Origin: Collinsella sp. An2
GTDB lineage: Bacteria > Actinomycetota > Coriobacteriia > Coriobacteriales > Coriobacteriaceae
Assembly (NCBI RefSeq): GCF_002160065.1
Contig: NZ_NFJW01000004.1
Location: 113,256-177,255, forward strand
Direction: 5' to 3'
DNA: 64,000 nucleotides
Shown here: positions 1-64,000 of the stretch, one piece after another
Layout of the letters: every line of letters begins with the position of its first letter
Numbering within the stretch: the stretch's first letter is position 1
Notes under the pieces: generated by a model
Database searches by the model: none
The model's input: the letters and a program-made list of their open reading frames with translations, nothing else
What the model was told of the DNA's origin: nothing
Translations under genes and position numbers: made by a program

Positions 1-246
1 GACCTGGGAAGCAATCGGACGTTCGAGGACGAAATCTCCAAGCTCGACCTCACGTCGACGGAGCGCGACGACCTGGTGAGCATCGAGGCGGATGCACGGC
101 TCGACGCGGTGCGTACGGCCTATGTGGTGGGTGCGGCTATTGTGCTTGCAGGTCTTGCGACGACGCCGGCCATCGCACTGACACGTCAGCCGCGCCGTCG
201 TCGGATGCACCCAGCACGCGCCGATCGAAGCGGTTCGACCCGCTAG
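1..246 (+). CDS. C-terminal fragment of a membrane protein (5' end outside window)
   Basis: Frame 1 is open from the first base to TAG at 244-246, giving 81 residues with no start inside the window. The fragment has a charged stretch, then one hydrophobic segment (about residues 42-60, YVVGAAIVLAGLATTPAIAL), then a short Arg-rich tail. This looks like the last transmembrane helix and cytoplasmic tail of an integral membrane protein, possibly a transporter, but too little is present to name a family. Its stop overlaps the stop of the convergent gene by 4 bp. The ORF track lists only a shadow frame here. Confidence 0.6.
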   Translation, partial: DLGSNRTFEDEISKLDLTSTERDDLVSIEADARLDAVRTAYVVGAAIVLAGLATTPAIALTRQPRRRRMHPARADRSGSTR

Positions 247-1283
247 CGGCATCCGTCGTCGTTCGTGTTGGCGTCGCTGTCGCCACCCTGTCCGTTGACG
301 AGGTTCTGCAGGTTGATGCGCTCAAGTCCGTCCAGCAGCGGCCCGCGCAGATAGCAGAGCTTATCCTCGCACTGTGCGCACGTGAGTCGCGCGTTGGTGC
401 GCTCGTCGAATCGCTCGGGGTGGCGCAGCGCCGCCAGCTCCCAGCGCACCAGGATCACGAGGGCAAGGGCAAGCAGCGTCCAGCTAAACCACCCGCCAGC
501 AAAGAGCAGCGGCGTTGCCACCATGATGGCGTCCCAGTTAAAGATCTGGCAGGTCGTGCAGCAGCGATTGTGCATGAGCAGCAGCTGCAGCGGGCACCAA
601 AGCACGACACACACCATGTCGGATACGAAGTACGCGAGTGACCACAGTAGCGCGACGCGGCCGTTGAGCAGCCCCAGGTGCGAGAGGAGCAGCGAAACAA
701 GGGCGTTGCCTACGATCCAGAACACGATGACGGGAAGAATCTCGCGCGTGCGGTCGCGGTAGAGCACGGCGCGCATCGATTGGTCGACGGCCAGGTCACG
801 TTCATCGAACGAGAACACGTGAAGGAAATCGACGTTGTTCAGCAGACGCCGCGCGGCCGTCATGATCGAGCCGCCGCGCACCGATAGGCCCTCGTACGTT
901 TCGGCGAGGGCCGTTTTGCCGTTTTCAACCAGCTTTCTGCCCAAGTCGACGATTTCGCGAAACTGGGCCTGCAGGGCGTCGCGCCCGCCGCTGAAGGTCA
1001 CCGGCGTGGGGATCTGATAGATGCCGTACTGCTTGAGGCTGCCCGACGAGATGCGGGCATGGACGAAGAACTTGGTCATGAAGTCGCATACGATGGCGAT
1101 GAAGACGAAGTCGACGAAACCGAATCCGCCTGCTGGGCCAAATTCGCGCGCGACGTCAAGGGCCCCAGGGTTCACAACGAACAGGTAGACGGCAATGGCC
1201 AGCAGCGTCAAGCGAAACAGCAGCTGGATAACATAGCCCACAAAGAGCGGCGTGGGCTTCGTGTGTTGGGTGCGCGTCTTCAT
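243..1283 (-). CDS. Polytopic membrane protein with Cys clusters, unknown function
   Basis: 346 residues with about five hydrophobic segments: near residues 14-38, 52-72, 183-208, 215-240 and 252-285. Two Cys-containing stretches are visible: CCTTC, directly after the fourth segment and just before NWD, and CAQC...C near the C-terminus. These could bind metal or form disulfides. The start lies only 4 bp after the stop of the upstream glycoside hydrolase gene, so the two are probably co-transcribed on the minus strand. I do not recognise a named family and assign no function. The convergent gene's stop overlaps this stop by 4 bp. Confidence 0.75.
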   Translation of the reverse strand: MKTRTQHTKPTPLFVGYVIQLLFRLTLLAIAVYLFVVNPGALDVAREFGPAGGFGFVDFVFIAIVCDFMTKFFVHARISSGSLKQYGIYQIPTPVTFSGGRDALQAQFREIVDLGRKLVENGKTALAETYEGLSVRGGSIMTAARRLLNNVDFLHVFSFDERDLAVDQSMRAVLYRDRTREILPVIVFWIVGNALVSLLLSHLGLLNGRVALLWSLAYFVSDMVCVVLWCPLQLLLMHNRCCTTCQIFNWDAIMVATPLLFAGGWFSWTLLALALVILVRWELAALRHPERFDERTNARLTCAQCEDKLCYLRGPLLDGLERINLQNLVNGQGGDSDANTNDDGCR

Positions 1284-1287
1284 AGCG

Positions 1288-3543
1288 TCAGATGATACTG
1301 CATGCGGGCGTCTCGAAGCCGCAGGGTGCGGCGACGGGCGCGCGCGACGGGCGCGGTGCGGTCGGTGCTTTCAAGCGCGTGTTGGATGGGCGCGGCTCGG
1401 TTGGCGCCCGCACGTGAGCGTGCGCACGCGACCACATGCGGCCGGGCGCCAACGCGGGCGTGCTACGCGGTGCCCCGTCTCGGCGCAGCTTGTTGACGCG
1501 TCGGTCGTAGGTGAGGATGCCGTTGAGCTCGTCCTCCACGTCGGAGAGCTGGGTGTATACAGAGCCTGCCAGTCCTTCGCGCGCCAGGAGGTCCACCTGT
1601 GCCAGCTCGCGCTCCACTGCCTTGCGCCATGCTTCGATAGATGGGTAGTTGCCGTAGCCGTATCCAATAGGCGATGCGCTGTGGCCCGGAACCAGCTGGG
1701 TGAGTCCGCCGAATTCCGAGAGCACGAAGGCGCGGCCTTCGGTGTCGCGGACGGCGGTAAGCGGTCGGAAGTAGTTGTGGTGCGAGAGGTAGTCGCCGCA
1801 CCGCTGGTCGTACCAGCCGCTTGTAGCGTCGATGGGTCGTGTGGGGTCAAGCTTGCGCACCATTGTGCACGCCCGCCGCGCATCAAATTGGCCCCAGCCC
1901 TCGTTGAAAAGCACCCAGGTCACGATCGAGGGGTGCCCGGCAAGCAGCCGAATCACCTCGCGGCAGCTCGCCGTCCACTCGTCGCAATAGGCCGCATCGT
2001 CGGACGAGAGGGCGGCGCGGTGGCGGGGCGTGTCGTCTCGGAAGCGGTTCCACGATGCCTGGAAGAGCGTCGGCTTGCGGCTGGTGTGCCAGGGGCTATA
2101 GGCACCGCCGCCCGAAACGGCGTCTTGCCATACCAGCATGCCCAGGCGATCGCAGTGGTAGTACCACCGTCGGTTCTCAATCTTGATGTGCTTGCGCAGC
2201 ATGTTGAAGCCGGCTGCGCGCATCGAGGCGATGTCGTGCACGAGGGCCTCGTCGGCGGGCGCGGTCATGAGGCCGTCAGGCCAATAGCCCTGGTCAAGCA
2301 CCCCTTTGATGGTCAGCGGCTCGCCGTTCAGGAAAAAACGAGGGATACCGTCGGCGTCCTTCTGGATGGCGATCGTCCGGAAAGCGCAGTAGCTGCGCGC
2401 CGTATCGATTGCGGCGGCGCCTGCGCGGGGCAGCAGCTCGGCGCGCACATCGTAGAGGCACGGGTCGTCGGGCGACCACAGGCGAGGGCTGTCGACGTGA
2501 AGCGTGCCAAAGACGTGATACCTGCGCGGCCGGGTGCTAGGCATGGTGCCACGGAGCGTGTCGAATGAATCCTCAATATGAAGGAAGTTTTCGGCGGGGG
2601 AGGATGCCTCGTCCGAGAGGGCTGCAAGCGGCAACGTGCCCTGCGCGATGGCGGTCCTGTCGGGCGTCTGCAGGGTGAGGCGCAGCGCAGCGTCCTGCTC
2701 GTCTAGGGCGTCGCGCGTCGCATCGATGACCGTCGCATCAACCGTAAGCGTGCCGTCGGCGGCACCTTGGAGCGTGAGCGCCGAGATGTGGGCGGCTGGG
2801 ACGACCTCAAGCCAGACGCTTTGCCATATGCCGCTTTGCGCGGTGTACCAGATGCCGCCCGGATGGAGTCGCTGCTTGCCGCGGAGCTGCGTTCCGGCGT
2901 CTGAGGGGTCGTAGACGCAGACCGCAAGCGTAGCGATGCGGGCGGCGGCGTTGTACGTAGCCGAATCTGCGCCGGCAGGGGCGGCCGATACGCCGGCAGG
3001 GAACTCGGCAGCCTCGGTGATGTCGATGTCGAACGGCAGATAGCCGCCCTGGTGTGTGGCGACGAGCCGGTCGTTTACGTAGACGGCGCAGATCCAGTCG
3101 ACAGCCTCCAGGTGGAGGATGAACCGTTCGCCTGGCGTGGTTTCTGGCAGCTCGACGTCGCGGCGATACCACAGAAGCTCGTTGGGTCTAAGTTGACGCT
3201 TCACACCGGAAAGCGGCGCCTCAGGCGAGAAGGGGACCAGAATGCGCCCGTCCCACGCATGCGGTTGCGCTGCTTGCGATACGGTCTTTATCGCTTCAGA
3301 GGCAGGTAGGGGCGCCGAGGTGTCGTCTGCCTCCGGGGTGTTTGAGCGTCTCGATATCGGAACGATGGCGTAGTCCCACCAGCCGTTGAGCATGGTGTAG
3401 TCTGCGCGCTGCAGCGTGGGGCATGGATGCTCGGGCAACACGCGCCCGGGGTCAAGGGCATCGCCCCAGGGGGTCGTGAGCGGAATGAGCTCATCGCGCT
3501 CATGTGCCTTTGCACTTTTTAATACTCGTATGAGATCGAGCAT
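1288..3543 (-). CDS. Glycoside hydrolase family 2 (beta-galactosidase/beta-glucuronidase-like)
   Basis: 751 residues with the usual GH2 order: N-terminal jelly-roll sugar-binding domain (starts LNGWWDYAI), immunoglobulin-like middle, then a TIM barrel. The acid/base motif FNEGWGQFD places the catalytic Glu near residue 548, and VLSEFGG places the nucleophile near residue 610. There is no signal peptide, so a cytoplasmic enzyme acting on imported oligosaccharides or glucuronides is likely. The exact substrate cannot be read from sequence. After LTYDRRVNKLRR the last 70 or so residues are Ala/Pro/Arg-rich and look unrelated to GH2. Probably the first gene of a two-gene operon with the downstream membrane protein. 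Confidence 0.9.
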   Translation of the reverse strand: MLDLIRVLKSAKAHERDELIPLTTPWGDALDPGRVLPEHPCPTLQRADYTMLNGWWDYAIVPISRRSNTPEADDTSAPLPASEAIKTVSQAAQPHAWDGRILVPFSPEAPLSGVKRQLRPNELLWYRRDVELPETTPGERFILHLEAVDWICAVYVNDRLVATHQGGYLPFDIDITEAAEFPAGVSAAPAGADSATYNAAARIATLAVCVYDPSDAGTQLRGKQRLHPGGIWYTAQSGIWQSVWLEVVPAAHISALTLQGAADGTLTVDATVIDATRDALDEQDAALRLTLQTPDRTAIAQGTLPLAALSDEASSPAENFLHIEDSFDTLRGTMPSTRPRRYHVFGTLHVDSPRLWSPDDPCLYDVRAELLPRAGAAAIDTARSYCAFRTIAIQKDADGIPRFFLNGEPLTIKGVLDQGYWPDGLMTAPADEALVHDIASMRAAGFNMLRKHIKIENRRWYYHCDRLGMLVWQDAVSGGGAYSPWHTSRKPTLFQASWNRFRDDTPRHRAALSSDDAAYCDEWTASCREVIRLLAGHPSIVTWVLFNEGWGQFDARRACTMVRKLDPTRPIDATSGWYDQRCGDYLSHHNYFRPLTAVRDTEGRAFVLSEFGGLTQLVPGHSASPIGYGYGNYPSIEAWRKAVERELAQVDLLAREGLAGSVYTQLSDVEDELNGILTYDRRVNKLRRDGAPRSTPALAPGRMWSRAHAHVRAPTEPRPSNTRLKAPTAPRPSRAPVAAPCGFETPACSII

Positions 3544-3622
3544 GTCGCACCGCCTTGCGTCGACGCCATTGCATTCCCATCATGCTAGGGCAAATGGGCC
3601 GGCTGCGACAGGGGATGGGCCG

Positions 3623-3656
3623 GGGCCGCGTTGCGCAAGGGTTCGCAACGCGGCCC
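3623..3656 (-). terminator. Perfect 13-bp hairpin downstream of the M60-like protease gene
   Basis: GGGCCGCGTTGCG at 3623-3635 pairs exactly with CGCAACGCGGCCC at 3644-3656, with an 8-nt loop. It lies about 30 bp after the stop of the large minus-strand gene. There is no clear T-run, so termination is inferred from position and stem strength. Confidence 0.45.
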
Positions 3657-3684
3657 ACGTACTGCCTTGGGCCTGTGTTTTGGC

Positions 3685-6600
3685 CTAGCGCCTGCGAAGG
3701 CGGGCCGCTATGGCAGCGCCTGTGAAGGCGAGGACGGACCCGAGGACGGCGACGAATGCGGACAGGTGCGAGCCGTCTCCCGTCTGGGCGAGCGTGCCGC
3801 CGGCGGGATGCGCGGCGTTGCCGCCGCTTGCCGCCGCGTCGTCGACATCCGGAGTTGTGCCCGTGCCTTGGTTGTTGGTGCTGCCCGCGGGGTCGCCTGC
3901 GCCGTCGCCATTCGGGCCGTTGGTTGAGCTTCCGCTGCCGTCGCCGTCAGGCGTATCCGGCTGACCTTCGGACCCATCGCCGGGCTCACCGTCCGTGCTG
4001 CCGCCCGGTTTGCCGCCCTCGGGCTCGTTGCCCGTGTTGCCTCCCGGCTGTCCATCCTCGGGTTCGTCGTCGGAATCCTTACCGGGGTCGGTGGAGGGTT
4101 GGTCGCTGTCGCCTGGCACGCTCTCGTCTTCTGTGTCGTCAGGTGTGCCGTTTACGTCGCCATCTGGGCTGCCAGGGCCTTCATCCGAGCCGCTGCCAGC
4201 GCCCGTGTCGTCGTCGCCACCAGCGTCGTCGCCGGGCTCGCCGTCACTGCCGTTGTCGCCACTGCCAGAACCATCGCCATCTCCTGAGCCGTCGCTGTCG
4301 CCAGCATCCGAGCCGTCGTTGCCCCCGCCACTTACCGAGTCGTCATCCTCGTTGTCGGATCCAGGCTCTTCGCCAGCGCCCGCGTCGCCGTCGCCCGACC
4401 CGCTTCCGCCCGCGTCGCCGTCATCGTTATCGGAGCCATCTTCACCATCTCCCGTCTCCGGAGTCTCGGCGTCTTCGCCTTCATCCGGCAGCTCGCTGTC
4501 AACGCCGTCGATGCGTCCCAGATTGCTGGGATTTAGCTCCACGTCGTACGCAACGACGCGGTAGGACGTCAGGTCGTCGGCGCCTCCGTTTCCGTCGCGT
4601 TCACCGTCCTCAACCATCTCATCAACAGCCACCGAGAACGACCCCGTGCGCGAGAAGCCAACCAGTTTATTGCCTCGATAGAGCTCGTAGGCAGTCGTGG
4701 AGCGCCCGAGCTCGTCGGTCGCCATCTGCGCTGTGATGTGCACCGTTCCCGCTTCGACCTGTGCCGTCACCTGGGGTGTCACGGCCTCTGTATACGCGCC
4801 CGCCCCGTTGATGACGGCGGCGTCGGTATCCAGCGAGAAGTACTGCACTTTGCGGGGCATGGTGGGGTACTGCGCGCAATAGGCAAGCACCTCGGGCGCG
4901 AGGTCGCGCTGGCCCATGTCGTACAGGTATGCCGCGAAGTCGTAGCCCGTGCCCATGGTGAACGCCATGGCGATGCGATTGTAGCGGCGCACCGTATCGT
5001 CCGAAATGCCCGTGGTCGTCTGTTCGATGGCCCGCACGGCCTCGGCATCTCCTCTCAGCACGCGCATGCTTGCGCCATACGCGCCAAAACGCTGCACGTC
5101 GGAGGCCGTTGCGGGCGTATAGGGGCTTGCGTCGAAGTCATAGTCCGCGTAGTTCCAGGTATTAAAGAAGTGCAGGCCGTTCCACCAGGCCATAAGGTGC
5201 GTCCAAATGTAGGTCTCCCAGTCGCCTCCGTTGTACCAATCGGGCGTATAGGTAGGGTCTGCGGCCATGCGTGCGAGCTCGTTGTCCCAGCGGCGCGTCG
5301 CGGCAAGCGCGTTCACGTGGTAGTAGGCATCGGGCGAGAAGGCCACGCCGCGGGCGTTGGCGTCGGCGATGCCTCCGTGGCGCGACCCGGCGAGCGAATA
5401 CAGGTTGTTGGTCTCCTCTGCGACCGAGATCACCGCGTTGTCCAAGCAGTGGCCGTACTCGTGCGACATGCCCCACCCATACATGGATTCACCGGAAAGA
5501 AACGAGGCCGCATCGCTTTCGGGCATGTGGAAGTAGCGCTCGAAGGCATACATGGTCGAGGGCGACCAAACGGTGCTCGTGAACGCTGTATGCACGCGCA
5601 TGGGGGAGACGGCGTTGGGGCCGGATTGCTCGCGGGGGTCAAAGCCGTCGTATGCCCAGAAGAACTCCAGCCGCTGCTGGATAGCGTCGTTTGAGCGCTC
5701 GATATAGGCGATGGCGTCATCGCGCGAAGCAATGCCATCGTAGGCGGCGGCAAGCGCGGTCGCGCTGATGGAGAACTGCGCGTGGCCCTCGTCGCCCATC
5801 TGCAGAAGCGTCATGTCGGCGGCCTCGCCTGCATGTGCCTTGCTAGCGTAGTCGCGCAGCTCCTGGACAAAGCCCCAAAACGCCTCAGGTTTCGTGGGGT
5901 CGTGCTCGTAGAACGGATGGACGCCCAGGCTGTTTCCCACCACAGGTGCCGTTCCGGCCTCGATGACGTCGGCGCTTTCCAGCCGTGCGCGTGCCGGGTT
6001 GTCCTGAGCGTCGTTGCGCAGAAAGACCATGTAGCCGTAGCGGCTTTCGGTGAGGTCGACCGTGATGCGATTGAGGCCCGATGCAAGCTGAGACTTCTGG
6101 TGAAGGTTGAGCGACGTGTAGCTGTTTGAGTCGGTGCGCCCCGCCTGTCGCCAGGCAAGCGAGAGCTTGCTGGGGTCGGCGGCCTCCACGTACAGATTCA
6201 GGTCGTGCACCATGCCGGGCTTGAGGTAGTAGCCCGTGACATCGAGGTTGTCGAACGAGAAGACCTGCTGCGTGCGCTGTTTTTCCTCGGCGGGGGAGCC
6301 CAGCTGCGAGACGGACATCACCGAGTCCTCAATCGCGTCTCGGTTATCGGCAAGGTAGGTCGCATAGCGCTCCAACCGGTCAAGCTGTGCCAACCGCACC
6401 TCGTATTCGGGGGTGGGGGCGTTGGCGAAGTGCTCCTCAATGCGCTCGCGCATGGTCATAAAGACGCCGTCTACAAGCAGCTCGTCGCGCAGGGTGAGGC
6501 CCAGGTCGTCGGCAAAGGGCTCGTCAAGCCACGCAAAGACCTCGCTTGCAGCGTGGGCAAGCACGGCGATACGCTCGGGGTTATCCGGGTCGATGATGGC

Positions 6601-7953
6601 CGATACGGCCGCAACGGGGTCGGTGTCACTCAGCACCGAGAGACGCCCGATTGTGGCGCGCGCAACATCGCTGGAAGCGCACCGAGCAACCTCGCGCCCC
6701 TCTCCCCGGCGGTCCATGAGCACGATATTGAGAGGGTCTGTAATCGAGTGCCGTGCCAGGACGCTTTCGAAAACGAGTGTTGAGTTGTCGTGCAGGTATA
6801 CGCGCTCGCCGTTCTCGAGGCGCGCCTGGTCGCCCAGGGTAAGCGTCGCCTGCGCATCGACCATGATGCCACAGGGGGTTTGCATGGAGTTCGCCCCAAT
6901 GGCGCCTCCGGTGAATGCAAAGGAGCCGCCGGCAAGAACGTGCACCACGCCGTCGTTCGAGACGTTCGACGAGTTGCCCGATATGGTGCCACCAGTCATG
7001 CGGATGGTGCCTTTAGCCCAGACCATGGACTGCGAGTAGCTCGCGCGGTTGTTCTTAATGCTGCCTTCTCGCAGTTCAAAGGTGCTGCCTGCCTCAACGG
7101 CGACGGCGGTGTTGCGCATGGAGAACCCGTCGCGGATTTCGCCGCCGTCTAAAACAAAGGTGCCCGAGCGCACGTAGACGGCGCCCCAGGGCTTCCAGGA
7201 GCAATGGGCCCGCGCAATTGCTGTACCGGCGCGCATGGCGAAGGATGATTGGTCATACAGGGTCACGATTGCTTCGTCCGAGTCGGTATCGGTGCCGTCC
7301 AGCGTGAGCGCGCCGCCTGTCGACTCGAGTACAAGCGACGATCCTCCTCGGAGCCTGAACATGCCTGCGGCCTTGCCGTTTACCTGGGCAAAGGTGTCTG
7401 CTCGTGCGATGGTGCACTGGTCTGTTGCGCGCAGGGTGACCGCGCGTCCGCCATCGAGCTCGATTGGCTCGTTGATAAGCTGGTCGCTCGACACCTCGAT
7501 GACTTCTCCGTTTTGCGCGGTGGCAAAGGCTTCAGCAAGGGTGGCGAAGCCCAGCTGCTCCCCATCGCGCACGATGGTGACCGTGTGGGTTATGACGGAA
7601 TCCGCGCCTTCTTCAGAGGTGCCGGTGTTTGCGTTATCGGCGTTTTCAGTGGGATCGATGGTGTGCGCCTTTCCAGATGAGTGGGCGCCTTCTGGGATGT
7701 CGGCATCTGCTACCGGCTCTGATTCTGGGGCCATGGCGTCTACAAGCGCAGTATCGCTCTCGAAGATGGCGTTGGAGTCAGGTAACGTTTCCGTTGCCGA
7801 TGCACTGTCGGTTGCAAGGGCGCTTTCGAGCGAGGCGTGTGCTGAAAGCCCGGCAGAGATTGATGGATGTTTGGCAGCGTCGATGCTCGCAGGGGCAAGG
7901 CTCACGGCGAGCAGGCCACCAAGGATGGCCGGTGCGATTCTGTTATGGGGCAT
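3685..7953 (-). CDS. Secreted, sortase-anchored M60-like zinc metalloprotease (mucinase type)
   Basis: 1422 residues. The N-terminus has a signal peptide (AILGGLLAVSLAPASIDAA). Residues of about 130-480 contain a right-handed beta-helix-like region, with repeated short GG...L.G.I turns. The catalytic domain carries HEYGH at about 831-835, followed by EETNNLYSL about 11 residues later. This is the M60/enhancin signature, in which the two His and a downstream Glu bind zinc. Residues of about 1170-1385 form an extremely Asp/Gly/Ser/Glu-rich spacer. The end carries LAQTGD, a hydrophobic helix and RLRRR, a LAxTG-type sorting signal. By family, M60 enzymes cleave mucin-type O-glycoproteins; host mucus as the target here is inference. 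Confidence 0.88.
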   Translation of the reverse strand: MPHNRIAPAILGGLLAVSLAPASIDAAKHPSISAGLSAHASLESALATDSASATETLPDSNAIFESDTALVDAMAPESEPVADADIPEGAHSSGKAHTIDPTENADNANTGTSEEGADSVITHTVTIVRDGEQLGFATLAEAFATAQNGEVIEVSSDQLINEPIELDGGRAVTLRATDQCTIARADTFAQVNGKAAGMFRLRGGSSLVLESTGGALTLDGTDTDSDEAIVTLYDQSSFAMRAGTAIARAHCSWKPWGAVYVRSGTFVLDGGEIRDGFSMRNTAVAVEAGSTFELREGSIKNNRASYSQSMVWAKGTIRMTGGTISGNSSNVSNDGVVHVLAGGSFAFTGGAIGANSMQTPCGIMVDAQATLTLGDQARLENGERVYLHDNSTLVFESVLARHSITDPLNIVLMDRRGEGREVARCASSDVARATIGRLSVLSDTDPVAAVSAIIDPDNPERIAVLAHAASEVFAWLDEPFADDLGLTLRDELLVDGVFMTMRERIEEHFANAPTPEYEVRLAQLDRLERYATYLADNRDAIEDSVMSVSQLGSPAEEKQRTQQVFSFDNLDVTGYYLKPGMVHDLNLYVEAADPSKLSLAWRQAGRTDSNSYTSLNLHQKSQLASGLNRITVDLTESRYGYMVFLRNDAQDNPARARLESADVIEAGTAPVVGNSLGVHPFYEHDPTKPEAFWGFVQELRDYASKAHAGEAADMTLLQMGDEGHAQFSISATALAAAYDGIASRDDAIAYIERSNDAIQQRLEFFWAYDGFDPREQSGPNAVSPMRVHTAFTSTVWSPSTMYAFERYFHMPESDAASFLSGESMYGWGMSHEYGHCLDNAVISVAEETNNLYSLAGSRHGGIADANARGVAFSPDAYYHVNALAATRRWDNELARMAADPTYTPDWYNGGDWETYIWTHLMAWWNGLHFFNTWNYADYDFDASPYTPATASDVQRFGAYGASMRVLRGDAEAVRAIEQTTTGISDDTVRRYNRIAMAFTMGTGYDFAAYLYDMGQRDLAPEVLAYCAQYPTMPRKVQYFSLDTDAAVINGAGAYTEAVTPQVTAQVEAGTVHITAQMATDELGRSTTAYELYRGNKLVGFSRTGSFSVAVDEMVEDGERDGNGGADDLTSYRVVAYDVELNPSNLGRIDGVDSELPDEGEDAETPETGDGEDGSDNDDGDAGGSGSGDGDAGAGEEPGSDNEDDDSVSGGGNDGSDAGDSDGSGDGDGSGSGDNGSDGEPGDDAGGDDDTGAGSGSDEGPGSPDGDVNGTPDDTEDESVPGDSDQPSTDPGKDSDDEPEDGQPGGNTGNEPEGGKPGGSTDGEPGDGSEGQPDTPDGDGSGSSTNGPNGDGAGDPAGSTNNQGTGTTPDVDDAAASGGNAAHPAGGTLAQTGDGSHLSAFVAVLGSVLAFTGAAIAARLRRR

Positions 7954-8208
7954 GGTGTTTCCTTTCGCATCTCACGCTCCGTCGGGAACGTGGCCGCGCT
8001 GCGGATTTTGAGCGCGGGAGGCAGTAGCTGTCTAGGTGCGGTGTCGGTTATACCCCGCTGACAAATCGTCAATAGCGGATCATAGTCCGAATTCATACGT
8101 TCTGCAAAATCCTATCGAGCAGATAGGGAGAACTGCTGTTGCCGTAGATGCGTCAATGGGGTCCAGGCGAGCTGCCAAACGTGAGCGTGGGGCCGCGTCA
8201 TGCACACT

Positions 8209-8341
8209 CGTTTCGGAAAAGGGCGTCCGATTCGGGAACCCTCGAGTAGCCGAGATATTTCTTCAAAGAAATCGCAGGTCAGAGCATCGCACTTTTTGGG
8301 TTACTCGGCGATTTCGGAAATGGACGCCCTTTTCCGAAACG
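8209..8341. repeat. Palindromic intergenic element, family 3, copy 1
   Basis: CGTTTCGGAAAAGGGCGTCC at 8209-8228 is repeated as an exact 20-bp inverted copy at 8322-8341. Inside lie further imperfectly paired arms (CTCGAGTAG against TTACTCGG). A second copy with the same 17-bp core is at 53234-53362. No transposase lies inside, so it resembles a MITE or large REP-type element. The rest of the 7954-8644 gap holds the promoter region of the M60-like gene and a candidate promoter for the next gene. Confidence 0.85.
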
Positions 8342-8505
8342 ACTGTTTTGAGACTGCTCGGATCGAGGACAAAATCCTGTAGGAAACGGCCTACATCGGT
8401 AAGGCTAAAGCTGCATACGAATATCAGGTCGCTCAAAACGCCGTCCTTAACACGCAAAGAGGCCTTTGAGCACCCCAGGACCCGGTCTGAGCTGACAGAG
8501 AATGG

Positions 8506-8533
8506 TTGCACATGGCTAACTAATATGTAATAT
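8506..8533 (+). promoter_or_regulatory. Candidate sigma-70-type promoter for the small Cys-rich gene
   Basis: TTGCAC (8506-8511) and TAATAT (8528-8533) are separated by 16 bp in a locally AT-rich stretch. They sit about 110 bp before the start of the downstream gene. This is pattern evidence only. Confidence 0.4.
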
Positions 8534-8644
8534 ATTTAGTAGCAATTATGGTTGAACTGCAGGCATGCGTTGACGCGGCCGCGCAGATGCGCAATCGGCG
8601 GTAGGGCGGGCCTGCGGCACAGCGATACCGATAGGAGAGGCCTC

Positions 8645-8860
8645 ATGCCAGAGGTACGCATATGTAAGAAGTGCTCGGGCATCAAGCCGGGTGACCTGAA
8701 GGGCATCGTTAAGAAGAAAGATCGCCGCTGCGGATGTTTCGGGGCCTGTGCCAAGAAGCATCCCGAGCTCAAGGGGAAGTGCTACGTACGGGTGGGGAAG
8801 CGCCTGGTCGTTGCCGACTCAAAAAAGGAGTTGCTGGCCACCTTGGCAGAAGGGCTGTAG
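8645..8860 (+). CDS. Small Cys-rich protein, unknown function
   Basis: 71 residues from ATG at 8645, preceded by GATAGGAGAGG. I prefer this start to the track's 8552, because the upstream part is Arg-rich and low in information. The protein has CKKC near the N-terminus and CGCFGAC in the middle, then a basic segment (KKHPELKGKCYVRVGK). Five or six closely spaced Cys suggest a zinc- or iron-sulfur-binding fold. I recognise no family with confidence. A candidate promoter lies upstream. Confidence 0.65.
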   Translation: MPEVRICKKCSGIKPGDLKGIVKKKDRRCGCFGACAKKHPELKGKCYVRVGKRLVVADSKKELLATLAEGL

Positions 8861-8896
8861 GCCGTAGCAGCGGCGCGCCGAGAATGCGGGTGCCGA

Positions 8897-9190
8897 CTAG
8901 CCCCTCTGAGGGTGTGACGTAAGGTGCCATCCGCCACAGTAAGAGCACTTGTAGCAGCTGAGTCCGCGCCTGCCGTGAGCGGCGCAAGCATCTATAGCCG
9001 CCAGGGCATCCGCCCTGCTGTCGTAGCGCTTCTTCAATCCGCACGCCTTTTCATAGTGTGCTTCTTCCCGGCGGGCATCGAGTTCGTTTAGCCCACGGCG
9101 TCCGGCAGAGAAAAGCGCATCGAGGTCTCCCACATCGTGCATGAATTCGCTGCGCTGCCGTGCTCGTGCCTGGGGTTTTCTGCTGGTCAC
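8897..9190 (-). CDS. Small zinc-ribbon-like protein
   Basis: 97 residues. The N-terminal half is charged and probably helical (ELDARREEAHYEKA). The C-terminus has the pattern SCYKCSYCGGWHLTSH, in which Cys pairs and a His could hold one zinc. Short proteins ending in C..C..WHLT are common in actinobacteria and phages, but their role is not established. It is convergent with the upstream Cys-rich gene and divergent from the nuclease lipoprotein gene, whose longer track frame would overlap it. Confidence 0.6.
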   Translation of the reverse strand: MTSRKPQARARQRSEFMHDVGDLDALFSAGRRGLNELDARREEAHYEKACGLKKRYDSRADALAAIDACAAHGRRGLSCYKCSYCGGWHLTSHPQRG

Positions 9191-9328
9191 CGTGTCGCCG
9201 TCCCATTCGTGCGTCTATTACCGTCGTACTCTCAAGACTCATTATGCGGTGGAAGCACGCACGCTCGCAATCCCGCATCCGAGCCCTGCCCGCACGACGT
9301 GGCATACTGCACTGCAGGAGGTTACGTA

Positions 9329-10150
9329 ATGAGGCAACTTCGCAAACGCATTTCGCTCGTGGCGGCGCTTGCTGCGGCGCTTATCCTGGCGGGCTGCTCG
9401 CAGCTGACGTCGGTCGTCGACCAGGTGACGGGCGGCCTTGTCCAACACGAGTATCCCGCCGAGGTATCCGAGGCGCTCGCGGTCCAGGGGGATGCCGTCC
9501 AAGACGTTGGGGACGGTTCCCCGTCGTTTACCGACGAAGAGATCGCCTATGCCTGGGAGCACCTGGACTATGAATCGTACAGTCCGCTCGACGCGCTGGG
9601 CCGCTGCGGCGCGGCGACGGCGTGCGCGGGGGCCGAGACCATGCCTGCCCCTGGGGAGGAGCGCGAATCCATCAGCGACATCCATCCGTCAGGCTGGCAC
9701 AGCGTGAGCTACGACTGCGTGGAGGGCGGCAGCCTCTACAATCGCACGCACCTGATCGCCTGGATGCTCGCTGCCGAAAACGCCAACGAGCGCAACCTCG
9801 TCACGGGCACGCGCTTTATGAACGCCCAGCTTATGCTGCCGTTCGAGGAAGAGGTTGCGCGCTATATCGACGATACCGGCAACCATGTGCTGTATCGTGT
9901 GACGCCAGTGTTCGAGGGCTCAGAGCTTGTCTGCCGGGCCGTGCAGATCGAGGCTCGCTCGCTCGAGGACGACGGCGCCGGCGTCTCGTTCAACGTGTTG
10001 TGCCGCAACGTTCAGCCCGGTATCGAGCTCGACTATGCCACGGGCGATAGCTGGGAAGAAGGCACGTCATCTTGGACAGACAGCTGGGACGAGGACGCGT
10101 CGCACTGGTCCGACGACCTCGATTGGGAAGAGCTGCTCTCGGCGCTCTAG
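9329..10150 (+). CDS. Lipoprotein DNA/RNA non-specific endonuclease (NucA/EndA-like)
   Basis: 273 residues from ATG at 9329, preceded by CAGGAGG. This start yields a signal peptide with lipobox LAGC (Cys at about residue 23), which the longer track frame would bury. The nuclease core contains GGSLYNRTHLIAWMLA, then ENANERNLVTGTRFMN. This corresponds to the His-containing active-site region and following Asn-rich motif of the EndA/Spd1-type beta-beta-alpha-metal nucleases. The C-terminal tail is Trp/Asp/Ser-rich. Expected role: outer-face membrane-anchored nuclease that degrades extracellular DNA or processes DNA during uptake. The specific role is inference. Confidence 0.85.
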   Translation: MRQLRKRISLVAALAAALILAGCSQLTSVVDQVTGGLVQHEYPAEVSEALAVQGDAVQDVGDGSPSFTDEEIAYAWEHLDYESYSPLDALGRCGAATACAGAETMPAPGEERESISDIHPSGWHSVSYDCVEGGSLYNRTHLIAWMLAAENANERNLVTGTRFMNAQLMLPFEEEVARYIDDTGNHVLYRVTPVFEGSELVCRAVQIEARSLEDDGAGVSFNVLCRNVQPGIELDYATGDSWEEGTSSWTDSWDEDASHWSDDLDWEELLSAL

Positions 10151-10154
10151 CGCG

Positions 10155-10988
10155 TTAGTAGCGTCCGCGCAGCGAGTACCAGCCGTGCGACTCGTCGACC
10201 TCAAGCGGCACGCCGAACAGCTCGCTCATGGTGTCGCTGCGCAGCAGTTCCTCCTTGGGGCCATCGGCAAAGATGGTCGCCTCCTTGATGAGGAGCACAC
10301 GCTTGATGTCGGGGATGATGTCCTCGGGATAGTGGGTCACCAGCACCACCGAGCGGCCTTCGCTTGCAAGCATGCGCATGGTATCGCGCACGTGGTACAT
10401 GCCCTCGGGATCAAGGCCCGTGCAGGGCTCGTCAAAGATCAGGACCGAGGGGTCGCTCATGAGTTCGCGGGCTACGAGCGCGCGGCGCACCTGCCCGGTC
10501 GAGAGGGTCATGACGTCGCGGTCGGCGATATCGGCGATGCCCAGCCGCTCGAGCGCATCCATGCCCTTCTCGCGCACCTCGGGCGTCATGTCGACATGGC
10601 GCGGCAAGCCCAGCGTGCCAAACATGCCGCCGCACACGATGTCGATGACAGGAAGATGCACGCGCACCTGGTCGTGCATGGTGGCGCTCACAATGCCCAG
10701 GCTGCGCTTGATATCCGAGAGCTCCGGGCGCGCGGACCCGCGAAAGCGCACGGGCGGCTCTTCGCGCCACAGCGGGAAGACCTCGCGTGTGAGCAGCTGG
10801 ATGAAGGTCGACTTGCCGGCGCCGTTGGGGCCAAGCAGTGCCACATGCTCGCCCTCGGCAAGGTCGAAGCGGGGCACGTCGAGGATTGTCTTGCCGCCGC
10901 GCACCACGCGCGCATCGCGCAGCGAGAACAGCGGGGCCTGTTCGGCTCCTGTCGGCTCGTCTTCGCTTTGTCGCTCCTCGATTGCCAT
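10155..10988 (-). CDS. ABC transporter ATP-binding protein
   Basis: 277 residues with Walker A GPNGAGKST (about residue 55), signature LSTGQ, Walker B VLIFDEP and a D-loop, followed by the switch His region LVTHYPEDI. This is a single-domain ATPase. No permease or solute-binding gene lies next to it, so it is an orphan ABC ATPase whose substrate cannot be inferred. It lies tail-to-tail with the nuclease gene (4 bp between stops) and head-to-head with ilvA, sharing a divergent intergenic region of about 95 bp. Confidence 0.88.
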   Translation of the reverse strand: MAIEERQSEDEPTGAEQAPLFSLRDARVVRGGKTILDVPRFDLAEGEHVALLGPNGAGKSTFIQLLTREVFPLWREEPPVRFRGSARPELSDIKRSLGIVSATMHDQVRVHLPVIDIVCGGMFGTLGLPRHVDMTPEVREKGMDALERLGIADIADRDVMTLSTGQVRRALVARELMSDPSVLIFDEPCTGLDPEGMYHVRDTMRMLASEGRSVVLVTHYPEDIIPDIKRVLLIKEATIFADGPKEELLRSDTMSELFGVPLEVDESHGWYSLRGRY

Positions 10989-11038
10989 CGCGTTCAGCCT
11001 TCTCCCTGTATCGTCGGTTCGTGCGAATATGCTACGCT

Positions 11039-11057
11039 ACTTTACTACACCAAAGCG
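11039..11057. promoter_or_regulatory. Near-palindromic 19-mer upstream of ilvA, also found at 31285
   Basis: ACTTTACTACACCAAAGCG lies 27 bp before the ilvA start, just after a TATGCT -10-like hexamer (11028-11033). Eighteen of 19 bases recur at 31285-31303, where the core is the dyad CTTTA-N6-TAAAG. Its position at the expected transcription start suggests an operator, but the binding factor is unknown. Confidence 0.4.
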
Positions 11058-11083
11058 GATAACGTGAGCAAAGGAAGTGTGCT

Positions 11084-12304
11084 ATGCCCGAGATGCTAAC
11101 GCTCGATGCGTTCGAACAGGCCTCAGAGAAGGTCAAGGAAGTCACCCAGAAGACCGAGCTCATCGAGAGCGCCCATTTTAGCCAGTCTACGGGCAATCGT
11201 GTGTTCTTCAAGCCCGAAAACATGCAGCGCACGGGCGCCTACAAGGTGCGTGGCGCCTACTACAAGATCTCGACGCTCACGCCCGAGGAGCTCTCGCACG
11301 GCCTTATCACGGCGAGCGCCGGCAACCACGCCCAGGGTGTGGCGTATGCGGCGACGCGCGCGGGCGCGAAGTCGGTCGTGGTCATGCCTACGACCACGCC
11401 GCTCATCAAGGTCGAGCGCACGAAGGGCTACGGCGCCGAGGTCGTGCTTTACGGCGACGTGTATGACGAGTCGTGCGACTACGCCATGAAGCTCGCCGAG
11501 GAACAGGGATACACGTTCATCCATCCCTTCAACGACCCGGTGGTCGCCACGGGCCAGGGCACAATCGCCATGGAGATTGTGCAGGAGCTGCCGCTTGTCG
11601 ACACCATTCTCGTGCCGGTCGGCGGCGGCGGGCTCGCGTGCGGCGTGTCGACCTTCGCGAAGCTCTACAACCCCAAAATCAAGGTCATCGGCGTGGAGCC
11701 CGAGGGTGCGGCGTCGCTCACGCGGGCGCTCGAGGCGGGGCATCCGGTGAAGATCGATTCGGCAAACACCATCGCCGACGGCACCGCGGTGCTCGAGGTG
11801 GGCGACAAAGTCTTCCCGTACCTCCAGCAGAACCTTGACGACGTCATCACCGTGCCGGACGAGGAGCTCATCGTGTCGTTCCTCGACATGGTCGAGAACC
11901 ATAAGATGATCGTCGAGAACTCGGGGCTGCTCACCGTCGCCGCGCTCAAGCATCTGCCTGCCAAGAACAAGCGCGTCGTGTCGATTCTCTCCGGCGGCAA
12001 CATGGATGTCATCACCATGAGCTCCGTGGTGCAGCACGGCCTTATCGCGCGCGACCGCATCTTCACGGTGAGCGTTCTGTTACCCGACCGCCCGGGCATG
12101 CTCGTCAAGGTGGCCAGCGCCATCGCCGAGCAGAACGGCAACGTCATCAAGCTCGAGCACAACCAGTTTGTCTCCACCAACCGCAACGCTGCCGTGGAGC
12201 TTCGGGTGACGATCGAGGCCTATGGCACCGCGCACAAGGAGCAGATCATGGACGCCCTGCGCACGGCTGGTTTTGACCCGCAGCTGAGCCAGACGATGCT
12301 GTAG
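11084..12304 (+). CDS. ilvA: Threonine ammonia-lyase (threonine deaminase) with C-terminal ACT domain
   Basis: 406 residues. A fold-type II PLP domain carries the Lys motif RTGAYKVRGAYY, ITASAGNHAQGVA, the glycine-rich phosphate loop PVGGGGLACG, and SGGNMD near the end. The last 80 or so residues (VLLPDRPGMLVKVASAIAEQ) form one ACT-type regulatory domain. The enzyme converts threonine to 2-oxobutyrate, the first committed step to isoleucine. The nearby ilvDBNC genes favour the biosynthetic role. The single ACT domain makes it shorter than the two-domain enterobacterial IlvA. RBS AAAGGAAG precedes the ATG. Confidence 0.93.
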   Translation: MPEMLTLDAFEQASEKVKEVTQKTELIESAHFSQSTGNRVFFKPENMQRTGAYKVRGAYYKISTLTPEELSHGLITASAGNHAQGVAYAATRAGAKSVVVMPTTTPLIKVERTKGYGAEVVLYGDVYDESCDYAMKLAEEQGYTFIHPFNDPVVATGQGTIAMEIVQELPLVDTILVPVGGGGLACGVSTFAKLYNPKIKVIGVEPEGAASLTRALEAGHPVKIDSANTIADGTAVLEVGDKVFPYLQQNLDDVITVPDEELIVSFLDMVENHKMIVENSGLLTVAALKHLPAKNKRVVSILSGGNMDVITMSSVVQHGLIARDRIFTVSVLLPDRPGMLVKVASAIAEQNGNVIKLEHNQFVSTNRNAAVELRVTIEAYGTAHKEQIMDALRTAGFDPQLSQTML

Positions 12305-12698
12305 TCGGATCGTCCCAGCCGCCCGTCGGGTGAATCGGTGCTTTCGCCGAGAAAAGTGTTTCCTGCATATTTCGTCCTTGCTACCGATCGATGAACGGAG
12401 GATACTCCTGACTCAGCAAATGCGATGACAGGGCGAGTATCGGCCGGGCCATCCCACAGCGAGCAGGCGGCAGAGCTTCTTGGGCGCGAGTGCGCCCTCC
12501 AGGAGCAGTGAGAACCTGCGGTGGACGGTCGAGAACATACCCTCGAGCAGTGCGGCCGAACGCGTGCGTGGCCATGGGCGATCCCCATGCGACCGCGGGC
12601 GCCAACGTCGCGCCGGAGCCTCCGTGATAGGCATCGGGCAGCACGCCTGCCGTCTCGCATTTCATATCGAGGAAGCGCGAGAGGAAGCGAGGGCGTAT
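12305..12698 (+). promoter_or_regulatory. Long untranslated region before ilvD, possible regulatory leader
   Basis: No convincing gene lies in these 394 bases. Several GC-rich inverted segments are visible, and a GCGGTGGAC stretch faintly recalls the T-box core, but the standard GGTGGNACCGCG sequence is not present. An amino-acid-responsive leader would suit an ilv operon. Sequence inspection does not establish one. Confidence 0.3.
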
Positions 12699-14359
12699 AT
12701 GCAGCTGCGAAGCGATGCCATCAAGAAGGGACTGGCGCGGGCGCCGCACCGAAGCCTGCTCAAGGCCGACGGGCTTACCGACGAGGAGCTCGACCGGCCG
12801 CTCGTGGCGGTCGTATCCGCCCAGAACGAGGTCATTCCCGGCCATATCCATCTTCAGCAGATCGCCGACGCCGTGAAGGCGGGCGTTCGCATGGCCGGCG
12901 GCACGCCGCTCCAGGTGAACACCATCGGCGTCTGCGACGGCATCGCCATGAATCACGAGGGCATGCGCTACAGCCTCACGAGCCGCGAGGTCATCGCCGA
13001 CAGCGTCGAGTGCGTCATCCAGGGCCATCAGTTCGACGCCATGGTGCTCATTCCCTCCTGCGACAAGATCGTGCCCGGCATGCTTATCGCCGCCGCTCGC
13101 TTGAACATCCCCACCATGCTCGTTTCCGGCGGTCCCATGCTCGCCGGGCGCGATAAGTGCGGCAACCAGACCGACCTCAACAGCCTCTTTGACGCCGTGG
13201 GCCAGGTTACCGCCGGCACCATGACGACGGAGGAGTGCGCTTGGCTCGAGAACACCGCATGCCCCACCTGCGGCAGTTGCTCGGGCATGTTCACCGCCAA
13301 CTCCATCTGCTGCCTGGCCGAGGCGCTCGGCCTCGCGCTTCCCGGCAACGGCACCGTGCCGGCCGTCTACTCCGAGCGCATTCGTCTGGCCAAGCAGACC
13401 GGTATGCAGGTGATGGACCTGGTCAAGAAGAACATCACGGCGCTGGACATCCTCACGCCCGCCGCCATCCACAACGGCATGGTGCTCGACATGGCCTTCG
13501 GTGGCTCCACCAACACCATGCTGCACCTCACGGCCATCGCGCACGCCGCCGGCTGCCCCATCACGATGGACGACTGGGACCGCGTCTCCGACGAGACCCC
13601 CAATATCGTGCGCATCGCGCCGGCGGGTCCGCTCCATATCGAGGACCTGAACGCCGTGGGCGGCATCCCCGCCATCATCGGCGTGCTGGGGCGTGCCGGC
13701 CTGCTGGACGAGACGGCCTGCACCTGCCACGGCTGCATGAAGGACTGGATTGCCCAGTGCCCGCCTGCCGACGGCGAGATCGTGCGTACGGTCGAAAACG
13801 CCTACTCGCCGGTGGGCGGACTCAAGGTCATGCACGGCAACCTGGCGCCCGACCGCGCGGTCGTGAAGCGCAGCGCCGTCGCTCCCGACATGATGCAGCA
13901 TTCCGGCCCCGCCCGCGTCTTCGAGAGCGAGGAGGAGGCCTGCGAGGCCATCTTCGGCGGCAAGATCAACCCTGGCGACGTGGTAGTCATTCGCTATGAG
14001 GGCCCGGCCGGCGGTCCCGGCATGCGCGAGATGCTCACGCCCACGTCGGCTATCTGTGGCATGGGGCTCGACCACTCCGTCGCGCTCATCACCGACGGCC
14101 GCTTCTCCGGCGCGAGCAAGGGCCCCTGCATCGGGCACGTGAGTCCCGAGGCTGCGGCGGGCGGCCCCATCGCGCTTGTGCAGGAAGGCGACATCATCGA
14201 TATCGACATCGAGGCGGGAACGCTTGACGTGCGCCTGACGGACGAGGAGCTCGAGCGCCGCCGTGCCGCCTGGCAGCCGCCGGCGCCCAAGTACACCACG
14301 GGTGTTCTTTCCCGCTATGCGAAGCTCGTTACCAGTGCCGATAAGGGGGCGTATCTCTC

Positions 14360-14363
<4 letters not shown>
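12699..14363 (+). CDS. ilvD: Dihydroxy-acid dehydratase
   Basis: 554 residues from ATG at 12699, the normal IlvD length. The track's 73-residue upstream extension is low-complexity, so I reject it. Key motifs are [25 protein letters not shown]-like (NSI here), [11 protein letters not shown] and the late [19 protein letters not shown]. The Cys residues in these motifs ligate the iron-sulfur cluster in this family. It dehydrates dihydroxyisovalerate and dihydroxymethylvalerate to the 2-keto acids. Its TGA overlaps the ATG of ilvB (ATGA), which implies translational coupling. Confidence 0.96.
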
Positions 14364-16480
<2,117 letters not shown>

Positions 16481-16481
16481 G

Positions 16482-16967
16482 ATGAAGTACATCCTCTCTG
16501 TGCTCGTCGAGAACAAGCCGGGCGTGCTCTCGCGCGTCACCGGACTCATCAGCCGCCGTGGTTTTAACATCGATTCCCTCACCGTGGCGCCCACCGAGGA
16601 CGTCACCATGAGTCGCATGACCATCATCGTCAACGCCGACGAGATCGCCTATGAGCAGCTTACCAAGCAGCTGCATAAGCTGGTCTCGGTGTATAAGATC
16701 TCGGACCTCACCGAGGAGGACGCCATCGAGCGCGAGCTTGTGCTGTTCAAGGTGCTTGCCCAGCCCGATAAGCGCCACGAGATCATCGAGATCGCGAACA
16801 TCTTCCGCGCGAACATCGTCGACGTGGGCAAGAACTCGCTGACTGTGGAGGCCACGGGCACGCAGAGCAAGCTCGACGCGCTCGAAGACCTCTTCCGCGG
16901 CTACGGCATCCGTCAGCTCACGCGCACGGGCAAGATCGCCATGTCGCGCGGGGCGCGGGATTCGTAG
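16482..16967 (+). CDS. ilvN: Acetolactate synthase small (regulatory) subunit
   Basis: 161 residues from ATG at 16482, one base after the ilvB stop and preceded by AAGGGAGG inside ilvB. The N-terminal ACT domain reads LVENKPGVLSRVTGLISRRGFNIDSL, the hallmark of IlvN/IlvH, and a C-terminal small-subunit domain follows. It activates IlvB and confers valine feedback inhibition in characterised members. The track's start 21 bp upstream overlaps ilvB and lacks a better RBS. Confidence 0.95.
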   Translation: MKYILSVLVENKPGVLSRVTGLISRRGFNIDSLTVAPTEDVTMSRMTIIVNADEIAYEQLTKQLHKLVSVYKISDLTEEDAIERELVLFKVLAQPDKRHEIIEIANIFRANIVDVGKNSLTVEATGTQSKLDALEDLFRGYGIRQLTRTGKIAMSRGARDS

Positions 16968-16968
16968 C

Positions 16969-16992
16969 TCCGTCGTTCTGACGAACGACGGA
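16969..16992. terminator. Perfect 10-bp hairpin immediately after ilvN
   Basis: TCCGTCGTTC and GAACGACGGA pair exactly around a TGAC loop, two bases after the ilvN stop. No T-run follows. It could protect the ilvDBN 3' end or weaken read-through into ilvC. Confidence 0.4.
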
Positions 16993-17035
16993 ACGGGTCG
17001 ACGCTGCGCGGGCACCTGGCGGCCGATTCGGCTCT

Positions 17036-17088
17036 CATTCGTCGGTCGCGTACCGAAGTACGCGTCGCTCCTCTTTCGGGGCAATCTG
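17036..17088 (+). repeat. Intergenic repeat flanking ilvC, upstream copy
   Basis: Begins CATTCGTCGGTCGC (17036-17049), then a small inverted repeat around CGAA, GCTCCTC-like sequence and GGCAATCTG (17080-17088). The same ordered blocks recur after ilvC at 18384-18432. It lies in the 268-bp ilvN-ilvC gap. Confidence 0.65.
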
Positions 17089-17235
17089 CTCCGTCTTCCC
17101 GCCGCTCGCTGACGTTGCTCAACCTTATAGGCCGTTCGTTGCTGCAACATTCGTTTCGATTCACTCGCAGCCGCATCCACTTGATACGGCTCGCCATCCA
17201 AGGTAACACCAGCCACGACGTAAAGGAGAAACAAC

Positions 17236-18231
17236 ATGGCTGTTACGATTTACTATGAGCAGGACTGCGATCCGAAAGTCATCCAGGGCAAGAAGATCGC
17301 CATCATCGGCTACGGTTCGCAGGGCCATGCCCATGCGCTGAACCTGCTCGATTCCGGCTGTGACGTGCGCGTCGGCCTGCGCGAGGGTTCGAGCTCCTGG
17401 GCCAAGGCCGAGGAAGCCGGCCTCAAGGTGACCACGATGGACCAGGCCGCCGAGGAAGCCGACGTCATCATGATCCTCACCCCCGACGAGACCCAGCCCA
17501 AGGTCTATGAGGAGCACATCAAGGACCACCTCAAGCCCGGCGACACCCTGGCCTTCGCCCATGGCTTCAACATTCACTTCGGCTACATCGTGCCGCCCGA
17601 GGACGTCAACGTCATCATGTGCGCGCCCAAGGGCCCGGGCCACATCGTCCGTCGTCAGTACACCGAGGGCTCCGGCGTGCCCGACCTGGCGTGCGTGCAG
17701 CAGGATGCCACCGGCGACGCTTGGGACATCGTCCTGTCGTACTGCTGGGGTGTTGGCGGAGCGCGCTCCGGCATCATCAAGGCCACCTTCAAGGAGGAGA
17801 CCGAGGAGGATCTGTTCGGCGAGCAGGCTGTGCTCTGCGGCGGCCTCGTCGAGCTTGTCAAGGCTGGCTTCGAGACCCTGACCGAGGCCGGTTATCCGCC
17901 CGAGCTCGCCTACTTCGAGTGCTATCACGAGATGAAGATGATCGTCGACCTCATGTACGAGAGCGGCATCCACTTCATGAACTACTCCATCTCCAACACG
18001 GCTGAGTACGGCGAGTACTACGCCGGCCCGAAGGTCATCAACGAGCAGAGCCGCGAGGCCATGAAGCAGATCCTGGCCCGCATCCAGGACGGCAGCTTCG
18101 CCCAGGAGTTCGTCGACGACTGTAACAACGGCCACAAGTGGCTCTTCGAGCAGCGCGAGAAGATCAACGAGCACGAGATCGAGAAGGTCGGCGAGAAGAT
18201 CCGCTCCATGTTCTCCTGGATCAAGAAATAG
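17236..18231 (+). CDS. ilvC: Ketol-acid reductoisomerase (NADP-type)
   Basis: 331 residues, the usual class I length. The Rossmann motif is [17 protein letters not shown], followed by LTPDETQ, the [10 protein letters not shown] loop, [10 protein letters not shown], and the C-terminal metal-binding knotted domain with [15 protein letters not shown]. It converts acetolactate or acetohydroxybutyrate to the dihydroxy acids that IlvD uses. It is preceded by AAAGGAGAAACAAC. It is separated from ilvN by 268 bp, including a hairpin and repeat, so separate control is possible. Confidence 0.97.
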
Positions 18232-18383
18232 GTTGACTGATCCCTGCGGCCTCCCCAGGTATCGCACCTCGGCCTTCAGGACTTCGAGCGTAGCGCGAAA
18301 GCCTATGCTCCTTCGTTATTCTGGTCGACCTGCGGCATCTGGGAGGGCCGCACGAGCGTGCTGCAGCATGTCACCTTGTCGTT

Positions 18384-18432
18384 CATTCGTCGGTCGCCTT
18401 CGAAAGGCGGCTCCTCGTTTACGGCAATCTGG
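18384..18432 (+). repeat. Intergenic repeat flanking ilvC, downstream copy
   Basis: CATTCGTCGGTCGC (18384-18397) is identical to the upstream copy. It is followed by CTTCGAAAGGCG, GCTCCTC and GGCAATCTGG ending at 18432. A further partial copy ending CGGCAATCTGG lies at 18526-18536, exactly 104 bp later, and a weaker CGGCATCTGG at 18333. This fills part of the gene-free stretch 18232-19168. Confidence 0.6.
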
Positions 18433-18594
18433 CATGCTACGGAAGGCCGTCTTCATGGTTGATTGAGTGGCAGCCTTGGATGCTTATGGCGGCATGACCA
18501 ACACGGTCTATGCCGCTTTCCTTTGCGGCAATCTGGCGTGTTTGGGGCGTGTCGCCTCTATGCTGGCGTTGGCGAAGGGTGCGCTCGGATCGCT

Positions 18595-18955
18595 TGGTCA
18601 AAGGAGGGTCCTCCTGGGCAAGGCGGGTCTGCAAGGTGTGAGCCGATGGTCAAAGTTGCCGCCTGCTGGGCATGGAAAGTGCGTCGGGGGAGTCTCGGTG
18701 GTCAATTCGTGCGCGTGCTGGGCAACAACCTGCGTTTTTTTCGCATGTTGCTGCTCATCAAGCGGCGCGTGCATACCCAGGAGAGGACCATATCGACCGG
18801 TAGTGCGCCTTCAGCGAGAAACGCGTGCCCAGAGCGCGGAATTTATGACCAGCCGCATCCCCGTCCGGGGATGCTCGTGCCCAGAGCGCAGTCAAAGTGA
18901 CCAGGTGTAGGTGCCCGGCGAAATACCCCTGCCCAGGGGAAGCTACATTTGACCA
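18595..18955. repeat. Family 1 bidirectional 52-bp-period array, copy A
   Basis: Forward units TGGTCAA-N12-CTGGGCA start at 18595, 18647 and 18699. Inverted units TGCCCAG-N12-TTGACCA (with small variations) start at 18774 (degenerate), 18826, 18878 and 18930. Every within-block step is exactly 52 bp. The internal gap is always 12 and the inter-unit gap 26, and the gap sequences are not conserved. The middle step from last forward to first inverted unit is 75 bp. Short ORFs drawn across this region in the track carry no recognisable domain. Confidence 0.9.
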
Positions 18956-19060
18956 ACAGCGAGGGCAGTCGTAGAGCAATCAGCAGCGGAGGGTCTGCGC
19001 TGTAGGTGTGTCCGGGATGGCATTCGATGCGACTGCACGTCATACTTGCTGGTGGGCAGA

Positions 19061-19140
19061 CATTGGACGTAGCTGTACCTGCCGGGCCCGTGCCCTCTGG
19101 ACAGGCATTGGACGTGGCCGTACCCGTCAGGCCCGTACCA
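19061..19140. repeat. Two-copy 45-bp tandem repeat before a lipoprotein gene
   Basis: CATTGGACGTAGCTGTACC (19061) and CATTGGACGTGGCCGTACC (19106) begin two copies 45 bp apart, each continuing into GGCCCGT-rich sequence. It ends about 30 bp before the lipoprotein start. Confidence 0.6.
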
Positions 19141-19168
19141 ACCCGGCCCGCACTCTCGCATTGTCCGC

Positions 19169-19723
19169 ATGAACAGGATGGATGGAATAGTGAGCAAATT
19201 CTGGCTATCGATCCAGGCAAACGTGCGTGCCGTTCTTCGGCGGGCGTCGCGTTTGGGCATCGCGGCGGCTCTTGTCGCCTGCGCCGGCTTTGCCCTCGCC
19301 ATACCTCTGACAGGATGCAACGACGGCCCGCACAACGGCCAGGGTCAGGACAACGCCGCGGGCACCGTCGTCTTTCAGGAGCGGACCTCGCCTAACGAGG
19401 CCTATGTGAGCAGCGAGGACGACGTTGTCTACTACGATATCGTCGTCTTGCAGGACGCCGACACGCATGTGGTGACGGTTTCGTGCACGTCGAACTCGGC
19501 GTTTTTCGATCCGCTGAGCTATACGGTGGACTGCGACCAGGCAATTACGCAGGACGACGTCACGGTAAGGTGGACCACCGCCATGGGAGGCTCAGAGCCC
19601 TCCGAGAAAGACCAACTTGTGGTGGCACACATCGCCATCGCGCAGGATGGCCAGGTAATCGACGAGCATGTGGTCAACTTCACAAGCGGCGTTGTCGACA
19701 TCTTGGCCAATGCGCTCGGTTAA
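19169..19723 (+). CDS. Putative lipoprotein, unknown function
   Basis: 184 residues from the track start. ATG at 19181 or GTG at 19190 are possible alternatives, and no strong RBS decides between them. A basic N-terminus and a hydrophobic stretch (GIAAALVACAGFALAIPLTGC) end in the lipobox LTGC, so membrane anchoring through a diacylglyceryl-Cys is expected. The mature part is acidic, with strand-like alternating hydrophobics (VVYYDIVVLQDADTHVVTVSC), suggesting a small beta-sandwich. No family is recognised. The 937-bp upstream region holds repeat arrays. Confidence 0.65.
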   Translation: MNRMDGIVSKFWLSIQANVRAVLRRASRLGIAAALVACAGFALAIPLTGCNDGPHNGQGQDNAAGTVVFQERTSPNEAYVSSEDDVVYYDIVVLQDADTHVVTVSCTSNSAFFDPLSYTVDCDQAITQDDVTVRWTTAMGGSEPSEKDQLVVAHIAIAQDGQVIDEHVVNFTSGVVDILANALG

Positions 19724-19793
19724 TTCCCCAATAGCTAGCTCATAAGTAGTAGGGCGACTGCCTCCCACATGCCATCGCCCTTGTTGCTGTTCC

Positions 19794-20264
19794 CTATGCG
19801 GGTAGCTTGCAGACGTCGACCCAGATGCAGGGTTGGCAGAGCTCTTCCAGCTCGCTGGGCGTGAGTTCAATCGCGCTGTTGGAGCTTCCACAGGCGGGGA
19901 AGACCGTTTCAAAGCGCTTGAGTGACTCGTCCAGGTAGATGTCGCACCCGTCCTTTACGGCAAAGGGGCACACGCCGCCCACGGCGTGGCCGATGCGCTC
20001 TTCGGCGTCGGCGGCCGAGAGCATCTTGGCCTTCGTGTGGAACTGCGCCTTGTACTTGGGATTGTCGATGCGGGCATCGCCGGCTGCAACAATAAGCGCC
20101 ACGCGGTCGCCCACATAGAACGAGAGCGTCTTGGCGATGCGCGCCGGGTCTGTGCCCACCGCCTGGGCGGCGAGCTCGACGGTGGCGCTCGACGTCTCAA
20201 ATTCCATCACGCGGTCCTCCATGCCGCGCGCACGGAAGAACTCCCTTACCTTTTCAATCGCCAT
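19794..20264 (-). CDS. YbaK/EbsC-type aminoacyl-tRNA deacylase domain protein
   Basis: 156 residues from the ATG at 20264. AGGGG lies 9 bases upstream of it, whereas the track's longer start lacks this spacing. The YbaK fold is visible in KTLSFYVGDRVALIVAAGDARID, the KYK/KAKML segment with the conserved Lys, GHAVGGVCPFAV and DESLKRFETVFPACG. Family members hydrolyse mischarged tRNAs such as Cys- or Ala-tRNA(Pro) in trans. Which substrate applies here is not clear. It is a monocistronic minus-strand gene. Confidence 0.88.
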   Translation of the reverse strand: MAIEKVREFFRARGMEDRVMEFETSSATVELAAQAVGTDPARIAKTLSFYVGDRVALIVAAGDARIDNPKYKAQFHTKAKMLSAADAEERIGHAVGGVCPFAVKDGCDIYLDESLKRFETVFPACGSSNSAIELTPSELEELCQPCIWVDVCKLPA

Positions 20265-20441
20265 GGGCGGCATCCCCTGTTCTGTTGCGCCGCGCCCGTG
20301 TCGCACGCGCAGGCGAACACGGGCGCGGTCGGCGTCAATGCGGTTTTACCTCATGGGTGACAGCTTATCGCCGCTGCCGGGCCTCGGCAAGCGAATGGCA
20401 CGGAGCGTGCGGGAACAGCCGCGGCGCTATGGCGCTTGGCG

Positions 20442-20963
20442 CTACGCAATGCGGTAGACGTAGTTCTCTTTGCGCGGCTTGGGTTCGGGTGCCTCGCCGG
20501 CGGGGTATCCCAGGATGCAGTGGCCAATGCCCTCATAGGCATCCGCGTCGAGTCCCAGGCTTTCCAGCAGCTCCTTGCCCTCGGGCAGCTCGAACTCCTC
20601 TTTGGCTCGATGGATCCAGCAGCTGCCCAGGCCCAGCTCATGTGCGGCGAGCATGAGGTTACCCATCACGAGGCTGCCGTCGTATACGTGTGTCGGCACG
20701 TCTTTCCGGGCAAGGACCACAAGCACGACCGGCGCTCCGTAAAACGGGTCGGATTCGGTGCCCATAATACGGGCGTTTAAGGCCGAAAGCTTGTCGCGTA
20801 CCTCGCGGTTGGTGATGGCGATGATGATGGGCGATTGCGCGCCTCGCCCCGTAGCGGCGTAGGTGCCGGCTTCAAGCACTTTGTTGAGCAGGTCGTCGGG
20901 CACAGGGTCGGGCAGGTAGGAGCGAATGCTGCGGCGTGTGAGCATGGCTTCGGTGGCGTTCAT
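20442..20963 (-). CDS. Nitroreductase-family FMN oxidoreductase
   Basis: 173 residues from ATG at 20963, with GAGGAGG upstream. The longer track frame runs through basic low-complexity sequence. The FMN-binding start TRRSIRSYLPDPVP is typical of the family, as are AGTYAATGRGAQSP, GNLMLAAHELGLGSCWI (dimer/FMN pocket) and ILGYPAGEAPEPKPRKE. Expected activity is NAD(P)H-dependent reduction of quinones, nitroaromatics or related substrates. The physiological substrate is unknown. It is divergent from the patatin gene. Confidence 0.9.
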   Translation of the reverse strand: MNATEAMLTRRSIRSYLPDPVPDDLLNKVLEAGTYAATGRGAQSPIIIAITNREVRDKLSALNARIMGTESDPFYGAPVVLVVLARKDVPTHVYDGSLVMGNLMLAAHELGLGSCWIHRAKEEFELPEGKELLESLGLDADAYEGIGHCILGYPAGEAPEPKPRKENYVYRIA

Positions 20964-21274
20964 CGGTTCCTCCTCGGTGGCAGGACCGCATCGGCGGCGT
21001 GTGGCGGAGGTGCGCGAGGCCCGTGCGGCCTGCGCTCTGCGCGGCGCCTGCTGCGGTTCACGTTGCGGTGACACAGCATGTTGTATCCAAAACGGAACGG
21101 TCTCAATCCCCGGAGCGTCCGGGGCCTTGCGATATGGAATGCAAGCGCGATGCTCAAGACGTACGTCGCACTTCATGACGCAAGGGTTGCCCGCCTCGCG
21201 GCCACGCAGGGCGGCGGCCGCATCGTGTCCGGGCGCCGCGCTATACTACCTTCCATCATCAAGGGAGGTATCGC
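20964..21274. other. Divergent intergenic region, nitroreductase / patatin
   Basis: No gene is supported in these 311 bases. Visible features are the RBS of the nitroreductase (minus), a short CCGGAGCGTCCGG hairpin and a TATACT -10-like hexamer at 21242-21247, about 30 bp before the patatin start. No matching -35 is evident. Confidence 0.4.
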
Positions 21275-22186
21275 ATGGCTAGGCAGGAAGAGAGCGTCTA
21301 CGTTCCCGGCATAGCATTGCCGCAGGTGCCCGCCGGAGCGCCAACGGTCGGCGTGGTGCTCGAGGGCGGCGGCTTTCGTGGCATGTACACGGCGGGCATC
21401 ATCGACGTGTGGATGGAGCGCGGCTTTACCGCGACGGCTACCGTGGGCGTCTCTGCTGGCGCCACGTTTGGCTGCAACTTCAAATCGCTGCAGGTAGGTC
21501 GCACGCTGCGCTACAACAAGCGCTTCTGCGGAGACCCTCGCTATGCGAGCGTCCGCAGCCTCATCACCACAGGTGACCTGTTCAACGAGAAATTCGCCTA
21601 TGGACGCCTGCCCTGGGAGCTCGATGTCTTTGACGTGGACACCTTCCAGGCAAATCCCATGCGCTTTACGGTGGTTGCGACCGATATCGAGACGGGCGAG
21701 CCGGTCTACCACGACCTTAAGCTGGGCGGCAAGGAGGATATCGAGTGGATTCGCGCCTCGGCATCCATTCCCGCGCTCTCCCGGCCGGTCCACCTGGACG
21801 GTAAGCTGCTGCTTGACGGCGGCACGGCCGATTCCATTCCCTTTGACTGGATGTTCTCGCAGGGCTACGACCGCTGCGTGGTGGTGTGCACGCAGCATGC
21901 CGCCTATCGCAAGGAGCCAAACAGCCTCATGCCCTTCTTGCGCGTTCGCCTGCACCGGTATCCCAAGCTGGTCGAGCTGCTGGCAAACCGCCATCTGCGC
22001 TACAACGCCCAGCGAGATCGCTTGGCAGCGCTCGAGCGCGAGGGCAAGGTGTTCGTCATTCGGCCGAGCGAGCCTATAGAGCTGCCCACGATGGTCAAAG
22101 ATCCGGCGTTGCTGGAGAAGGTCTACCAGCTTGGCCGTCACGACGCCGAAGCGACCTTCGATGCCATGACAAGCTTTACGCGATAG
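21275..22186 (+). CDS. Patatin-like phospholipase (RssA/YjjU type)
   Basis: 303 residues starting after AAGGGAGG. The oxyanion loop EGGGFRGMYTAGI and nucleophile elbow GVSAGA give the catalytic Ser, and DGGTADSIPF gives the catalytic Asp of the Ser-Asp dyad. There is no signal peptide, so it is cytoplasmic or membrane-peripheral. Family members are acyl hydrolases acting on phospholipids, and the exact substrate is not determined. It is followed after 9 bp by the DUF2130 gene and is probably co-transcribed with it. Confidence 0.9.
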   Translation: MARQEESVYVPGIALPQVPAGAPTVGVVLEGGGFRGMYTAGIIDVWMERGFTATATVGVSAGATFGCNFKSLQVGRTLRYNKRFCGDPRYASVRSLITTGDLFNEKFAYGRLPWELDVFDVDTFQANPMRFTVVATDIETGEPVYHDLKLGGKEDIEWIRASASIPALSRPVHLDGKLLLDGGTADSIPFDWMFSQGYDRCVVVCTQHAAYRKEPNSLMPFLRVRLHRYPKLVELLANRHLRYNAQRDRLAALEREGKVFVIRPSEPIELPTMVKDPALLEKVYQLGRHDAEATFDAMTSFTR

Positions 22187-22195
22187 GGAGTGCAC

Positions 22196-23665
22196 ATGAG
22201 CGAGATCAAGTGTCCCAACTGCGGAACCGTCTTTACTGTCGACGAGTCGGGCTATGCCGACATCTTGCGCCAGGTGCGCACCGAAGAGTTCGAGCGCGAA
22301 CTTGGCGAACGCGAGCAACTGATGCGACAGGAGCGCGACCAGGCCGTGAAGCTTGCCAAGCAGGAGGCCGAGGTGCGCTTGCAGCAGGGCGTGTCGGATC
22401 GCGATGCAAAGATCGCCGAGCTCACGGCCCGGCTTGATGCCGCCTCCGCCGAGCAGCAGCATGCGCGTGAGCAGGCGGCCGCCGAGGCCCGGGCGGAGGG
22501 CGAGCGGACCGCCTCCGAGCTCCAGCGCGAGGTGGACCGTCTTTCGGCCGAGCTCAAAGCGGCCGAAGAGCGGCAGGAGCTGGCGCTTCAGAAGGCCCAG
22601 GCCGAAGCTGCCCAGCATCTGCAGGAGGAGCTTGGCCGTGCCGAGGCGCAGGCCGAGCAGCTGCGCTCCCAGCTGCGCGAGCAACAAAACGCCTCGGCGC
22701 TCGAGCAGGAACGCGCCGTGGCTAAGGTCGCTTCCGAGCGCGACGAGGCGCGCGCCCAGCTGGAAAGCGAACGTGCCGTGCGAGCATCCGAGCGCGAGCA
22801 GCTCAAGGCCGCCCATGCCCTCGAGCTTGAACAGGCCTCGAAGACCAGCGAGGCCCTCATCCGCTACAAGGACGAGGAAATCGAGCGTCTGCGCGACATG
22901 AAGGCGCGCCTCTCCACCAAGATGGTGGGGGAGTCCCTCGAGCAGCATTGCGAGACCGAGTTCAATCGCATTCGCATGACGGCCTTCCCGCACGCCTACT
23001 TCGAAAAGGACAACGATGCGAGCGAGGGCAGCAAGGGCGACTACATCTTCCGCGAGCAGGACGAGAGCGGCAACGAGATCATCTCGATTATGTTCGAGAT
23101 GAAAAACGAGAACGACACGACGGCAACCAAGCACAAGAACGAGGACTTCTTCAAAAAGCTCGATCATGACCGCACGACCAAGGGCTGCGAGTACGCCATT
23201 CTGGTCTCGCTTCTGGAGCCCGACAGCGAGCTCTATAACGCCGGCATCGTGGATGTGAGCTATCGCTATCCCAAGATGTACGTGATTCGTCCGCAGTTCT
23301 TCATTCCCATCATCACGCTGCTGCGCAACGCCGCGCTCAATTCGCTTTCCTATAAGCAGGAGCTGGCACTTGTGCGGCAACAAAACGTTGATGTGACGGG
23401 CTTTGAGGACAAGCTCCTCAAGTTCCAGGAAGGGTTCTCCCGCAACTACGAGCTGGCGAGCCGCAAGTTCCAGACGGCGATCGACGAGATCGACAAGACC
23501 ATAGCCCATCTGCAGAAGACCAAAGAGGCCTTGCTTTCGAGCGACCGCAACCTCCGGCTTGCCAACGACAAGGCGCAGGATCTGACCATCAAGAAGCTGA
23601 CGCGTGGCAACAAGACCATGAAGGAGGCGTTCGAGGCCGTCCGTCAAAGCGGGCCCGAGGAGTAG
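22196..23665 (+). CDS. DUF2130-family coiled-coil protein with nuclease-like C-terminal domain
   Basis: 489 residues from ATG at 22196, with AGGGA just upstream. The track's GTG lies 6 bases earlier with poor spacing. An N-terminal zinc-ribbon-like start ([14 protein letters not shown]) precedes a long Glu/Gln/Arg coiled coil (about residues 30-235). A folded domain follows with GDYIFRE...[10 protein letters not shown], resembling a PD-(D/E)XK core (Asp, then E-x-K). The family is uncharacterised, and nuclease activity is inferred from the motif. The coiled coil suggests a dimer or a DNA-structural role. Confidence 0.85.
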
Positions 23666-23820
23666 GGGGCACGGACGGCGCGGCGTGGGCCAAGGCGCCG
23701 GGGTGCTCGTACGGCTAACTCGCAGCGCCCGGTAAAGGGCTCTCTGGGAGCCGGTGGGGCGAAGCGCCCGCACCGCTCACGTATAATGGCGGCATCGGTG
23801 TCCGTACAGGAAGGGGAGCA

Positions 23821-25251
23821 ATGGGCGGATTCTTTGGCGCGGCATCTAAGCGCGATGTGGTGCTGGACGTATTCTTTGGCGTCGATTATCACTCGCACCT
23901 GGGAACCAGGCGCGCCGGCATGGTGTTCTGCGAAGGCACGGGCGGGTTTCAAAAAGAGATTCATTCAATCGAGAACGCGCCGTTTCGTTCGCGCTTCGAC
24001 AAAGACCTTGAGCGGTTCCACGGCACGAGCGGCATCGGCTGCATCAGCGATACCGACCCGCAGCCGCTCCTGGTGCGCGGTCGCCACGGAACCTTCGCCA
24101 TTACGACGGTCGGCATCATCAACAACGCCGACAAACTCATCGAGCGCTACTTTGAAGAGGGCGGCGCCCAATTCATGGCTATGAGCTCCGGCGCGGTGAA
24201 TGGGACCGAGCTCGTCGCGGCGCTCATCAACCAGAAAGATGACCTGGTCGAGGGCATCAAGTTTGCGCAGGAGCAGGTCGAGGGCTCGCTTACGCTGCTC
24301 GTGATGACCGAGGACGGTGTGATTTTCGCCGCGCGCGACCGTATGGGCCGCTTGCCGGTCATCATCGGCCGGGATACCCAGGGCGAGGGCTACTGCATCT
24401 CGTTTGAGTCGTTCGTCTACCACAAGCTGGGTTACGAAGACGCCTACGAACTCGGTTCGGGAGAGATCGTGCGTGTGACGTCCGACGGGTTCGAGACGGT
24501 TGCGCCGGCCGGCCCAGACATGAAGATCTGCGCGTTTCTGTGGGTGTACTACGGCTACCCCAACTCCAACTACGAGGGCGTGAACGTCGAGGTCATGCGC
24601 TACCGCAATGGCCAGATTATGGCGCGCGACGAGGCACGGGCCGGCACGCTTCCCGAGGTCGACTACGTGGCCGGCGTGCCCGATTCCGGTCTGCCGCACG
24701 CCATCGGCTTTGCCAACGAGTGCGGTGCCACCTTCGCCCGCCCCTTCATCAAATACACCCCCACCTGGTCGCGTTCGTTCATGCCTACCAACCAGGCGGT
24801 CCGCGACCGCATTGCCGAGATGAAGCAGATCCCGGTGCCCGAGCTTATCGACGGCAAGCGCCTGTTGCTGGTAGACGACTCCATCGTGCGCGGTACGCAG
24901 CTCGGCAAGACGGTTGACTTCCTGTATAGCGCCGGCGCAGCCGAGGTGCACATGCGAAGCGCCTGTCCTCCCATCATGTTCAGCTGCAAGTACCTGTCGT
25001 TCTCGCGCGGCAAGTCCGACCAGGACCTCATCGCGCGCCGCGTGGTGCGTGAGCTCGAGGGCCCCGAGGGCGACAAGCATCTGGACGAATACGCCGACAG
25101 CTCGACCGAGCGCGGCGCATGCATGCTGCGCCGCATCTGCGAGCAGTTGGGGTTCGACTCGCTCAGCTATCAGAGCCTGCCGGGCATGCTTGAGGCGATC
25201 GGCATCGATCCCACCAAGGTGTGCACCTATTGCTGGAATGGCAAGGAATAG
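23821..25251 (+). CDS. Amidophosphoribosyltransferase-like protein lacking the N-terminal catalytic Cys
   Basis: 476 residues. The N-terminal Ntn-hydrolase (glutaminase) domain begins MGGFFG, where PurF begins MCGIFG, so the nucleophile Cys is Gly. The rest of the glutaminase-like domain (SHLGTRRAGM, GIGCISDTDPQPL) is kept. The PRTase domain has the PRPP motif LLLVDDSIVRGTQ (about residues 347-359), and CSTERG-like STERGACML and CTYCWNG near the end. It may be an ammonia-using or regulatory PurF paralogue rather than the canonical enzyme. A TATAAT hexamer lies 33 bp before the start, without a clear -35. Confidence 0.85.
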   Translation: MGGFFGAASKRDVVLDVFFGVDYHSHLGTRRAGMVFCEGTGGFQKEIHSIENAPFRSRFDKDLERFHGTSGIGCISDTDPQPLLVRGRHGTFAITTVGIINNADKLIERYFEEGGAQFMAMSSGAVNGTELVAALINQKDDLVEGIKFAQEQVEGSLTLLVMTEDGVIFAARDRMGRLPVIIGRDTQGEGYCISFESFVYHKLGYEDAYELGSGEIVRVTSDGFETVAPAGPDMKICAFLWVYYGYPNSNYEGVNVEVMRYRNGQIMARDEARAGTLPEVDYVAGVPDSGLPHAIGFANECGATFARPFIKYTPTWSRSFMPTNQAVRDRIAEMKQIPVPELIDGKRLLLVDDSIVRGTQLGKTVDFLYSAGAAEVHMRSACPPIMFSCKYLSFSRGKSDQDLIARRVVRELEGPEGDKHLDEYADSSTERGACMLRRICEQLGFDSLSYQSLPGMLEAIGIDPTKVCTYCWNGKE

Positions 25252-25263
25252 CGATTTGCAAAG

Positions 25264-25295
25264 AAGGCCCTGTTCGCTCCGGTGGACAGGGCCTT
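25264..25295 (+). terminator. Rho-independent-like terminator after the PurF-like gene
   Basis: AAGGCCCTGT and ACAGGGCCTT form a perfect 10-bp stem starting 12 bp after the stop, followed by GTTGGT. The stem would lie inside the track's longer reading of the next gene, which supports the later GTG start chosen for it. Confidence 0.6.
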
Positions 25296-25356
25296 GTTGG
25301 TCGCTGCCTGGCGTCGGACAACGAGAGGTGGGAAGACCTGCCTGGGGAGGTATATC

Positions 25357-25887
25357 GTGCGCGCATTTGTTGCCCTTGAGCTGCCAGGAGATGTCGTTGA
25401 GGACCTTGTTGTGCTGGCGCGCCAGCTGCAGGGATACGTCCGCGGACGGTTCATGCGCCGAGAGACCTACCATGTGACGCTGGCGTTTTTAGGCGAGGTG
25501 GATGAGTCGGCGGCGCGTCGTGCGATGGATGCTCTGGATGCGGCGTGCGCGGGGTGCGACGCCCCGTTGCTTGTGGCGGAGGGGCTGGGGACCTTCGGCC
25601 GTCCCCACGACGCGACCCTGTGGCTGGGGCTGCGCGAGGTCCCCGAGCTCATGGATATTGCCGCTGCTGTTCGCCATGCGCTCGACAAGGCGGGCGTTGT
25701 CTTCGACCGCAAGGCGTTTCGTCCGCACATCACCCTCGCACGTCGGGCGCGCCTTCCGCGCGAGCCGCTGGAGGGCCTGGTGTTTCCGCGCCAGAGCGTG
25801 GCTACCTGCGTCACGCTCTTCAAAAGTACGCTCACCCCGGACGGTGCAATCTACAAGCCGCTCCACCGCGTGCAGCTTGCTCGGTAG
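25357..25887 (+). CDS. thpR: 2'-5' RNA ligase-like / RNA 2',3'-cyclic phosphodiesterase
   Basis: 176 residues from GTG at 25357, with GGGGAGG upstream at good spacing. The protein starts VRAFVALELP as the family does. Two HxTx motifs define the active site: HVTLAFLGE and HITLARR. Known ThpR proteins hydrolyse 2',3'-cyclic RNA ends and can ligate tRNA halves in vitro. The in vivo role is uncertain. It lies between a terminator and the TTGAAC operator cluster, so it is probably monocistronic. Confidence 0.88.
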   Translation: MRAFVALELPGDVVEDLVVLARQLQGYVRGRFMRRETYHVTLAFLGEVDESAARRAMDALDAACAGCDAPLLVAEGLGTFGRPHDATLWLGLREVPELMDIAAAVRHALDKAGVVFDRKAFRPHITLARRARLPREPLEGLVFPRQSVATCVTLFKSTLTPDGAIYKPLHRVQLAR

Positions 25888-25958
25888 GGGACTGCGTGAA
25901 GCCGGCTCTGTGAAGCGGACCGCGTGAAGTCGTCCGCATGAAGTCAGGATGCCGGAGC

Positions 25959-26062
25959 AAAATTGAACCTAGACGGGATGGGCCGTCGTGCTATACTGCC
26001 GACTAAATTGAACGTTCAATTCTGAACAGGCTTGAAAGTTCAATTTACGGTAGAAATTGAAC
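25959..26062. promoter_or_regulatory. TTGAAC operator cluster before the HTH-aminotransferase gene
   Basis: AATTGAACGTTCAATT at 26006-26021 is a perfect 16-bp palindrome. A near-palindrome, TTGAAAGTTCAA, is at 26032-26043, and half-sites AATTGAAC and AAATTGAACC are at about 25961 and 26054. The perfect site begins 9 bp after a TATACT -10-like hexamer (25992-25997), where a repressor would block initiation. Autoregulation by the HTH domain encoded 70 bp downstream is the natural inference. Confidence 0.7.
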
Positions 26063-26135
26063 CATCTGGCGGGACGGGCGCGTCTAACGGTAACAACGCC
26101 GCGCTCCAGATGGCATCGTTTGGGCAGGGGGCACC

Positions 26136-27743
26136 ATGGCACCAACGTTTTCTCAGCGTCTTAAGCAGGCCATGGCCGATGCCGGGTTCAAGCAGGCAGA
26201 CCTCATCCGTGCAGCCACGCAGCGCGGCGAGCGGCTGGGAAAAAGCCAGGTGAGTCAGTATGTAAGCGGCAAAACCGTTCCACGGCGCGACGTGATGCGG
26301 CTTCTTGCCGACATTCTTTCGGTCGATGCGGCATGGCTTTCGGGAGAAGGCCCAGAGGCCCCGCGGCATGGGCGCGCCGAGACGGCGCCGCCGTCAGCGG
26401 CCGGCGGGCGAGCTTCCGCGCGGCGTGAGGCCGCCTTGTCCGTTTCCACGGGCTCGAATCCTGCTTCAACCACCACGCCGGGCACGCAGTCTGCCCCGCA
26501 ACCTTCCATACAAAGGAGCACTCCCATGCGCGAGTTCACCAAATCCTCCAAGCTCGACAACGTCCTCTACGATGTGCGCGGCCCCGTTGCCGACGAAGCC
26601 GCCCGCATGGAGTCGGAGGGCATGCGCATCTTGAAGCTCAACATCGGCAATCCCGCGCCGTTTGGATTCCGCACCCCCGACGAGGTCGTGCAGGATATGC
26701 GTCAGCAGCTGCCCGATTGCGAGGGCTACTCTGATTCGCGCGGCCTCTTTTCTGCGCGCAAGGCCATCATGCAGTACGCCCAGCTCAAGGGGCTGCCCAA
26801 CGTGGGCATGGAGGACATCTACACCGGCAACGGCGTCTCCGAGCTCATTCAGCTGTGCATGAACGCGCTGCTCGACACCGGTGACGAGATTTTGATTCCC
26901 AGCCCCGACTATCCGCTGTGGACCGCCTGTGCCACCCTTGCCGGCGGCACGCCCGTGCACTACATCTGCGACGAAGAGGCCGAGTGGAACCCCGACCTCG
27001 CCGACCTTGAGTCCAAGGTGACCTCGGCCACCAAGGCCATCGTCATCATCAACCCCAACAACCCCACGGGCGCCGTGTACCCGCGCGAGGTGCTCGAGCA
27101 GATCGTCGAGATCGCCCGCAAGCATCAGCTCATGATCTTCTCCGACGAGATCTACGACCGTCTGTGCATGGACGGCATCGAGCACATCTCGATCGCATCG
27201 CTTGCGCCCGACCTGCCGTGTGTGACGTTCTCCGGTCTGTCGAAGAGCCATATGATTGCCGGCTATCGCATTGGCTGGATGATCCTTTCGGGCAACAAGC
27301 GTTGCATGAAGGACTTCATCTACGGCATCAACATGCTCTCCAACATGCGCCTGTGCTCCAACGTGCCTGCGCAGTCCATCGTGCAGACCGCGCTCGGCGG
27401 GCATCAGAGCGTAAAGGGCTACGTCGTTCCCGGCGGCCGCGTCTACGAGCAGCGCAACTTCGTCTACGAGGCGCTCAATGCCATTCCGGGCATCACGGCG
27501 GTGAAGCCCAAGGCGGCGTTCTACATCTTCCCGAAGATGGATGTCGAGCGCTTCAACATCACCGACGACGAGCAGTTCGCCCTTGACCTGCTGCATCAGA
27601 AGCGCATCCTCATCACCCGCGGCGGCGGCTTCAACTGGGGCAAGCCCGACCACTTCCGCATCGTCTACCTGCCGCGCATGGAGGTCCTGCGCGAGGCGCT
27701 CGACGACCTGGCCGACTTCTTCGAGCACTATCGCCAGAACTAG
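26136..27743 (+). CDS. Fusion of an N-terminal XRE-type HTH domain to an alanine-type aminotransferase
   Basis: 535 residues. Residues of about 5-70 form a Cro/CI-like HTH (FSQRLKQAMADAGFKQADLI...GKSQVSQYVSGKTVPRRDV). A Ser/Ala/Pro-rich linker follows to about residue 130, then a complete class I/II PLP aminotransferase of AlaA type. The latter shows LNIGNPAPFGFRTPDE, NPNNPTGAVYP, SDEIYDRL and the PLP Lys in SGLSKSHMIAGYR (about residue 370). An AAAGGAG sequence with ideal spacing precedes the internal ATG at 26526, where free AlaA-type enzymes begin. One ORF may therefore yield both a DNA-binding and a free enzyme form. This differs from MocR regulators, which use a GntR domain. Confidence 0.88.
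   Translation: MAPTFSQRLKQAMADAGFKQADLIRAATQRGERLGKSQVSQYVSGKTVPRRDVMRLLADILSVDAAWLSGEGPEAPRHGRAETAPPSAAGGRASARREAALSVSTGSNPASTTTPGTQSAPQPSIQRSTPMREFTKSSKLDNVLYDVRGPVADEAARMESEGMRILKLNIGNPAPFGFRTPDEVVQDMRQQLPDCEGYSDSRGLFSARKAIMQYAQLKGLPNVGMEDIYTGNGVSELIQLCMNALLDTGDEILIPSPDYPLWTACATLAGGTPVHYICDEEAEWNPDLADLESKVTSATKAIVIINPNNPTGAVYPREVLEQIVEIARKHQLMIFSDEIYDRLCMDGIEHISIASLAPDLPCVTFSGLSKSHMIAGYRIGWMILSGNKRCMKDFIYGINMLSNMRLCSNVPAQSIVQTALGGHQSVKGYVVPGGRVYEQRNFVYEALNAIPGITAVKPKAAFYIFPKMDVERFNITDDEQFALDLLHQKRILITRGGGFNWGKPDHFRIVYLPRMEVLREALDDLADFFEHYRQN
26512..26528 (+). promoter_or_regulatory. Internal ribosome binding site and start within the fusion gene
   Basis: AAAGGAG at 26512-26518 lies 7 bases before ATG 26526, in frame with the large ORF. 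It precedes MREFTKSSKLDNVLYDVRG, the typical N-terminus of stand-alone alanine aminotransferases. Confidence 0.65.
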
Positions 27744-27749
27744 CGGGCA

Positions 27750-29054
27750 ATGGAGACCATAACGCTCGGCCTGTTTGTGGCGGCACTTGTAGGATGCATC
27801 GCGACCGGCGTGCCCACTGCGTGTGCGCTGGTCGTAGGGCTGGTGCTGTTCTGCGTATACGCGTGGCGCGCGGGCAACTCTGCGCGCGCGGTGGCGGCCA
27901 TGTGCTGGCACGGCGTGCGCCCCATCTGCCGCATTCTTGGCATGCTTGTGCTCGTGGGCGTGCTCACGGGCCTTTGGCGCGCGGCGGGCGTCATTCCGGC
28001 AATCGTGTACTACGCGGTGCCGCTGATCACCCCGCCGCTCTTTCTGCTCATGGTGTTTCTGCTTACCTGTTTGGTATCGGTTGCGACCGGCACCTCCTTT
28101 GGGTCTGCGGCGACCATGGGAACCATCTGCGTCTCGCTTGCCGCGGCGATGGGCGTGCCGATCGTCGCTGCGGGCGGGGCGGCGCTCTCCGGGGCGTTTT
28201 TCGGCGATCGCTGGTCCCCGCTTTCCACAAGCGCCCTGCTTGTGGCCGATGTGACCGGCACCGATTTCTACGGCAACCTCAGGCGTATGGTGCGCACCGC
28301 GCTGGTGCCCTTCGCGGCGACCTGTGCGGCCTACCTTGTGGCGGGCGCGGTGTTGCCCGCAGCCGCCGGCTCGCTGGATACGGTCGGCCCTCTTGGGTCG
28401 GCGTTTGGCCTTTCGCCTGTCGTGCTCCTGCCGCCCGTCCTCGTGTTCGCGCTCGCCATCTTTCGCGTGGACATCCTGGCCGTCATCGCTGCGGGAATCA
28501 TCTCGTCCGTGCCGCTGTGCCTTGCGCTGCAGGATATGACGATGCTCGATGTCGCACGCACGGCGCTTCTGGGCTTTACGTCCGCCGCCCCGGGGCTAGA
28601 AGCTCTGTCTGGGGGCGGTATCGCGTCGATGCTCTCTGCCGTCGGCATCGTGTGCATCACCTCTGCCTATGCGGGCGTGTTCGAGGAAACCCGGCTGCTA
28701 CATGGCATCGATGGCATGGTCGCCGCCTTTGCCGGCCGGGTGACACCTTTTGCCGCAACCCTTGGCATCTCGGTGGCCACCTCTATGGTGTCGTGCAACC
28801 AGACGCTGGCCATCATGCTCACCCACCAGCTGAGCCGCGACATCGTGCCGAACGCCGAACAGCACGCGCTCGATCTGGAGGATTCCGTGGTGCTTGTGGC
28901 GGGGCTTGTCCCCTGGTCCATTGCGGGCGGCGTGCCGCTTGCGTCTATGGGCGCACCGGTCGAGAGCATGGCGCTCGCGGTCTTCCTCTACGCGGTTCCG
29001 CTCTGGCGGCTGGCGTGTTCGTATGTGCGTTCCGCACGGCGGCGGGCTGTGTGA
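27750..29054 (+). CDS. NhaC-family Na+/H+ antiporter-like membrane protein
   Basis: 434 residues with about 11 hydrophobic segments spread along the whole chain. The family signature GDRWSPLSTSALLVADVTGTD (about residues 150-170) and the SVATGTSFGSAATMG and SMVSCNQTLAIML segments are clear. Members exchange Na+ for H+, and some exchange organic anions or amino acids, so the substrate is not certain. It starts 6 bp after the aminotransferase stop, which suggests co-transcription and perhaps transport linked to amino acid metabolism. Confidence 0.88.
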   Translation: METITLGLFVAALVGCIATGVPTACALVVGLVLFCVYAWRAGNSARAVAAMCWHGVRPICRILGMLVLVGVLTGLWRAAGVIPAIVYYAVPLITPPLFLLMVFLLTCLVSVATGTSFGSAATMGTICVSLAAAMGVPIVAAGGAALSGAFFGDRWSPLSTSALLVADVTGTDFYGNLRRMVRTALVPFAATCAAYLVAGAVLPAAAGSLDTVGPLGSAFGLSPVVLLPPVLVFALAIFRVDILAVIAAGIISSVPLCLALQDMTMLDVARTALLGFTSAAPGLEALSGGGIASMLSAVGIVCITSAYAGVFEETRLLHGIDGMVAAFAGRVTPFAATLGISVATSMVSCNQTLAIMLTHQLSRDIVPNAEQHALDLEDSVVLVAGLVPWSIAGGVPLASMGAPVESMALAVFLYAVPLWRLACSYVRSARRRAV

Positions 29055-29379
29055 CGACGTGCCGAGCCGCGCGTGGGCACCGCGCGCAGTCACCGCGCGT
29101 AGGGGCGCCGCGCCCGCTGCCGGCAACGAGGCTTTGGCGGCAGCGGGCATCGCTGCCGCCGGCTTTGCCCGAATGTCCGGGCGAGCCTGCGCACGGGCAG
29201 TCCTTGTGTGCGCCGGTCCGCTGTGCGTCGTGTGCGCTGCATCCTCAAGCTTTGCCCTCTGCGGGCTTACCGAACCTTAACGATTCCGTGACGTACCGTT
29301 GCCGTGTGCGGGGTAGGTTGAGCATGTCAAGCGGGTCGGCCTGCCGGCTCGCAGCAAGATTGCGGAAGGGTGGTGCCAC
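29055..29379. other. Intergenic region without supported gene
   Basis: These 325 bases are GC-rich at first and more mixed after 29270. The overlapping track ORFs are shadows with Ala/Arg-rich composition. I see only the RBS region (GGAAGGGTGG) of the following small membrane protein gene. Confidence 0.4.
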
Positions 29380-29649
29380 ATGGACGTGAAGCTGGTGCGC
29401 GAGAGCGAGTTCACGGGAACCAAGGGTAAGGTCCTTAAATATGTGGGCTGCACCTACGCGATGATTATCCTCAGCCAGTTTATCAAGGCGTTTGGCATGA
29501 GCGCGGACATGGGTGGCGGGCCGCTCATCGAGCTCTCGTCGTTTGTATTCGTGCTCGCCTTCGTGACCTATCCGCTGGGCATCCAGGCGGCGCGCCTTGT
29601 CCGCTCGCTTATGGTAGAACAGCCTTCGCGCCAAGTCGCAGGCGTGTAG
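29380..29649 (+). CDS. Small two-helix membrane protein, unknown function
   Basis: 89 residues following GGAAGGGTGGTGCCAC. Two hydrophobic segments are visible (YVGCTYAMIILSQFIKAFGM and LIELSSFVFVLAFVTYPLGIQAA), with a short charged N-terminus and a basic tail. No family is recognised. It stands alone between two gene-free stretches. Confidence 0.6.
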   Translation: MDVKLVRESEFTGTKGKVLKYVGCTYAMIILSQFIKAFGMSADMGGGPLIELSSFVFVLAFVTYPLGIQAARLVRSLMVEQPSRQVAGV

Positions 29650-29992
29650 CGGATTGCTCGCGATGAACGAGGCTTGAGGCGGGAAAGCGGCCGTGCTCGC
29701 CTATGCGAGGTGCCCGACGTAGCGCATCGATGCGCTTGCAAGCCACTGGGCTCCGTTGCACCGCGAGGCCCAACACGTCGCAAGGTCGCTCACAGCAGCT
29801 CAATCGTGTCGCCTCGGCGTACATGCCGGGGCGATTTTGTGTGCACACAGATTCTTCTCAGTGTATGAGCCGCTTTCCGCGTACACTTCCACCGAGCCGA
29901 AAGGCTAGTTAGGTATTGGGTTGGAAGACCCGGAGTTTTGGCGCGGAGGTTCGCGCCCACGACAAGCGCTGGAAAGCGCAGGAGGAAATTGC
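29650..29992 (+). other. Long leader region before the RGG-protein gene
   Basis: There is no gene in these 343 bases. A hairpin, GGCGCG-GAGGTT-CGCGCC (about 29940-29957), lies 35 bp before the start, followed by GGAGGAAAT as RBS. The long 5' leader could hold post-transcriptional control, for example autoregulation by the RNA-binding tail of the encoded protein. That is conjecture. Confidence 0.35.
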
Positions 29993-31036
29993 ATGACTGA
30001 GTTCGGCAAGGTTGAAGAGATGGACAACGAGATGGACGAGACGATGGCCGAGGCTGCTGCGATCGCAGGTGCAGCCGAGCTTGACGACGAGCAGGTCGCC
30101 GCGGAGGATGCGGACGACGCGGTCGTCGAGGATGAGAAGGCCGACGACGTCGAGGAGACCGCTGAGGTCGCTTCCGACGAGGAGAAGGCTGACGAGAAGG
30201 ACGAGGAGAAGGCCGTTGCGCCCGAGGACCTGGATGACCAGCTCTTCGACAAGCTGAACCGTGCTGCCCGCCTCATGCGCGCCCGTCGCGACGTGCTCGC
30301 CGAGCAGGCCGCTGAGGAGGCAGAGCGCCTGAACACCCTGAAGCGCGCCCTCAAGCTGCTCGAGCTCAAGCCCAAGATGGAGGAGAAGGAGATGGCTGAC
30401 CTCATGGGCATGCGTCTCCGTGAGCTCAACGAGATCCTCATCAAGGCCGAGAAGGAAGATATCGTCGCTCGTGTCGAGCCCGAGGACAACGACATGCGTC
30501 ACGTGGTGGTCTTTGCCAGCGAGGACGCTATGGAGCTGGCCGAGGCTCAGGGCAAGAAGCGCAAGAAGTACATTCCGCAGCTCTCTGCTGAGTCCGCTGA
30601 GCAGCTGCTCTCCCTGCTTGATCAGGTGATCGACCCGCTGACCGCTATGGGCCTGGATCGTCCGACCGAGAAGCGCGACGAGCGTGGTGGCCGTGGCGAT
30701 CGTGGTGGCTTCGGCGGACGCGGCGGCGACCGCGGTGGCCGTGGCGGCTTCGGCGATCGTGACCGCGGCGGTCGTGGCGGTTTCGGTGGCCACGGCGATC
30801 GTGGCGGCCGCGGCGGCTTTGGTGGCCGCGGTGGTGACCGTGGTGGCCGTGGCGATCGTGGTGGCTTCGGCGGACGCGGCGGCGACCGCGGTGGCCGTGG
30901 CGGCTTCGGCGATCGTGACCGCGGTGGTCGCGGTGGCTTTGGCGACCGTGGCGGACGCGGTGGTTACGGCGGTCACAACGACCGCGGTGGCCGTGGCGGC
31001 TTTGGTGACCGCGGTGGCCGTGGTGGTCGCTACTAA
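29993..31036 (+). CDS. Acidic / winged-helix / RGG-repeat protein, likely nucleic-acid binding
   Basis: 347 residues from ATG at 29993 behind GGAGGAAAT. The track start 72 bp upstream lacks an RBS. Three parts are visible. First is a very acidic N-terminal region (about 1-80, Glu/Asp/Ala). Second is a MarR-like winged helix (about 85-225: LKRALKLLELKPKMEEKEMADLMGM, then a wing with DMRHVVVFASEDAMELA). Third is a C-terminal tail of about 115 residues built from RGG, GDRGGRGG and FGGRGG repeats. RGG tails bind RNA and drive condensation in other proteins; a role in RNA or transcription control is inference. Confidence 0.85.
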   Translation: MTEFGKVEEMDNEMDETMAEAAAIAGAAELDDEQVAAEDADDAVVEDEKADDVEETAEVASDEEKADEKDEEKAVAPEDLDDQLFDKLNRAARLMRARRDVLAEQAAEEAERLNTLKRALKLLELKPKMEEKEMADLMGMRLRELNEILIKAEKEDIVARVEPEDNDMRHVVVFASEDAMELAEAQGKKRKKYIPQLSAESAEQLLSLLDQVIDPLTAMGLDRPTEKRDERGGRGDRGGFGGRGGDRGGRGGFGDRDRGGRGGFGGHGDRGGRGGFGGRGGDRGGRGDRGGFGGRGGDRGGRGGFGDRDRGGRGGFGDRGGRGGYGGHNDRGGRGGFGDRGGRGGRY

Positions 31037-31104
31037 GAGCCTCATCCCCTAGGGGCACACCGGTTGCAGATGGTGTCCCGCGTGGTGATAACGCTTATTG
31101 ATAC

Positions 31105-31140
31105 GGGCGCGTCGCTCAAGGAGGGCGGCGCGCCTGTTTG
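31105..31140 (+). terminator. Candidate terminator after the RGG-protein gene
   Basis: GGGCGCGTCGCTC and GAGGGCGGCGCGCC pair with minor mismatch and are followed by TGTTTGTGTT. It lies about 70 bp after the stop. Confidence 0.5.
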
Positions 31141-31248
31141 TGTTCCGGGGACGCGTGAGGGGAGTGGAGCCTGTCGGGTAAAAATCGTGCCCGCATTGCC
31201 TGCGGCGCGGGGCATGCTCCGATGCGCCCATGCGCAACAAACTCGTTT

Positions 31249-31383
31249 CGGTTTTATGCAGTTTGTTTTAAAAATGGCAAGTACACTTTACTACACTAAA
31301 GCGCTCAACTGGGTTTTTGATGCCGTTTTGAGCGCTAAAACCGGGGTCTACTTGGCTTGTTGCGAAGTAACTGCATAAAACCG
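31249..31383. repeat. 135-bp nested palindromic element
   Basis: CGGTTTTATGCAGTT (31249-31263) is exactly inverted at 31369-31383. Inside, GGCAAGTA/TACTTGGC and AGCGCTCAA/TTGAGCGCT form nested pairs, and the 19-mer shared with the ilvA upstream region lies at 31285-31303. There is no ORF inside. Together with the two flanking terminators it accounts for the 491-bp gap. Confidence 0.7.
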
Positions 31384-31456
31384 GCATGTGCCGATGTTCC
31401 GCCAACGCCGGCATCGTCGACGCTCGGCTCCTCCTTGTTTCAACGACAGGCATAAC

Positions 31457-31490
31457 AAAAGGCGCCCCCAGGAATTCCTGAGGGCGCCTT
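31457..31490 (-). terminator. Rho-independent terminator of the rubrerythrin gene
   Basis: AAGGCGCCC...GGGCGCCTT forms a stem around CAGGAATTCCTG. Read on the minus strand, it is followed by a TTTTGTT run and lies 37 bp after the rubrerythrin stop. Confidence 0.75.
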
Positions 31491-31527
31491 GCATACGCTT
31501 GTGAGTAAGCGCGTGAGCGTGTTCGGT

Positions 31528-32088
31528 TTAGCCGAAGTAACGCTTGAGCAGGCCGGCGAACGCCTTGCCGTGACGGGCCTCGTCGCGAGCCATCTCATGC
31601 ACGGTGTCGTGGATGGCATCAAGACCAGCGGCCTTGGCACGCTTGGCCAGGTCGGTCTTGCCAGCGGTGGCGCCGTTCTCGGCCTCGACGCGCATCTCGA
31701 GGTTCTTCTTGGTGGAGTCGGTCACGACCTCGCCGAGGAGCTCGGCGAACTTAGCGGCGTGCTCGGCCTCCTCGTGAGCGGCCTTCTCCCAGTACAGGCC
31801 GATCTCGGGATAGCCCTCGCGATGAGCGACGCGGGCCATGGCCAGGTACATACCAACCTCGGAGCACTCGCCCTCGAAGTTAGCGCGCAGGTCGGCGACG
31901 ATGTCCTCGGGAACCTCAGGAAGCTTGCCGACGCCCACGACGTGCTCGGCGGCCCAGGTCATCTCGGTGTCGGACTGCTTGATGAAGCGGTCACCGGAGA
32001 CGCCGCACTGGGGGCACTTGAAATCGGCGGGCAGCTCCTCGCCGTCGAACTCCTCGACATAACCGCAGACGGGGCAAACGAACTTCAT
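31528..32088 (-). CDS. Reverse-type rubrerythrin (rubredoxin domain first)
   Basis: 186 residues from ATG at 32088, preceded by TAAGGAG. The track extends 85 residues upstream without support. The N-terminal rubredoxin-like knuckles are CPVCGY and CPQCGV. A ferritin-like four-helix domain follows with the di-iron ligands in [31 protein letters not shown] and [14 protein letters not shown]. Having rubredoxin at the N-terminus defines the reverse rubrerythrins, which reduce H2O2 (and O2) with NADH-derived electrons in anaerobes. This fits an anaerobic gut organism. Confidence 0.93.
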
Positions 32089-32240
32089 GCTGTTCTCCTT
32101 AGAACGCAGGCGATTGCGCGGGCACCCGGTCCCTTCGGTCCCTCTGCGGGTGCCGCGCACGAACAAGGCTATTATGCCCAAAATGCTCCTGAATTGGTAG
32201 CTATTAGGACAGATTCTTAAAAAAGATTCCACCTTCACAA

Positions 32241-32283
32241 AGTTGGGCCCCTCCCGTGTGTTCGAAACGGGAGGGGCCCAACT
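32241..32283 (-). terminator. Strong hairpin after the PTS EIIA gene
   Basis: AGTTGGGCCCCTCCCGT (32241-32257) and ACGGGAGGGGCCCAACT (32267-32283) pair perfectly over 17 bp. It sits directly after the EIIA stop on the minus strand and before the rubrerythrin promoter region. Confidence 0.7.
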
Positions 32284-32293
32284 GCCAGTGCTA

Positions 32294-32860
32294 CTAGTCG
32301 CGCGGCCTGCGGACGACGAGCAGTGGGTCGCCCACCTTAACAAGCGGGCGGCCGCCCAGCAGCGTGCCCGAGCTGCCGATGTGGTTCACGCGCACCTTGT
32401 CACCCACATTCGAGATGATGAGCGTCACGACGTCCTCGTAGCCCGCGCTCTTGATGGCCTCGGGGTCGAAGGTGAGCAGCGGGGTGCCGGCAGTCACGAG
32501 GTCGCCCTGCTTCACATAGCAGGTGAAGCCCTTGCCGTTCATGTTCACCGTGCCCAGACCGATGTGCATGATGAGCTCTTCGCCGTCGTCGGTGAGCATG
32601 CCGATGGAGTGGTTGGTGACGGTCGTCGCAGCGATGCGGCCGTTGGCCGGGGCGAACAGCGTATGGCCGGTGGGCAGGATGCCGTAGCCCTCGCCAAACA
32701 GGTGTGCCGAGAGGACCTCGTCGTTGATCTCCTCAAGGCGCATGAGGATGCCGGAGACGGGGGCGTAGATGGTGTCGGGGCGGGTCGCGAACGAGGCAGC
32801 CTGGGGCGTCTCGGCGTTGCCGGACGTGACGGAGCCCTTGATCTTATCCCAGAGTTTCAT
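32294..32860 (-). CDS. PTS system glucose-type IIA component
   Basis: 188 residues from ATG at 32860, since AGGAGG is 6 bases upstream of it. The in-frame ATG at 32866 abuts the RBS. The EIIA(Glc) beta-sandwich is recognised by [31 protein letters not shown], the phosphorylation site HIGLGTVNM and the acidic [13 protein letters not shown]. It accepts phosphate from HPr and passes it to a IIB/IIC partner. No IIBC gene lies nearby, so it may serve several permeases or act in regulation, as Crr does. Confidence 0.92.
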
Positions 32861-33002
32861 ATGCATCCTCCTATAGGTATGCAGCCTATGCGGCATGGCC
32901 GCTTGTCTTCACGAGACATGATACCGAAAAGGTGGGTCGGTGGAATGCTCTGCGCCACCGGCGGTCGGTTTCTGCACGTCTGCGTATGACGCCCTGCTCT
33001 TG

Positions 33003-33629
33003 CTATCGCGGCAGGCTATCGATGTAGGACGCCAGCGCCTCGACGTCGCCGGTAAAGTGATACGACCGCATGCCCGCCACCTCGGCGCCGCGGCAGTTGT
33101 CCAGGTTGTCATCCACAAACAGGCACCCGGCGGGATCGAGTCCGTAGCGGTCGCAAAGCAGCGTGTAGATGGCCGGGTCGGGTTTCATGATGCGCTCGAA
33201 GCCCGACACCACGCGTCCGTCCATGACCTGGTAGGCAGGGCAATGATCGAGCTGCTTGTCGATCTCGGTCGAGGCGTTGGACAGCAGGTAGACGCCCAGA
33301 CCCTCGTCCTTCAGCCGAATGGCGAGCTTGTTGGTGGGCTCGATGGGCTGAGAGTAGCGCTGCCACTCGGCGGCGCAGACATGCAGGTTGGGATGCAGGC
33401 GCTCCGGTAGGTGCGCCTGCGCGATGCGCTCCATCGTGGGAATGCTGATTACGCCCGCGTCGAGCAGTGACCACTCGCGGCGGCCGAAATAGGCGTCGGC
33501 GAGAAGGCGTGCGTCCTCGTCGTTGTCGGTGTATTGCTGCGCAAAGTAGAAGCCGTCGAAGGTCATGAGCACGCCGCCCATGTCGAAGACGACGGTGCGA
33601 AGCGCGGGCTCGTTTTGGAGATCTGCCAT
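33003..33629 (-). CDS. HAD-superfamily hydrolase (subfamily IA)
   Basis: 208 residues from ATG at 33629, with AAGGAG upstream. HAD motif I is VVFDMGGVLMTFD, motif II is LLSNAS, motif III Lys is in GFERIMKPDP and motif IV is LFVDDNLDNCRGAEVAGM. The cap is a small helical insert after motif I. Related enzymes are phosphatases of small sugar or nucleotide phosphates, and no specific substrate can be read. It is divergently arranged with feoAB. Confidence 0.88.
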   Translation of the reverse strand: MADLQNEPALRTVVFDMGGVLMTFDGFYFAQQYTDNDEDARLLADAYFGRREWSLLDAGVISIPTMERIAQAHLPERLHPNLHVCAAEWQRYSQPIEPTNKLAIRLKDEGLGVYLLSNASTEIDKQLDHCPAYQVMDGRVVSGFERIMKPDPAIYTLLCDRYGLDPAGCLFVDDNLDNCRGAEVAGMRSYHFTGDVEALASYIDSLPR

Positions 33630-33719
33630 AGGTGCTCCTTGCTGCTTGGTATTTCTTGTCTGCTTCAGTATGAGCGTCTCGCAGGAGGAGGGGGAGGAAA
33701 AGCTGGGTTCCAGCCGAAA

Positions 33720-33735
33720 GTTAGCTAAGTCTAAC
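33720..33735. promoter_or_regulatory. GTTAG-N6-CTAAC inverted repeat upstream of feoAB
   Basis: The dyad GTTAGCTAAGTCTAAC lies 94 bp before feoAB, in the divergent region shared with the HAD gene. It partly resembles DtxR/IdeR iron boxes (TTAGG...CTAA). Iron-dependent repression is inferred from the neighbour gene. Confidence 0.45.
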
Positions 33736-33828
33736 GCGTTGTGCATCCGATGCTAATAGGCGACCAGGCTTTTGTTGGCGCATGGGATACCTAAAATAGC
33801 TACGGTTAACATCTAGGTGAGGTGGGTT

Positions 33829-36222
33829 ATGGATAACACACGTCAGCCGGGGGAGGCCAAGCAGACCACCCTCGAGCAACTTGAGATAGGCAAGGACGCC
33901 ATCATCGCATCGGTCGATTGCAGCGATGCGGGCCTGCGTCAACACATCCTGGACATGGGCCTGACGCCGGGCACCGAGGTCACCATGATGAAGTTTGCCC
34001 CCATGGGCGACCCCATGGAGATTCGCCTGCGCGGTTACGAGCTCACGCTACGCCGTGACGATGCGGCGCATATCGCGCTCACGGATGTTCACGATGCGCA
34101 CAACAACCCGCGTTGCACCACCAAGGGCTCCGCCGTGGCTCACCCTGCCTTGGGCGAAGACGCGGCCAAGCCCCGGCGTGCGGGCGCGGCCCTTGCCGAG
34201 TCGGCGCCGCTCAGCTTCGCGCTCGCCGGCAATCAGAACTGCGGCAAGACGACGCTCTTCAACCAGCTGACCGGCTCGAACCAGCACGTGGGCAATTTTC
34301 CCGGCGTGACGGTCGACCGCAAAGATGGCCAGATCAAGGGACATCCCAACGCGCGAATCACCGACCTGCCGGGCATCTACTCGCTCTCGCCGTATACGAG
34401 CGAAGAGGTGGTGAGCCGCCGGTTCATTCTGGACGAGCATCCCGATGCGATCGTCGACATCGTCGATGCCACCAACATCGAACGAAACCTCTACCTTACT
34501 CTGCAGCTCATGGAGCTCGACCTGCCCATGGTGCTTGCCCTCAACATGATGGACGAGCTCTCGGCAAACGGCGGCTCTGTGGACGTGAACGCACTCGAGG
34601 CCGCGCTCGGAATTCCTGTGGTGCCCATCTCGGCCGCAAAGAACGAGGGCATCGGCGAGTTGGTGGAGCACGCGCTGCACGTGGCGCGGTATCGCGAGCG
34701 CCCGGGCCGCATCGACTTCTGCGCTCCCGACGGCCCCGACCACGGTGCGCTGCACCGCTGCATTCACGGCCTGATCGAGCTGGTGGGAGATCACGCCCAG
34801 GCCGCAGGCATCCCGCCGCGCTTCGCCGCAACGAAGATCATCGAGGGCGACCATCTGGTCATCGATTCGCTGGCCCTCGACGATAACGAGCTCGATGCAA
34901 TCGAGCACATCATTCACCAGATGGAGGAGGAGTCCGGCACCGACCGCATGGCCGCCCTCGCCGACATGCGCTTCGCGTTCATCGAGGACGTTTGCGCGCG
35001 CAGCGTGGTAAAGCCCCACGAGAGCCGCGAGCACCTGCGCAGCGTTGCCGCGGACCGCATTCTCACCGGCAAATACACGGCGATTCCGGTGTTCATCCTC
35101 ATCATGGCACTCGTGTTCTGGCTGACGTTCGATGTGGTGGGGCAGCGCCTCTCCGACCTGCTGGAGCTTGGCATTCAGGCGCTCACGGGCGTGGTCGACC
35201 AAGCGCTTACCAACTTCGGCGTAAATCCGGTGGTGCATTCACTGGTAATCGACGGCATCTTTGCGGGCGTGGGTAGCGTGCTATCCTTCCTGCCCATCAT
35301 CGTGGTATTGTTCTTGCTGCTTTCCATGCTCGAGGACTCGGGCTATATGGCGCGCGTGGCCTTTGTGATGGATAAGATTCTGCGCAAGCTGGGGCTTTCC
35401 GGACGCAGCTTCGTGCCCATGCTCATCGGTTTCGGCTGCAGCGTGCCCGCTATCATGGCGACGCGCACCCTGCCCTCGGAGCACGATCGCAAGATGACGG
35501 TCATGCTCACGCCGTTCATGAGCTGCTCGGCAAAGCTGCCGGTCTATGCGCTGTTCTCGGCGGCGTTTTTCCCCGACTGCGCCCCGCTCGTGATGATTGC
35601 GATGTACCTCATGGGCATCGTTGTGGGCATTCTCGTGGCGCTGGTGCTCAAGCATACGGCGTTCCGGGGCGACCCGGTGCCGTTTGTAATGGAGCTTCCT
35701 AACTACCGCCTGCCCAGTCTGAAGACCACGGTGCATCTGGCGTGGGACAAGGCGAAGGGCTTCGTGACCAAGGCGTTCACGATCATCTTTGCAGCAAGCG
35801 TCATCATTTGGTTCTTGCAGACGTTTGACATTCGCTTCAACGTTGTAAGCGACCAGAGTCAGAGCATGCTCGCCGCATTGGGCACGTTCGTTTCCCCGAT
35901 TTTCCGTCCGCTTGGATTTGGCAGCTGGATCGCATCCGCGGCGATCGTGGCGGGCTTCGGCGCCAAGGAGAACGTCGCTGCGACGCTCACGGTGCTGCTT
36001 GGGGGTTCTACGGCGGCGCTCGCAACGCTCTTTACACCGCTTACGGCCTTTACGTTCCTTACGTTTGTGCTGCTGTACACGCCGTGCGTCGCGGCGATCT
36101 CGGCCGTCCGCAACGAGCTGGGTTCGCGCTATGCCACAGGAGTGGTGCTCATGCAGTGCGGCGTCGCGTGGGTCGTCGCGCTGGTGGTGCACCTTATCGG
36201 CATGGCGTTGGGGTTGGCATAA
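33829..36222 (+). CDS. feoB: Ferrous iron transporter, FeoA-FeoB fusion
   Basis: 797 residues from ATG at 33829 behind GTGAGGTGGG. Residues of about 10-85 are a FeoA SH3-like domain (LRQHILDMGLTPGTEV). A short linker leads to the FeoB G domain: G1 GNQNCGKTTLF at about 133, G2/switch FPGVTVD, G3 DLPGIYSLSPY and G4 NMMDE. The helical GDI domain and a membrane domain of about 8-9 segments follow, with the Fe2+ path motif FGCSVPAIMATR. It imports Fe2+ under anoxic conditions. FeoA is usually a separate gene, and fused forms are known but less common. Confidence 0.94.
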   Translation: MDNTRQPGEAKQTTLEQLEIGKDAIIASVDCSDAGLRQHILDMGLTPGTEVTMMKFAPMGDPMEIRLRGYELTLRRDDAAHIALTDVHDAHNNPRCTTKGSAVAHPALGEDAAKPRRAGAALAESAPLSFALAGNQNCGKTTLFNQLTGSNQHVGNFPGVTVDRKDGQIKGHPNARITDLPGIYSLSPYTSEEVVSRRFILDEHPDAIVDIVDATNIERNLYLTLQLMELDLPMVLALNMMDELSANGGSVDVNALEAALGIPVVPISAAKNEGIGELVEHALHVARYRERPGRIDFCAPDGPDHGALHRCIHGLIELVGDHAQAAGIPPRFAATKIIEGDHLVIDSLALDDNELDAIEHIIHQMEEESGTDRMAALADMRFAFIEDVCARSVVKPHESREHLRSVAADRILTGKYTAIPVFILIMALVFWLTFDVVGQRLSDLLELGIQALTGVVDQALTNFGVNPVVHSLVIDGIFAGVGSVLSFLPIIVVLFLLLSMLEDSGYMARVAFVMDKILRKLGLSGRSFVPMLIGFGCSVPAIMATRTLPSEHDRKMTVMLTPFMSCSAKLPVYALFSAAFFPDCAPLVMIAMYLMGIVVGILVALVLKHTAFRGDPVPFVMELPNYRLPSLKTTVHLAWDKAKGFVTKAFTIIFAASVIIWFLQTFDIRFNVVSDQSQSMLAALGTFVSPIFRPLGFGSWIASAAIVAGFGAKENVAATLTVLLGGSTAALATLFTPLTAFTFLTFVLLYTPCVAAISAVRNELGSRYATGVVLMQCGVAWVVALVVHLIGMALGLA

Positions 36223-36290
36223 GGATTGGCGTAAAGGACTGGCATACCGGCTGGCATTACGGACTGGCACAAAGGACCTGCATAACGGCT
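36223..36290. repeat. Short degenerate tandem repeat after feoAB
   Basis: Five degenerate units built on GGACTGGCATA (spacing about 13-16 bp) run directly on from the feoB stop, for example TAAAGGACTGGCATACC and TTACGGACTGGCACAA. The shared strand suggests slippage copies of the gene's last bases. Confidence 0.5.
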
Positions 36291-36430
36291 CGTTTCGGCG
36301 CGCCGCCATGGCCTGACGGCCAGGTGGCGCGCCGGGCGAGACCGCGCCGAATTGCAGCAGGATGCTCTGAAGATCCTCGGCAGCGTGCCTGCCCCCCGGC
36401 CTTCCAAGAGAATTGCGTGCCCCGCTCTCG

Positions 36431-36600
36431 AGTTACGTGCGCCCGGCTGAAGTTACGTGCACCCGACTGAAGTTGCGCGCGCCCTGCTGAAGTTGCGTGC
36501 GCTCGATTGAAGTTGCGTGCGCGATTCGGCCATAATCACCCCCTTTTGAGGGTGATTATGGCCGAAACCCTCTATCAACTTTAGAATCGCGCACGCAACT
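36431..36600. repeat. Family 2 bidirectional 20-bp-period array with central hairpin, copy C
   Basis: AGTTRCGYGCRC-type units begin at 36431, 36451, 36471, 36491 and 36511, exactly 20 bp apart. TTCGGCCATAATCACCC (36525-36541) then pairs perfectly with GGGTGATTATGGCCGAA (36550-36566). The last forward unit with its flank, GTTGCGTGCGCGATTC, pairs perfectly with GAATCGCGCACGCAAC (36584-36599). It lies between the convergent feoAB and isochorismatase genes. A related copy is at 57615-57804. Confidence 0.9.
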
Positions 36601-36750
36601 CGGACACGGGGCACCCGCTCTTATACCGCCATGATTGTGGCTTCGTCCGTCGCGCTACGTCGCGGCGACAGGCCGCAGGTGCGCCTTCATAGCCAACGTT
36701 CCGTTCGATCATCGTCGGGGCACAAAACAGCCCTGATCGTGTGTCAAAAT

Positions 36751-36877
36751 CGCCGTTTTGTACGACTTGATTTCGTTATACATTTTTGGCAGGTTTTATG
36801 CATTCATTTATCTGGCCTTTTGTTATCGAAAATGGCCTCATCAGATGAAGCTGGAATTCTAGTCGTACAAAACGCCG
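36751..36877. repeat. Imperfect inverted repeat of about 127 bp, AT-rich interior
   Basis: CGCCGTTTTGTACGACT (36751-36767) pairs with AGTCGTACAAAACGCCG (36861-36877) at 15 of 17 positions, and the pairing extends outward over about 15 more bases with mismatches. The interior includes GGTTTTATGCATT, recalling the termini of the element at 31249. There is no credible ORF. It fills the second half of the 838-bp gap 36223-37060. Confidence 0.65.
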
Positions 36878-37060
36878 AGTTTTGCACACATCGGGACCAG
36901 ATTTGTACCTCACCGGTCCCGCAGGCTTTCTGCTCGATGCATAAACCGAGTGCATGACATGTGTGGCGCTCGCTCCGGGGAAGCGCCGGCCGTCGCGGCG
37001 GCACGGCGACGCGAATCCGCATGTCAGCGGTGCGTATTGCCGCCGGCGAAAGCCGCCGCC

Positions 37061-37603
37061 TTAAGAATCCCGCCCCAGGATGTGCACCTGGCAGCTCGCC
37101 ATAGTTGCCAAGGCAGCTTCGTGGGCGGCGGGCGTGACGCCAGCGCAAAGCGACGCGTCCACGGATAAGGGGACTTCCGGCAGCGCGGCTTTGACCAGCA
37201 GCGCATTTGAGACCACACAGATATCGGTGCATACCCCTATGAACTCAATGGACTCAATGGGAGATGCGGCGTTTTGAGCCACGAGCCATGCCGCGAGATC
37301 GGTCGAGCCGAACGTGGGCTTTTCAAAGGTTTGAGCGTGGCGTTCTTCGCGGACGGCTTCGAGCGCGGGGATGAGCTGCCAGCCTTCGGTTCCGCGAATG
37401 CAATGCGGCACCGGCAGGTTGCTTCCCTCCTGCGTCGAAAGGTAGTCTTCGTCATGCGTGTCGAGCGTGAAGACCACTTCGCCATCGAAATCGCGCGCGG
37501 CTGCGACCACGGCGGCCGCGATCGCCTGGGCCTCGAGCGTGCCAAGCGCGCCGTCTACGAAGTCGTTTTGCATGTCGATGACAACGAGGTAACGTGTACC
37601 CAT
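37061..37603 (-). CDS. Isochorismatase-family cysteine hydrolase (nicotinamidase-like)
   Basis: 180 residues from ATG at 37603, with GGAGGTC upstream. The catalytic triad is visible: Asp in LVVIDMQNDFVDGALG, Lys in FEKPTFGSTDL and Cys in GVCTDICVVSNALL. The DTHDEDY metal-site-like segment and length resemble nicotinamidases such as PncA. Deamidation of nicotinamide to nicotinate is the leading guess; other amidases of this family cannot be excluded. It is divergent from the glycosylase gene. Confidence 0.88.
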   Translation of the reverse strand: MGTRYLVVIDMQNDFVDGALGTLEAQAIAAAVVAAARDFDGEVVFTLDTHDEDYLSTQEGSNLPVPHCIRGTEGWQLIPALEAVREERHAQTFEKPTFGSTDLAAWLVAQNAASPIESIEFIGVCTDICVVSNALLVKAALPEVPLSVDASLCAGVTPAAHEAALATMASCQVHILGRDS

Positions 37604-37722
37604 AATGACCTCCCTGCAATGAATGCGTGCGGGTGCTAAGGCCACATTGTATCCCGCCTTCCGCCTCCGCGGCCCGCACGGCTGCCTCGGGTGTCGGGCC
37701 AACACGTGAGAAGGGACAGCGC

Positions 37723-38280
37723 ATGGCCGACTATCAGCACATCTCACACGGTTTTGCCCCGGTGTTCGACGCGGATTCGCGTGTGCTTGTGCTGGGGTCG
37801 TTCCCCTCGGTTCTCTCTCGCGCTCATTCGTTTTACTACGGCAATCCCCAAAACCGGTTCTGGCGCGTTATGGCATCGTGCCTGGGCGAGAGCGTTCCTC
37901 CCAACGCGGGCGATGCCCTTTCGGGCACGTCAGAGCCTGCCACCGAGGAGGAATCCATTTGCTCAAAGCGGTCGCTGCTTTTGCGTCACGGTATTGCGCT
38001 ATGGGACGTGATTGAAAGCTGCGATATCAAGGGTTCAAGCGATGCGAGCATTCGAAACGTCGTGCCCGCGCGCATCGAGCGCATCACCGACGCCGCGCCC
38101 ATCGAGGCGGTGCTGTGCAACGGGGGAACTGCCGGGAGGCTCTATCATCGCTACCTCGAGAAGCGAGTGGGAATCGAAGCCCAGGTAATGCCCTCTACGA
38201 GTCCGGCCAACGCGTCGTGGTCGCTCGATCGCCTGACAGAACGTTGGATGGAAACGTTGCGTGCGCTCAATGTAAGTTAG
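37723..38280 (+). CDS. Uracil-DNA glycosylase superfamily, deoxyinosine (hypoxanthine) glycosylase type
   Basis: 185 residues from ATG at 37723 with AAGGGA upstream. The N-terminal motif VLVLGSFPSVLSR...FYYGNPQNRFWRVM is typical of the DNA-deoxyinosine glycosylase branch of the UDG superfamily, as are GIALWDVIESC and the late motif MPSTSPANASWS (His/Ser-rich loop position). It would remove hypoxanthine or related deaminated bases from DNA at the start of base-excision repair. The activity is inferred from family. Confidence 0.85.
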   Translation: MADYQHISHGFAPVFDADSRVLVLGSFPSVLSRAHSFYYGNPQNRFWRVMASCLGESVPPNAGDALSGTSEPATEEESICSKRSLLLRHGIALWDVIESCDIKGSSDASIRNVVPARIERITDAAPIEAVLCNGGTAGRLYHRYLEKRVGIEAQVMPSTSPANASWSLDRLTERWMETLRALNVS

Positions 38281-38371
38281 GTGCCGGCTTCGTCCAAAAG
38301 ACGGACCCTGGAGGCGTCACAATGGCCAAAAAGCTCTATCAACGTGAGCGGGCGACGTAAGAGTGATGCCG

Positions 38372-39358
38372 CTACCGGTCCCACACCTTGTCATAGATCC
38401 ATCGGGGGGGAGGGCTGCGAACGGTGATGATGTCTTGCCCGGGTGCGAGACGGCACTGACCCTCTGTGGGCACATGCATGTCTCCGTAGGACATGGTGCG
38501 GCTGTCGAGCTCATCGAGTGGACAATCCATGCGCAGGGCGGCGATCAGCCGGTCGATGGCCTCCGAAAGAGGGCGGCGCCACATGCCGAGCCGCGGGCTT
38601 CGCATGAGGCGGGGAAGCGCCTTGCCGCAGCCCATGGCGACACCGCCGCCCCAGGCAAGCTTTTGCTGTACGCAGATGTGTCGCAGCCGCTCTATGGAGT
38701 CGATGGCGGGCTCAGGGCTCCAGCTACAGGAGATGATGACGGTATAGACCGGCGTGCCGGCCGCAAGCGCTCCGCTGTCGAGGACGCTCGCCAGCAGCTG
38801 TTCGGGACCCATGCGGTCGATACTTGGCGATGGAGAGACAACCTCGGCGTTCCGGGGTGCGGTGGTTTGGAAGGTCTCGTTCATCGGGAGAGGATGATGC
38901 TGGGCGCGGTCGTATGCGCCCCGGCGGCCTGCCCTGGCGCGCGTGGCCTCTGTAACCTTGGCTTGTGCCTCGCGCGCACCCGCCGGCTCAAGGGCAACAA
39001 TTACCAAGGCGTCGCCAGTGCCGAGCGGGGTGTCAAGCCGAATGTCGGCCGGTCTGGCTGTCGATATATGCACGTCGACCAGGCGCGCGCCGCCCTCTTG
39101 CACGCCCAGTCGCAGAGCGGAGATGTGTTCATAGGCGCGATACGCGTCCAAAAGGTCGTCAGCGATCAGGCGCGCTCCTGCAGCATACGGGGACGAAGCG
39201 TCGTTGCGGTCGCCAGACGGTTCGTCGGTGTTGCAGGCATCTGCGCCCACATGGGAAAGCGTGTCGTCGCGCCACGTGATGACGGCGACCCGTCGCTCGC
39301 GCGCTCGCGTCGGCTTGTCATGCGGTATGTCGGTGTTGAGCTCGCGCACGAGTGTCAC
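38372..39358 (-). CDS. Uncharacterised protein, C-terminal half flavodoxin-like
   Basis: 328 residues. The C-terminal half (VYTVIISCSWSPEP, then KLAWGGGVAMGCGKALPRL and a helix RRPLSEAIDRLIAALRMD) resembles flavodoxin-like NAD(P)H oxidoreductases of gut Gram-positives. The usual N-terminal NGSPR phosphate loop is not present. The N-terminal part is charged, with strand-like pieces and an Arg/Ala-rich middle linker. FMN binding is therefore doubtful. No family name is given. It lies between the glycosylase and an ABC exporter. Confidence 0.6.
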   Translation of the reverse strand: MTLVRELNTDIPHDKPTRARERRVAVITWRDDTLSHVGADACNTDEPSGDRNDASSPYAAGARLIADDLLDAYRAYEHISALRLGVQEGGARLVDVHISTARPADIRLDTPLGTGDALVIVALEPAGAREAQAKVTEATRARAGRRGAYDRAQHHPLPMNETFQTTAPRNAEVVSPSPSIDRMGPEQLLASVLDSGALAAGTPVYTVIISCSWSPEPAIDSIERLRHICVQQKLAWGGGVAMGCGKALPRLMRSPRLGMWRRPLSEAIDRLIAALRMDCPLDELDSRTMSYGDMHVPTEGQCRLAPGQDIITVRSPPPRWIYDKVWDR

Positions 39359-39601
39359 GTTCTCCTTTCGTCATATCCGATGCCGGCCGTGCGTGGCGAA
39401 CGACGGCCTTTCGCGCCGAATGCCTTGCCAGCGCCGAGTGCCTTGCCCACGCCACAGTCCCGGCCGCATGGCCCGTCGCGCCGCCGGCCTAACCGCACGG
39501 TTCGTCGCGTCGCCGGCCCGGCCGCACGCCCACTGCGCCACGTCGACGCCTCCGACCAACGTCGCGCGCCGCGCCCAGCCCACACACCCGGCTCCGCGCT
39601 G

Positions 39602-41392
39602 CTACTCCGTGCCCAAAAACGCCCCCGACTGGCGGTTCCACAGCTGTGCGTACTCGCCGCCGGCGCGTACAAGCTCTTCGTGGCGGCCGTCTTCGACGAT
39701 CGCTCCGTCGCGGATCACCACGATCCGGTCAAGGGCCGCCACGGTCGAGAGGCGATGTGCAATGACAAGCGACGTGCGTCCGCGCATGAGGTTCGCCAGC
39801 GCGTCTTGGATCAGTCGTTCGCTCTCGGAGTCCAGAGCGCTCGTTGCCTCGTCCAGCACAAGGATCGGCGCGTCAATGAGGATGGCGCGCGCGATGGCGA
39901 TGCGCTGACGCTGCCCGCCAGAGAGCTTCACGCCGCGTTCACCCACCTGCGTATCAAAGCCGTGGGGCAGCCGCTCGATAAACTCCAGCGCATTTGCCTC
40001 GGCGGCAGCCTGGCGAATCTCCTCGTCCGTGGCACCGGGGCGGCCATAGGCGATGTTTTCACGCACGGTGCGATGGAACAGCAGCGGCTCCTGGGGCACG
40101 TACGCAATGTGCTGGCGCAGGCTCACCTGGCTTACATGTGCGATGTCCTGACCGTCGATGAGAATCTGTCCTCCCGAGAGGTCGGCAAGGCGCAGCAGCA
40201 GGGTCGTGAGCGTGGTCTTGCCGCTGCCGGACCGCCCGACAAGGCCCACGCGCTGGCCAGCGGGGATGCTCAGGCTAAAGTCGTGGAACACCGCGTCGTG
40301 CTCGCCAGCGTCGGCGTAGCTGAAATTCACGTGGCTAAAGTCGATGGCACCTGCTGGCACGACCAGATCGGGCGCGTGCGGGTCGTCCGCAACCAGACGG
40401 GGCTCGTCGAGGGCGACGGTCAGGTCGTGCGCCTCGCCGAACACGCGGTTGATCTGCTGGAACATCTGGGACAGCATGTTGAAGCGGTTGCAGAGGGTGT
40501 TCGTATACGTGAACATCATGACGAGCGTGCCGGCCGAGATGCCAAACCAGGCGCCGCCGCCCGCGATGAAGACCGCCGTGATGCCCATCATGAGCACGAT
40601 GAGCGAGCTCGTGACGGCGCCGGTCTTGACCGTGCGGCGCATGCGCTGGCTGTCGGCGGCGCGTACCTCCTGGTTTGCCTGTTCAAAGAGGTCCTGCTCG
40701 TAGGCCTCGCGGCCGGCGGTCTTTACGGCCAAAATGTTGGTGATAGAGTCCGAAAGCTCGCCCGACAGGCGGTTTTGGGCGGCCGAGGCCGCGGCGTTGA
40801 TGGGCAAGATCTTGCGGTAGAGCTTGAAGACGATCGCCACATAGACGGCAAGCACGAGCGCGAGGATACCCACGTAGGCTGGCACAAGCGGCGCGAGCAT
40901 GCACAGCGTCAGGATCGCCGTCGTTGCGGTGGGCAGCACCGAGTAGGTGAAGTTGTCCATGAGCAGGCTGTACGCCGAGATGAATTTCTGGGTGGAGCTT
41001 ACCAGCGAGCCTCCGAATCGGTTGGTGTGAAAGGTCATGGACTGGTTGGAAAGCGTGTCGAAGGCCTGACGCCCCAGCTCGTATCCGGCACGGATTTCCA
41101 GGCAGGCGCAGGTGTAGTCCTGCAGTTTGCTGCAGACCTGGCCGGCCACGTTTACCGCCACAAGCGCCACGATGTACGGGCCAAAGGTGGGGAGGACCTC
41201 CGAGGCGGTGACGTTGCCCGAGCCGACGAGGTCGACGATGGTGCCCACGATGAGCGGGTTCGCAAAGGTGAGGAAGAACACGTAGCCCAGGGTGACCGCC
41301 ACATCGGCAACGAACATGGGCAGCTGGACACGGGTCACGGCCCAGTAGTAATGCAGCGTGCGCAGGGTCACGGATCGCGTACGTTTGGCCAT
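39602..41392 (-). CDS. ABC exporter, fused transmembrane and ATPase domains
   Basis: 596 residues. The N-terminal membrane domain has about six helices (YYWAVTRVQLPMFVADVAVTLGYVFFL onward). The ATPase domain has Walker A GRSGSGKTTL, Q-loop YVPQEPLLF, signature LSGGQRQRIAIARA, Walker B ILVLDEATSALD and switch His AHRLST. It is a half-transporter expected to work as a homodimer or with a partner. No second half-transporter is adjacent. Lipid, peptide or drug export is possible. RBS AAAGGAC precedes the start. Confidence 0.92.
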   Translation of the reverse strand: MAKRTRSVTLRTLHYYWAVTRVQLPMFVADVAVTLGYVFFLTFANPLIVGTIVDLVGSGNVTASEVLPTFGPYIVALVAVNVAGQVCSKLQDYTCACLEIRAGYELGRQAFDTLSNQSMTFHTNRFGGSLVSSTQKFISAYSLLMDNFTYSVLPTATTAILTLCMLAPLVPAYVGILALVLAVYVAIVFKLYRKILPINAAASAAQNRLSGELSDSITNILAVKTAGREAYEQDLFEQANQEVRAADSQRMRRTVKTGAVTSSLIVLMMGITAVFIAGGGAWFGISAGTLVMMFTYTNTLCNRFNMLSQMFQQINRVFGEAHDLTVALDEPRLVADDPHAPDLVVPAGAIDFSHVNFSYADAGEHDAVFHDFSLSIPAGQRVGLVGRSGSGKTTLTTLLLRLADLSGGQILIDGQDIAHVSQVSLRQHIAYVPQEPLLFHRTVRENIAYGRPGATDEEIRQAAAEANALEFIERLPHGFDTQVGERGVKLSGGQRQRIAIARAILIDAPILVLDEATSALDSESERLIQDALANLMRGRTSLVIAHRLSTVAALDRIVVIRDGAIVEDGRHEELVRAGGEYAQLWNRQSGAFLGTE

Positions 41393-41554
41393 GGAAGTCC
41401 TTTCGACGTCGTGTGGCCCGTATGGTACCGTACTCTTTATACTCCTCGCGGTTCATTGCAGCAGGATATGTGGAGACATGGCGGTTGTCCGGCGGTCCTT
41501 GCTTGACGTCGCTGCCTGCAGCCGGCATACTATCCCGTGGTTCACGCACGAACC

Positions 41555-41744
41555 CGCTGCCAGAGACAGCCGGTGCCGAGGGCTCGCCCAAGGCTCAAAG
41601 GGGGTACCCGCCAGCCGAGGTGGTCGAGTAGATTTGCCTTCTCGCCCCCGTCGCTCATGCAGCGCGGGGGTTTCTCTTTTTCGAGGCATCCCCGCCACTC
41701 TGCGGAGGGTCGTGCCCGGAAAGATTTAGAGGAGGTGTACACGA
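41555..41744 (+). promoter_or_regulatory. Ribosomal protein L10 leader (autoregulatory mRNA region)
   Basis: The region before rplJ contains GACAGCCGGTGCC, AAAGGGGGTACCC and GCCAGCCGAGGTG blocks like the conserved L10 leader motif, to which the L10-(L12)4 complex binds. A terminator-like hairpin follows (listed separately), then AGAGGAGG and the start. Similarity is judged by eye; no covariance model was run. Confidence 0.7.
41645..41681 (+). terminator. Attenuator-like terminator within the L10 leader
   Basis: CCCCCGTCGCT and AGCGCGGGGG pair around CATGC (one bulge) and are followed by TTTCTCTTTTT. It sits 64 bp before rplJ, where premature termination would set rplJL expression. Confidence 0.75.
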
Positions 41745-42266
41745 ATGCCCCAGCAGTACAAGATCGACAAGGTCGCCGAGATCGAGTCCCGTATCGCCGA
41801 GAACAACGGCGTCTTCGTGGTTGGCTACAACGGCCTCACCGTGAAGCAGGCTCAGGAGCTGCGTCACCAGCTTCGTGAGGTCGGTGCCGAGATGAAGGTG
41901 TATAAGAACAACCTCGTCCGCCTGGCCCTCAAGAACCAGGAGCAGCCCGAGATCGACGAGATTCTCGCCGGCCCGCTCGCCTACGTCTTCTATGCAAACG
42001 AGCCCGTTGAGCCCGCCAAGGCGCTCAAGGAGTTCGCTACGAAGTCGAAGGGCGTGCTCGAGATCAAGGGTGGTATCTCCGAGGGGAAGGCTGTGACCGC
42101 CGAGGAGGTCAACGCCATCGCCGACCTGCCCACCAAGGATCAGCTGCTTGGCCAGATCGCCGGCCTTATCAACGGCTTCGCTCGCGACATCGCGGTTTGC
42201 GTCAACGGTGTGTCCAGCGGTCTCGCCCGTCAGATCCAGCAGATCTCCGAGCAGAAGGCTGCCTAG
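41745..42266 (+). CDS. rplJ: Ribosomal protein L10 (uL10)
   Basis: 173 residues beginning MPQQYKIDKVAEIESRIAENNGVFVVGYNGLTV, a typical L10 N-terminus, with the conserved YKNNLVRLALKN segment. The C-terminal helix binds L7/L12 dimers to form the stalk base that recruits GTPase factors. AGAGGAGG precedes the ATG. It is the first gene of an rplJ-rplL pair controlled by an upstream leader. rplK and rplA are not in the window upstream, where an exporter gene lies instead. Confidence 0.97.
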   Translation: MPQQYKIDKVAEIESRIAENNGVFVVGYNGLTVKQAQELRHQLREVGAEMKVYKNNLVRLALKNQEQPEIDEILAGPLAYVFYANEPVEPAKALKEFATKSKGVLEIKGGISEGKAVTAEEVNAIADLPTKDQLLGQIAGLINGFARDIAVCVNGVSSGLARQIQQISEQKAA

Positions 42267-42373
42267 TGTGGCCGTGCGGCAATATCGCCGCGCACCGACG
42301 CGCCCAGCGCGTCGCCTGACATGTTTTTCAGCTCCGCGTCCCTGTGGCGCGGGAACCGAAAGGATTAGTTAAA

Positions 42374-42754
42374 ATGGCTAAGCTTACCACCGATGAGATC
42401 ATCGAGGCTCTGAAGGAAATGACCCTGCTCGAGGCTTCCGAGCTGGTCAAGGCTATCGAGGACACCTTCGGCGTGTCCGCCGCTGCTCCGGCTGCCGTCA
42501 TGGCTGCCCCGGCTGCTGGCGCTGGCGCTGCCGAGGAGGAGAAGACCGAGTTTGACGTCGTGCTCGAGGGCTTCGGCGACAACAAGATTCAGGTCATCAA
42601 GGTCGTCCGTGAGCTCACCTCCCTTGGCCTCAAGGAGGCCAAGGAGGTCGTCGAGGGCGCTCCCAAGGCCGTTCTCGAGGGTGTCAAGAAGGAGGACGCC
42701 GAGGCCGCCAAGGAGAAGCTCGAGGCCGCTGGCGCTGCTGTCTCCCTCAAGTAA
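42374..42754 (+). CDS. rplL: Ribosomal protein L7/L12 (bL12)
   Basis: 126 residues from ATG at 42374. The track adds 10 residues without RBS support. The N-terminal dimerisation domain is [26 protein letters not shown]. An Ala/Pro-rich hinge and a C-terminal factor-binding domain follow ([24 protein letters not shown]). It forms the mobile ribosomal stalk with L10. A strong terminator follows 30 bp after the stop, so rpoBC is not simply read through from here. Confidence 0.98.
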
Positions 42755-42784
42755 GTGCTCGCAGACGTATCGTCTGCCGCTTCA

Positions 42785-42816
42785 GGGGCTCCACAGAAAT
42801 GTGGGGCCCCTTTTTT
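42785..42816 (+). terminator. Rho-independent terminator of rplJL
   Basis: GGGGCTCCACA and TGTGGGGCCCC pair around GAAA with one mismatch and are followed by TTTTTT. Confidence 0.85.
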
Positions 42817-42829
42817 CATATGAGTTGAA

Positions 42830-42911
42830 TTTGGCGACCGAGAGGCGAGGGACTTTGGCGACCGAGAGGCGAGGGACCTTAGCGGCCGAGAGCTTTTGGT
42901 GACCGAGAGGC
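42830..42911. repeat. 24-bp tandem repeat downstream of rplL
   Basis: Two identical 24-bp units (starting TTTGGCGACCGAGAGGCGAG at 42830 and 42854) are followed by two degenerate ones (to 42911). A weaker unit, CTTTGGCCGCCGAGGGG, is near 43141. The stretch 42912-43238 holds no gene I can support. Confidence 0.8.
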
Positions 42912-43238
42912 ATTGCGAGCGACCAATCCGCCCGTAAGGCGCTGAAACGGTCGTATCGCATACCAAGGGGATGGGGCAGGGCAGACCGGAACTGAGCGTC
43001 GGCGGCCGCATATTTCGCCGAGGCTCGCTTTTGCCGCAGAATCGGGGAAGATTCCGGGGAATTACTGAGCGTCGACGGATCTCGTTGGCACGTGAACATG
43101 GCGGAGATGGATTGGACACGCATATCGTTCTATAACCCGACTTTGGCCGCCGAGGGGTTAGGTGCCCAGTAGCCCTGCGGGCAATCAGAGAAGCTGCTTC
43201 GCGGGCGGCGCGTGGCGGGGGAGCTCCCCTCCGGCGGA

Positions 43239-43547
43239 TGGTCAAGAACGTTGCCCGCTGGGCAGGATACTCGCGCTACCAGCGTGTCGCTGGTCAATCT
43301 TCTCCTCCGCTGGGTACGGCATGTGCGCGACGGTGCCGTCGTTGGTCAAAAGCCTCGTCCGCTGGGCATCAAGCCGTCGGGTGAAGAGATCCTGTTGGTC
43401 AATTTGAGTGACCCCTGGGCAAAAGAGGCTCGTTATAGGCGAGCGAGGCGCGCGCTTACGTCTTGTAGTTGCCCAGGCGAGCATGCAATTGACCACCTAG
43501 GGGCTGTGGCGGCGCAATCGTTGCCCAGCGCTCACCATAATTGACCA
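43239..43547. repeat. Family 1 bidirectional 52-bp-period array, copy B
   Basis: Forward units TGGTCAA-N12-CTGGGCA start at 43239, 43291, 43343 and 43396 (the second reads CTGGGTA). Inverted units TGCCCAG-N12-TTGACCA start at 43470 and 43522. Steps are 52, 52, 53, then 74 across the centre, then 52. The N12 and 26-bp gaps differ between units and from copy A at 18595. It lies between rplL and galU. Confidence 0.92.
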
Positions 43548-43851
43548 ACGAGGGGACGCGTCGCTTAGGGGCGCGTCGCCTCGGTCACCTGCTCGCATAT
43601 GGCTATCTGTTCGTATGTAGCCACCGGCTTGCATATGGCCACCGGCTTGCATGCATCCATCCGCTCGCCTGCAAAAACAAGCCGGCCACAGACGCTAGGG
43701 CTGCAGCACCTTGTGATTTGCTTGAGATTTTTTCCTATTGGTGTGTATCGCGGTACTATTGCTTGCGTATTGCGTACCTATGTCTTCCGACACGCGAACG
43801 TCGGGGGGCACACATTTGCGCCGTTTTCCTTGGCGCCCGAAAGGAACCTCA

Positions 43852-44757
43852 ATGAAGGCCATCATCCCCGCCGCAGGCCTCGGGACCCGCTTCCTGCCGT
43901 CGACGAAGTGCACGCCCAAAGAGATGCTGCCGGTGCTCGACAAGCCGGTCATTCAGTACGTGGTGGAGGAGGCGCTCGAACCCGAAGAGGTCGATGACGT
44001 CATTATCGTCACGTCGCCGGGTAAGCCCGAGCTCCTCAATTACTTCCAGCCCGACCGCTCGCTTGAGAGCCTGCTGCGCGACCGCGGCAAGGGTGCCTAC
44101 GCCGATGCCGTGGCTGCCGTAGGGTCGCTTCCGGTGGACTTCCGTTATCAGTATGAGCCCAAGGGCCTTGGACATGCGATTCGCTCGGCAGCCGATGCGT
44201 GCGCCGGCGAGAGCTTCCTGGTGCTTCTGGGCGACTACGTGGTTCCGGCGCGCGACATCTGCACGAAGATGCTCGAGGTCTCGCGTGCGCACGGCGGCGC
44301 CTCGGTAATCGCCGTTGCTCCGTGCGCTCCCGACGAGGTCAGCCGTTACGGCGTCGTCGCGGGCGAGCGTGCAGGTTCGCTTCCCGGCTCCGAGGACGTG
44401 GCCGATGACGAGCCCGGTGCCGTGTGGCGCGTTTCGGGCCTCGTGGAGAAGCCTGCGCCCGAGGAGGCTCCGTCCAACCTGTACATCGTGGGCCGCTACC
44501 TGCTGTCGGCACACGTCATGGAGCTCCTTGAGGACCAGGAGCCCGGCGCGGGCGGCGAGATCCAGCTCACCGACGCCATGGCTCGCTCGCTCGACCGCGA
44601 GAACATGTATGCCGTGGTCATCGACCCGCTTTCCGGCTACGATACGGGCACCCCGTCCGGTTGGATGGCGACGAACGCCCTCATGGCTTCCGAGGACCCG
44701 CGTTTCCGCGACGCCTTCTGGGAGGCCATCGACGAACGCGGTGGCCTTAAGCGCTAG
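43852..44757 (+). CDS. galU: UTP-glucose-1-phosphate uridylyltransferase
   Basis: 301 residues from ATG at 43852, preceded by GAAAGGAAC. The track start 114 bp upstream lacks an RBS. The nucleotidyltransferase motif IIPAAGLGTRFLPSTKCTPKEMLPVLDKP is intact, along with EPKGLGHAI, LLGDYVV, GLVEKPAPEEAPSN and the sugar-site YDTGTPSGW. It makes UDP-glucose for galactose metabolism and envelope glycans. Its place between rplL and rpoB is unusual and is discussed in the findings. Confidence 0.95.
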   Translation: MKAIIPAAGLGTRFLPSTKCTPKEMLPVLDKPVIQYVVEEALEPEEVDDVIIVTSPGKPELLNYFQPDRSLESLLRDRGKGAYADAVAAVGSLPVDFRYQYEPKGLGHAIRSAADACAGESFLVLLGDYVVPARDICTKMLEVSRAHGGASVIAVAPCAPDEVSRYGVVAGERAGSLPGSEDVADDEPGAVWRVSGLVEKPAPEEAPSNLYIVGRYLLSAHVMELLEDQEPGAGGEIQLTDAMARSLDRENMYAVVIDPLSGYDTGTPSGWMATNALMASEDPRFRDAFWEAIDERGGLKR

Positions 44758-45022
44758 GCGTTTCGCACGCAGAGCTGGCCACGGCGGGCGCTCGTCCTGC
44801 ACGGGGCAGAGGCGTCGTCCCGCATGGGGCAGACGCTCCCGTGCCTCGCAGGTTACAACCGCATAACGCATTCGCCTCGACGCCCCGCCGCCCGGTGGGG
44901 CGTCGCTTGTTTAGCTCCATCTAAAACCCATGAACATATGTTCGTAACAAGGGTAAATACCTGCGGAAATACTCGAAAAAAAAGTTTGCTACCCCAAGAG
45001 CGCTCACGAGTCAAGCATTTTC

Positions 45023-45050
45023 TTGCTTAACGGTAGGTCATTGGTAAACT
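45023..45050 (+). promoter_or_regulatory. Candidate rpoBC promoter
   Basis: TTGCTT (45023-45028) and TAAACT (45045-45050) are 16 bp apart in a locally AT-rich stretch about 100 bp before rpoB. The rest of the 391-bp galU-rpoB gap shows no gene. A separate promoter is expected, because a terminator, galU and repeats intervene after rplL. Confidence 0.45.
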
Positions 45051-45148
45051 TATAGGTTGCGATAACTGGCTAGAGGCATCGCCATGCCCATGGGCTCCCG
45101 GCGACCTCGGCCATACACCCGCCTTTTTCTTGAAGGAGGAAACACCTG

Positions 45149-53122
<7,974 letters not shown>

Positions 53123-53149
53123 AAGCCTCGGCGATAGTGTGCATGTGCG

Positions 53150-53183
53150 GCGGCCCGCTTCCTCAGGGAGGCGGGCCGCTTTT
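53150..53183 (+). terminator. Rho-independent terminator of rpoBC
   Basis: GCGGCCCGC and GCGGGCCGC pair around a TTCCT-CAG-GGAG inner part and are followed by TTTT, about 30 bp after the rpoC stop. Confidence 0.85.
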
Positions 53184-53233
53184 CTATGGAAACGCTGAAT
53201 ATGGGCCTTCGCGACGACCCTCAGCACGTTCGA

Positions 53234-53362
53234 TTCGGAAAAGGGCGTCCCTTTCCGGAATCGCCGAGTAGACTCTTAAGCTCCGATCCATCTACCAGGT
53301 GTTTTGTCAGTCCAACATACTTGTCTACTCGGCCAATCGCGTTTCGGACGCCCTTTTCCGAA
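53234..53362. repeat. Palindromic intergenic element, family 3, copy 2
   Basis: TTCGGAAAAGGGCGTCC (53234-53250) is exactly inverted at 53346-53362. An inner pair, CCGAGTAGAC/GTCTACTCGG, is also perfect (10 bp). The termini match the element at 8209-8341, while the centres differ. The right arm ends about 30 bp before the LytTR gene start. Confidence 0.88.
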
Positions 53363-53391
53363 GCGAGTGAGCATGAGGAGGCGCGGGGGCG

Positions 53392-53691
53392 ATGATGATG
53401 TCCACGTCGCATCTCACCGTGCAGCGCGGTTCGGCCCTGGTGCGCCTGCCGCTCGCAAGCATTATCTATCTGGAGTCACAGCATCACTACCTGGTGATTC
53501 ACACGCCAAGCGGGGCGTTTCGCCTACGCGAGAAGATCTCGGCCTATGCCGCGCGTCTCGCCGGGGAGGGTTTTACACGCATCCACCGCTACTACGTGGT
53601 CAACGATGCGTGGGTGAGTCGGCGATCAGCCGCGGCAGTGGAACTTACCACCGGCGATCAGCTTCCCGTCGGCCGCCGTTATCGCCTGTAG
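53392..53691 (+). CDS. Orphan LytTR DNA-binding domain protein
   Basis: 99 residues comprising only a LytTR domain: LTVQRGSALVRLPLASIIYLES, then HHYLVIHTPSGAFRLREKISAYA, GFTRIHRYYVVNDAWV and the C-terminal PVGRRYRL strand. There is no receiver or membrane domain and no histidine kinase nearby. Start codons at 53392, 53395 and 53398 are all possible behind GAGGAGG. Such solo LytTR proteins bind direct repeats upstream of target genes. Target and signal are unknown here. Confidence 0.85.
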   Translation: MMMSTSHLTVQRGSALVRLPLASIIYLESQHHYLVIHTPSGAFRLREKISAYAARLAGEGFTRIHRYYVVNDAWVSRRSAAAVELTTGDQLPVGRRYRL

Positions 53692-53837
53692 GACCGCGAC
53701 CTGTTGGGAACATGGGGACCGGTGTGCTATTCCCACGTTTGGGAGTAACGCACCCGTCTCCGCATGCTCAGCTACCTCGCATGTGAAGATTTTCCGCAAT
53801 TGACGGCAAATACAGAGACGCCCGGACGCGTGGTCTG

Positions 53838-53866
53838 TTGACACCGCAGGCCCGGGCGCGTATGCT
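53838..53866 (+). promoter_or_regulatory. Strong consensus promoter of the str operon
   Basis: TTGACA (53838-53843) and TATGCT (53861-53866) are exactly 17 bp apart, about 90 bp before rpsL. This is the best sigma-70-type match seen in the window. Confidence 0.75.
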
Positions 53867-53958
53867 TGCGAACTGCGTGTTTCGAAGGTGGATGCTGACG
53901 CCTCGATTCAAGCCGTTGCACCAAGTAAAGCTGGAATCATCTGAAGAAGGAGTACGCT

Positions 53959-54333
53959 TTGCCTACTATTAACCAGCTGGTCCTCAAGGGCCGCAAGTCC
54001 AAGCCTGCGAAGTCCAAGAACGCGGCTCTCCAGCACAACCCGCAGAAGCGCGGCGTGTGCACCCGTGTGTTCACCACCTCTCCCAAGAAGCCGAACTCGG
54101 CCCTTCGTAAGGTCGCCCGTGTTCGTCTGGTCAACGGCATCGAGGTCACCGCTTACATCCCCGGTGAGGGCCACAACCTCCAGGAGCACTCCATCGTCGC
54201 CATCCGTGGCGGCCGTGTGCGTGACCTGCCTGGTGTTCGTTACAAGATTATCCGCGGCGCCTATGACTGCGCTCCGGTCAACAACCGCAAGCAGTCCCGC
54301 TCCCGCTACGGCGCGAAGCGTCCGAAGAACTAA
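53959..54333 (+). CDS. rpsL: Ribosomal protein S12 (uS12)
   Basis: 124 residues from TTG at 53959 behind AAGGAG; mature sequence begins with [11 protein letters not shown]. Decoding-centre motifs [13 protein letters not shown] and [15 protein letters not shown] are wild-type at the classic streptomycin-resistance lysine of the first motif. In the second, the family's V-K-D-L-P-G reads V-R-D-L-P-G, so Arg replaces the usual Lys. It is the first gene of the rpsL-rpsG-fusA-rpsJ cluster. Confidence 0.97.
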
Positions 54334-54418
54334 CACGAGACACCCACGTAACGCCGGGTAGGGCCTCGCGCCCGCATAACAGCTAGAGCAACCCGGCAGA
54401 TACCGAAGGAGATTTTTC

Positions 54419-54892
54419 ATGCCGCGTCGTGCATCCAAGACTCATCGTCGCGAGGTTCAGCCTGATGCTGTCTACAACAACCGCCTCGTGACTCAGCTCA
54501 TCAACAAGGTCCTTCTCGACGGCAAGAAGTCCGTCGCCGAGCGCATCGTCTACGATGCCTTCGACATCGTTGCCAAGAAGTCCGAGCAGGACGCCCTGGC
54601 CGTCTTCAAGAAGGCTATGGAGAACGTCAAGCCCACGCTCGAGTGCAAGCCCAAGCGCGTCGGTGGCGCCACCTATCAGGTGCCTATGGAGGTCAACTCC
54701 CGTCGTTCCACCCAGCTGGGCATCCGCTGGATCGTGAACTTCTCCCGCGCTCGCAAGGAGAAGACCATGGCCGAGCGTCTGGCCAACGAGATCCTCGACG
54801 CCTCCAACGGCGTTGGCGCTTCCGTGAAGCGTCGTGAGGACGTCTTCAAGATGGCCGAGGCCAACCGCGCGTTCTCTCACTATCGCTGGTAA
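54419..54892 (+). CDS. rpsG: Ribosomal protein S7 (uS7)
   Basis: 157 residues beginning [21 protein letters not shown] with the conserved [13 protein letters not shown] and GIRWIV...[14 protein letters not shown] segments. It binds the 3' major domain of 16S rRNA and nucleates small-subunit assembly; in the str operon of other bacteria it is the translational repressor. AAGGAG precedes the ATG, and fusA follows after 20 bp. Confidence 0.98.
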
Positions 54893-54912
54893 TCCAGGAA
54901 GGGTAGATACTC

Positions 54913-57036
54913 ATGGCTAAGGCTAAGTACAAGCTTTCCGACACCCGCAACATCGGCATCATGGCTCACATCGACGCCGGTAAGACCACCACGACCGAGC
55001 GCATCCTGTACTACACGGGCAAGACCCACAAGATCGGCGAGGTCCACGAGGGCGCTGCCACCATGGACTGGATGGTCCAGGAGCAGGAGCGCGGCGTGAC
55101 CATTACCTCTGCTGCCACCACGTGCTTCTGGCACAAGGGAGGCAAGGCCGGCGAGGGTCCTGCTTACCGTATTCAGATCATCGACACCCCGGGCCACGTG
55201 GACTTCACGGCCGAGGTCGAGCGTTCGCTGCGCGTCCTCGACGGCGCTGTGGCTGTGTTCGACGCCGTTGCCGGCGTTCAGCCCCAGTCCGAGACCGTGT
55301 GGCGCCAGGCCCGCAACTTCAACGTCCCCCGCATCGCGTTCATCAACAAGTATGACCGCGTGGGCGCCGACTTCTGGCACGCCATCGACACCATGAAGGA
55401 GCGCCTGAACGCCAACGCAGTGGCCATTCAGGTCCCGATGGGCGCCGAGGATCAGTTCTGGGGCGTCATCGACCTCGTCACCATGACCGCATGGGACTTC
55501 AAGGCCGACGACAAGGGCATGACCTACCCCGAGCCGATGGACGAGATCCCTGCCGAGTTCGCCGAGATTGCCGCTGAGAAGCGCGCCGAGCTGCTCGACG
55601 CTGCCGCCGAGTACGACGACGAGCTCATGATGATGGTTCTCGAGGACGAGGAAGTCCCCGTGGACATGCTCAAGGCTGCCATCCGCAAGGGCGTGCTTGC
55701 CAACGAGCTCAACCCGGTTCTCGTGGGCTCCGCCTACAAGAACAAGGGCGTCCAGGAGCTGCTCGACGCTGTCGTCGACTACCTCCCGAGCCCGCTCGAC
55801 GTTCCGCCGGTCGAGGGCACCGATCCCGAGACGGGCGAGACCGCCACGCGCGCTGCCAGCGAGGACGAGCCGTTCTCCGCGCTCGCCTTCAAGATCGCTA
55901 CCGACCCCTACGTCGGTAAGCTCACGTTCTTCCGTGTCTACTCCGGTCACGTTGACGCCGGCTCCTACGTGGTGAACGCCACCAACGGCCAGCGCGAGCG
56001 CTTCGGCCGCATCCTCGAGATGAACGCCAACGACCGTATCGACGTCGACGGCGCTCACACGGGCGACATCCTGGCAGCCGTGGGTCTCAAGAACACCACC
56101 ACCGGTGACACCCTGTGCGAGGAGGGCCACGAGATCATCCTCGAGTCCATGGAGTTCCCCGACCCGGTTATCGACGTCGCCGTCGAGCCCAAGACCAAGG
56201 CCGAGCAGGACAAGATGTCCATGGCTCTTGCCAAGCTCGCCGAGGAGGACCCGACCTTCCAGGTGCGCACCGACCACGAGACCGGCCAGACCATCATCGC
56301 CGGCATGGGCGAGCTGCACCTCGAGATCATCATCGACCGTCTGCTCCGCGAGTTCAAGGTCGAGGCTAACGTTGGTAAGCCCCAGGTTGCCTACCGCGAG
56401 GCTCCGGGTCACGACGTCGATCGTGCCGAGGGCAAGTTCGTCCGTCAGTCCGGTGGTCGTGGTCAGTACGGTCACGCCGTCATCAAGCTGGAGAAGATGG
56501 AGGAGGGCTTCGGCTACGAGTTCGTCAACGCCATCGTCGGCGGTGTCGTGCCGAAGGAGTACATCCCGTCCATCGACAAGGGTATCCAGGAGGCCCTGGA
56601 GACCGGTGTCATCGCCGGCTACCCGGTGGTCGACGTCAAGGTGACCCTGTTCGACGGTTCTTACCACGAGGTCGACTCCTCTGAGGCTGCGTTCAAGATC
56701 GCCGGTTCCATGGCTATCAAGGACGCCCTCAAGAAGTCCGACCCGATCCTGCTCGAGCCGATGATGGCCGTTGAGGTCGAGACCCCCGAGCAGTACATGG
56801 GCGACGTCATGGGCAACCTCTCTGGTCGTCGTGGCAAGATCGAGGGCATGGACGACCGCTCCGGCAACAAGGTCATTCGCGCCAAGGTGCCGCTGGGCGA
56901 GATGTTCGGTTACGCTACCGACCTTCGTTCGCAGACCCAGGGCCGTGCGTCCTACACCATGCAGTTCGACTCCTACGAGCCGGCGCCCAAGTCGGTCACC
57001 GATGAGGTCGTCAGCAAGGCTGGCGGCAACGCGTAG
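54913..57036 (+). CDS. fusA: Translation elongation factor G
   Basis: 707 residues. GTPase motifs: G1 [19 protein letters not shown] (about 17-35), switch [11 protein letters not shown]3 DTPGHVDFT and G4 NKYD (Tyr where NKMD is usual). Domains II-V follow, with [12 protein letters not shown], the ATP/ribosome loop and [12 protein letters not shown]. It drives translocation and ribosome recycling. No tuf gene follows; rpsJ does. Confidence 0.98.
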
Positions 57037-57103
57037 GCTCTCGCGATCAATTGTGTAAGGTACTCATCGCGAGGAAGCCCTCGCACTTCTATTGGAGGTA
57101 ACG

Positions 57104-57412
57104 TTGTCTAGCCAGAAGATCAGGATTCGCCTCAAGGGCTATGATCACGAGGTTGTGGATCAGTCCGCGAAGCTCATCGTCGACACCGCTCAGAAGACCG
57201 GTGCCCGCGTGTCCGGCCCCATCCCGCTGCCGACTGAGCGCAACCTGTACACGGTCATCCGCTCACCGCACGTCGACAAGGACAGCCGTGAGCAGTTCGA
57301 GATGCGCACCCACAAGCGCCTCATCGACATCCTTGACCCCACCAGCGGCACCGTCGATTCGCTGATGCGTCTCGACCTCCCCGCGGGTGTGGACATCGAG
57401 ATTAAGCTCTAG
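57104..57412 (+). CDS. rpsJ: Ribosomal protein S10 (uS10)
   Basis: 102 residues from TTG at 57104, five bases after TTGGAGG; the track's 57092 TTG would start inside the RBS. Sequence [42 protein letters not shown] and [12 protein letters not shown] is typical. S10 is part of the small subunit head and, as NusE, of the antitermination complex. It ends the str cluster here, with a terminator 30 bp downstream. Confidence 0.97.
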
Positions 57413-57442
57413 GTTTAGCTACTAGAGTCTAGGCTCTTTACA

Positions 57443-57495
57443 AGAACCCCCAAGGTACGTTGGAGTATCCACGTGCTTTGGGGGTTCTTTTTTTG
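57443..57495 (+). terminator. Strong terminator between rpsJ and rplC
   Basis: AGAACCCCCAAGGTACGT pairs with ACGTGCTTTGGGGGTTCT (16 of 18) and is followed by a run of T (TTCTTTTTTT). It separates rpsJ from the rest of the S10 operon. Confidence 0.88.
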
Positions 57496-57614
57496 CTGGT
57501 ATGTGCGGCTGATTAAGCTCGTTGGTGGTGCCCACCGTTGAGCATATCGTCTTTTGAGCTGAGGATCCTTCCTGGGCTTACGGGTGGGGATCTCACCTGA
57601 CGTGCCAGCTATCG

Positions 57615-57804
57615 AGTTACGTGCGGAGTTCTCCAGTTGCGTGCGGCGAATTCACGTTGCATGCCTGCTATTAAAATTGATAGAGGTTTTCGGCCATAAT
57701 TGCCTCCAAATGAGGGTGATTATGGCTGAATCGCGCACGCAACTCTCATTGGGCGTACGCAACTCGCAAACGCCGTACGCAACTTCCGTTGGACGCACGT
57801 TACT
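57615..57804. repeat. Family 2 bidirectional 20-bp-period array with central hairpin, copy D
   Basis: Forward units AGTTACGTGCGG, AGTTGCGTGCGG and CGTTGCATGCC begin at 57615, 57635 and 57655. A central hairpin follows (TTTTCGGCCATAAT...GGGTGATTATGGCTGAA, about 57686-57730, imperfect). Inverted units GCACGCAACT, GTACGCAACT, GTACGCAACT and GCACGTTACT begin at 57735, 57755, 57775 and 57795. Each step is 20 bp. The central sequence matches copy C at 36525. Confidence 0.9.
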
Positions 57805-57918
57805 CGAAAACACGTCGCAACACACCACGACACGCCAAGCGATGCCACAACACGTCACACGCCCTGCTCAGGCTAGCAATTCCTTTGTGAGCAATACATG
57901 GAGACGCCCGTGCGCGTG

Positions 57919-57924
57919 TATACT
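57919..57924 (+). promoter_or_regulatory. Candidate -10 element for the rplC operon
   Basis: TATACT in GCGTGTATACTAAGC lies about 175 bp before rplC, just after array D. No good -35 is seen at 16-18 bp. A promoter is expected here because rpsJ has its own terminator. Confidence 0.35.
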
Positions 57925-58099
57925 AAGCAGCTGTGTCAAACGGGGAGGATTCTGTCTCGACGACTTGCCGCATTATGGGTTGCGCGGCGCCAGAAGGACG
58001 GAATGCAAGCCGCGAAGCACAAGTTGGTAGTGGTCCTCTAGGGGCATCCGCAAGGGGCGGATGCAATGTCCCAAGACCACCGAGAGTTAGGATCATTGA

Positions 58100-58720
58100 A
58101 TGATCAGCATGATTCTCGGCCGCAAGATCGGTATGACCCAGGTGTGGGACGAGAACGATAACGTCGTCCCCGTCACGGTCATCCAGGCTGGCCCCTGCGC
58201 CGTCTCGCAGGTTAAAACTAAGGCGACCGACGGTTACGATGCCGTCCAGATTGGTTTTGGCGCCATCAAGGCCAAGAACGTCAACAAGCCCATGGCGGGT
58301 CACTTTGCCAAGGCTGGCGTCGAGCCCGTCCGCTACCTCCGCGAGGTCCGCGTCGAGAACGGCGAGGATCACAAGGTGGGCGAGGTCGTCACCGTCGCCG
58401 ACTTCGCCGACGTCGCCAAGGTTGATGTCATTGGCACCTCCAAGGGTAAGGGCTTCCAGGGTCGCATCAAGCGTTGGGGACAGCGCCGCGGTCCTATGAC
58501 CCACGGTTCCCACTTCAAGCGTCACCCCGGCTCCATCGGCCAGTGCGCCTACCCGGCGCGCGTCCTCAAGGGCGTCAAGATGGCTGGTCACATGGGTAAC
58601 GAGCGCGTGACCGTGAAGAACCTGTCCGTTGTCCGCATCGATGCCGAGCAGAACCTCATTCTCGTCAAGGGTGCCGTCCCTGGCGCGAAGAACGGTCTGG
58701 TCGCCATCCGTATGGCTTAA
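58100..58720 (+). CDS. rplC: Ribosomal protein L3 (uL3)
   Basis: 206 residues beginning [28 protein letters not shown]. The conserved loop [31 protein letters not shown] reaches the peptidyl-transferase region and carries the Gln methylated in other bacteria. It is the first gene of the 12-gene rplC-rplX run. Its 5' leader is about 175 bp after the candidate -10. Confidence 0.97.
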
Positions 58721-58766
58721 GGGCCAGTCCCTATAACGCCCAGCGTCATACCAAGGAGAACACAGA

Positions 58767-59393
58767 ATGTCTAAGTTTGAAGTCAAGAACAGCGAGGGTG
58801 CAAAGGTCGCCGAGACCGAGCTCTCCGCTGCGGTGTACGGCATCGAGCCGAACACCCACGTCATGCATCACATCGTCAAGTGCCAGATGGCCTGCTGGCG
58901 TCAGGGCACCCAGTCCACCAAGGGTCGCAGCGACGTCTCCGGTGGCGGTGCCAAGCCGTGGCGTCAGAAGGGCACCGGTCGTGCTCGCCAGGGTTCGACC
59001 CGCGCCGGCCAGTGGCGTCATGGTGGCGTCATTCACGGCCCGAAGCCGCGTCTGTACACCAAGCGCATGAACAACAAAGAGGTCAAGCTCGCTATGCGTT
59101 CCGCGCTTTCCGCTAAGGTGCGCGACAACGAGCTCGTGCTCGTGGACGACTACGGCTTCGAGAAGCCCAGCACCAAGGCTGCCGTCGCCATGCTCAAGGC
59201 ACTCGGCCTCGAGGGCAAGCGCCTCACGATCATCGTCCGCGAGGACGACGTGAACGCGTTTCTGTCGTTCCGCAACATCCCCAAGACGTTCATCATCACG
59301 CCGCAGGAGGCCAACACCTACGACCTCATTAACAACGGCGCTCTGCTGATGCCCGCCGACGTCGCTGCTCACTTCGGGGAGGTGCTTGCATAA
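58767..59393 (+). CDS. rplD: Ribosomal protein L4 (uL4)
   Basis: 208 residues; the extended loop WRQGTQSTKGRSDVSGGGAKPWRQKGTGRARQGSTRAGQWRHGGVIHGPKPR is typical L4 and lines the exit tunnel. RBS AAGGAGAAC. In enterobacteria L4 represses its own operon; no matching leader structure was identified here. The stop directly abuts the rplW start. Confidence 0.97.
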   Translation: MSKFEVKNSEGAKVAETELSAAVYGIEPNTHVMHHIVKCQMACWRQGTQSTKGRSDVSGGGAKPWRQKGTGRARQGSTRAGQWRHGGVIHGPKPRLYTKRMNNKEVKLAMRSALSAKVRDNELVLVDDYGFEKPSTKAAVAMLKALGLEGKRLTIIVREDDVNAFLSFRNIPKTFIITPQEANTYDLINNGALLMPADVAAHFGEVLA

Positions 59394-59681
59394 ATGACCG
59401 CCCACGAGATCATCATTCGCCCGATCGTTTCCGAGCGTTCGTTCTCGCTCATGGAGCAGAACAAGTACACGTTCGAGGTCGCTCGCGACGCGAACAAGTA
59501 TCAGATCAAGGACGCCGTCGAGGAGCTCTTCTCCGTTCACGTTACGAGCGTCAACACCATTAACGTGAAGCCGAAGAAGAAGCGCGTGCGTTACGTTGCC
59601 GGCTACACTCGTCAGTGGAAGAAGGCTGTCGTCACCATCGCCGAGGGTGAGTCCATCGAGATCTACGGCAACCAGGCCTAG
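59394..59681 (+). CDS. rplW: Ribosomal protein L23 (uL23)
   Basis: 95 residues beginning MTAHEIIIRPIVSERSFSLMEQNKYTFEV, normal L23 length, with the KPKKKRVRYVAGYTRQWKKAVVTI segment. It lies at the tunnel exit and docks SRP and trigger factor. The ATG follows the rplD stop with no gap, indicating coupling. Confidence 0.97.
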   Translation: MTAHEIIIRPIVSERSFSLMEQNKYTFEVARDANKYQIKDAVEELFSVHVTSVNTINVKPKKKRVRYVAGYTRQWKKAVVTIAEGESIEIYGNQA

Positions 59682-59853
59682 TTTCTCGGATTGTCTTGTC
59701 GCCTCCCGCAAGGGAGGCGAGGGTCAAAGTGGTTCCGGGCCCAGAATATGGAGCCGCCCGGTACCGTGGTAATCCGGTGTCGTCGCACCCCGAGGTCTAA
59801 CCTCACATCCCTGCCTGCGACGGCCAACGGATAGAAGTTGAAAGGGATAGGGA
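59682..59853 (+). other. rplW-rplB spacer with hairpin
   Basis: A 172-bp spacer, long for this operon. It holds a perfect hairpin, CGCCTCCC-GCAA-GGGAGGCG (59701-59720), with no T-run after it. It may be a processing or partial termination site. Confidence 0.4.
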
Positions 59854-60684
<831 letters not shown>

Positions 60685-60717
60685 TTTTCGGATACCGAGT
60701 ATTAGGAGTAAGCACCT

Positions 60718-60978
60718 ATGAGCAGAAGTCTCAAAAAAGGGCCGTTCGTGGAAGCTCGCCTTCTCTCGCGTATCGTCGCGATGAACGAGGCTGGCAAGAA
60801 GGACGTCGTGAAGACCTGGTCCCGCGCGTCCACCATCTTCCCCGAGATGGTCGGTCATACCATCGCTGTACACGACGGCCGCAAGCATGTGCCGGTCTAC
60901 GTCACCGAGTCCATGGTCGGTCATAAGCTCGGCGAGTTCGCGCCGACTCGTACGTTCCGTGGCCACAAGGCCAAGTAG
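60718..60978 (+). CDS. rpsS: Ribosomal protein S19 (uS19)
   Basis: 86 residues, [19 protein letters not shown] at the start and the conserved [30 protein letters not shown] core. It sits in the small-subunit head next to S13. TTAGGAG is upstream and rplV follows after 14 bp. Confidence 0.98.
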
Positions 60979-60992
60979 GGGGTTTCACGTAA

Positions 60993-61364
60993 ATGGCAAC
61001 TAAAGCTACCGATACCGAGACCCGCGAGGTGCGCGCCGTCGCCAAGTACGTGCGCGTGTCCCCCAGCAAGGCTCGCCTCGTGGTCGATCTCATCCGTCGC
61101 AAGTCTGTCGCACAGGCTTTCGACATCCTGCATTTCTGCGAACGCGCCGTGGCCGTGGACGTCGAGAAGGTCCTGCGCTCTGCCGTCGCGAACGCTGAGA
61201 ACAACAACGGCATGCGCGCCGACAACCTCGTGGTTGCCAAGGCGTATGTCGACGAGGGCCCGACGCTCAAGCGCATCCGTCCTCGCGCCAAGGGCTCCGC
61301 TTCCCGCATCCTGAAGCGCACGAGCCACATCACCGTCGTCGTCGCTCCTCGAAAGGAGGCATAA
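60993..61364 (+). CDS. rplV: Ribosomal protein L22 (uL22)
   Basis: 123 residues with [21 protein letters not shown] and the tip loop [29 protein letters not shown], which lines the exit tunnel near the macrolide site. RBS is weak (GGGGGTT). It is followed after 6 bp by rpsC. Confidence 0.97.
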
Positions 61365-61370
61365 CGAGCC

Positions 61371-62080
<710 letters not shown>

Positions 62081-62081
<1 letters not shown>

Positions 62082-62509
62082 TGCTTGCCCCTAAGCGTGT
62101 TCTTCACCGCAAGGTGCAGCGTGGCTCCATGAAGGGCCATGCCAAGGGTAACACCGAGCTGCATTTCGGTGATTACGGCATCAAGGCTCTCGAGGCCCAC
62201 TGGATCACCAACCGCCAGATCGAGGCTGCCCGTGTCGCCATGACCCGTTATATGAAGCGTGGCGGCCGCGTGTTCATCACGATCTTCCCCGATAAGCCCA
62301 TCACCAAGAAGCCGGCCGAGACCCGCATGGGTTCCGGTAAGGGCAATCCCGAGGAGTGGGTGGCCGTCGTCAAGCCGGGCCGTATCATGTTCGAGATCTC
62401 CGGCGTTGCCGAGCCCGTCGCCCGTGAGGCGCTCCGCCTGGCTCAGCACAAGCTGCCCATCAAGACCAAGATCGTTTCCCGCGCAGATCAGGACGGGGAG
62501 GATAAGTAA
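62081..62509 (+). CDS. rplP: Ribosomal protein L16 (uL16)
   Basis: 142 residues from GTG at 62081, overlapping the rpsC stop; GAGGAGG lies just upstream within rpsC. Conserved [38 protein letters not shown] and [19 protein letters not shown] are present. It lies near the A-site tRNA elbow. Confidence 0.97.
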
Positions 62510-62725
62510 ATGAAGCCCGCAGAGATTCGTGAGCTCTCCGACGACCAGCTCGTCGAGAAGCTGAAGGAATGCCGCGCTGAGCTGTTCAACCTTCGTTTTC
62601 AGATGGCTACCAGCCAGCTCGACAATACCGCTCGCGTCAAGACCGTGAAGAAGGATATTGCTCGTATCCTCACGGAGCAGCGCGCCCGTGAGATTGCAGC
62701 GGAGAAGACCGCTGCCGCTAAGTAG
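62510..62725 (+). CDS. rpmC: Ribosomal protein L29 (uL29)
   Basis: 71 residues, MKPAEIRELSDDQLVEKLKECRAELFNLRFQ, two-helix L29 with a short Lys/Ala tail. The ATG follows the rplP stop with no gap; the RBS GGGGAGG is within rplP. Confidence 0.96.
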   Translation: MKPAEIRELSDDQLVEKLKECRAELFNLRFQMATSQLDNTARVKTVKKDIARILTEQRAREIAAEKTAAAK

Positions 62726-62739
62726 ACCTGGAGTGAAGC

Positions 62740-63006
62740 ATGACTGAAACGACTGAGCGTAATTCGCGCAAGGTCCGTACGGGCGTCGTTGTCTCCATCT
62801 CTGGCAACAAGACTATCGTTGTCCAGACCATGGAGCGTAAGCGTCATCCCAAGTACGGCAAGATGATGACCACCACCAAGAAGCTTCATGCGCACGATGA
62901 GGAGTGCACTGCCAACGTGGGCGACCGTGTCCGCGTCATGGAGACTCGTCCTCTGTCCAAGATGAAGCGTTGGCGTCTTGTCGAGATTATCGAGCGCGCC
63001 AAGTAA
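62740..63006 (+). CDS. rpsQ: Ribosomal protein S17 (uS17)
   Basis: 88 residues with [32 protein letters not shown] and [23 protein letters not shown]. It is an OB-fold protein binding 16S helix 11. It follows rpmC by 14 bp; rplN starts after a 99-bp gap that contains CGATGTGCGCCGCGTG-like sequence but no gene. Confidence 0.97.
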
Positions 63007-63105
63007 GCTGTCTTAAGACGTATCCGTCGGCGATGTGCGCCGCGTGACCTACGGTCGCTCATGCGCGTGCGCACCTCTCGCTGACCGAAGTTCGGAGGAA
63101 CTACC

Positions 63106-63474
63106 ATGATTCAAATGCAAACCATGCTCAACGTCGCCGACAACTCCGGTGCGCGCAAGGTTCGCTGCATCAAGGTGCTTGGCGGTTCCAAGCGCCGTTA
63201 TGCGGGAATCGGTGACGTGATCGTGGCTGCCGTCCAGGAGGCCACCCCTGGCGCCAACGTCAAGAAGAAGGACGTTGTGAAGTGCGTCGTCGTCCGTACG
63301 GTGAAGGAGGTCCGTCGTAAGGACGGTTCCTACATCCGCTTCGACGACAATGCCTGCGTCGTCATCAACAACGACGGCTCGCCGGTTGGCACCCGTATCT
63401 TCGGGCCTGTGGCGCGTGAGCTGCGCGACAAGAAGTACATGAAGATCGTCTCGCTTGCTCCCGAGACCCTGTAA
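63106..63474 (+). CDS. rplN: Ribosomal protein L14 (uL14)
   Basis: 122 residues, [58 protein letters not shown] and [13 protein letters not shown]. It interacts with L19 at the subunit interface. RBS TCGGAGGAAC. Confidence 0.98.
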
Positions 63475-63492
63475 AGAAAGGAGAGAGCACCT

Positions 63493-63816
63493 ATGGGCAT
63501 GTCCATCAAGAAGGGCGACACCGTCAAGATTCTCTCCGGCAAGGATCGCGGCAAGCAGGGCACCGTTCTGCGCGCGTATCCCGCTGAGGGCAAGATCAAG
63601 GTCGAGGGCGTCCAGATGGTCAAGAAGGCCGTCCGTCCCAACCAGCAGAACCAGCAGGGCGGCATCGTTTCGCAGGAGGCCAAGATCGACGCCTCCAATG
63701 CTATGCTCGTGTGCCCCAAGTGCGGCGCTGCCACGCGTGTGGGCCACAAGCAGGGTGAGCTTGACGGCAAGCGCACCAAGATTCGCGTCTGCAAGAAGTG
63801 CGGCCACGAGTTCTAA
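63493..63816 (+). CDS. rplX: Ribosomal protein L24 (uL24)
   Basis: 107 residues from ATG 63493 behind AAAGGAGAG; ATG 63499 is an alternative. The KOW motif [21 protein letters not shown] is present. The C-terminus has [12 protein letters not shown]...[10 protein letters not shown], a four-Cys zinc-ribbon-type end seen in part of the family. In most bacteria rplE follows; here a terminator does. Confidence 0.97.
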
Positions 63817-63844
63817 GTTCTAACCCTTATGGTTTGAACCGTAT

Positions 63845-63882
63845 GCCCCTGTCCGGGATTCCCGGACAGGGGCATTTTCGTA
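63845..63882 (+). terminator. Strong terminator after rplX
   Basis: GCCCCTGTCCGGGATTCCCGGACAGGGGC is a nearly perfect hairpin followed by ATTTTCGT, 29 bp after the rplX stop. It would end the rplC-rplX transcript. Confidence 0.88.
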
Positions 63883-64000
63883 TTCATGGACTTTAGTCCG
63901 TGCCGCGCGGCACGCGCGGCGCAGAAAACCACCCGCTGTGCGGGTGGATGGCACTAGATGCTATGCAACGAGGCCCCTTCCCCTCTAGCATGGTGATTGT
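63883..64000. other. Structured sequence at window edge, possible IS200/IS605-type end
   Basis: GCCGCGCGGC, then a near-perfect CCACCCGC-TGTG-CGGGTGG hairpin (about 63931-63949) is followed by GGCACTAGATGCTATGC and CCTCTAGCATGG. Short CCACCCGC hairpins occur at ends of IS200/IS605 elements, but no transposase is in the window. Confidence 0.25.

Follow-up and report, generated by a model that had tools for sequence, protein, structure and literature searches.

Helically phased arrays of a bipartite DNA site in Coriobacteriaceae and a candidate PD-(D/E)XK partner protein

Two arrays in the window

The window, i.e., the whole stretch of 64,000 nucleotides that was analysed, contains two arrays of a 26-bp site with the pattern TGGTCAA-N12-CTGGGCA, copy A (18595-18955) and copy B (43239-43547). 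Their parts are as follows.

Copy A
18595..18620, + strand, forward unit 1 of 3, 26-bp site TGGTCAA-N12-CTGGGCA, 0 mismatches
18647..18672, + strand, forward unit 2, 0 mismatches
18699..18724, + strand, forward unit 3, innermost, 0 mismatches
18725..18773, no strand, 49-bp centre between the innermost sites, constrained in length and free in sequence
18774..18799, - strand, inverted unit 1, innermost, degenerate, 3 mismatches
18826..18851, - strand, inverted unit 2, 1 mismatch against TGGTCAA
18878..18903, - strand, inverted unit 3, 1 mismatch against TGGTCAA
18930..18955, - strand, inverted unit 4, outermost, 0 mismatches

Copy B
43239..43264, + strand, forward unit 1 of 4
43291..43316, + strand, forward unit 2
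43343..43368, + strand, forward unit 3
43396..43421, + strand, forward unit 4, innermost, reached by a 53-bp step
43422..43469, no strand, 48-bp centre
43470..43495, - strand, inverted unit 1, innermost
43522..43547, - strand, inverted unit 2

A sequence-only reading of this DNA had described copy A as seven units in 52-bp steps, arranged in two blocks that face each other. All seven units were recovered, the steps within the blocks are all 52 bp, and the step across the centre from one facing block to the other is 75 bp. The phasing is exact throughout copy A, but copy B has one 53-bp step and a centre step of 74 bp, so that 52 bp is not absolute. Sixteen site matches with at most three mismatches were counted in the window against 4.75 expected, a number reached in none of 100 shuffles. 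Immediately downstream of copy B (window 43586-43675), an 18-bp direct repeat is present in four copies.

Design of sites and arrays across the genome

The genome scan that the sequence-only reading had proposed gave 92 matches at no more than one mismatch in the genome of the window (G000), against a single match for the reversed pattern. Nearly all of them lie within arrays with steps of 51-53 bp, which speaks against an occurrence at chance frequency; matches standing singly outside arrays are rare. About 15 arrays are present in this genome, copy A being one of them. Complete arrays consist of two to five forward 26-bp sites, a fixed centre, and then inverted sites, and the reverse order was never seen in them. 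A position-weight view of 96 units yielded one asymmetric, bipartite 26-bp consensus site, TGGTCAAWTT-N-YG-N-CTGGGYA, both boxes of which are versions of TGGKCA placed 20 bp apart. The boxes are thus kept, as had been proposed, but the 12-bp gap, which had been taken to vary freely, is partly constrained within this consensus. Most arrays of one genome have the boxes alone in common and are unrelated in their linkers, which carry little information in Enorma and hold a third box, CGTAGCA, at +33 to +39 in genus g4.

A degraded coding repeat is unlikely because a step of 52 bp is not divisible by 3 and the arrays are intergenic. Neither do the arrays have the near-identical repeats with unique spacers of a CRISPR, which the earlier reading had also argued against: their repeats are not identical, share only the boxes, and flip in orientation at the centre. 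No CRISPR was reported for the E. massiliensis genome (PMC3746427).

Some arrays and repeats of this genome have further features. Three arrays (L032, L035, and L041) adjoin genes for large surface proteins with SLH domains, and two of these arrays are 77% alike and seem to have been duplicated together with the gene. A 130-bp repeat is common to three loci of the genome (L032 6733-6860, L035 9850-9977, and L031 7064-7191), none of which matched Rfam.

Distribution, conservation, and helical phase

Among 400 genomes of the class, with one genome per species, 52-bp tandem pairs were found only in G000, in Enorma phocaeensis (G065), which belongs to the same genus as the window genome, and in two uncultured Coriobacteriaceae (G054 and G055). 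The boxes of the latter two read TGGTCACGA...TATGGG, in the same 20-bp register as in Enorma. A first view that arrays are confined to these four genomes was wrong, as it holds only for 52-bp steps with TGGTC boxes. Arrays with the CTGGGC site of Enorma occur in Collinsella G034, with steps of 73-74, 84, and 95 bp and an innermost outer length of 101 bp, equal to that in Enorma; G034, G044, and similar handles are assigned to Collinsella by inference from genus size and family. Sites of the form TGGACG...TATGGA, in steps of 41-42 and 50 bp, lie in G058 near tyrS and a relative of the protein discussed below.

Seven array loci of G054 were fetched, and each has a counterpart at the orthologous position of G055, six of them without an internal indel. 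Over these seven orthologous arrays, identity amounts to 97.9% for box 1 and 96.7% for box 2, compared with 80.6% for the internal gap and 72.5% for the linkers. The linker sequence therefore drifts, whereas spacing and boxes are preserved. Only six classes of distance occur between the last forward site and the first inverted one: 64, 74-75, 84, 116, 127, and 137-138 bp. All of them agree with 10.5 n + 1 (R = 0.958 for a period of 10.5 bp); for these six classes, the phasing has a p of about 1e-4 with the period fixed and of 7e-4 with the period free. The steps between sites across genomes, 41-42, 50, 52, 73-74, 84, and 95 bp, are likewise all near multiples of 10.5 bp.

Centres quantised at 10.5 bp support a DNA-bound protein rather than an RNA. 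An RNA stem was already doubted in the sequence-only reading; the 12-bp gaps of forward and inverted units are not complementary (identity 0.42, compared with 0.40 between unrelated arrays). The centres in Enorma fold no better than their shuffles, and no match to Rfam was obtained with six array loci. What speaks for RNA comes from genus g4, in which the long centres (L076, L078, L079, L084, L086, L087, and L088) contain strong hairpins, several of them sharing CGCCTGAGAAGCC, that look like terminators inside the array centre. On this balance, a structured RNA, a terminator repeat, a CRISPR, or a degraded coding repeat is a highly improbable explanation of the arrays. Three independent tests support the earlier proposal of a helically phased lattice of candidate protein-binding sites, as opposed to an RNA, a CRISPR, or a coding repeat.

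A candidate partner protein

Two of the arrays of the genome enclose a gene, referred to here as gene340.

C34:28297-29316, gene340, 340 codons, between two arrays, 84 kb upstream of the window

When 19 genomes were searched with the gene340 protein, its best relatives were those of the three other genomes with 52-bp arrays (51-60% identity), and relatives in the remaining genomes reached 48% or less. In all four genomes with 52-bp arrays, gene340 or its closest homolog adjoins an array. The copy in E. phocaeensis was suspected to be a pseudogene, which was rejected since its frame is open. The family has invariant residues E202, D239, and E250-x-K252, which correspond to the catalytic motif of PD-(D/E)XK nucleases. 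Ten of 11 members matched MTES_1575 and eight matched DUF559, with profile matches that range from sub-threshold to weak. MTES_1575/DUF559 have been placed in a group of Vsr-like nucleases (PMC3710099), and the gene340 family is predicted from these motifs to be PD-(D/E)XK, DUF559/MTES_1575-like. A single-sequence AlphaFold prediction reached a mean pLDDT of 31.6 and did not confirm the fold. In the N-terminal half, no DNA-binding domain was recognised by Pfam or NCBIfam in the 11 members.

Inverted pairs of sites were found beside relatives of gene340 in 28 of 31 loci, compared with six of 20 control windows (Fisher p of about 1e-5), usually directly upstream of the start codon; several genes of the family are flanked by elements on both sides. 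Within the clade, TGGNCAAA forms the outer box, and every protein has an inner box of its own. Protein identity correlates with site identity (Mantel r = 0.78, n = 16), also over the 12 non-redundant protein-site pairs left after the removal of near duplicates (r = 0.45, p = 0.0003). On the basis of linkage, phylogenetic profile, and co-variation, the gene340 protein is probably the binder of the arrays.

Other candidates for this role were considered. The gene of the nucleoid protein NA37 adjoins one array but is present in 64 of 67 genomes and does not discriminate between them. The counts of tyrosine recombinases do not track the arrays, and neither do those of LytTR regulators, of which G054 and G055 have one each and genomes free of arrays up to eight.

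Wider families of dispersed pairs

The exact TGGTCAAA form of the dispersed pairs occurs in 15 of 67 genomes of the family, while the reversed control matched one genome; with this exact pattern, which would miss divergent boxes, the elements were absent from most Collinsella genomes. For 56 dispersed pairs collected by pattern over a searched range of 178-206 bp, the outer lengths were only 184-186, 195-197, or 204-206 bp. Three Collinsella pairs that were compared between species had identities of 0.88-0.89 in the arms versus 0.64-0.68 in the middles. Within this wider kind of element, no form is more regular than the 52-bp array of the window.

More site families were observed in G000. A second TGGTCAA family, with the inner box CACTGAGGTAGTTTTT, is present at C8:43461-43639, C42:20858-21043, and C46:79303-79487, and one of its copies lies upstream of a gene340 paralog. 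At 8208-8342 and 53225-53371 of the window, there is an inverted-pair element with arms TCGGAAAAGGGCGTCC (four exact matches versus 0.07 expected) that looks like a further site family of the array and pair kind. Another inverted pair, with arms GCCGTTTTGTACGACT, spans 36750-36878 of the window; its site also occurs in a pair beside a DUF559-like paralog at G000:C25 (L250:2432-2577), and the window pair represents a third or fourth site family in dispersed form.

Gene context and turnover

With gene orientations from a simple codon-usage gene caller, which makes them rough, 31 of the 43 gaps with arrays were tandem, 12 convergent, and none divergent, against 29 divergent among 165 other gaps (p of about 2.5e-4). 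The neighbours are unrelated housekeeping genes. Only about two of 14 array positions are shared between Enorma species and no single position is therefore essential; at the tyrS and clpX loci of relatives without arrays, no array remnant was found. Mapping by means of a complete Collinsella chromosome, the synteny of which with Enorma is unproven, put the skew minimum at a distance of over 0.5 Mb from 16 of the 18 marker genes.

The avoidance of divergent gaps, the rarity of isolated single sites, and a design that stays constant while positions turn over would suit chromosome-structuring sites, i.e., insulators or nucleoid anchors comparable to matS, SBS, and parS, bound by a protein other than that of gene340 and with the nuclease genes merely nearby. 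This is considered unlikely, as a nuclease homolog adjoins an array in each of the four genomes and tracks array presence, the site families next to more distant relatives are unrelated and co-vary with the protein, and the ori-ter mapping of the arrays gave a loose skew only. Quite unlikely, too, are arrays that serve as enhancers or operators of their neighbours in a conventional transcription factor regulon, for instance that of a LytTR-type regulator, the sites of which are direct repeats about 21 bp apart. Such a regulon would accord with the 20-bp direct repeat of TGGKCA, with a LytTR gene located less than 2 kb from one array, and with elements upstream of the nuclease genes, but not with neighbours of unrelated function, the avoidance of divergent promoter regions, or LytTR numbers that vary independently of the arrays.

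Signs of movement were also seen. A direct repeat of 71 bp, which copies the 3' end of the upstream gene, borders the pair of arrays around gene340. Together with the flanking of nuclease genes by elements, on both sides in several cases, and the missing remnants at tyrS and clpX, this could be explained by miniature mobile DNA, MITE- or REPIN-like, that is moved by the nuclease and selected mainly for mobility rather than for a host function. We regard this as conceivable though doubtful, because linkers are mostly unrelated within a genome and boxes are kept at orthologous positions, a conservation that non-functional copies would not show. The flanking repeat occurs at one array locus only, and no target-site duplications were seen; transposon ends with target duplications were rejected on account of this single locus. 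Most arrays share boxes only, and the likeness over the whole length and the target-site duplication that mark a MITE or an IS were thus not found. A viral or plasmid-like origin was set aside as well, with three single matches in viral contigs and no relatives of the protein there.

Comparison with known systems

The nearest known arrangement is that of the RAYTs, the REP-associated tyrosine transposases, and the REPINs, which are REP doublets (PMC3116915). In both cases, a single-copy chromosomal gene of the nuclease type is flanked by inverted extragenic elements, elements are dispersed, and each paralog has its own element family; inverted extragenic doublets, beside the enzyme gene as well as dispersed, were indeed found here. 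The palindromic REP core and the pairing spacer that form the REPIN hairpin were not, the site being asymmetric and the gaps non-complementary. The protein class differs too: with its conserved E, D, and ExK, the gene340 protein is predicted to be PD-(D/E)XK, whereas a RAYT is a Y1/HUH tyrosine transposase. The sites described here are long, asymmetric, and bipartite instead of a palindromic 16-mer, their spacing is helically quantised with unpaired spacers, and there are about two to 15 copies per genome. BIME/REP elements are likewise extragenic, inverted, multi-copy, and located at the 3' ends of genes; unlike them, the array sites are non-palindromic and conserved in place, with free linkers and a fixed helical phase.

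The antitoxins AbiEi and Rv2827c (type IV) autoregulate through paired inverted repeats that they bind upstream of their own genes (PMC7319586). As in these systems, for which binding is known, inverted sites of about 23-26 bp lie upstream of the gene itself. The gene340 protein differs in its predicted PD-(D/E)XK domain, and its sites are chromosome-wide and amplified into arrays; none of the 11 family members matched AbiEi in the Pfam and NCBIfam scans, and a PDB profile search gave no match to 1ZEL. The plasmid centromeres of ParR-parC and sopC, too, have binding sites in tandem that form two blocks around a centre. The present arrays differ from these in that they occupy many chromosomal loci and have their blocks head-to-head, and no ParM or ParA partner was identified here. 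No published description of such an arrangement was found in the open-access literature, which is weak evidence of absence.

Proposed explanation and significance

We consider it likely that the array is a multi-site operator of the chromosomal PD-(D/E)XK (DUF559/MTES_1575-like) protein of gene340, in a REPIN-like, vertically inherited system of a protein plus its sites. The gene340 protein would bind the sites cooperatively on one face of the DNA, bring the two inverted blocks together in a looped complex, and regulate its own gene by way of the upstream element. The dispersed elements would be distributed targets of the gene340 system, which may organise or insulate the chromosome or may be miniature elements that the nuclease copied in the past, as has been proposed for RAYTs and their REPINs. 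That the elements are conserved at their positions speaks for a host function; the turnover of positions, the gene flanked on both sides, and the one 71-bp target-like repeat argue that elements have also moved. Vertical inheritance, with host-level selection maintaining the REPIN-like system of protein plus sites, is the favoured possibility.

With confidence only a little better than even, we extend this to an undescribed class of elements, in which many paralogous, Vsr/DUF559-like PD-(D/E)XK proteins of the Coriobacteriaceae would each have their own dispersed family of long, bipartite, head-to-head, and helically phased sites, amplified in some lineages into arrays of up to nine sites. Proteins and sites would form orthogonal pairs that diverge together and assemble looped complexes at chosen positions of the chromosome.

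The analysis connects many unexplained DUF559/Vsr-like genes, which belong to common gut Actinobacteria, with specific DNA targets, through which the function of these genes can be tested directly. It describes helical phasing that selection has maintained across hundreds of base pairs and at many loci of the chromosome, and it makes naturally diverged protein-site pairs available for studies of recognition. If the elements are mobile, a RAYT-REPIN-like arrangement would have arisen independently for a second time; if they are structural, they would be a new kind of bacterial chromosome landmark.

Follow-up and report, generated by a model that had tools for sequence, protein, structure and literature searches.

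Anatomy of the array between feoB and an isochorismatase-like gene

The window analysed here, a stretch of 64,000 nucleotides, contains an ordered array of short repeats at 36411-36600 that lies between feoB (plus strand, ending at 36222) and a convergent isochorismatase-like gene (minus strand, from 37061), the location given in the first-pass annotation. The five units described there are in place, with AGTTRCGTGCG-like sequences on the plus strand starting at 36431, 36451, 36471, 36491 and 36511 (36431-36521), all facing inward in steps of exactly 20 bp, the last of them forming the innermost half-site of what we call the A type. A sixth, weaker unit upstream of these five (AATTGCGTGCC, 36411-36421, plus strand) extends the start of the copy to approximately 36411, where it occupies slot -5 of the lattice described below and carries a CCCC-type spacer common to the outer end of several lattice copies. 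The centre consists of a dyad in which TTCGGCCA (36525-36532) and TGGCCGAA (36559-36566) are separated by 26 nucleotides around position 36545.5, and within it a perfect 17-bp inverted repeat of TTCGGCCATAATCACCC occupies 36525-36541 and 36550-36566. To the right follow the B-type innermost unit AGTTGATAGAGG (36569-36580, minus strand), which is in lattice register, and one step further outward the inverted unit AGTTGCGTGCG (36590-36600, minus strand), which is also at a lattice position. The stretch ahead of the inverted unit that could be taken for an asymmetric insert is in fact the B-form variant of the innermost lattice unit on the right. A perfect inverted copy of the last unit had been reported as 16 bp; it is present and measures 17 bp (36511-36527 and 36584-36600).

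The window contains 14 matches to the unit with no more than one mismatch compared with 3.1 +/- 1.8 in shuffled sequence, the home genome as a whole contains 50 exact matches compared with 5 for a reversed control, and across the genome 98 of the 107 distances from one strong unit to its neighbour are exactly 20 bp with a further six of 40 bp, so that the array is not due to chance. Two further copies lie in the window, one oriented the other way and flanked by rpsJ-like and rplC-like genes (57615-57804, minus strand, dyad centre 57709.5) and one decayed copy between convergent genes that overlaps the end of a DNA-glycosylase-like ORF (38271-38345, plus strand).

Other repeats surround the array. 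A tandem repeat of 12-13 bp, TGGCATAAAGGAC, spans the feoB stop codon (36215-36290), and an inverted-repeat element, TGTGTGTAAAAATCGGCGTTTTGTACGACT, adjoins the window copy at 36716-36904; three of the five copies of the latter that were found have a 20-bp lattice copy no more than a few hundred bases away. Degenerate tandem repeats at 30674-31030 have a reading rich in G, R, F and D and are probably the glycine- and arginine-rich tail of a protein.

One lattice across dispersed copies

The array was expected to recur in phase elsewhere in the genome, its absence elsewhere being named as an argument against the design, and it does recur, with approximately 20 loci detected by blastn using the window copy and approximately 30 by a sequence-only profile (R1) built from 20 cores, the copy counts, boundaries and classes all deriving from one draft genome of 46 contigs. 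By FeoB identity the home organism, a gut bacterium, belongs in or near the Coriobacteriaceae, close to Collinsella sp. An7 and An307 and to the genome of an uncultured member of the Coriobacteriaceae. Outside the home genome the element was absent from everything searched: blastn with the window copy returned no locus in 40 relatives, the profile found no copies in a further 66 genomes from the family including two congeners, the unit showed no enrichment over control in these two congeners, and a search for exact matches to a phased pair of units drew a blank in 84,980 species genomes with the home genome left out. The exact phased-pair pattern was also absent from viral contigs, and on this basis a viral origin was rejected. 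Nor was there a lag-20 signal, as would be given by lattices of other sequence, in 400 kb of congener G002 or 200 kb of congener G001, stretches that held few dispersed repeats of any kind. A search of the literature on repeats in Coriobacteria or Collinsella returned nothing relevant.

When 28 copies were set on their dyads without gaps, a single two-fold symmetric lattice was found to run through the whole element, with unit starts on either side at a distance of 34.5 + 20k bp from the dyad and every unit facing inward. The dyad, TTCGGCCA-N26-TGGCCGAA, has an identical length in 26 of the 28 copies, and the innermost half-site is either of form A (ARTTGCGTGCGCGATTCGGCCA) or of form B (AGTTGATAGAGGNTTTCGGCCA), the two being paired as A/B in most copies, as A/A in four and as B/B in two. 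A leave-one-out phase scan placed 78 strong units of the left arms in phase and one out of phase, and 57 units of the right arms in phase and 13 out of phase, most of the latter appearing on inspection to have been displaced by short indels within the core; no outward-facing unit was found in the scan. The 20-bp family therefore has the single orientation and the constant step near whole helical turns that define a phased array, 20 bp being slightly less than two complete turns at 10.5 bp each.

Copies share an identity of 0.38-0.45 in the spacers and 0.76-0.78 in the motif, compared with 0.26 for random sequence. Since the 20-bp step has persisted where much of the spacer sequence has not, the spacing itself appears to be under constraint; alternatively its regularity could in part reflect a recent shared origin of the copies. 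Neutral tandem slippage and duplication of a functionless sequence would account for the decay of the outer units and for one close pair of copies whose difference is exactly one 20-bp unit, but such a process does not give rise to inverted arms or to a centre that stays constant, while around 30 dispersed loci retain phase, direction and dyad length despite diverged spacers, and we give this account almost no credence.

Dispersal together with restriction to one genome suggests that the element is mobile. MITEs and the ends of Tn7-like and Mu-like elements provide a known layout of this kind, a non-autonomous dispersed element with inverted arms of iterated sites, and the arrays may accordingly be imagined as the two ends of a transposon remnant or miniature, carrying iterated transposase sites around a core that is the shrunken middle. 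This reading is in keeping with dispersed inverted arrays of sites of about 20 bp, with the CCCC-type spacer shared by several outermost units and with two half-site types giving rise to A/B, A/A and B/B copies. We nevertheless hold it to be unlikely, as the outer boundaries are ragged, with no sharp ends, shared terminal dinucleotide or target duplications found at the copies of this one draft genome, conservation peaks at the centre and fades toward the tips, and neither a copy with a gene inside nor an autonomous partner was found. One lattice copy, at 6659-7093 of locus L125, is split by a repeat of approximately 316 bp that belongs to another family and also occurs at L134 (1888-2204), and the lattice family is therefore older than at least this one event.

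A fixed dyad flanked by outward tracts would also fit a chromosome-organising site, such as a partition site or loop anchor, with the dyad as the nucleation point from which a protein spreads outward over the arrays, and the distribution of the element is uneven, with 13 of the 30 profile matches on contig C1 (p 0.002, a value computed after seeing the data). Against this, the element is absent from the congeners, the orientation of the copies has no clear bias relative to GC skew, and contig C12, which by skew may hold the origin, has one copy (a DnaA_N search to place the origin gave no match); such a role seems a distinctly poor prospect.

Stem pairing and gene context

The first-pass annotation had remarked that a bidirectional terminator or a topological barrier would be useful at this position. 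The 17-bp hairpin sequence it described is present at 36525-36566, but viewed across the family the perfect pairing is peculiar to the window copy. The covariation score of the stem was reached by 101 of 500 shuffles and its percentage of paired positions by 169 of 500, with no excess over shuffles of compensatory changes that keep the stem across copies. At the inner nine stem positions a mean of 4.1 are symmetric across copies, and all nine are symmetric in the window copy alone. The window copy does fold strongly (z -11), a property of this copy alone because the inner pairing has been lost in the rest of the family. No terminator-like site was found within 36411-36620, the window copy having no terminator-like T-tract, and the window gave no match to Rfam. 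At a minimum of three loci (L034, L036 and L044) direct reading shows a separate T-run hairpin that follows the upstream gene and precedes the element. An RNA hairpin or terminator was rejected, given covariation at the level of shuffles, lost inner pairing and the lack of both a terminator site and an Rfam match, and the idea of a bidirectional terminator is not supported by these results.

All copies are intergenic or at a gene end, and the flanking genes appear on inspection to be mostly housekeeping genes. With the split copy counted once and tRNA positions included, 9-10 of 29 elements lie between convergent genes, 17-18 in co-directional gaps and two beside divergent, doubtful short ORFs; these counts were made after seeing the data and rest on home-made gene calls, in which starts and short ORFs are approximate. 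The suggested enrichment between convergent genes is thus present in modest form, with co-directional gaps being the more common setting. Several copies lie downstream of the genes for tmRNA, tRNA-Met and tRNA-Thr. A look for an empty site beyond feoB in relatives met a different gene order there, and in Collinsella sp. An7 the gap after feoB (locus L178, approximately 6400-6600) contains an inverted-repeat element of another kind, AAACTCGACCC ... GATGTGAGTGTATCTTTTGG.

Of the 18 copies in co-directional gaps, 16 are nearer to the 3' end of the upstream gene. This, the third or so of copies that lie between convergent genes and the strength with which the window copy folds could all be taken to indicate a transcriptional insulator or bidirectional terminator, where RNA polymerase would be halted at gene ends by the hairpin or by an array-bound protein. 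Set against it are the lack of stem conservation and of a terminator-like site in the window copy, the separate T-tailed hairpins that precede some copies and the absence of the element from congeners, and we consider this function improbable. REPs have the same positional preference for gene 3' ends (PMC3733652), and position alone therefore does not reveal function.

A candidate track for protein assembly and other repeat families

We lean slightly toward regarding the lattice as a non-autonomous dispersed intergenic element whose arrays would provide the track for a putative head-to-tail protein on duplex DNA. Binding to duplex DNA is suggested because phase is kept, the inward direction is uniform, the centre is symmetric and of fixed length, and RNA pairing is not conserved. 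The asymmetric 11-bp site would act as double-stranded DNA, a putative sequence-specific protein would bind head to tail with one protomer or dimer per 20 bp, and assembly would proceed from each side toward the central dyad, which would be held by two symmetric subunits. More speculatively, the nucleoprotein complex may first have served the spread of the element itself, and present copies may persist mainly just past gene 3' ends, where they would do little harm.

Several known systems resemble parts of this layout. In iteron arrays and ParR-type partition sites, tandem protein sites are in phase with the DNA helix, as the putative protein sites are here, but the lattice occurs in about 30 dispersed chromosomal copies, is inverted around a dyad and has no adjacent rep or par gene that we could see. 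Eukaryotic foldback elements have inverted arms made from short tandem repeats, a likeness of layout only, as the lattice element is much shorter, is bacterial and has a fixed dyad. The closest protein precedent is BldC, which assembles directionally head to tail on direct repeats (PMC5859096), and the lattice likewise has directional repeats in variable number suited to such assembly on duplex DNA. The BldC repeats are 9 bp, AT-rich, located at promoters and form a single tract (PMC5859096), whereas the lattice has 20-bp steps, is GC-rich and forms two opposed tracts around a dyad. The home genome has no excess of BldC/Xis-like (HTH_17) proteins, with one compared with three in each of two congeners, and no candidate binding protein for the lattice was found among the RAYT-like gene and HTH_17 proteins considered.

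The usual explanation of dispersed repeats in bacteria is that they form hairpins which RAYT transposases handle in single-stranded form. The lattice shares with REP, REPIN and BIME sequences and their RAYTs a dispersed, extragenic, often species-specific occurrence, mostly downstream of genes and with an inverted arrangement (PMC3116915, PMC3733652, PMC8266576). Together with the presence of a RAYT-like gene in the home genome, its dispersed extragenic copies with inverted parts would be compatible with a REP/REPIN family mobilised by the genome's own RAYT transposase. The RAYT-like gene (C3:37355), however, is flanked by a different repeat, GCCATTGGGGACGGGTACAAATGGC, and not by the lattice unit. 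The unit AGTTRCGTGCG is a non-palindromic 11-mer, unlike the 20-40 bp palindromic unit of REPs and REPINs, its consensus has no GTAG/CGTC tag, regular tandem arrays with a strict 20-bp step are not a REP layout and the dyad stem is not conserved. We consider this reading very improbable, and a RAYT/REP origin of the 20-bp lattice was rejected, the RAYT-like gene carrying another REP, whose family in the home genome is irregularly spaced by eye. A RAYT-like transposase gene (L294, 1123-1878, minus strand; L292; L293) is syntenic in three congeners, in each of which it is flanked by its own REP sequence.

The duplex-track model is supported by a second family in the same genome, GGCAATCCACACGC, unrelated to the 20-bp family in sequence and alike in its inward layout around a constant centre. 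With up to two mismatches it has 141 matches in the home genome compared with 10 for the control. Among the matches listed, same-strand steps are 30 bp (26), 41 bp (7) or 29 bp (1), inward centres are 38-39 bp (17) or 69 bp (5), and there are no outward-facing pairs; the 69-bp centres are consistent with one missed unit. The 30-bp pair pattern has 34 matches in the home genome and none in the control, and was absent from 66 relatives. Examples of inward units around the constant centre lie at C12:38681-38834, C1:157624-157736 and C7:36642-36754. The steps of 20, 30 and 41 bp correspond to about two, three and four helical turns, and in at least two families of the home genome the conserved feature is thus the direction of the sites and their placement at intervals close to whole helical turns, a pattern that points to nucleoprotein complexes forming on duplex DNA. 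Should a binding protein exist, it would reveal a further route by which families of intergenic DNA originate or are maintained. More tentatively, and with rather less confidence than in the model for the 20-bp element itself, the two families may represent a new class of bacterial chromosomal element, in which iteron-like arrays in phase with the helix oppose each other across a fixed dyad, with several families unrelated in sequence in one genome (20-bp and 30/41-bp), each having its own putative head-to-tail binder that spreads or organises its copies.

A layout shared between unrelated families had been noted previously in relation to a 52-bp family; the sharing holds best for GGCAATCCACACGC with its 30/41-bp steps, and the 52-bp family has no obvious array of units. 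In 767 kb sampled from the home genome we found at least eight dispersed intergenic palindromic repeat families, and almost none by the same search in congeners G001 and G002, the stretches of the home sample having been selected in part around repeats. The 52-bp-arm palindromic family (CTCGTTTCGGAAAAGGGCGTCC ... GAGTAG) occurs in the window at 8192-8352 and 53178-53384 and is represented genome-wide by dozens of copies, partial or full, and a sister family, CTCGTTTCGGTTTTATGCAGTT ... GAGTAGAC, has the outer motifs in common with it and a different inner block.

Follow-up and report, generated by a model that had tools for sequence, protein, structure and literature searches.

The intergenic region between rplL and galU in the window (the whole analysed stretch of DNA, 64 kb in length) carries a short unit repeated at steps of about 52 bp, first in forward and then in inverted orientation. 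A second set of such units, array A, lies elsewhere in the same window. What kind of element are these facing arrays, and which protein, if any, could recognize them?

Facing arrays in the window and in the genome

Array B, located between rplL and galU, is built from a 26-bp unit, TGGTCAA-N13-TGGGCA. The unit pattern search placed four forward units on the plus strand: F1 (TGGTCAAGAACGTTGCCCGCTGGGCA, 43239..43264), F2 (43291..43316), F3 (43343..43368) and F4 (43396..43421), with steps of 52, 52 and 53 bp. A 48-bp centre (43422..43469), whose text differs among arrays, is followed on the minus strand by the inverted units R1 (43470..43495), 74 bp from F4, and R2 (43522..43547), after a further step of 52 bp. 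The unit numbers, steps and coordinates given in the preliminary description are thus exact. Array A (18595-18955) consists of a forward arm at 18595..18724 (plus strand; units at 18595, 18647 and 18699), a 49-bp centre at 18725..18773, and an inverted arm at 18774..18955 (minus strand) with four units at 18774, 18826, 18878 and 18930, the first of which is decayed and has 3 mismatches.

The pattern TGGTCAA-N8-16-TGGG has 10 matches in the window, four in array A and six in array B, and none outside the arrays. The expectation for the same window is 0.16 matches according to dinucleotide shuffles, and 0 of 100 shuffles reached 10. A scan of the window that uses no motif and tries ten lags between 40 and 73 gave its top two signals at arrays A and B, both with a lag of 52.

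To the left of array B lies rplL (ribosomal protein L7/L12; 42344..42754, plus strand). Its identity is deduced from its position after rplJ (L10; 41745-42266) and from the fact that it is kept beside galU in relatives. It is followed by a terminator-like hairpin with a T tract (42784..42811, plus strand), and a comparable hairpin is found 3' of rplL in Enorma phocaeensis. Since rplL has this hairpin of its own approximately 430 bp ahead of array B, the array is not needed as its terminator. The galU gene on the right (43738..44757, plus strand) is given as the open reading frame from the first possible start; its homologues begin near 43852. Other repeats also occur in the window: about five 18-bp repeats of the CACCTGCTCGCATATGGC type at 43586-43675, immediately right of array B; a 24-bp tandem repeat (2.6 copies) at 42830-42892, in the stretch that separates the rplL terminator from array B; and a Gly/Arg-codon-rich tandem repeat with periods of 156 bp and 39 bp at 30674-31028, inside the reading frame 29921-31036.

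The two arrays had been proposed to belong to a genome-wide family, and pattern searches together with relaxed unit searches indeed revealed 15 arrays in the 2.54-Mb genome (G000), all of them intergenic. Each comprises a forward arm of 1-5 units, a centre, and then an inverted arm of 2-5 units. The 52-bp step, on which the preliminary description had staked its interpretation, is kept at other arrays: the steps within arms are 51-53 bp, plus one of 63 and one of 106. The distance from the last forward start to the first inverted start is 74 or 75 bp, and the centre is 48 or 49 bp long in 15 of 15 arrays, with no conserved text across them. Nearly all of the 67 exact-pattern unit matches in the genome fall within the 15 arrays. 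The unit consensus, TGGTCAA-N12-CTGGGCA, resembles a direct repeat and is not palindromic; information content is highest at positions 1-7 (TGGTCAA) and 20-26 (CTGGGCA) and lesser at positions 14-18 and 34-36.

Related arrays in other genomes and their helical phase

Related arrays occur in five further Coriobacteriaceae genomes (G065, G054, G055, G034 and G058), so that three genera are represented in all; both the box text and the steps differ. When the strict pattern was run against the GTDB set, with each species represented by one genome, only E. phocaeensis matched; G000 is therefore Enorma-like. The two-unit 52-bp pattern, applied to 400 genomes of the class, gave a clear signal only in G000, G065, G054 and G055. 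G054 and G055, which belong to the second genus, have TGGTCAC-N11-TATGGGY as their unit, and a further weak box, the third, is located around positions 34-40. Several arrays of these two genomes (L085, L086, L089, L091 and L097) contain a long terminator-like hairpin inside the centre. The unit of G034 (third genus) is TTGGTCAAATYRCCCYGYGACTGGG, present at no fewer than ten loci, and that of G058 is TGGACG-N11-TATGGA, with a 42-bp step. The arrays of G034 and G058 surfaced in de novo scanning around genes of a protein superfamily designated X (see below); arrays of quite different text located away from X loci in other genomes would escape detection by these searches. The third Enorma species, G066, has no arrays in 357 kb according to the motif-free scan, where approximately 2-3 would be expected, a result that is not decisive alone; pattern searches of G066 found none either.

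The spacing of the units follows a rule that went unseen in the preliminary description. Across all genomes the arm steps are 41/42, 50-53, 63, 73/74, 83/84, 95 and 106 bp, plus a few from weak hits. The centres of G054 and G055 measure 54, 65, 75, 85, 117, 138/139, 178, 190 and 201 bp, some of these values spanning undetected units. In a free scan of periods from 6 to 20 bp, the distinct step and centre values were best fitted by 10.45 bp, and 0 of 5000 random sets fitted as well. The helical repeat of B-DNA is 10.45 bp. Steps and centres are thus multiples of whole turns, which keeps the sites on one face of the helix.

A protein clade that tracks the arrays

The preliminary description also did not see that one clade of proteins tracks the arrays. 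Each of the six array genomes encodes one such protein, X-A, of approximately 340 aa, and in 6 of 6 genomes its gene and an array are 99-450 bp apart. In G000, the gene for the 340-aa protein (G000:C34:28297-29316, outside the window) sits between two arrays (region G000:C34:27489-29830); it is bracketed on both sides in this genome only. The closest relatives of this protein are those of G065, G055 and G054, each adjoining an array. An X-A profile run over 399 genomes of the order scored 517-606 bits in the six array genomes and 338 bits in the next one, the former scores being inflated because the profile was built from these same six proteins. A tree separates the array-linked proteins from 26 close paralogues that have no arrays. 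The array trait requires 2 changes on this tree, including one distant case, and 0 of 500 shuffles gave a number as low. Among X loci, a de novo array score of at least 3 was obtained only at X-A genes and at one distant X gene (in G064), and it was reached at 0 of 87 control pieces; the G055 array is under this threshold and was detected by unit search.

The distant locus in G064 (L183:1787-2107, G064:C63) has its own facing array, GCGAGTTCTGAGTCC, with 31-bp steps, i.e., three turns. It was found at that locus only; we regard it as real but solitary and therefore do not count it as dispersed. X relatives in three further genomes also have repeats next to them: G061 (L176, lag near 53 bp), G043 (L178, near 42 bp) and G002 (L182, near 46 bp). 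We do not claim these repeats as arrays, as they have no clear facing arm.

The X-A protein of G000 has no match in Pfam or NCBIfam. No X-A protein matches a transposase in Pfam, NCBIfam or PADLOC, or a recognized DNA-binding domain in Pfam. The X-A C-terminus weakly resembles the MTES_1575/DUF559 nuclease folds. A weak match to PF18741 (Vsr-like REase_MTES_1575) was found in 18 of 22 X members and a match to DUF559 in 7 of 22, and a C-terminal D...ExK/Q...H...D.RR motif is shared with these families by most X members. Where proteins were checked singly, the scores are under the curated cut-offs: six of eight proteins reached 12-26 bits with PF18741 (cut-off 38.2), and the DUF559 (PF04480) score was 19.7 (cut-off 20.6). 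We also did not find repeat arrays described for either family. Residues D241, E252, Y253, G255 and R270 are invariant in the 22 X proteins; the lysine of the ExK motif is present in the proteins of G000, G065, G054 and G055, whereas G034 and G058 have Q at this position.

The X superfamily as a whole has members in 247 of the 399 Coriobacteriales genomes searched, often several per genome. Many of its members have no arrays, so the adjacency of arrays to X-A genes could reflect autoregulation alone.

Turnover of the arrays and their possible role

Four orthologous array pairs (25 units) of the sister species G054 and G055 were compared. Identity is 97% and 99% in the two boxes and 88% in the block at positions 13-18, versus 66% for spacer positions 25-33 and 62% for positions 41-52. 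What is conserved is therefore boxes and geometry, as had been suggested from the two window arrays, and not the gaps; simple duplication, for which alignable gaps would have spoken, is unsupported. In positions 27-52, spacer identity is approximately 0.30 between arrays, which is background, and approximately 0.36 between neighbouring units of one arm. Arrays A and B thus did not arise by recent duplication, in agreement with the preliminary description. Its further suggestion, growth and loss of units, receives weak support. Neighbouring spacers are slightly more alike, as local duplication would give, and the orthologous arrays L038 and L105 of G000 and E. phocaeensis share a locus and an adjoining conserved tRNA but have 4 and 3 inverted units, respectively, and unalignable spacers.

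Few array loci are common to these two genomes. Between rplL and galU, E. phocaeensis retains a single forward unit, which is degenerate, and an inverted unit that has collapsed. G066 and G054 have no units there, and the intergenic gaps are approximately 358 and 318 bp, versus 1098 bp in G000; the G000 gap exceeds that of array-free relatives by about 740 bp.

The most probable explanation, to which we assign a probability of roughly 0.6, is that each array serves as a DNA target of X-A, offering it several sites on one face of the helix in two arms. The protein would recognize the bipartite, direct-repeat-like unit, that is, two TGG boxes approximately 20 bp apart. Several X-A molecules would line up cooperatively along each arm on one face of the helix, and the facing arms would give rise to a dyad-symmetric nucleoprotein complex able to cover distances of 4 to 10 turns from one neighbour to the next while phase is kept. 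The array adjoining the X-A gene would serve autoregulation. The other 10-15 arrays, mostly behind the 3' ends of genes, would be fixed chromosomal sites of bridging, looping or insulation; a putative architectural role is the most likely one for them. The arrays, their helical phasing, the conservation confined to boxes and the one-to-one pairing with X-A are observations, from which binding by X-A, its cooperativity and the architectural role are inferred. As a more specific and tentative version, X-A may be a sequence-specific, nuclease-derived protein from a large Coriobacteriales family that synapses or bridges the arrays, acting either as a lineage-specific chromosome organizer or as part of a self-propagating nuclease-array module.

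A less likely alternative is a selfish repeat module similar to REP-RAYT, in which X-A would act as a nuclease or recombinase and the arrays would be non-autonomous copies that it spreads or maintains. The paucity of loci shared with E. phocaeensis and the retention of the catalytic-looking D and ExK/ExQ positions would fit such a module. So would the surroundings of X-A in G000: the two bracketing arrays are 83% alike, and the last 70 bp or so of a DUF6020 gene recur (93%) after the second of them (L041:4381-7010, G000:C34), which points to local duplication around X-A. Barring this pair, however, the arrays are unlike copies of each other. Neither their centres nor their flanks are conserved, the information content of the flanks is low, and words shared between array flanks are no more frequent than in random pairings, i.e., there is no sign of target-site duplication. 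We rejected a transposon or MITE for lack of target-site duplication and conserved ends. Searches of phages and viral contigs yielded no X-A relatives, and the plasmid set gave weak matches only, on two Collinsella records. The scan of viral contigs found four two-copy coincidences and no arrays. A phage origin is rejected on these grounds.

Somewhat less probable still are ordinary operator clusters, with X-A or another regulator as a transcription factor and each array controlling the adjacent promoter. Operators with several sites in helical phase are known, and an array is located upstream of X-A in 5 of 6 genomes. By heuristic gene calls, on the other hand, no array overlaps a gene and the arrays occupy 33 co-directional, 12 convergent and 3 divergent gaps, compared with 37, 16 and 13 for other gaps; divergent gaps are under-used (3/48 versus 13/66, p = 0.056). 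The flanking genes (rplL/galU and those for RuvX, LuxS, MraZ, phosphate acetyltransferase, DUF711 and a SpoIIE-type protein) have no common function, and the terminator-like hairpins in some G054 and G055 centres also argue against promoter control. An RNA-level element, i.e., a transcribed inverted repeat whose long hairpin would terminate, pause or stabilize transcripts, is very improbable and we reject it: the window arrays fold only somewhat better than shuffles (z of -1.9 and -3.0), as inverted repeats would, but the facing arms share boxes and not spacers, whole-turn quantization at 10.45 bp is meaningless for RNA, rplL has a separate terminator, and the window has no Rfam match. CRISPR or guide arrays are rejected as well, given the facing arms, the short boxes, and spacers that drift between sister species and are not replaced.

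Among known systems, the nearest logic is that of REP/BIME and RAYT. In the published account (PMC2817692), this system comprises dispersed extragenic repeats and one cognate chromosomal gene flanked by repeats, is lineage-specific, and shows co-variation of repeat text and protein. Our arrays are likewise dispersed, have X-A beside them in 6 of 6 genomes and differ in box text by lineage, but the defining repeat, copy number and protein of REP-RAYT are absent. A REP unit is an imperfect palindrome of 20-40 bp, whereas the array unit is a non-palindromic bipartite site of 24-26 bp; REPs usually exceed 100 copies per genome, compared with 10-15 arrays here; polarized facing arms and whole-turn steps are unlike REP; and RAYT is a Y1/HUH tyrosine transposase, whereas X-A is not and weakly resembles the PD-(D/E)xK fold. 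Should X-A prove to spread its arrays, REP-RAYT-like would be the better classification.

In parS-ParB, matS-MatP and other nucleoid sites, too, one cognate protein is matched to sites dispersed over the chromosome; each of those sites is a single palindrome. The arrays differ in having two facing arms of directional, non-palindromic units in fixed helical phase at each locus, and X proteins have no ParB domain. In iterons and in plasmid centromeres, of which parC is an example, a single protein binds directional repeats that keep register with the helix. They share this register with the arrays, which differ in their inverted second arm, their 15 chromosomal loci and the absence of any replication or partition gene seen nearby. 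A literature search, incomplete in coverage, found no description of such arrays together with such a protein. With the caution that this coverage imposes, the combination of array geometry and protein appears to be categorically new.

If X-A binds the arrays, they would constitute a previously undescribed chromosomal DNA-protein system of gut Coriobacteriaceae. The natural steps of 4 to 10 turns would then let genomes reveal the reach and phase of the complex. The arrays would also offer the first testable role for a protein family that occurs in 247 of the 399 Coriobacteriales genomes and is weakly linked to the uncharacterized DUF559/MTES_1575 group.
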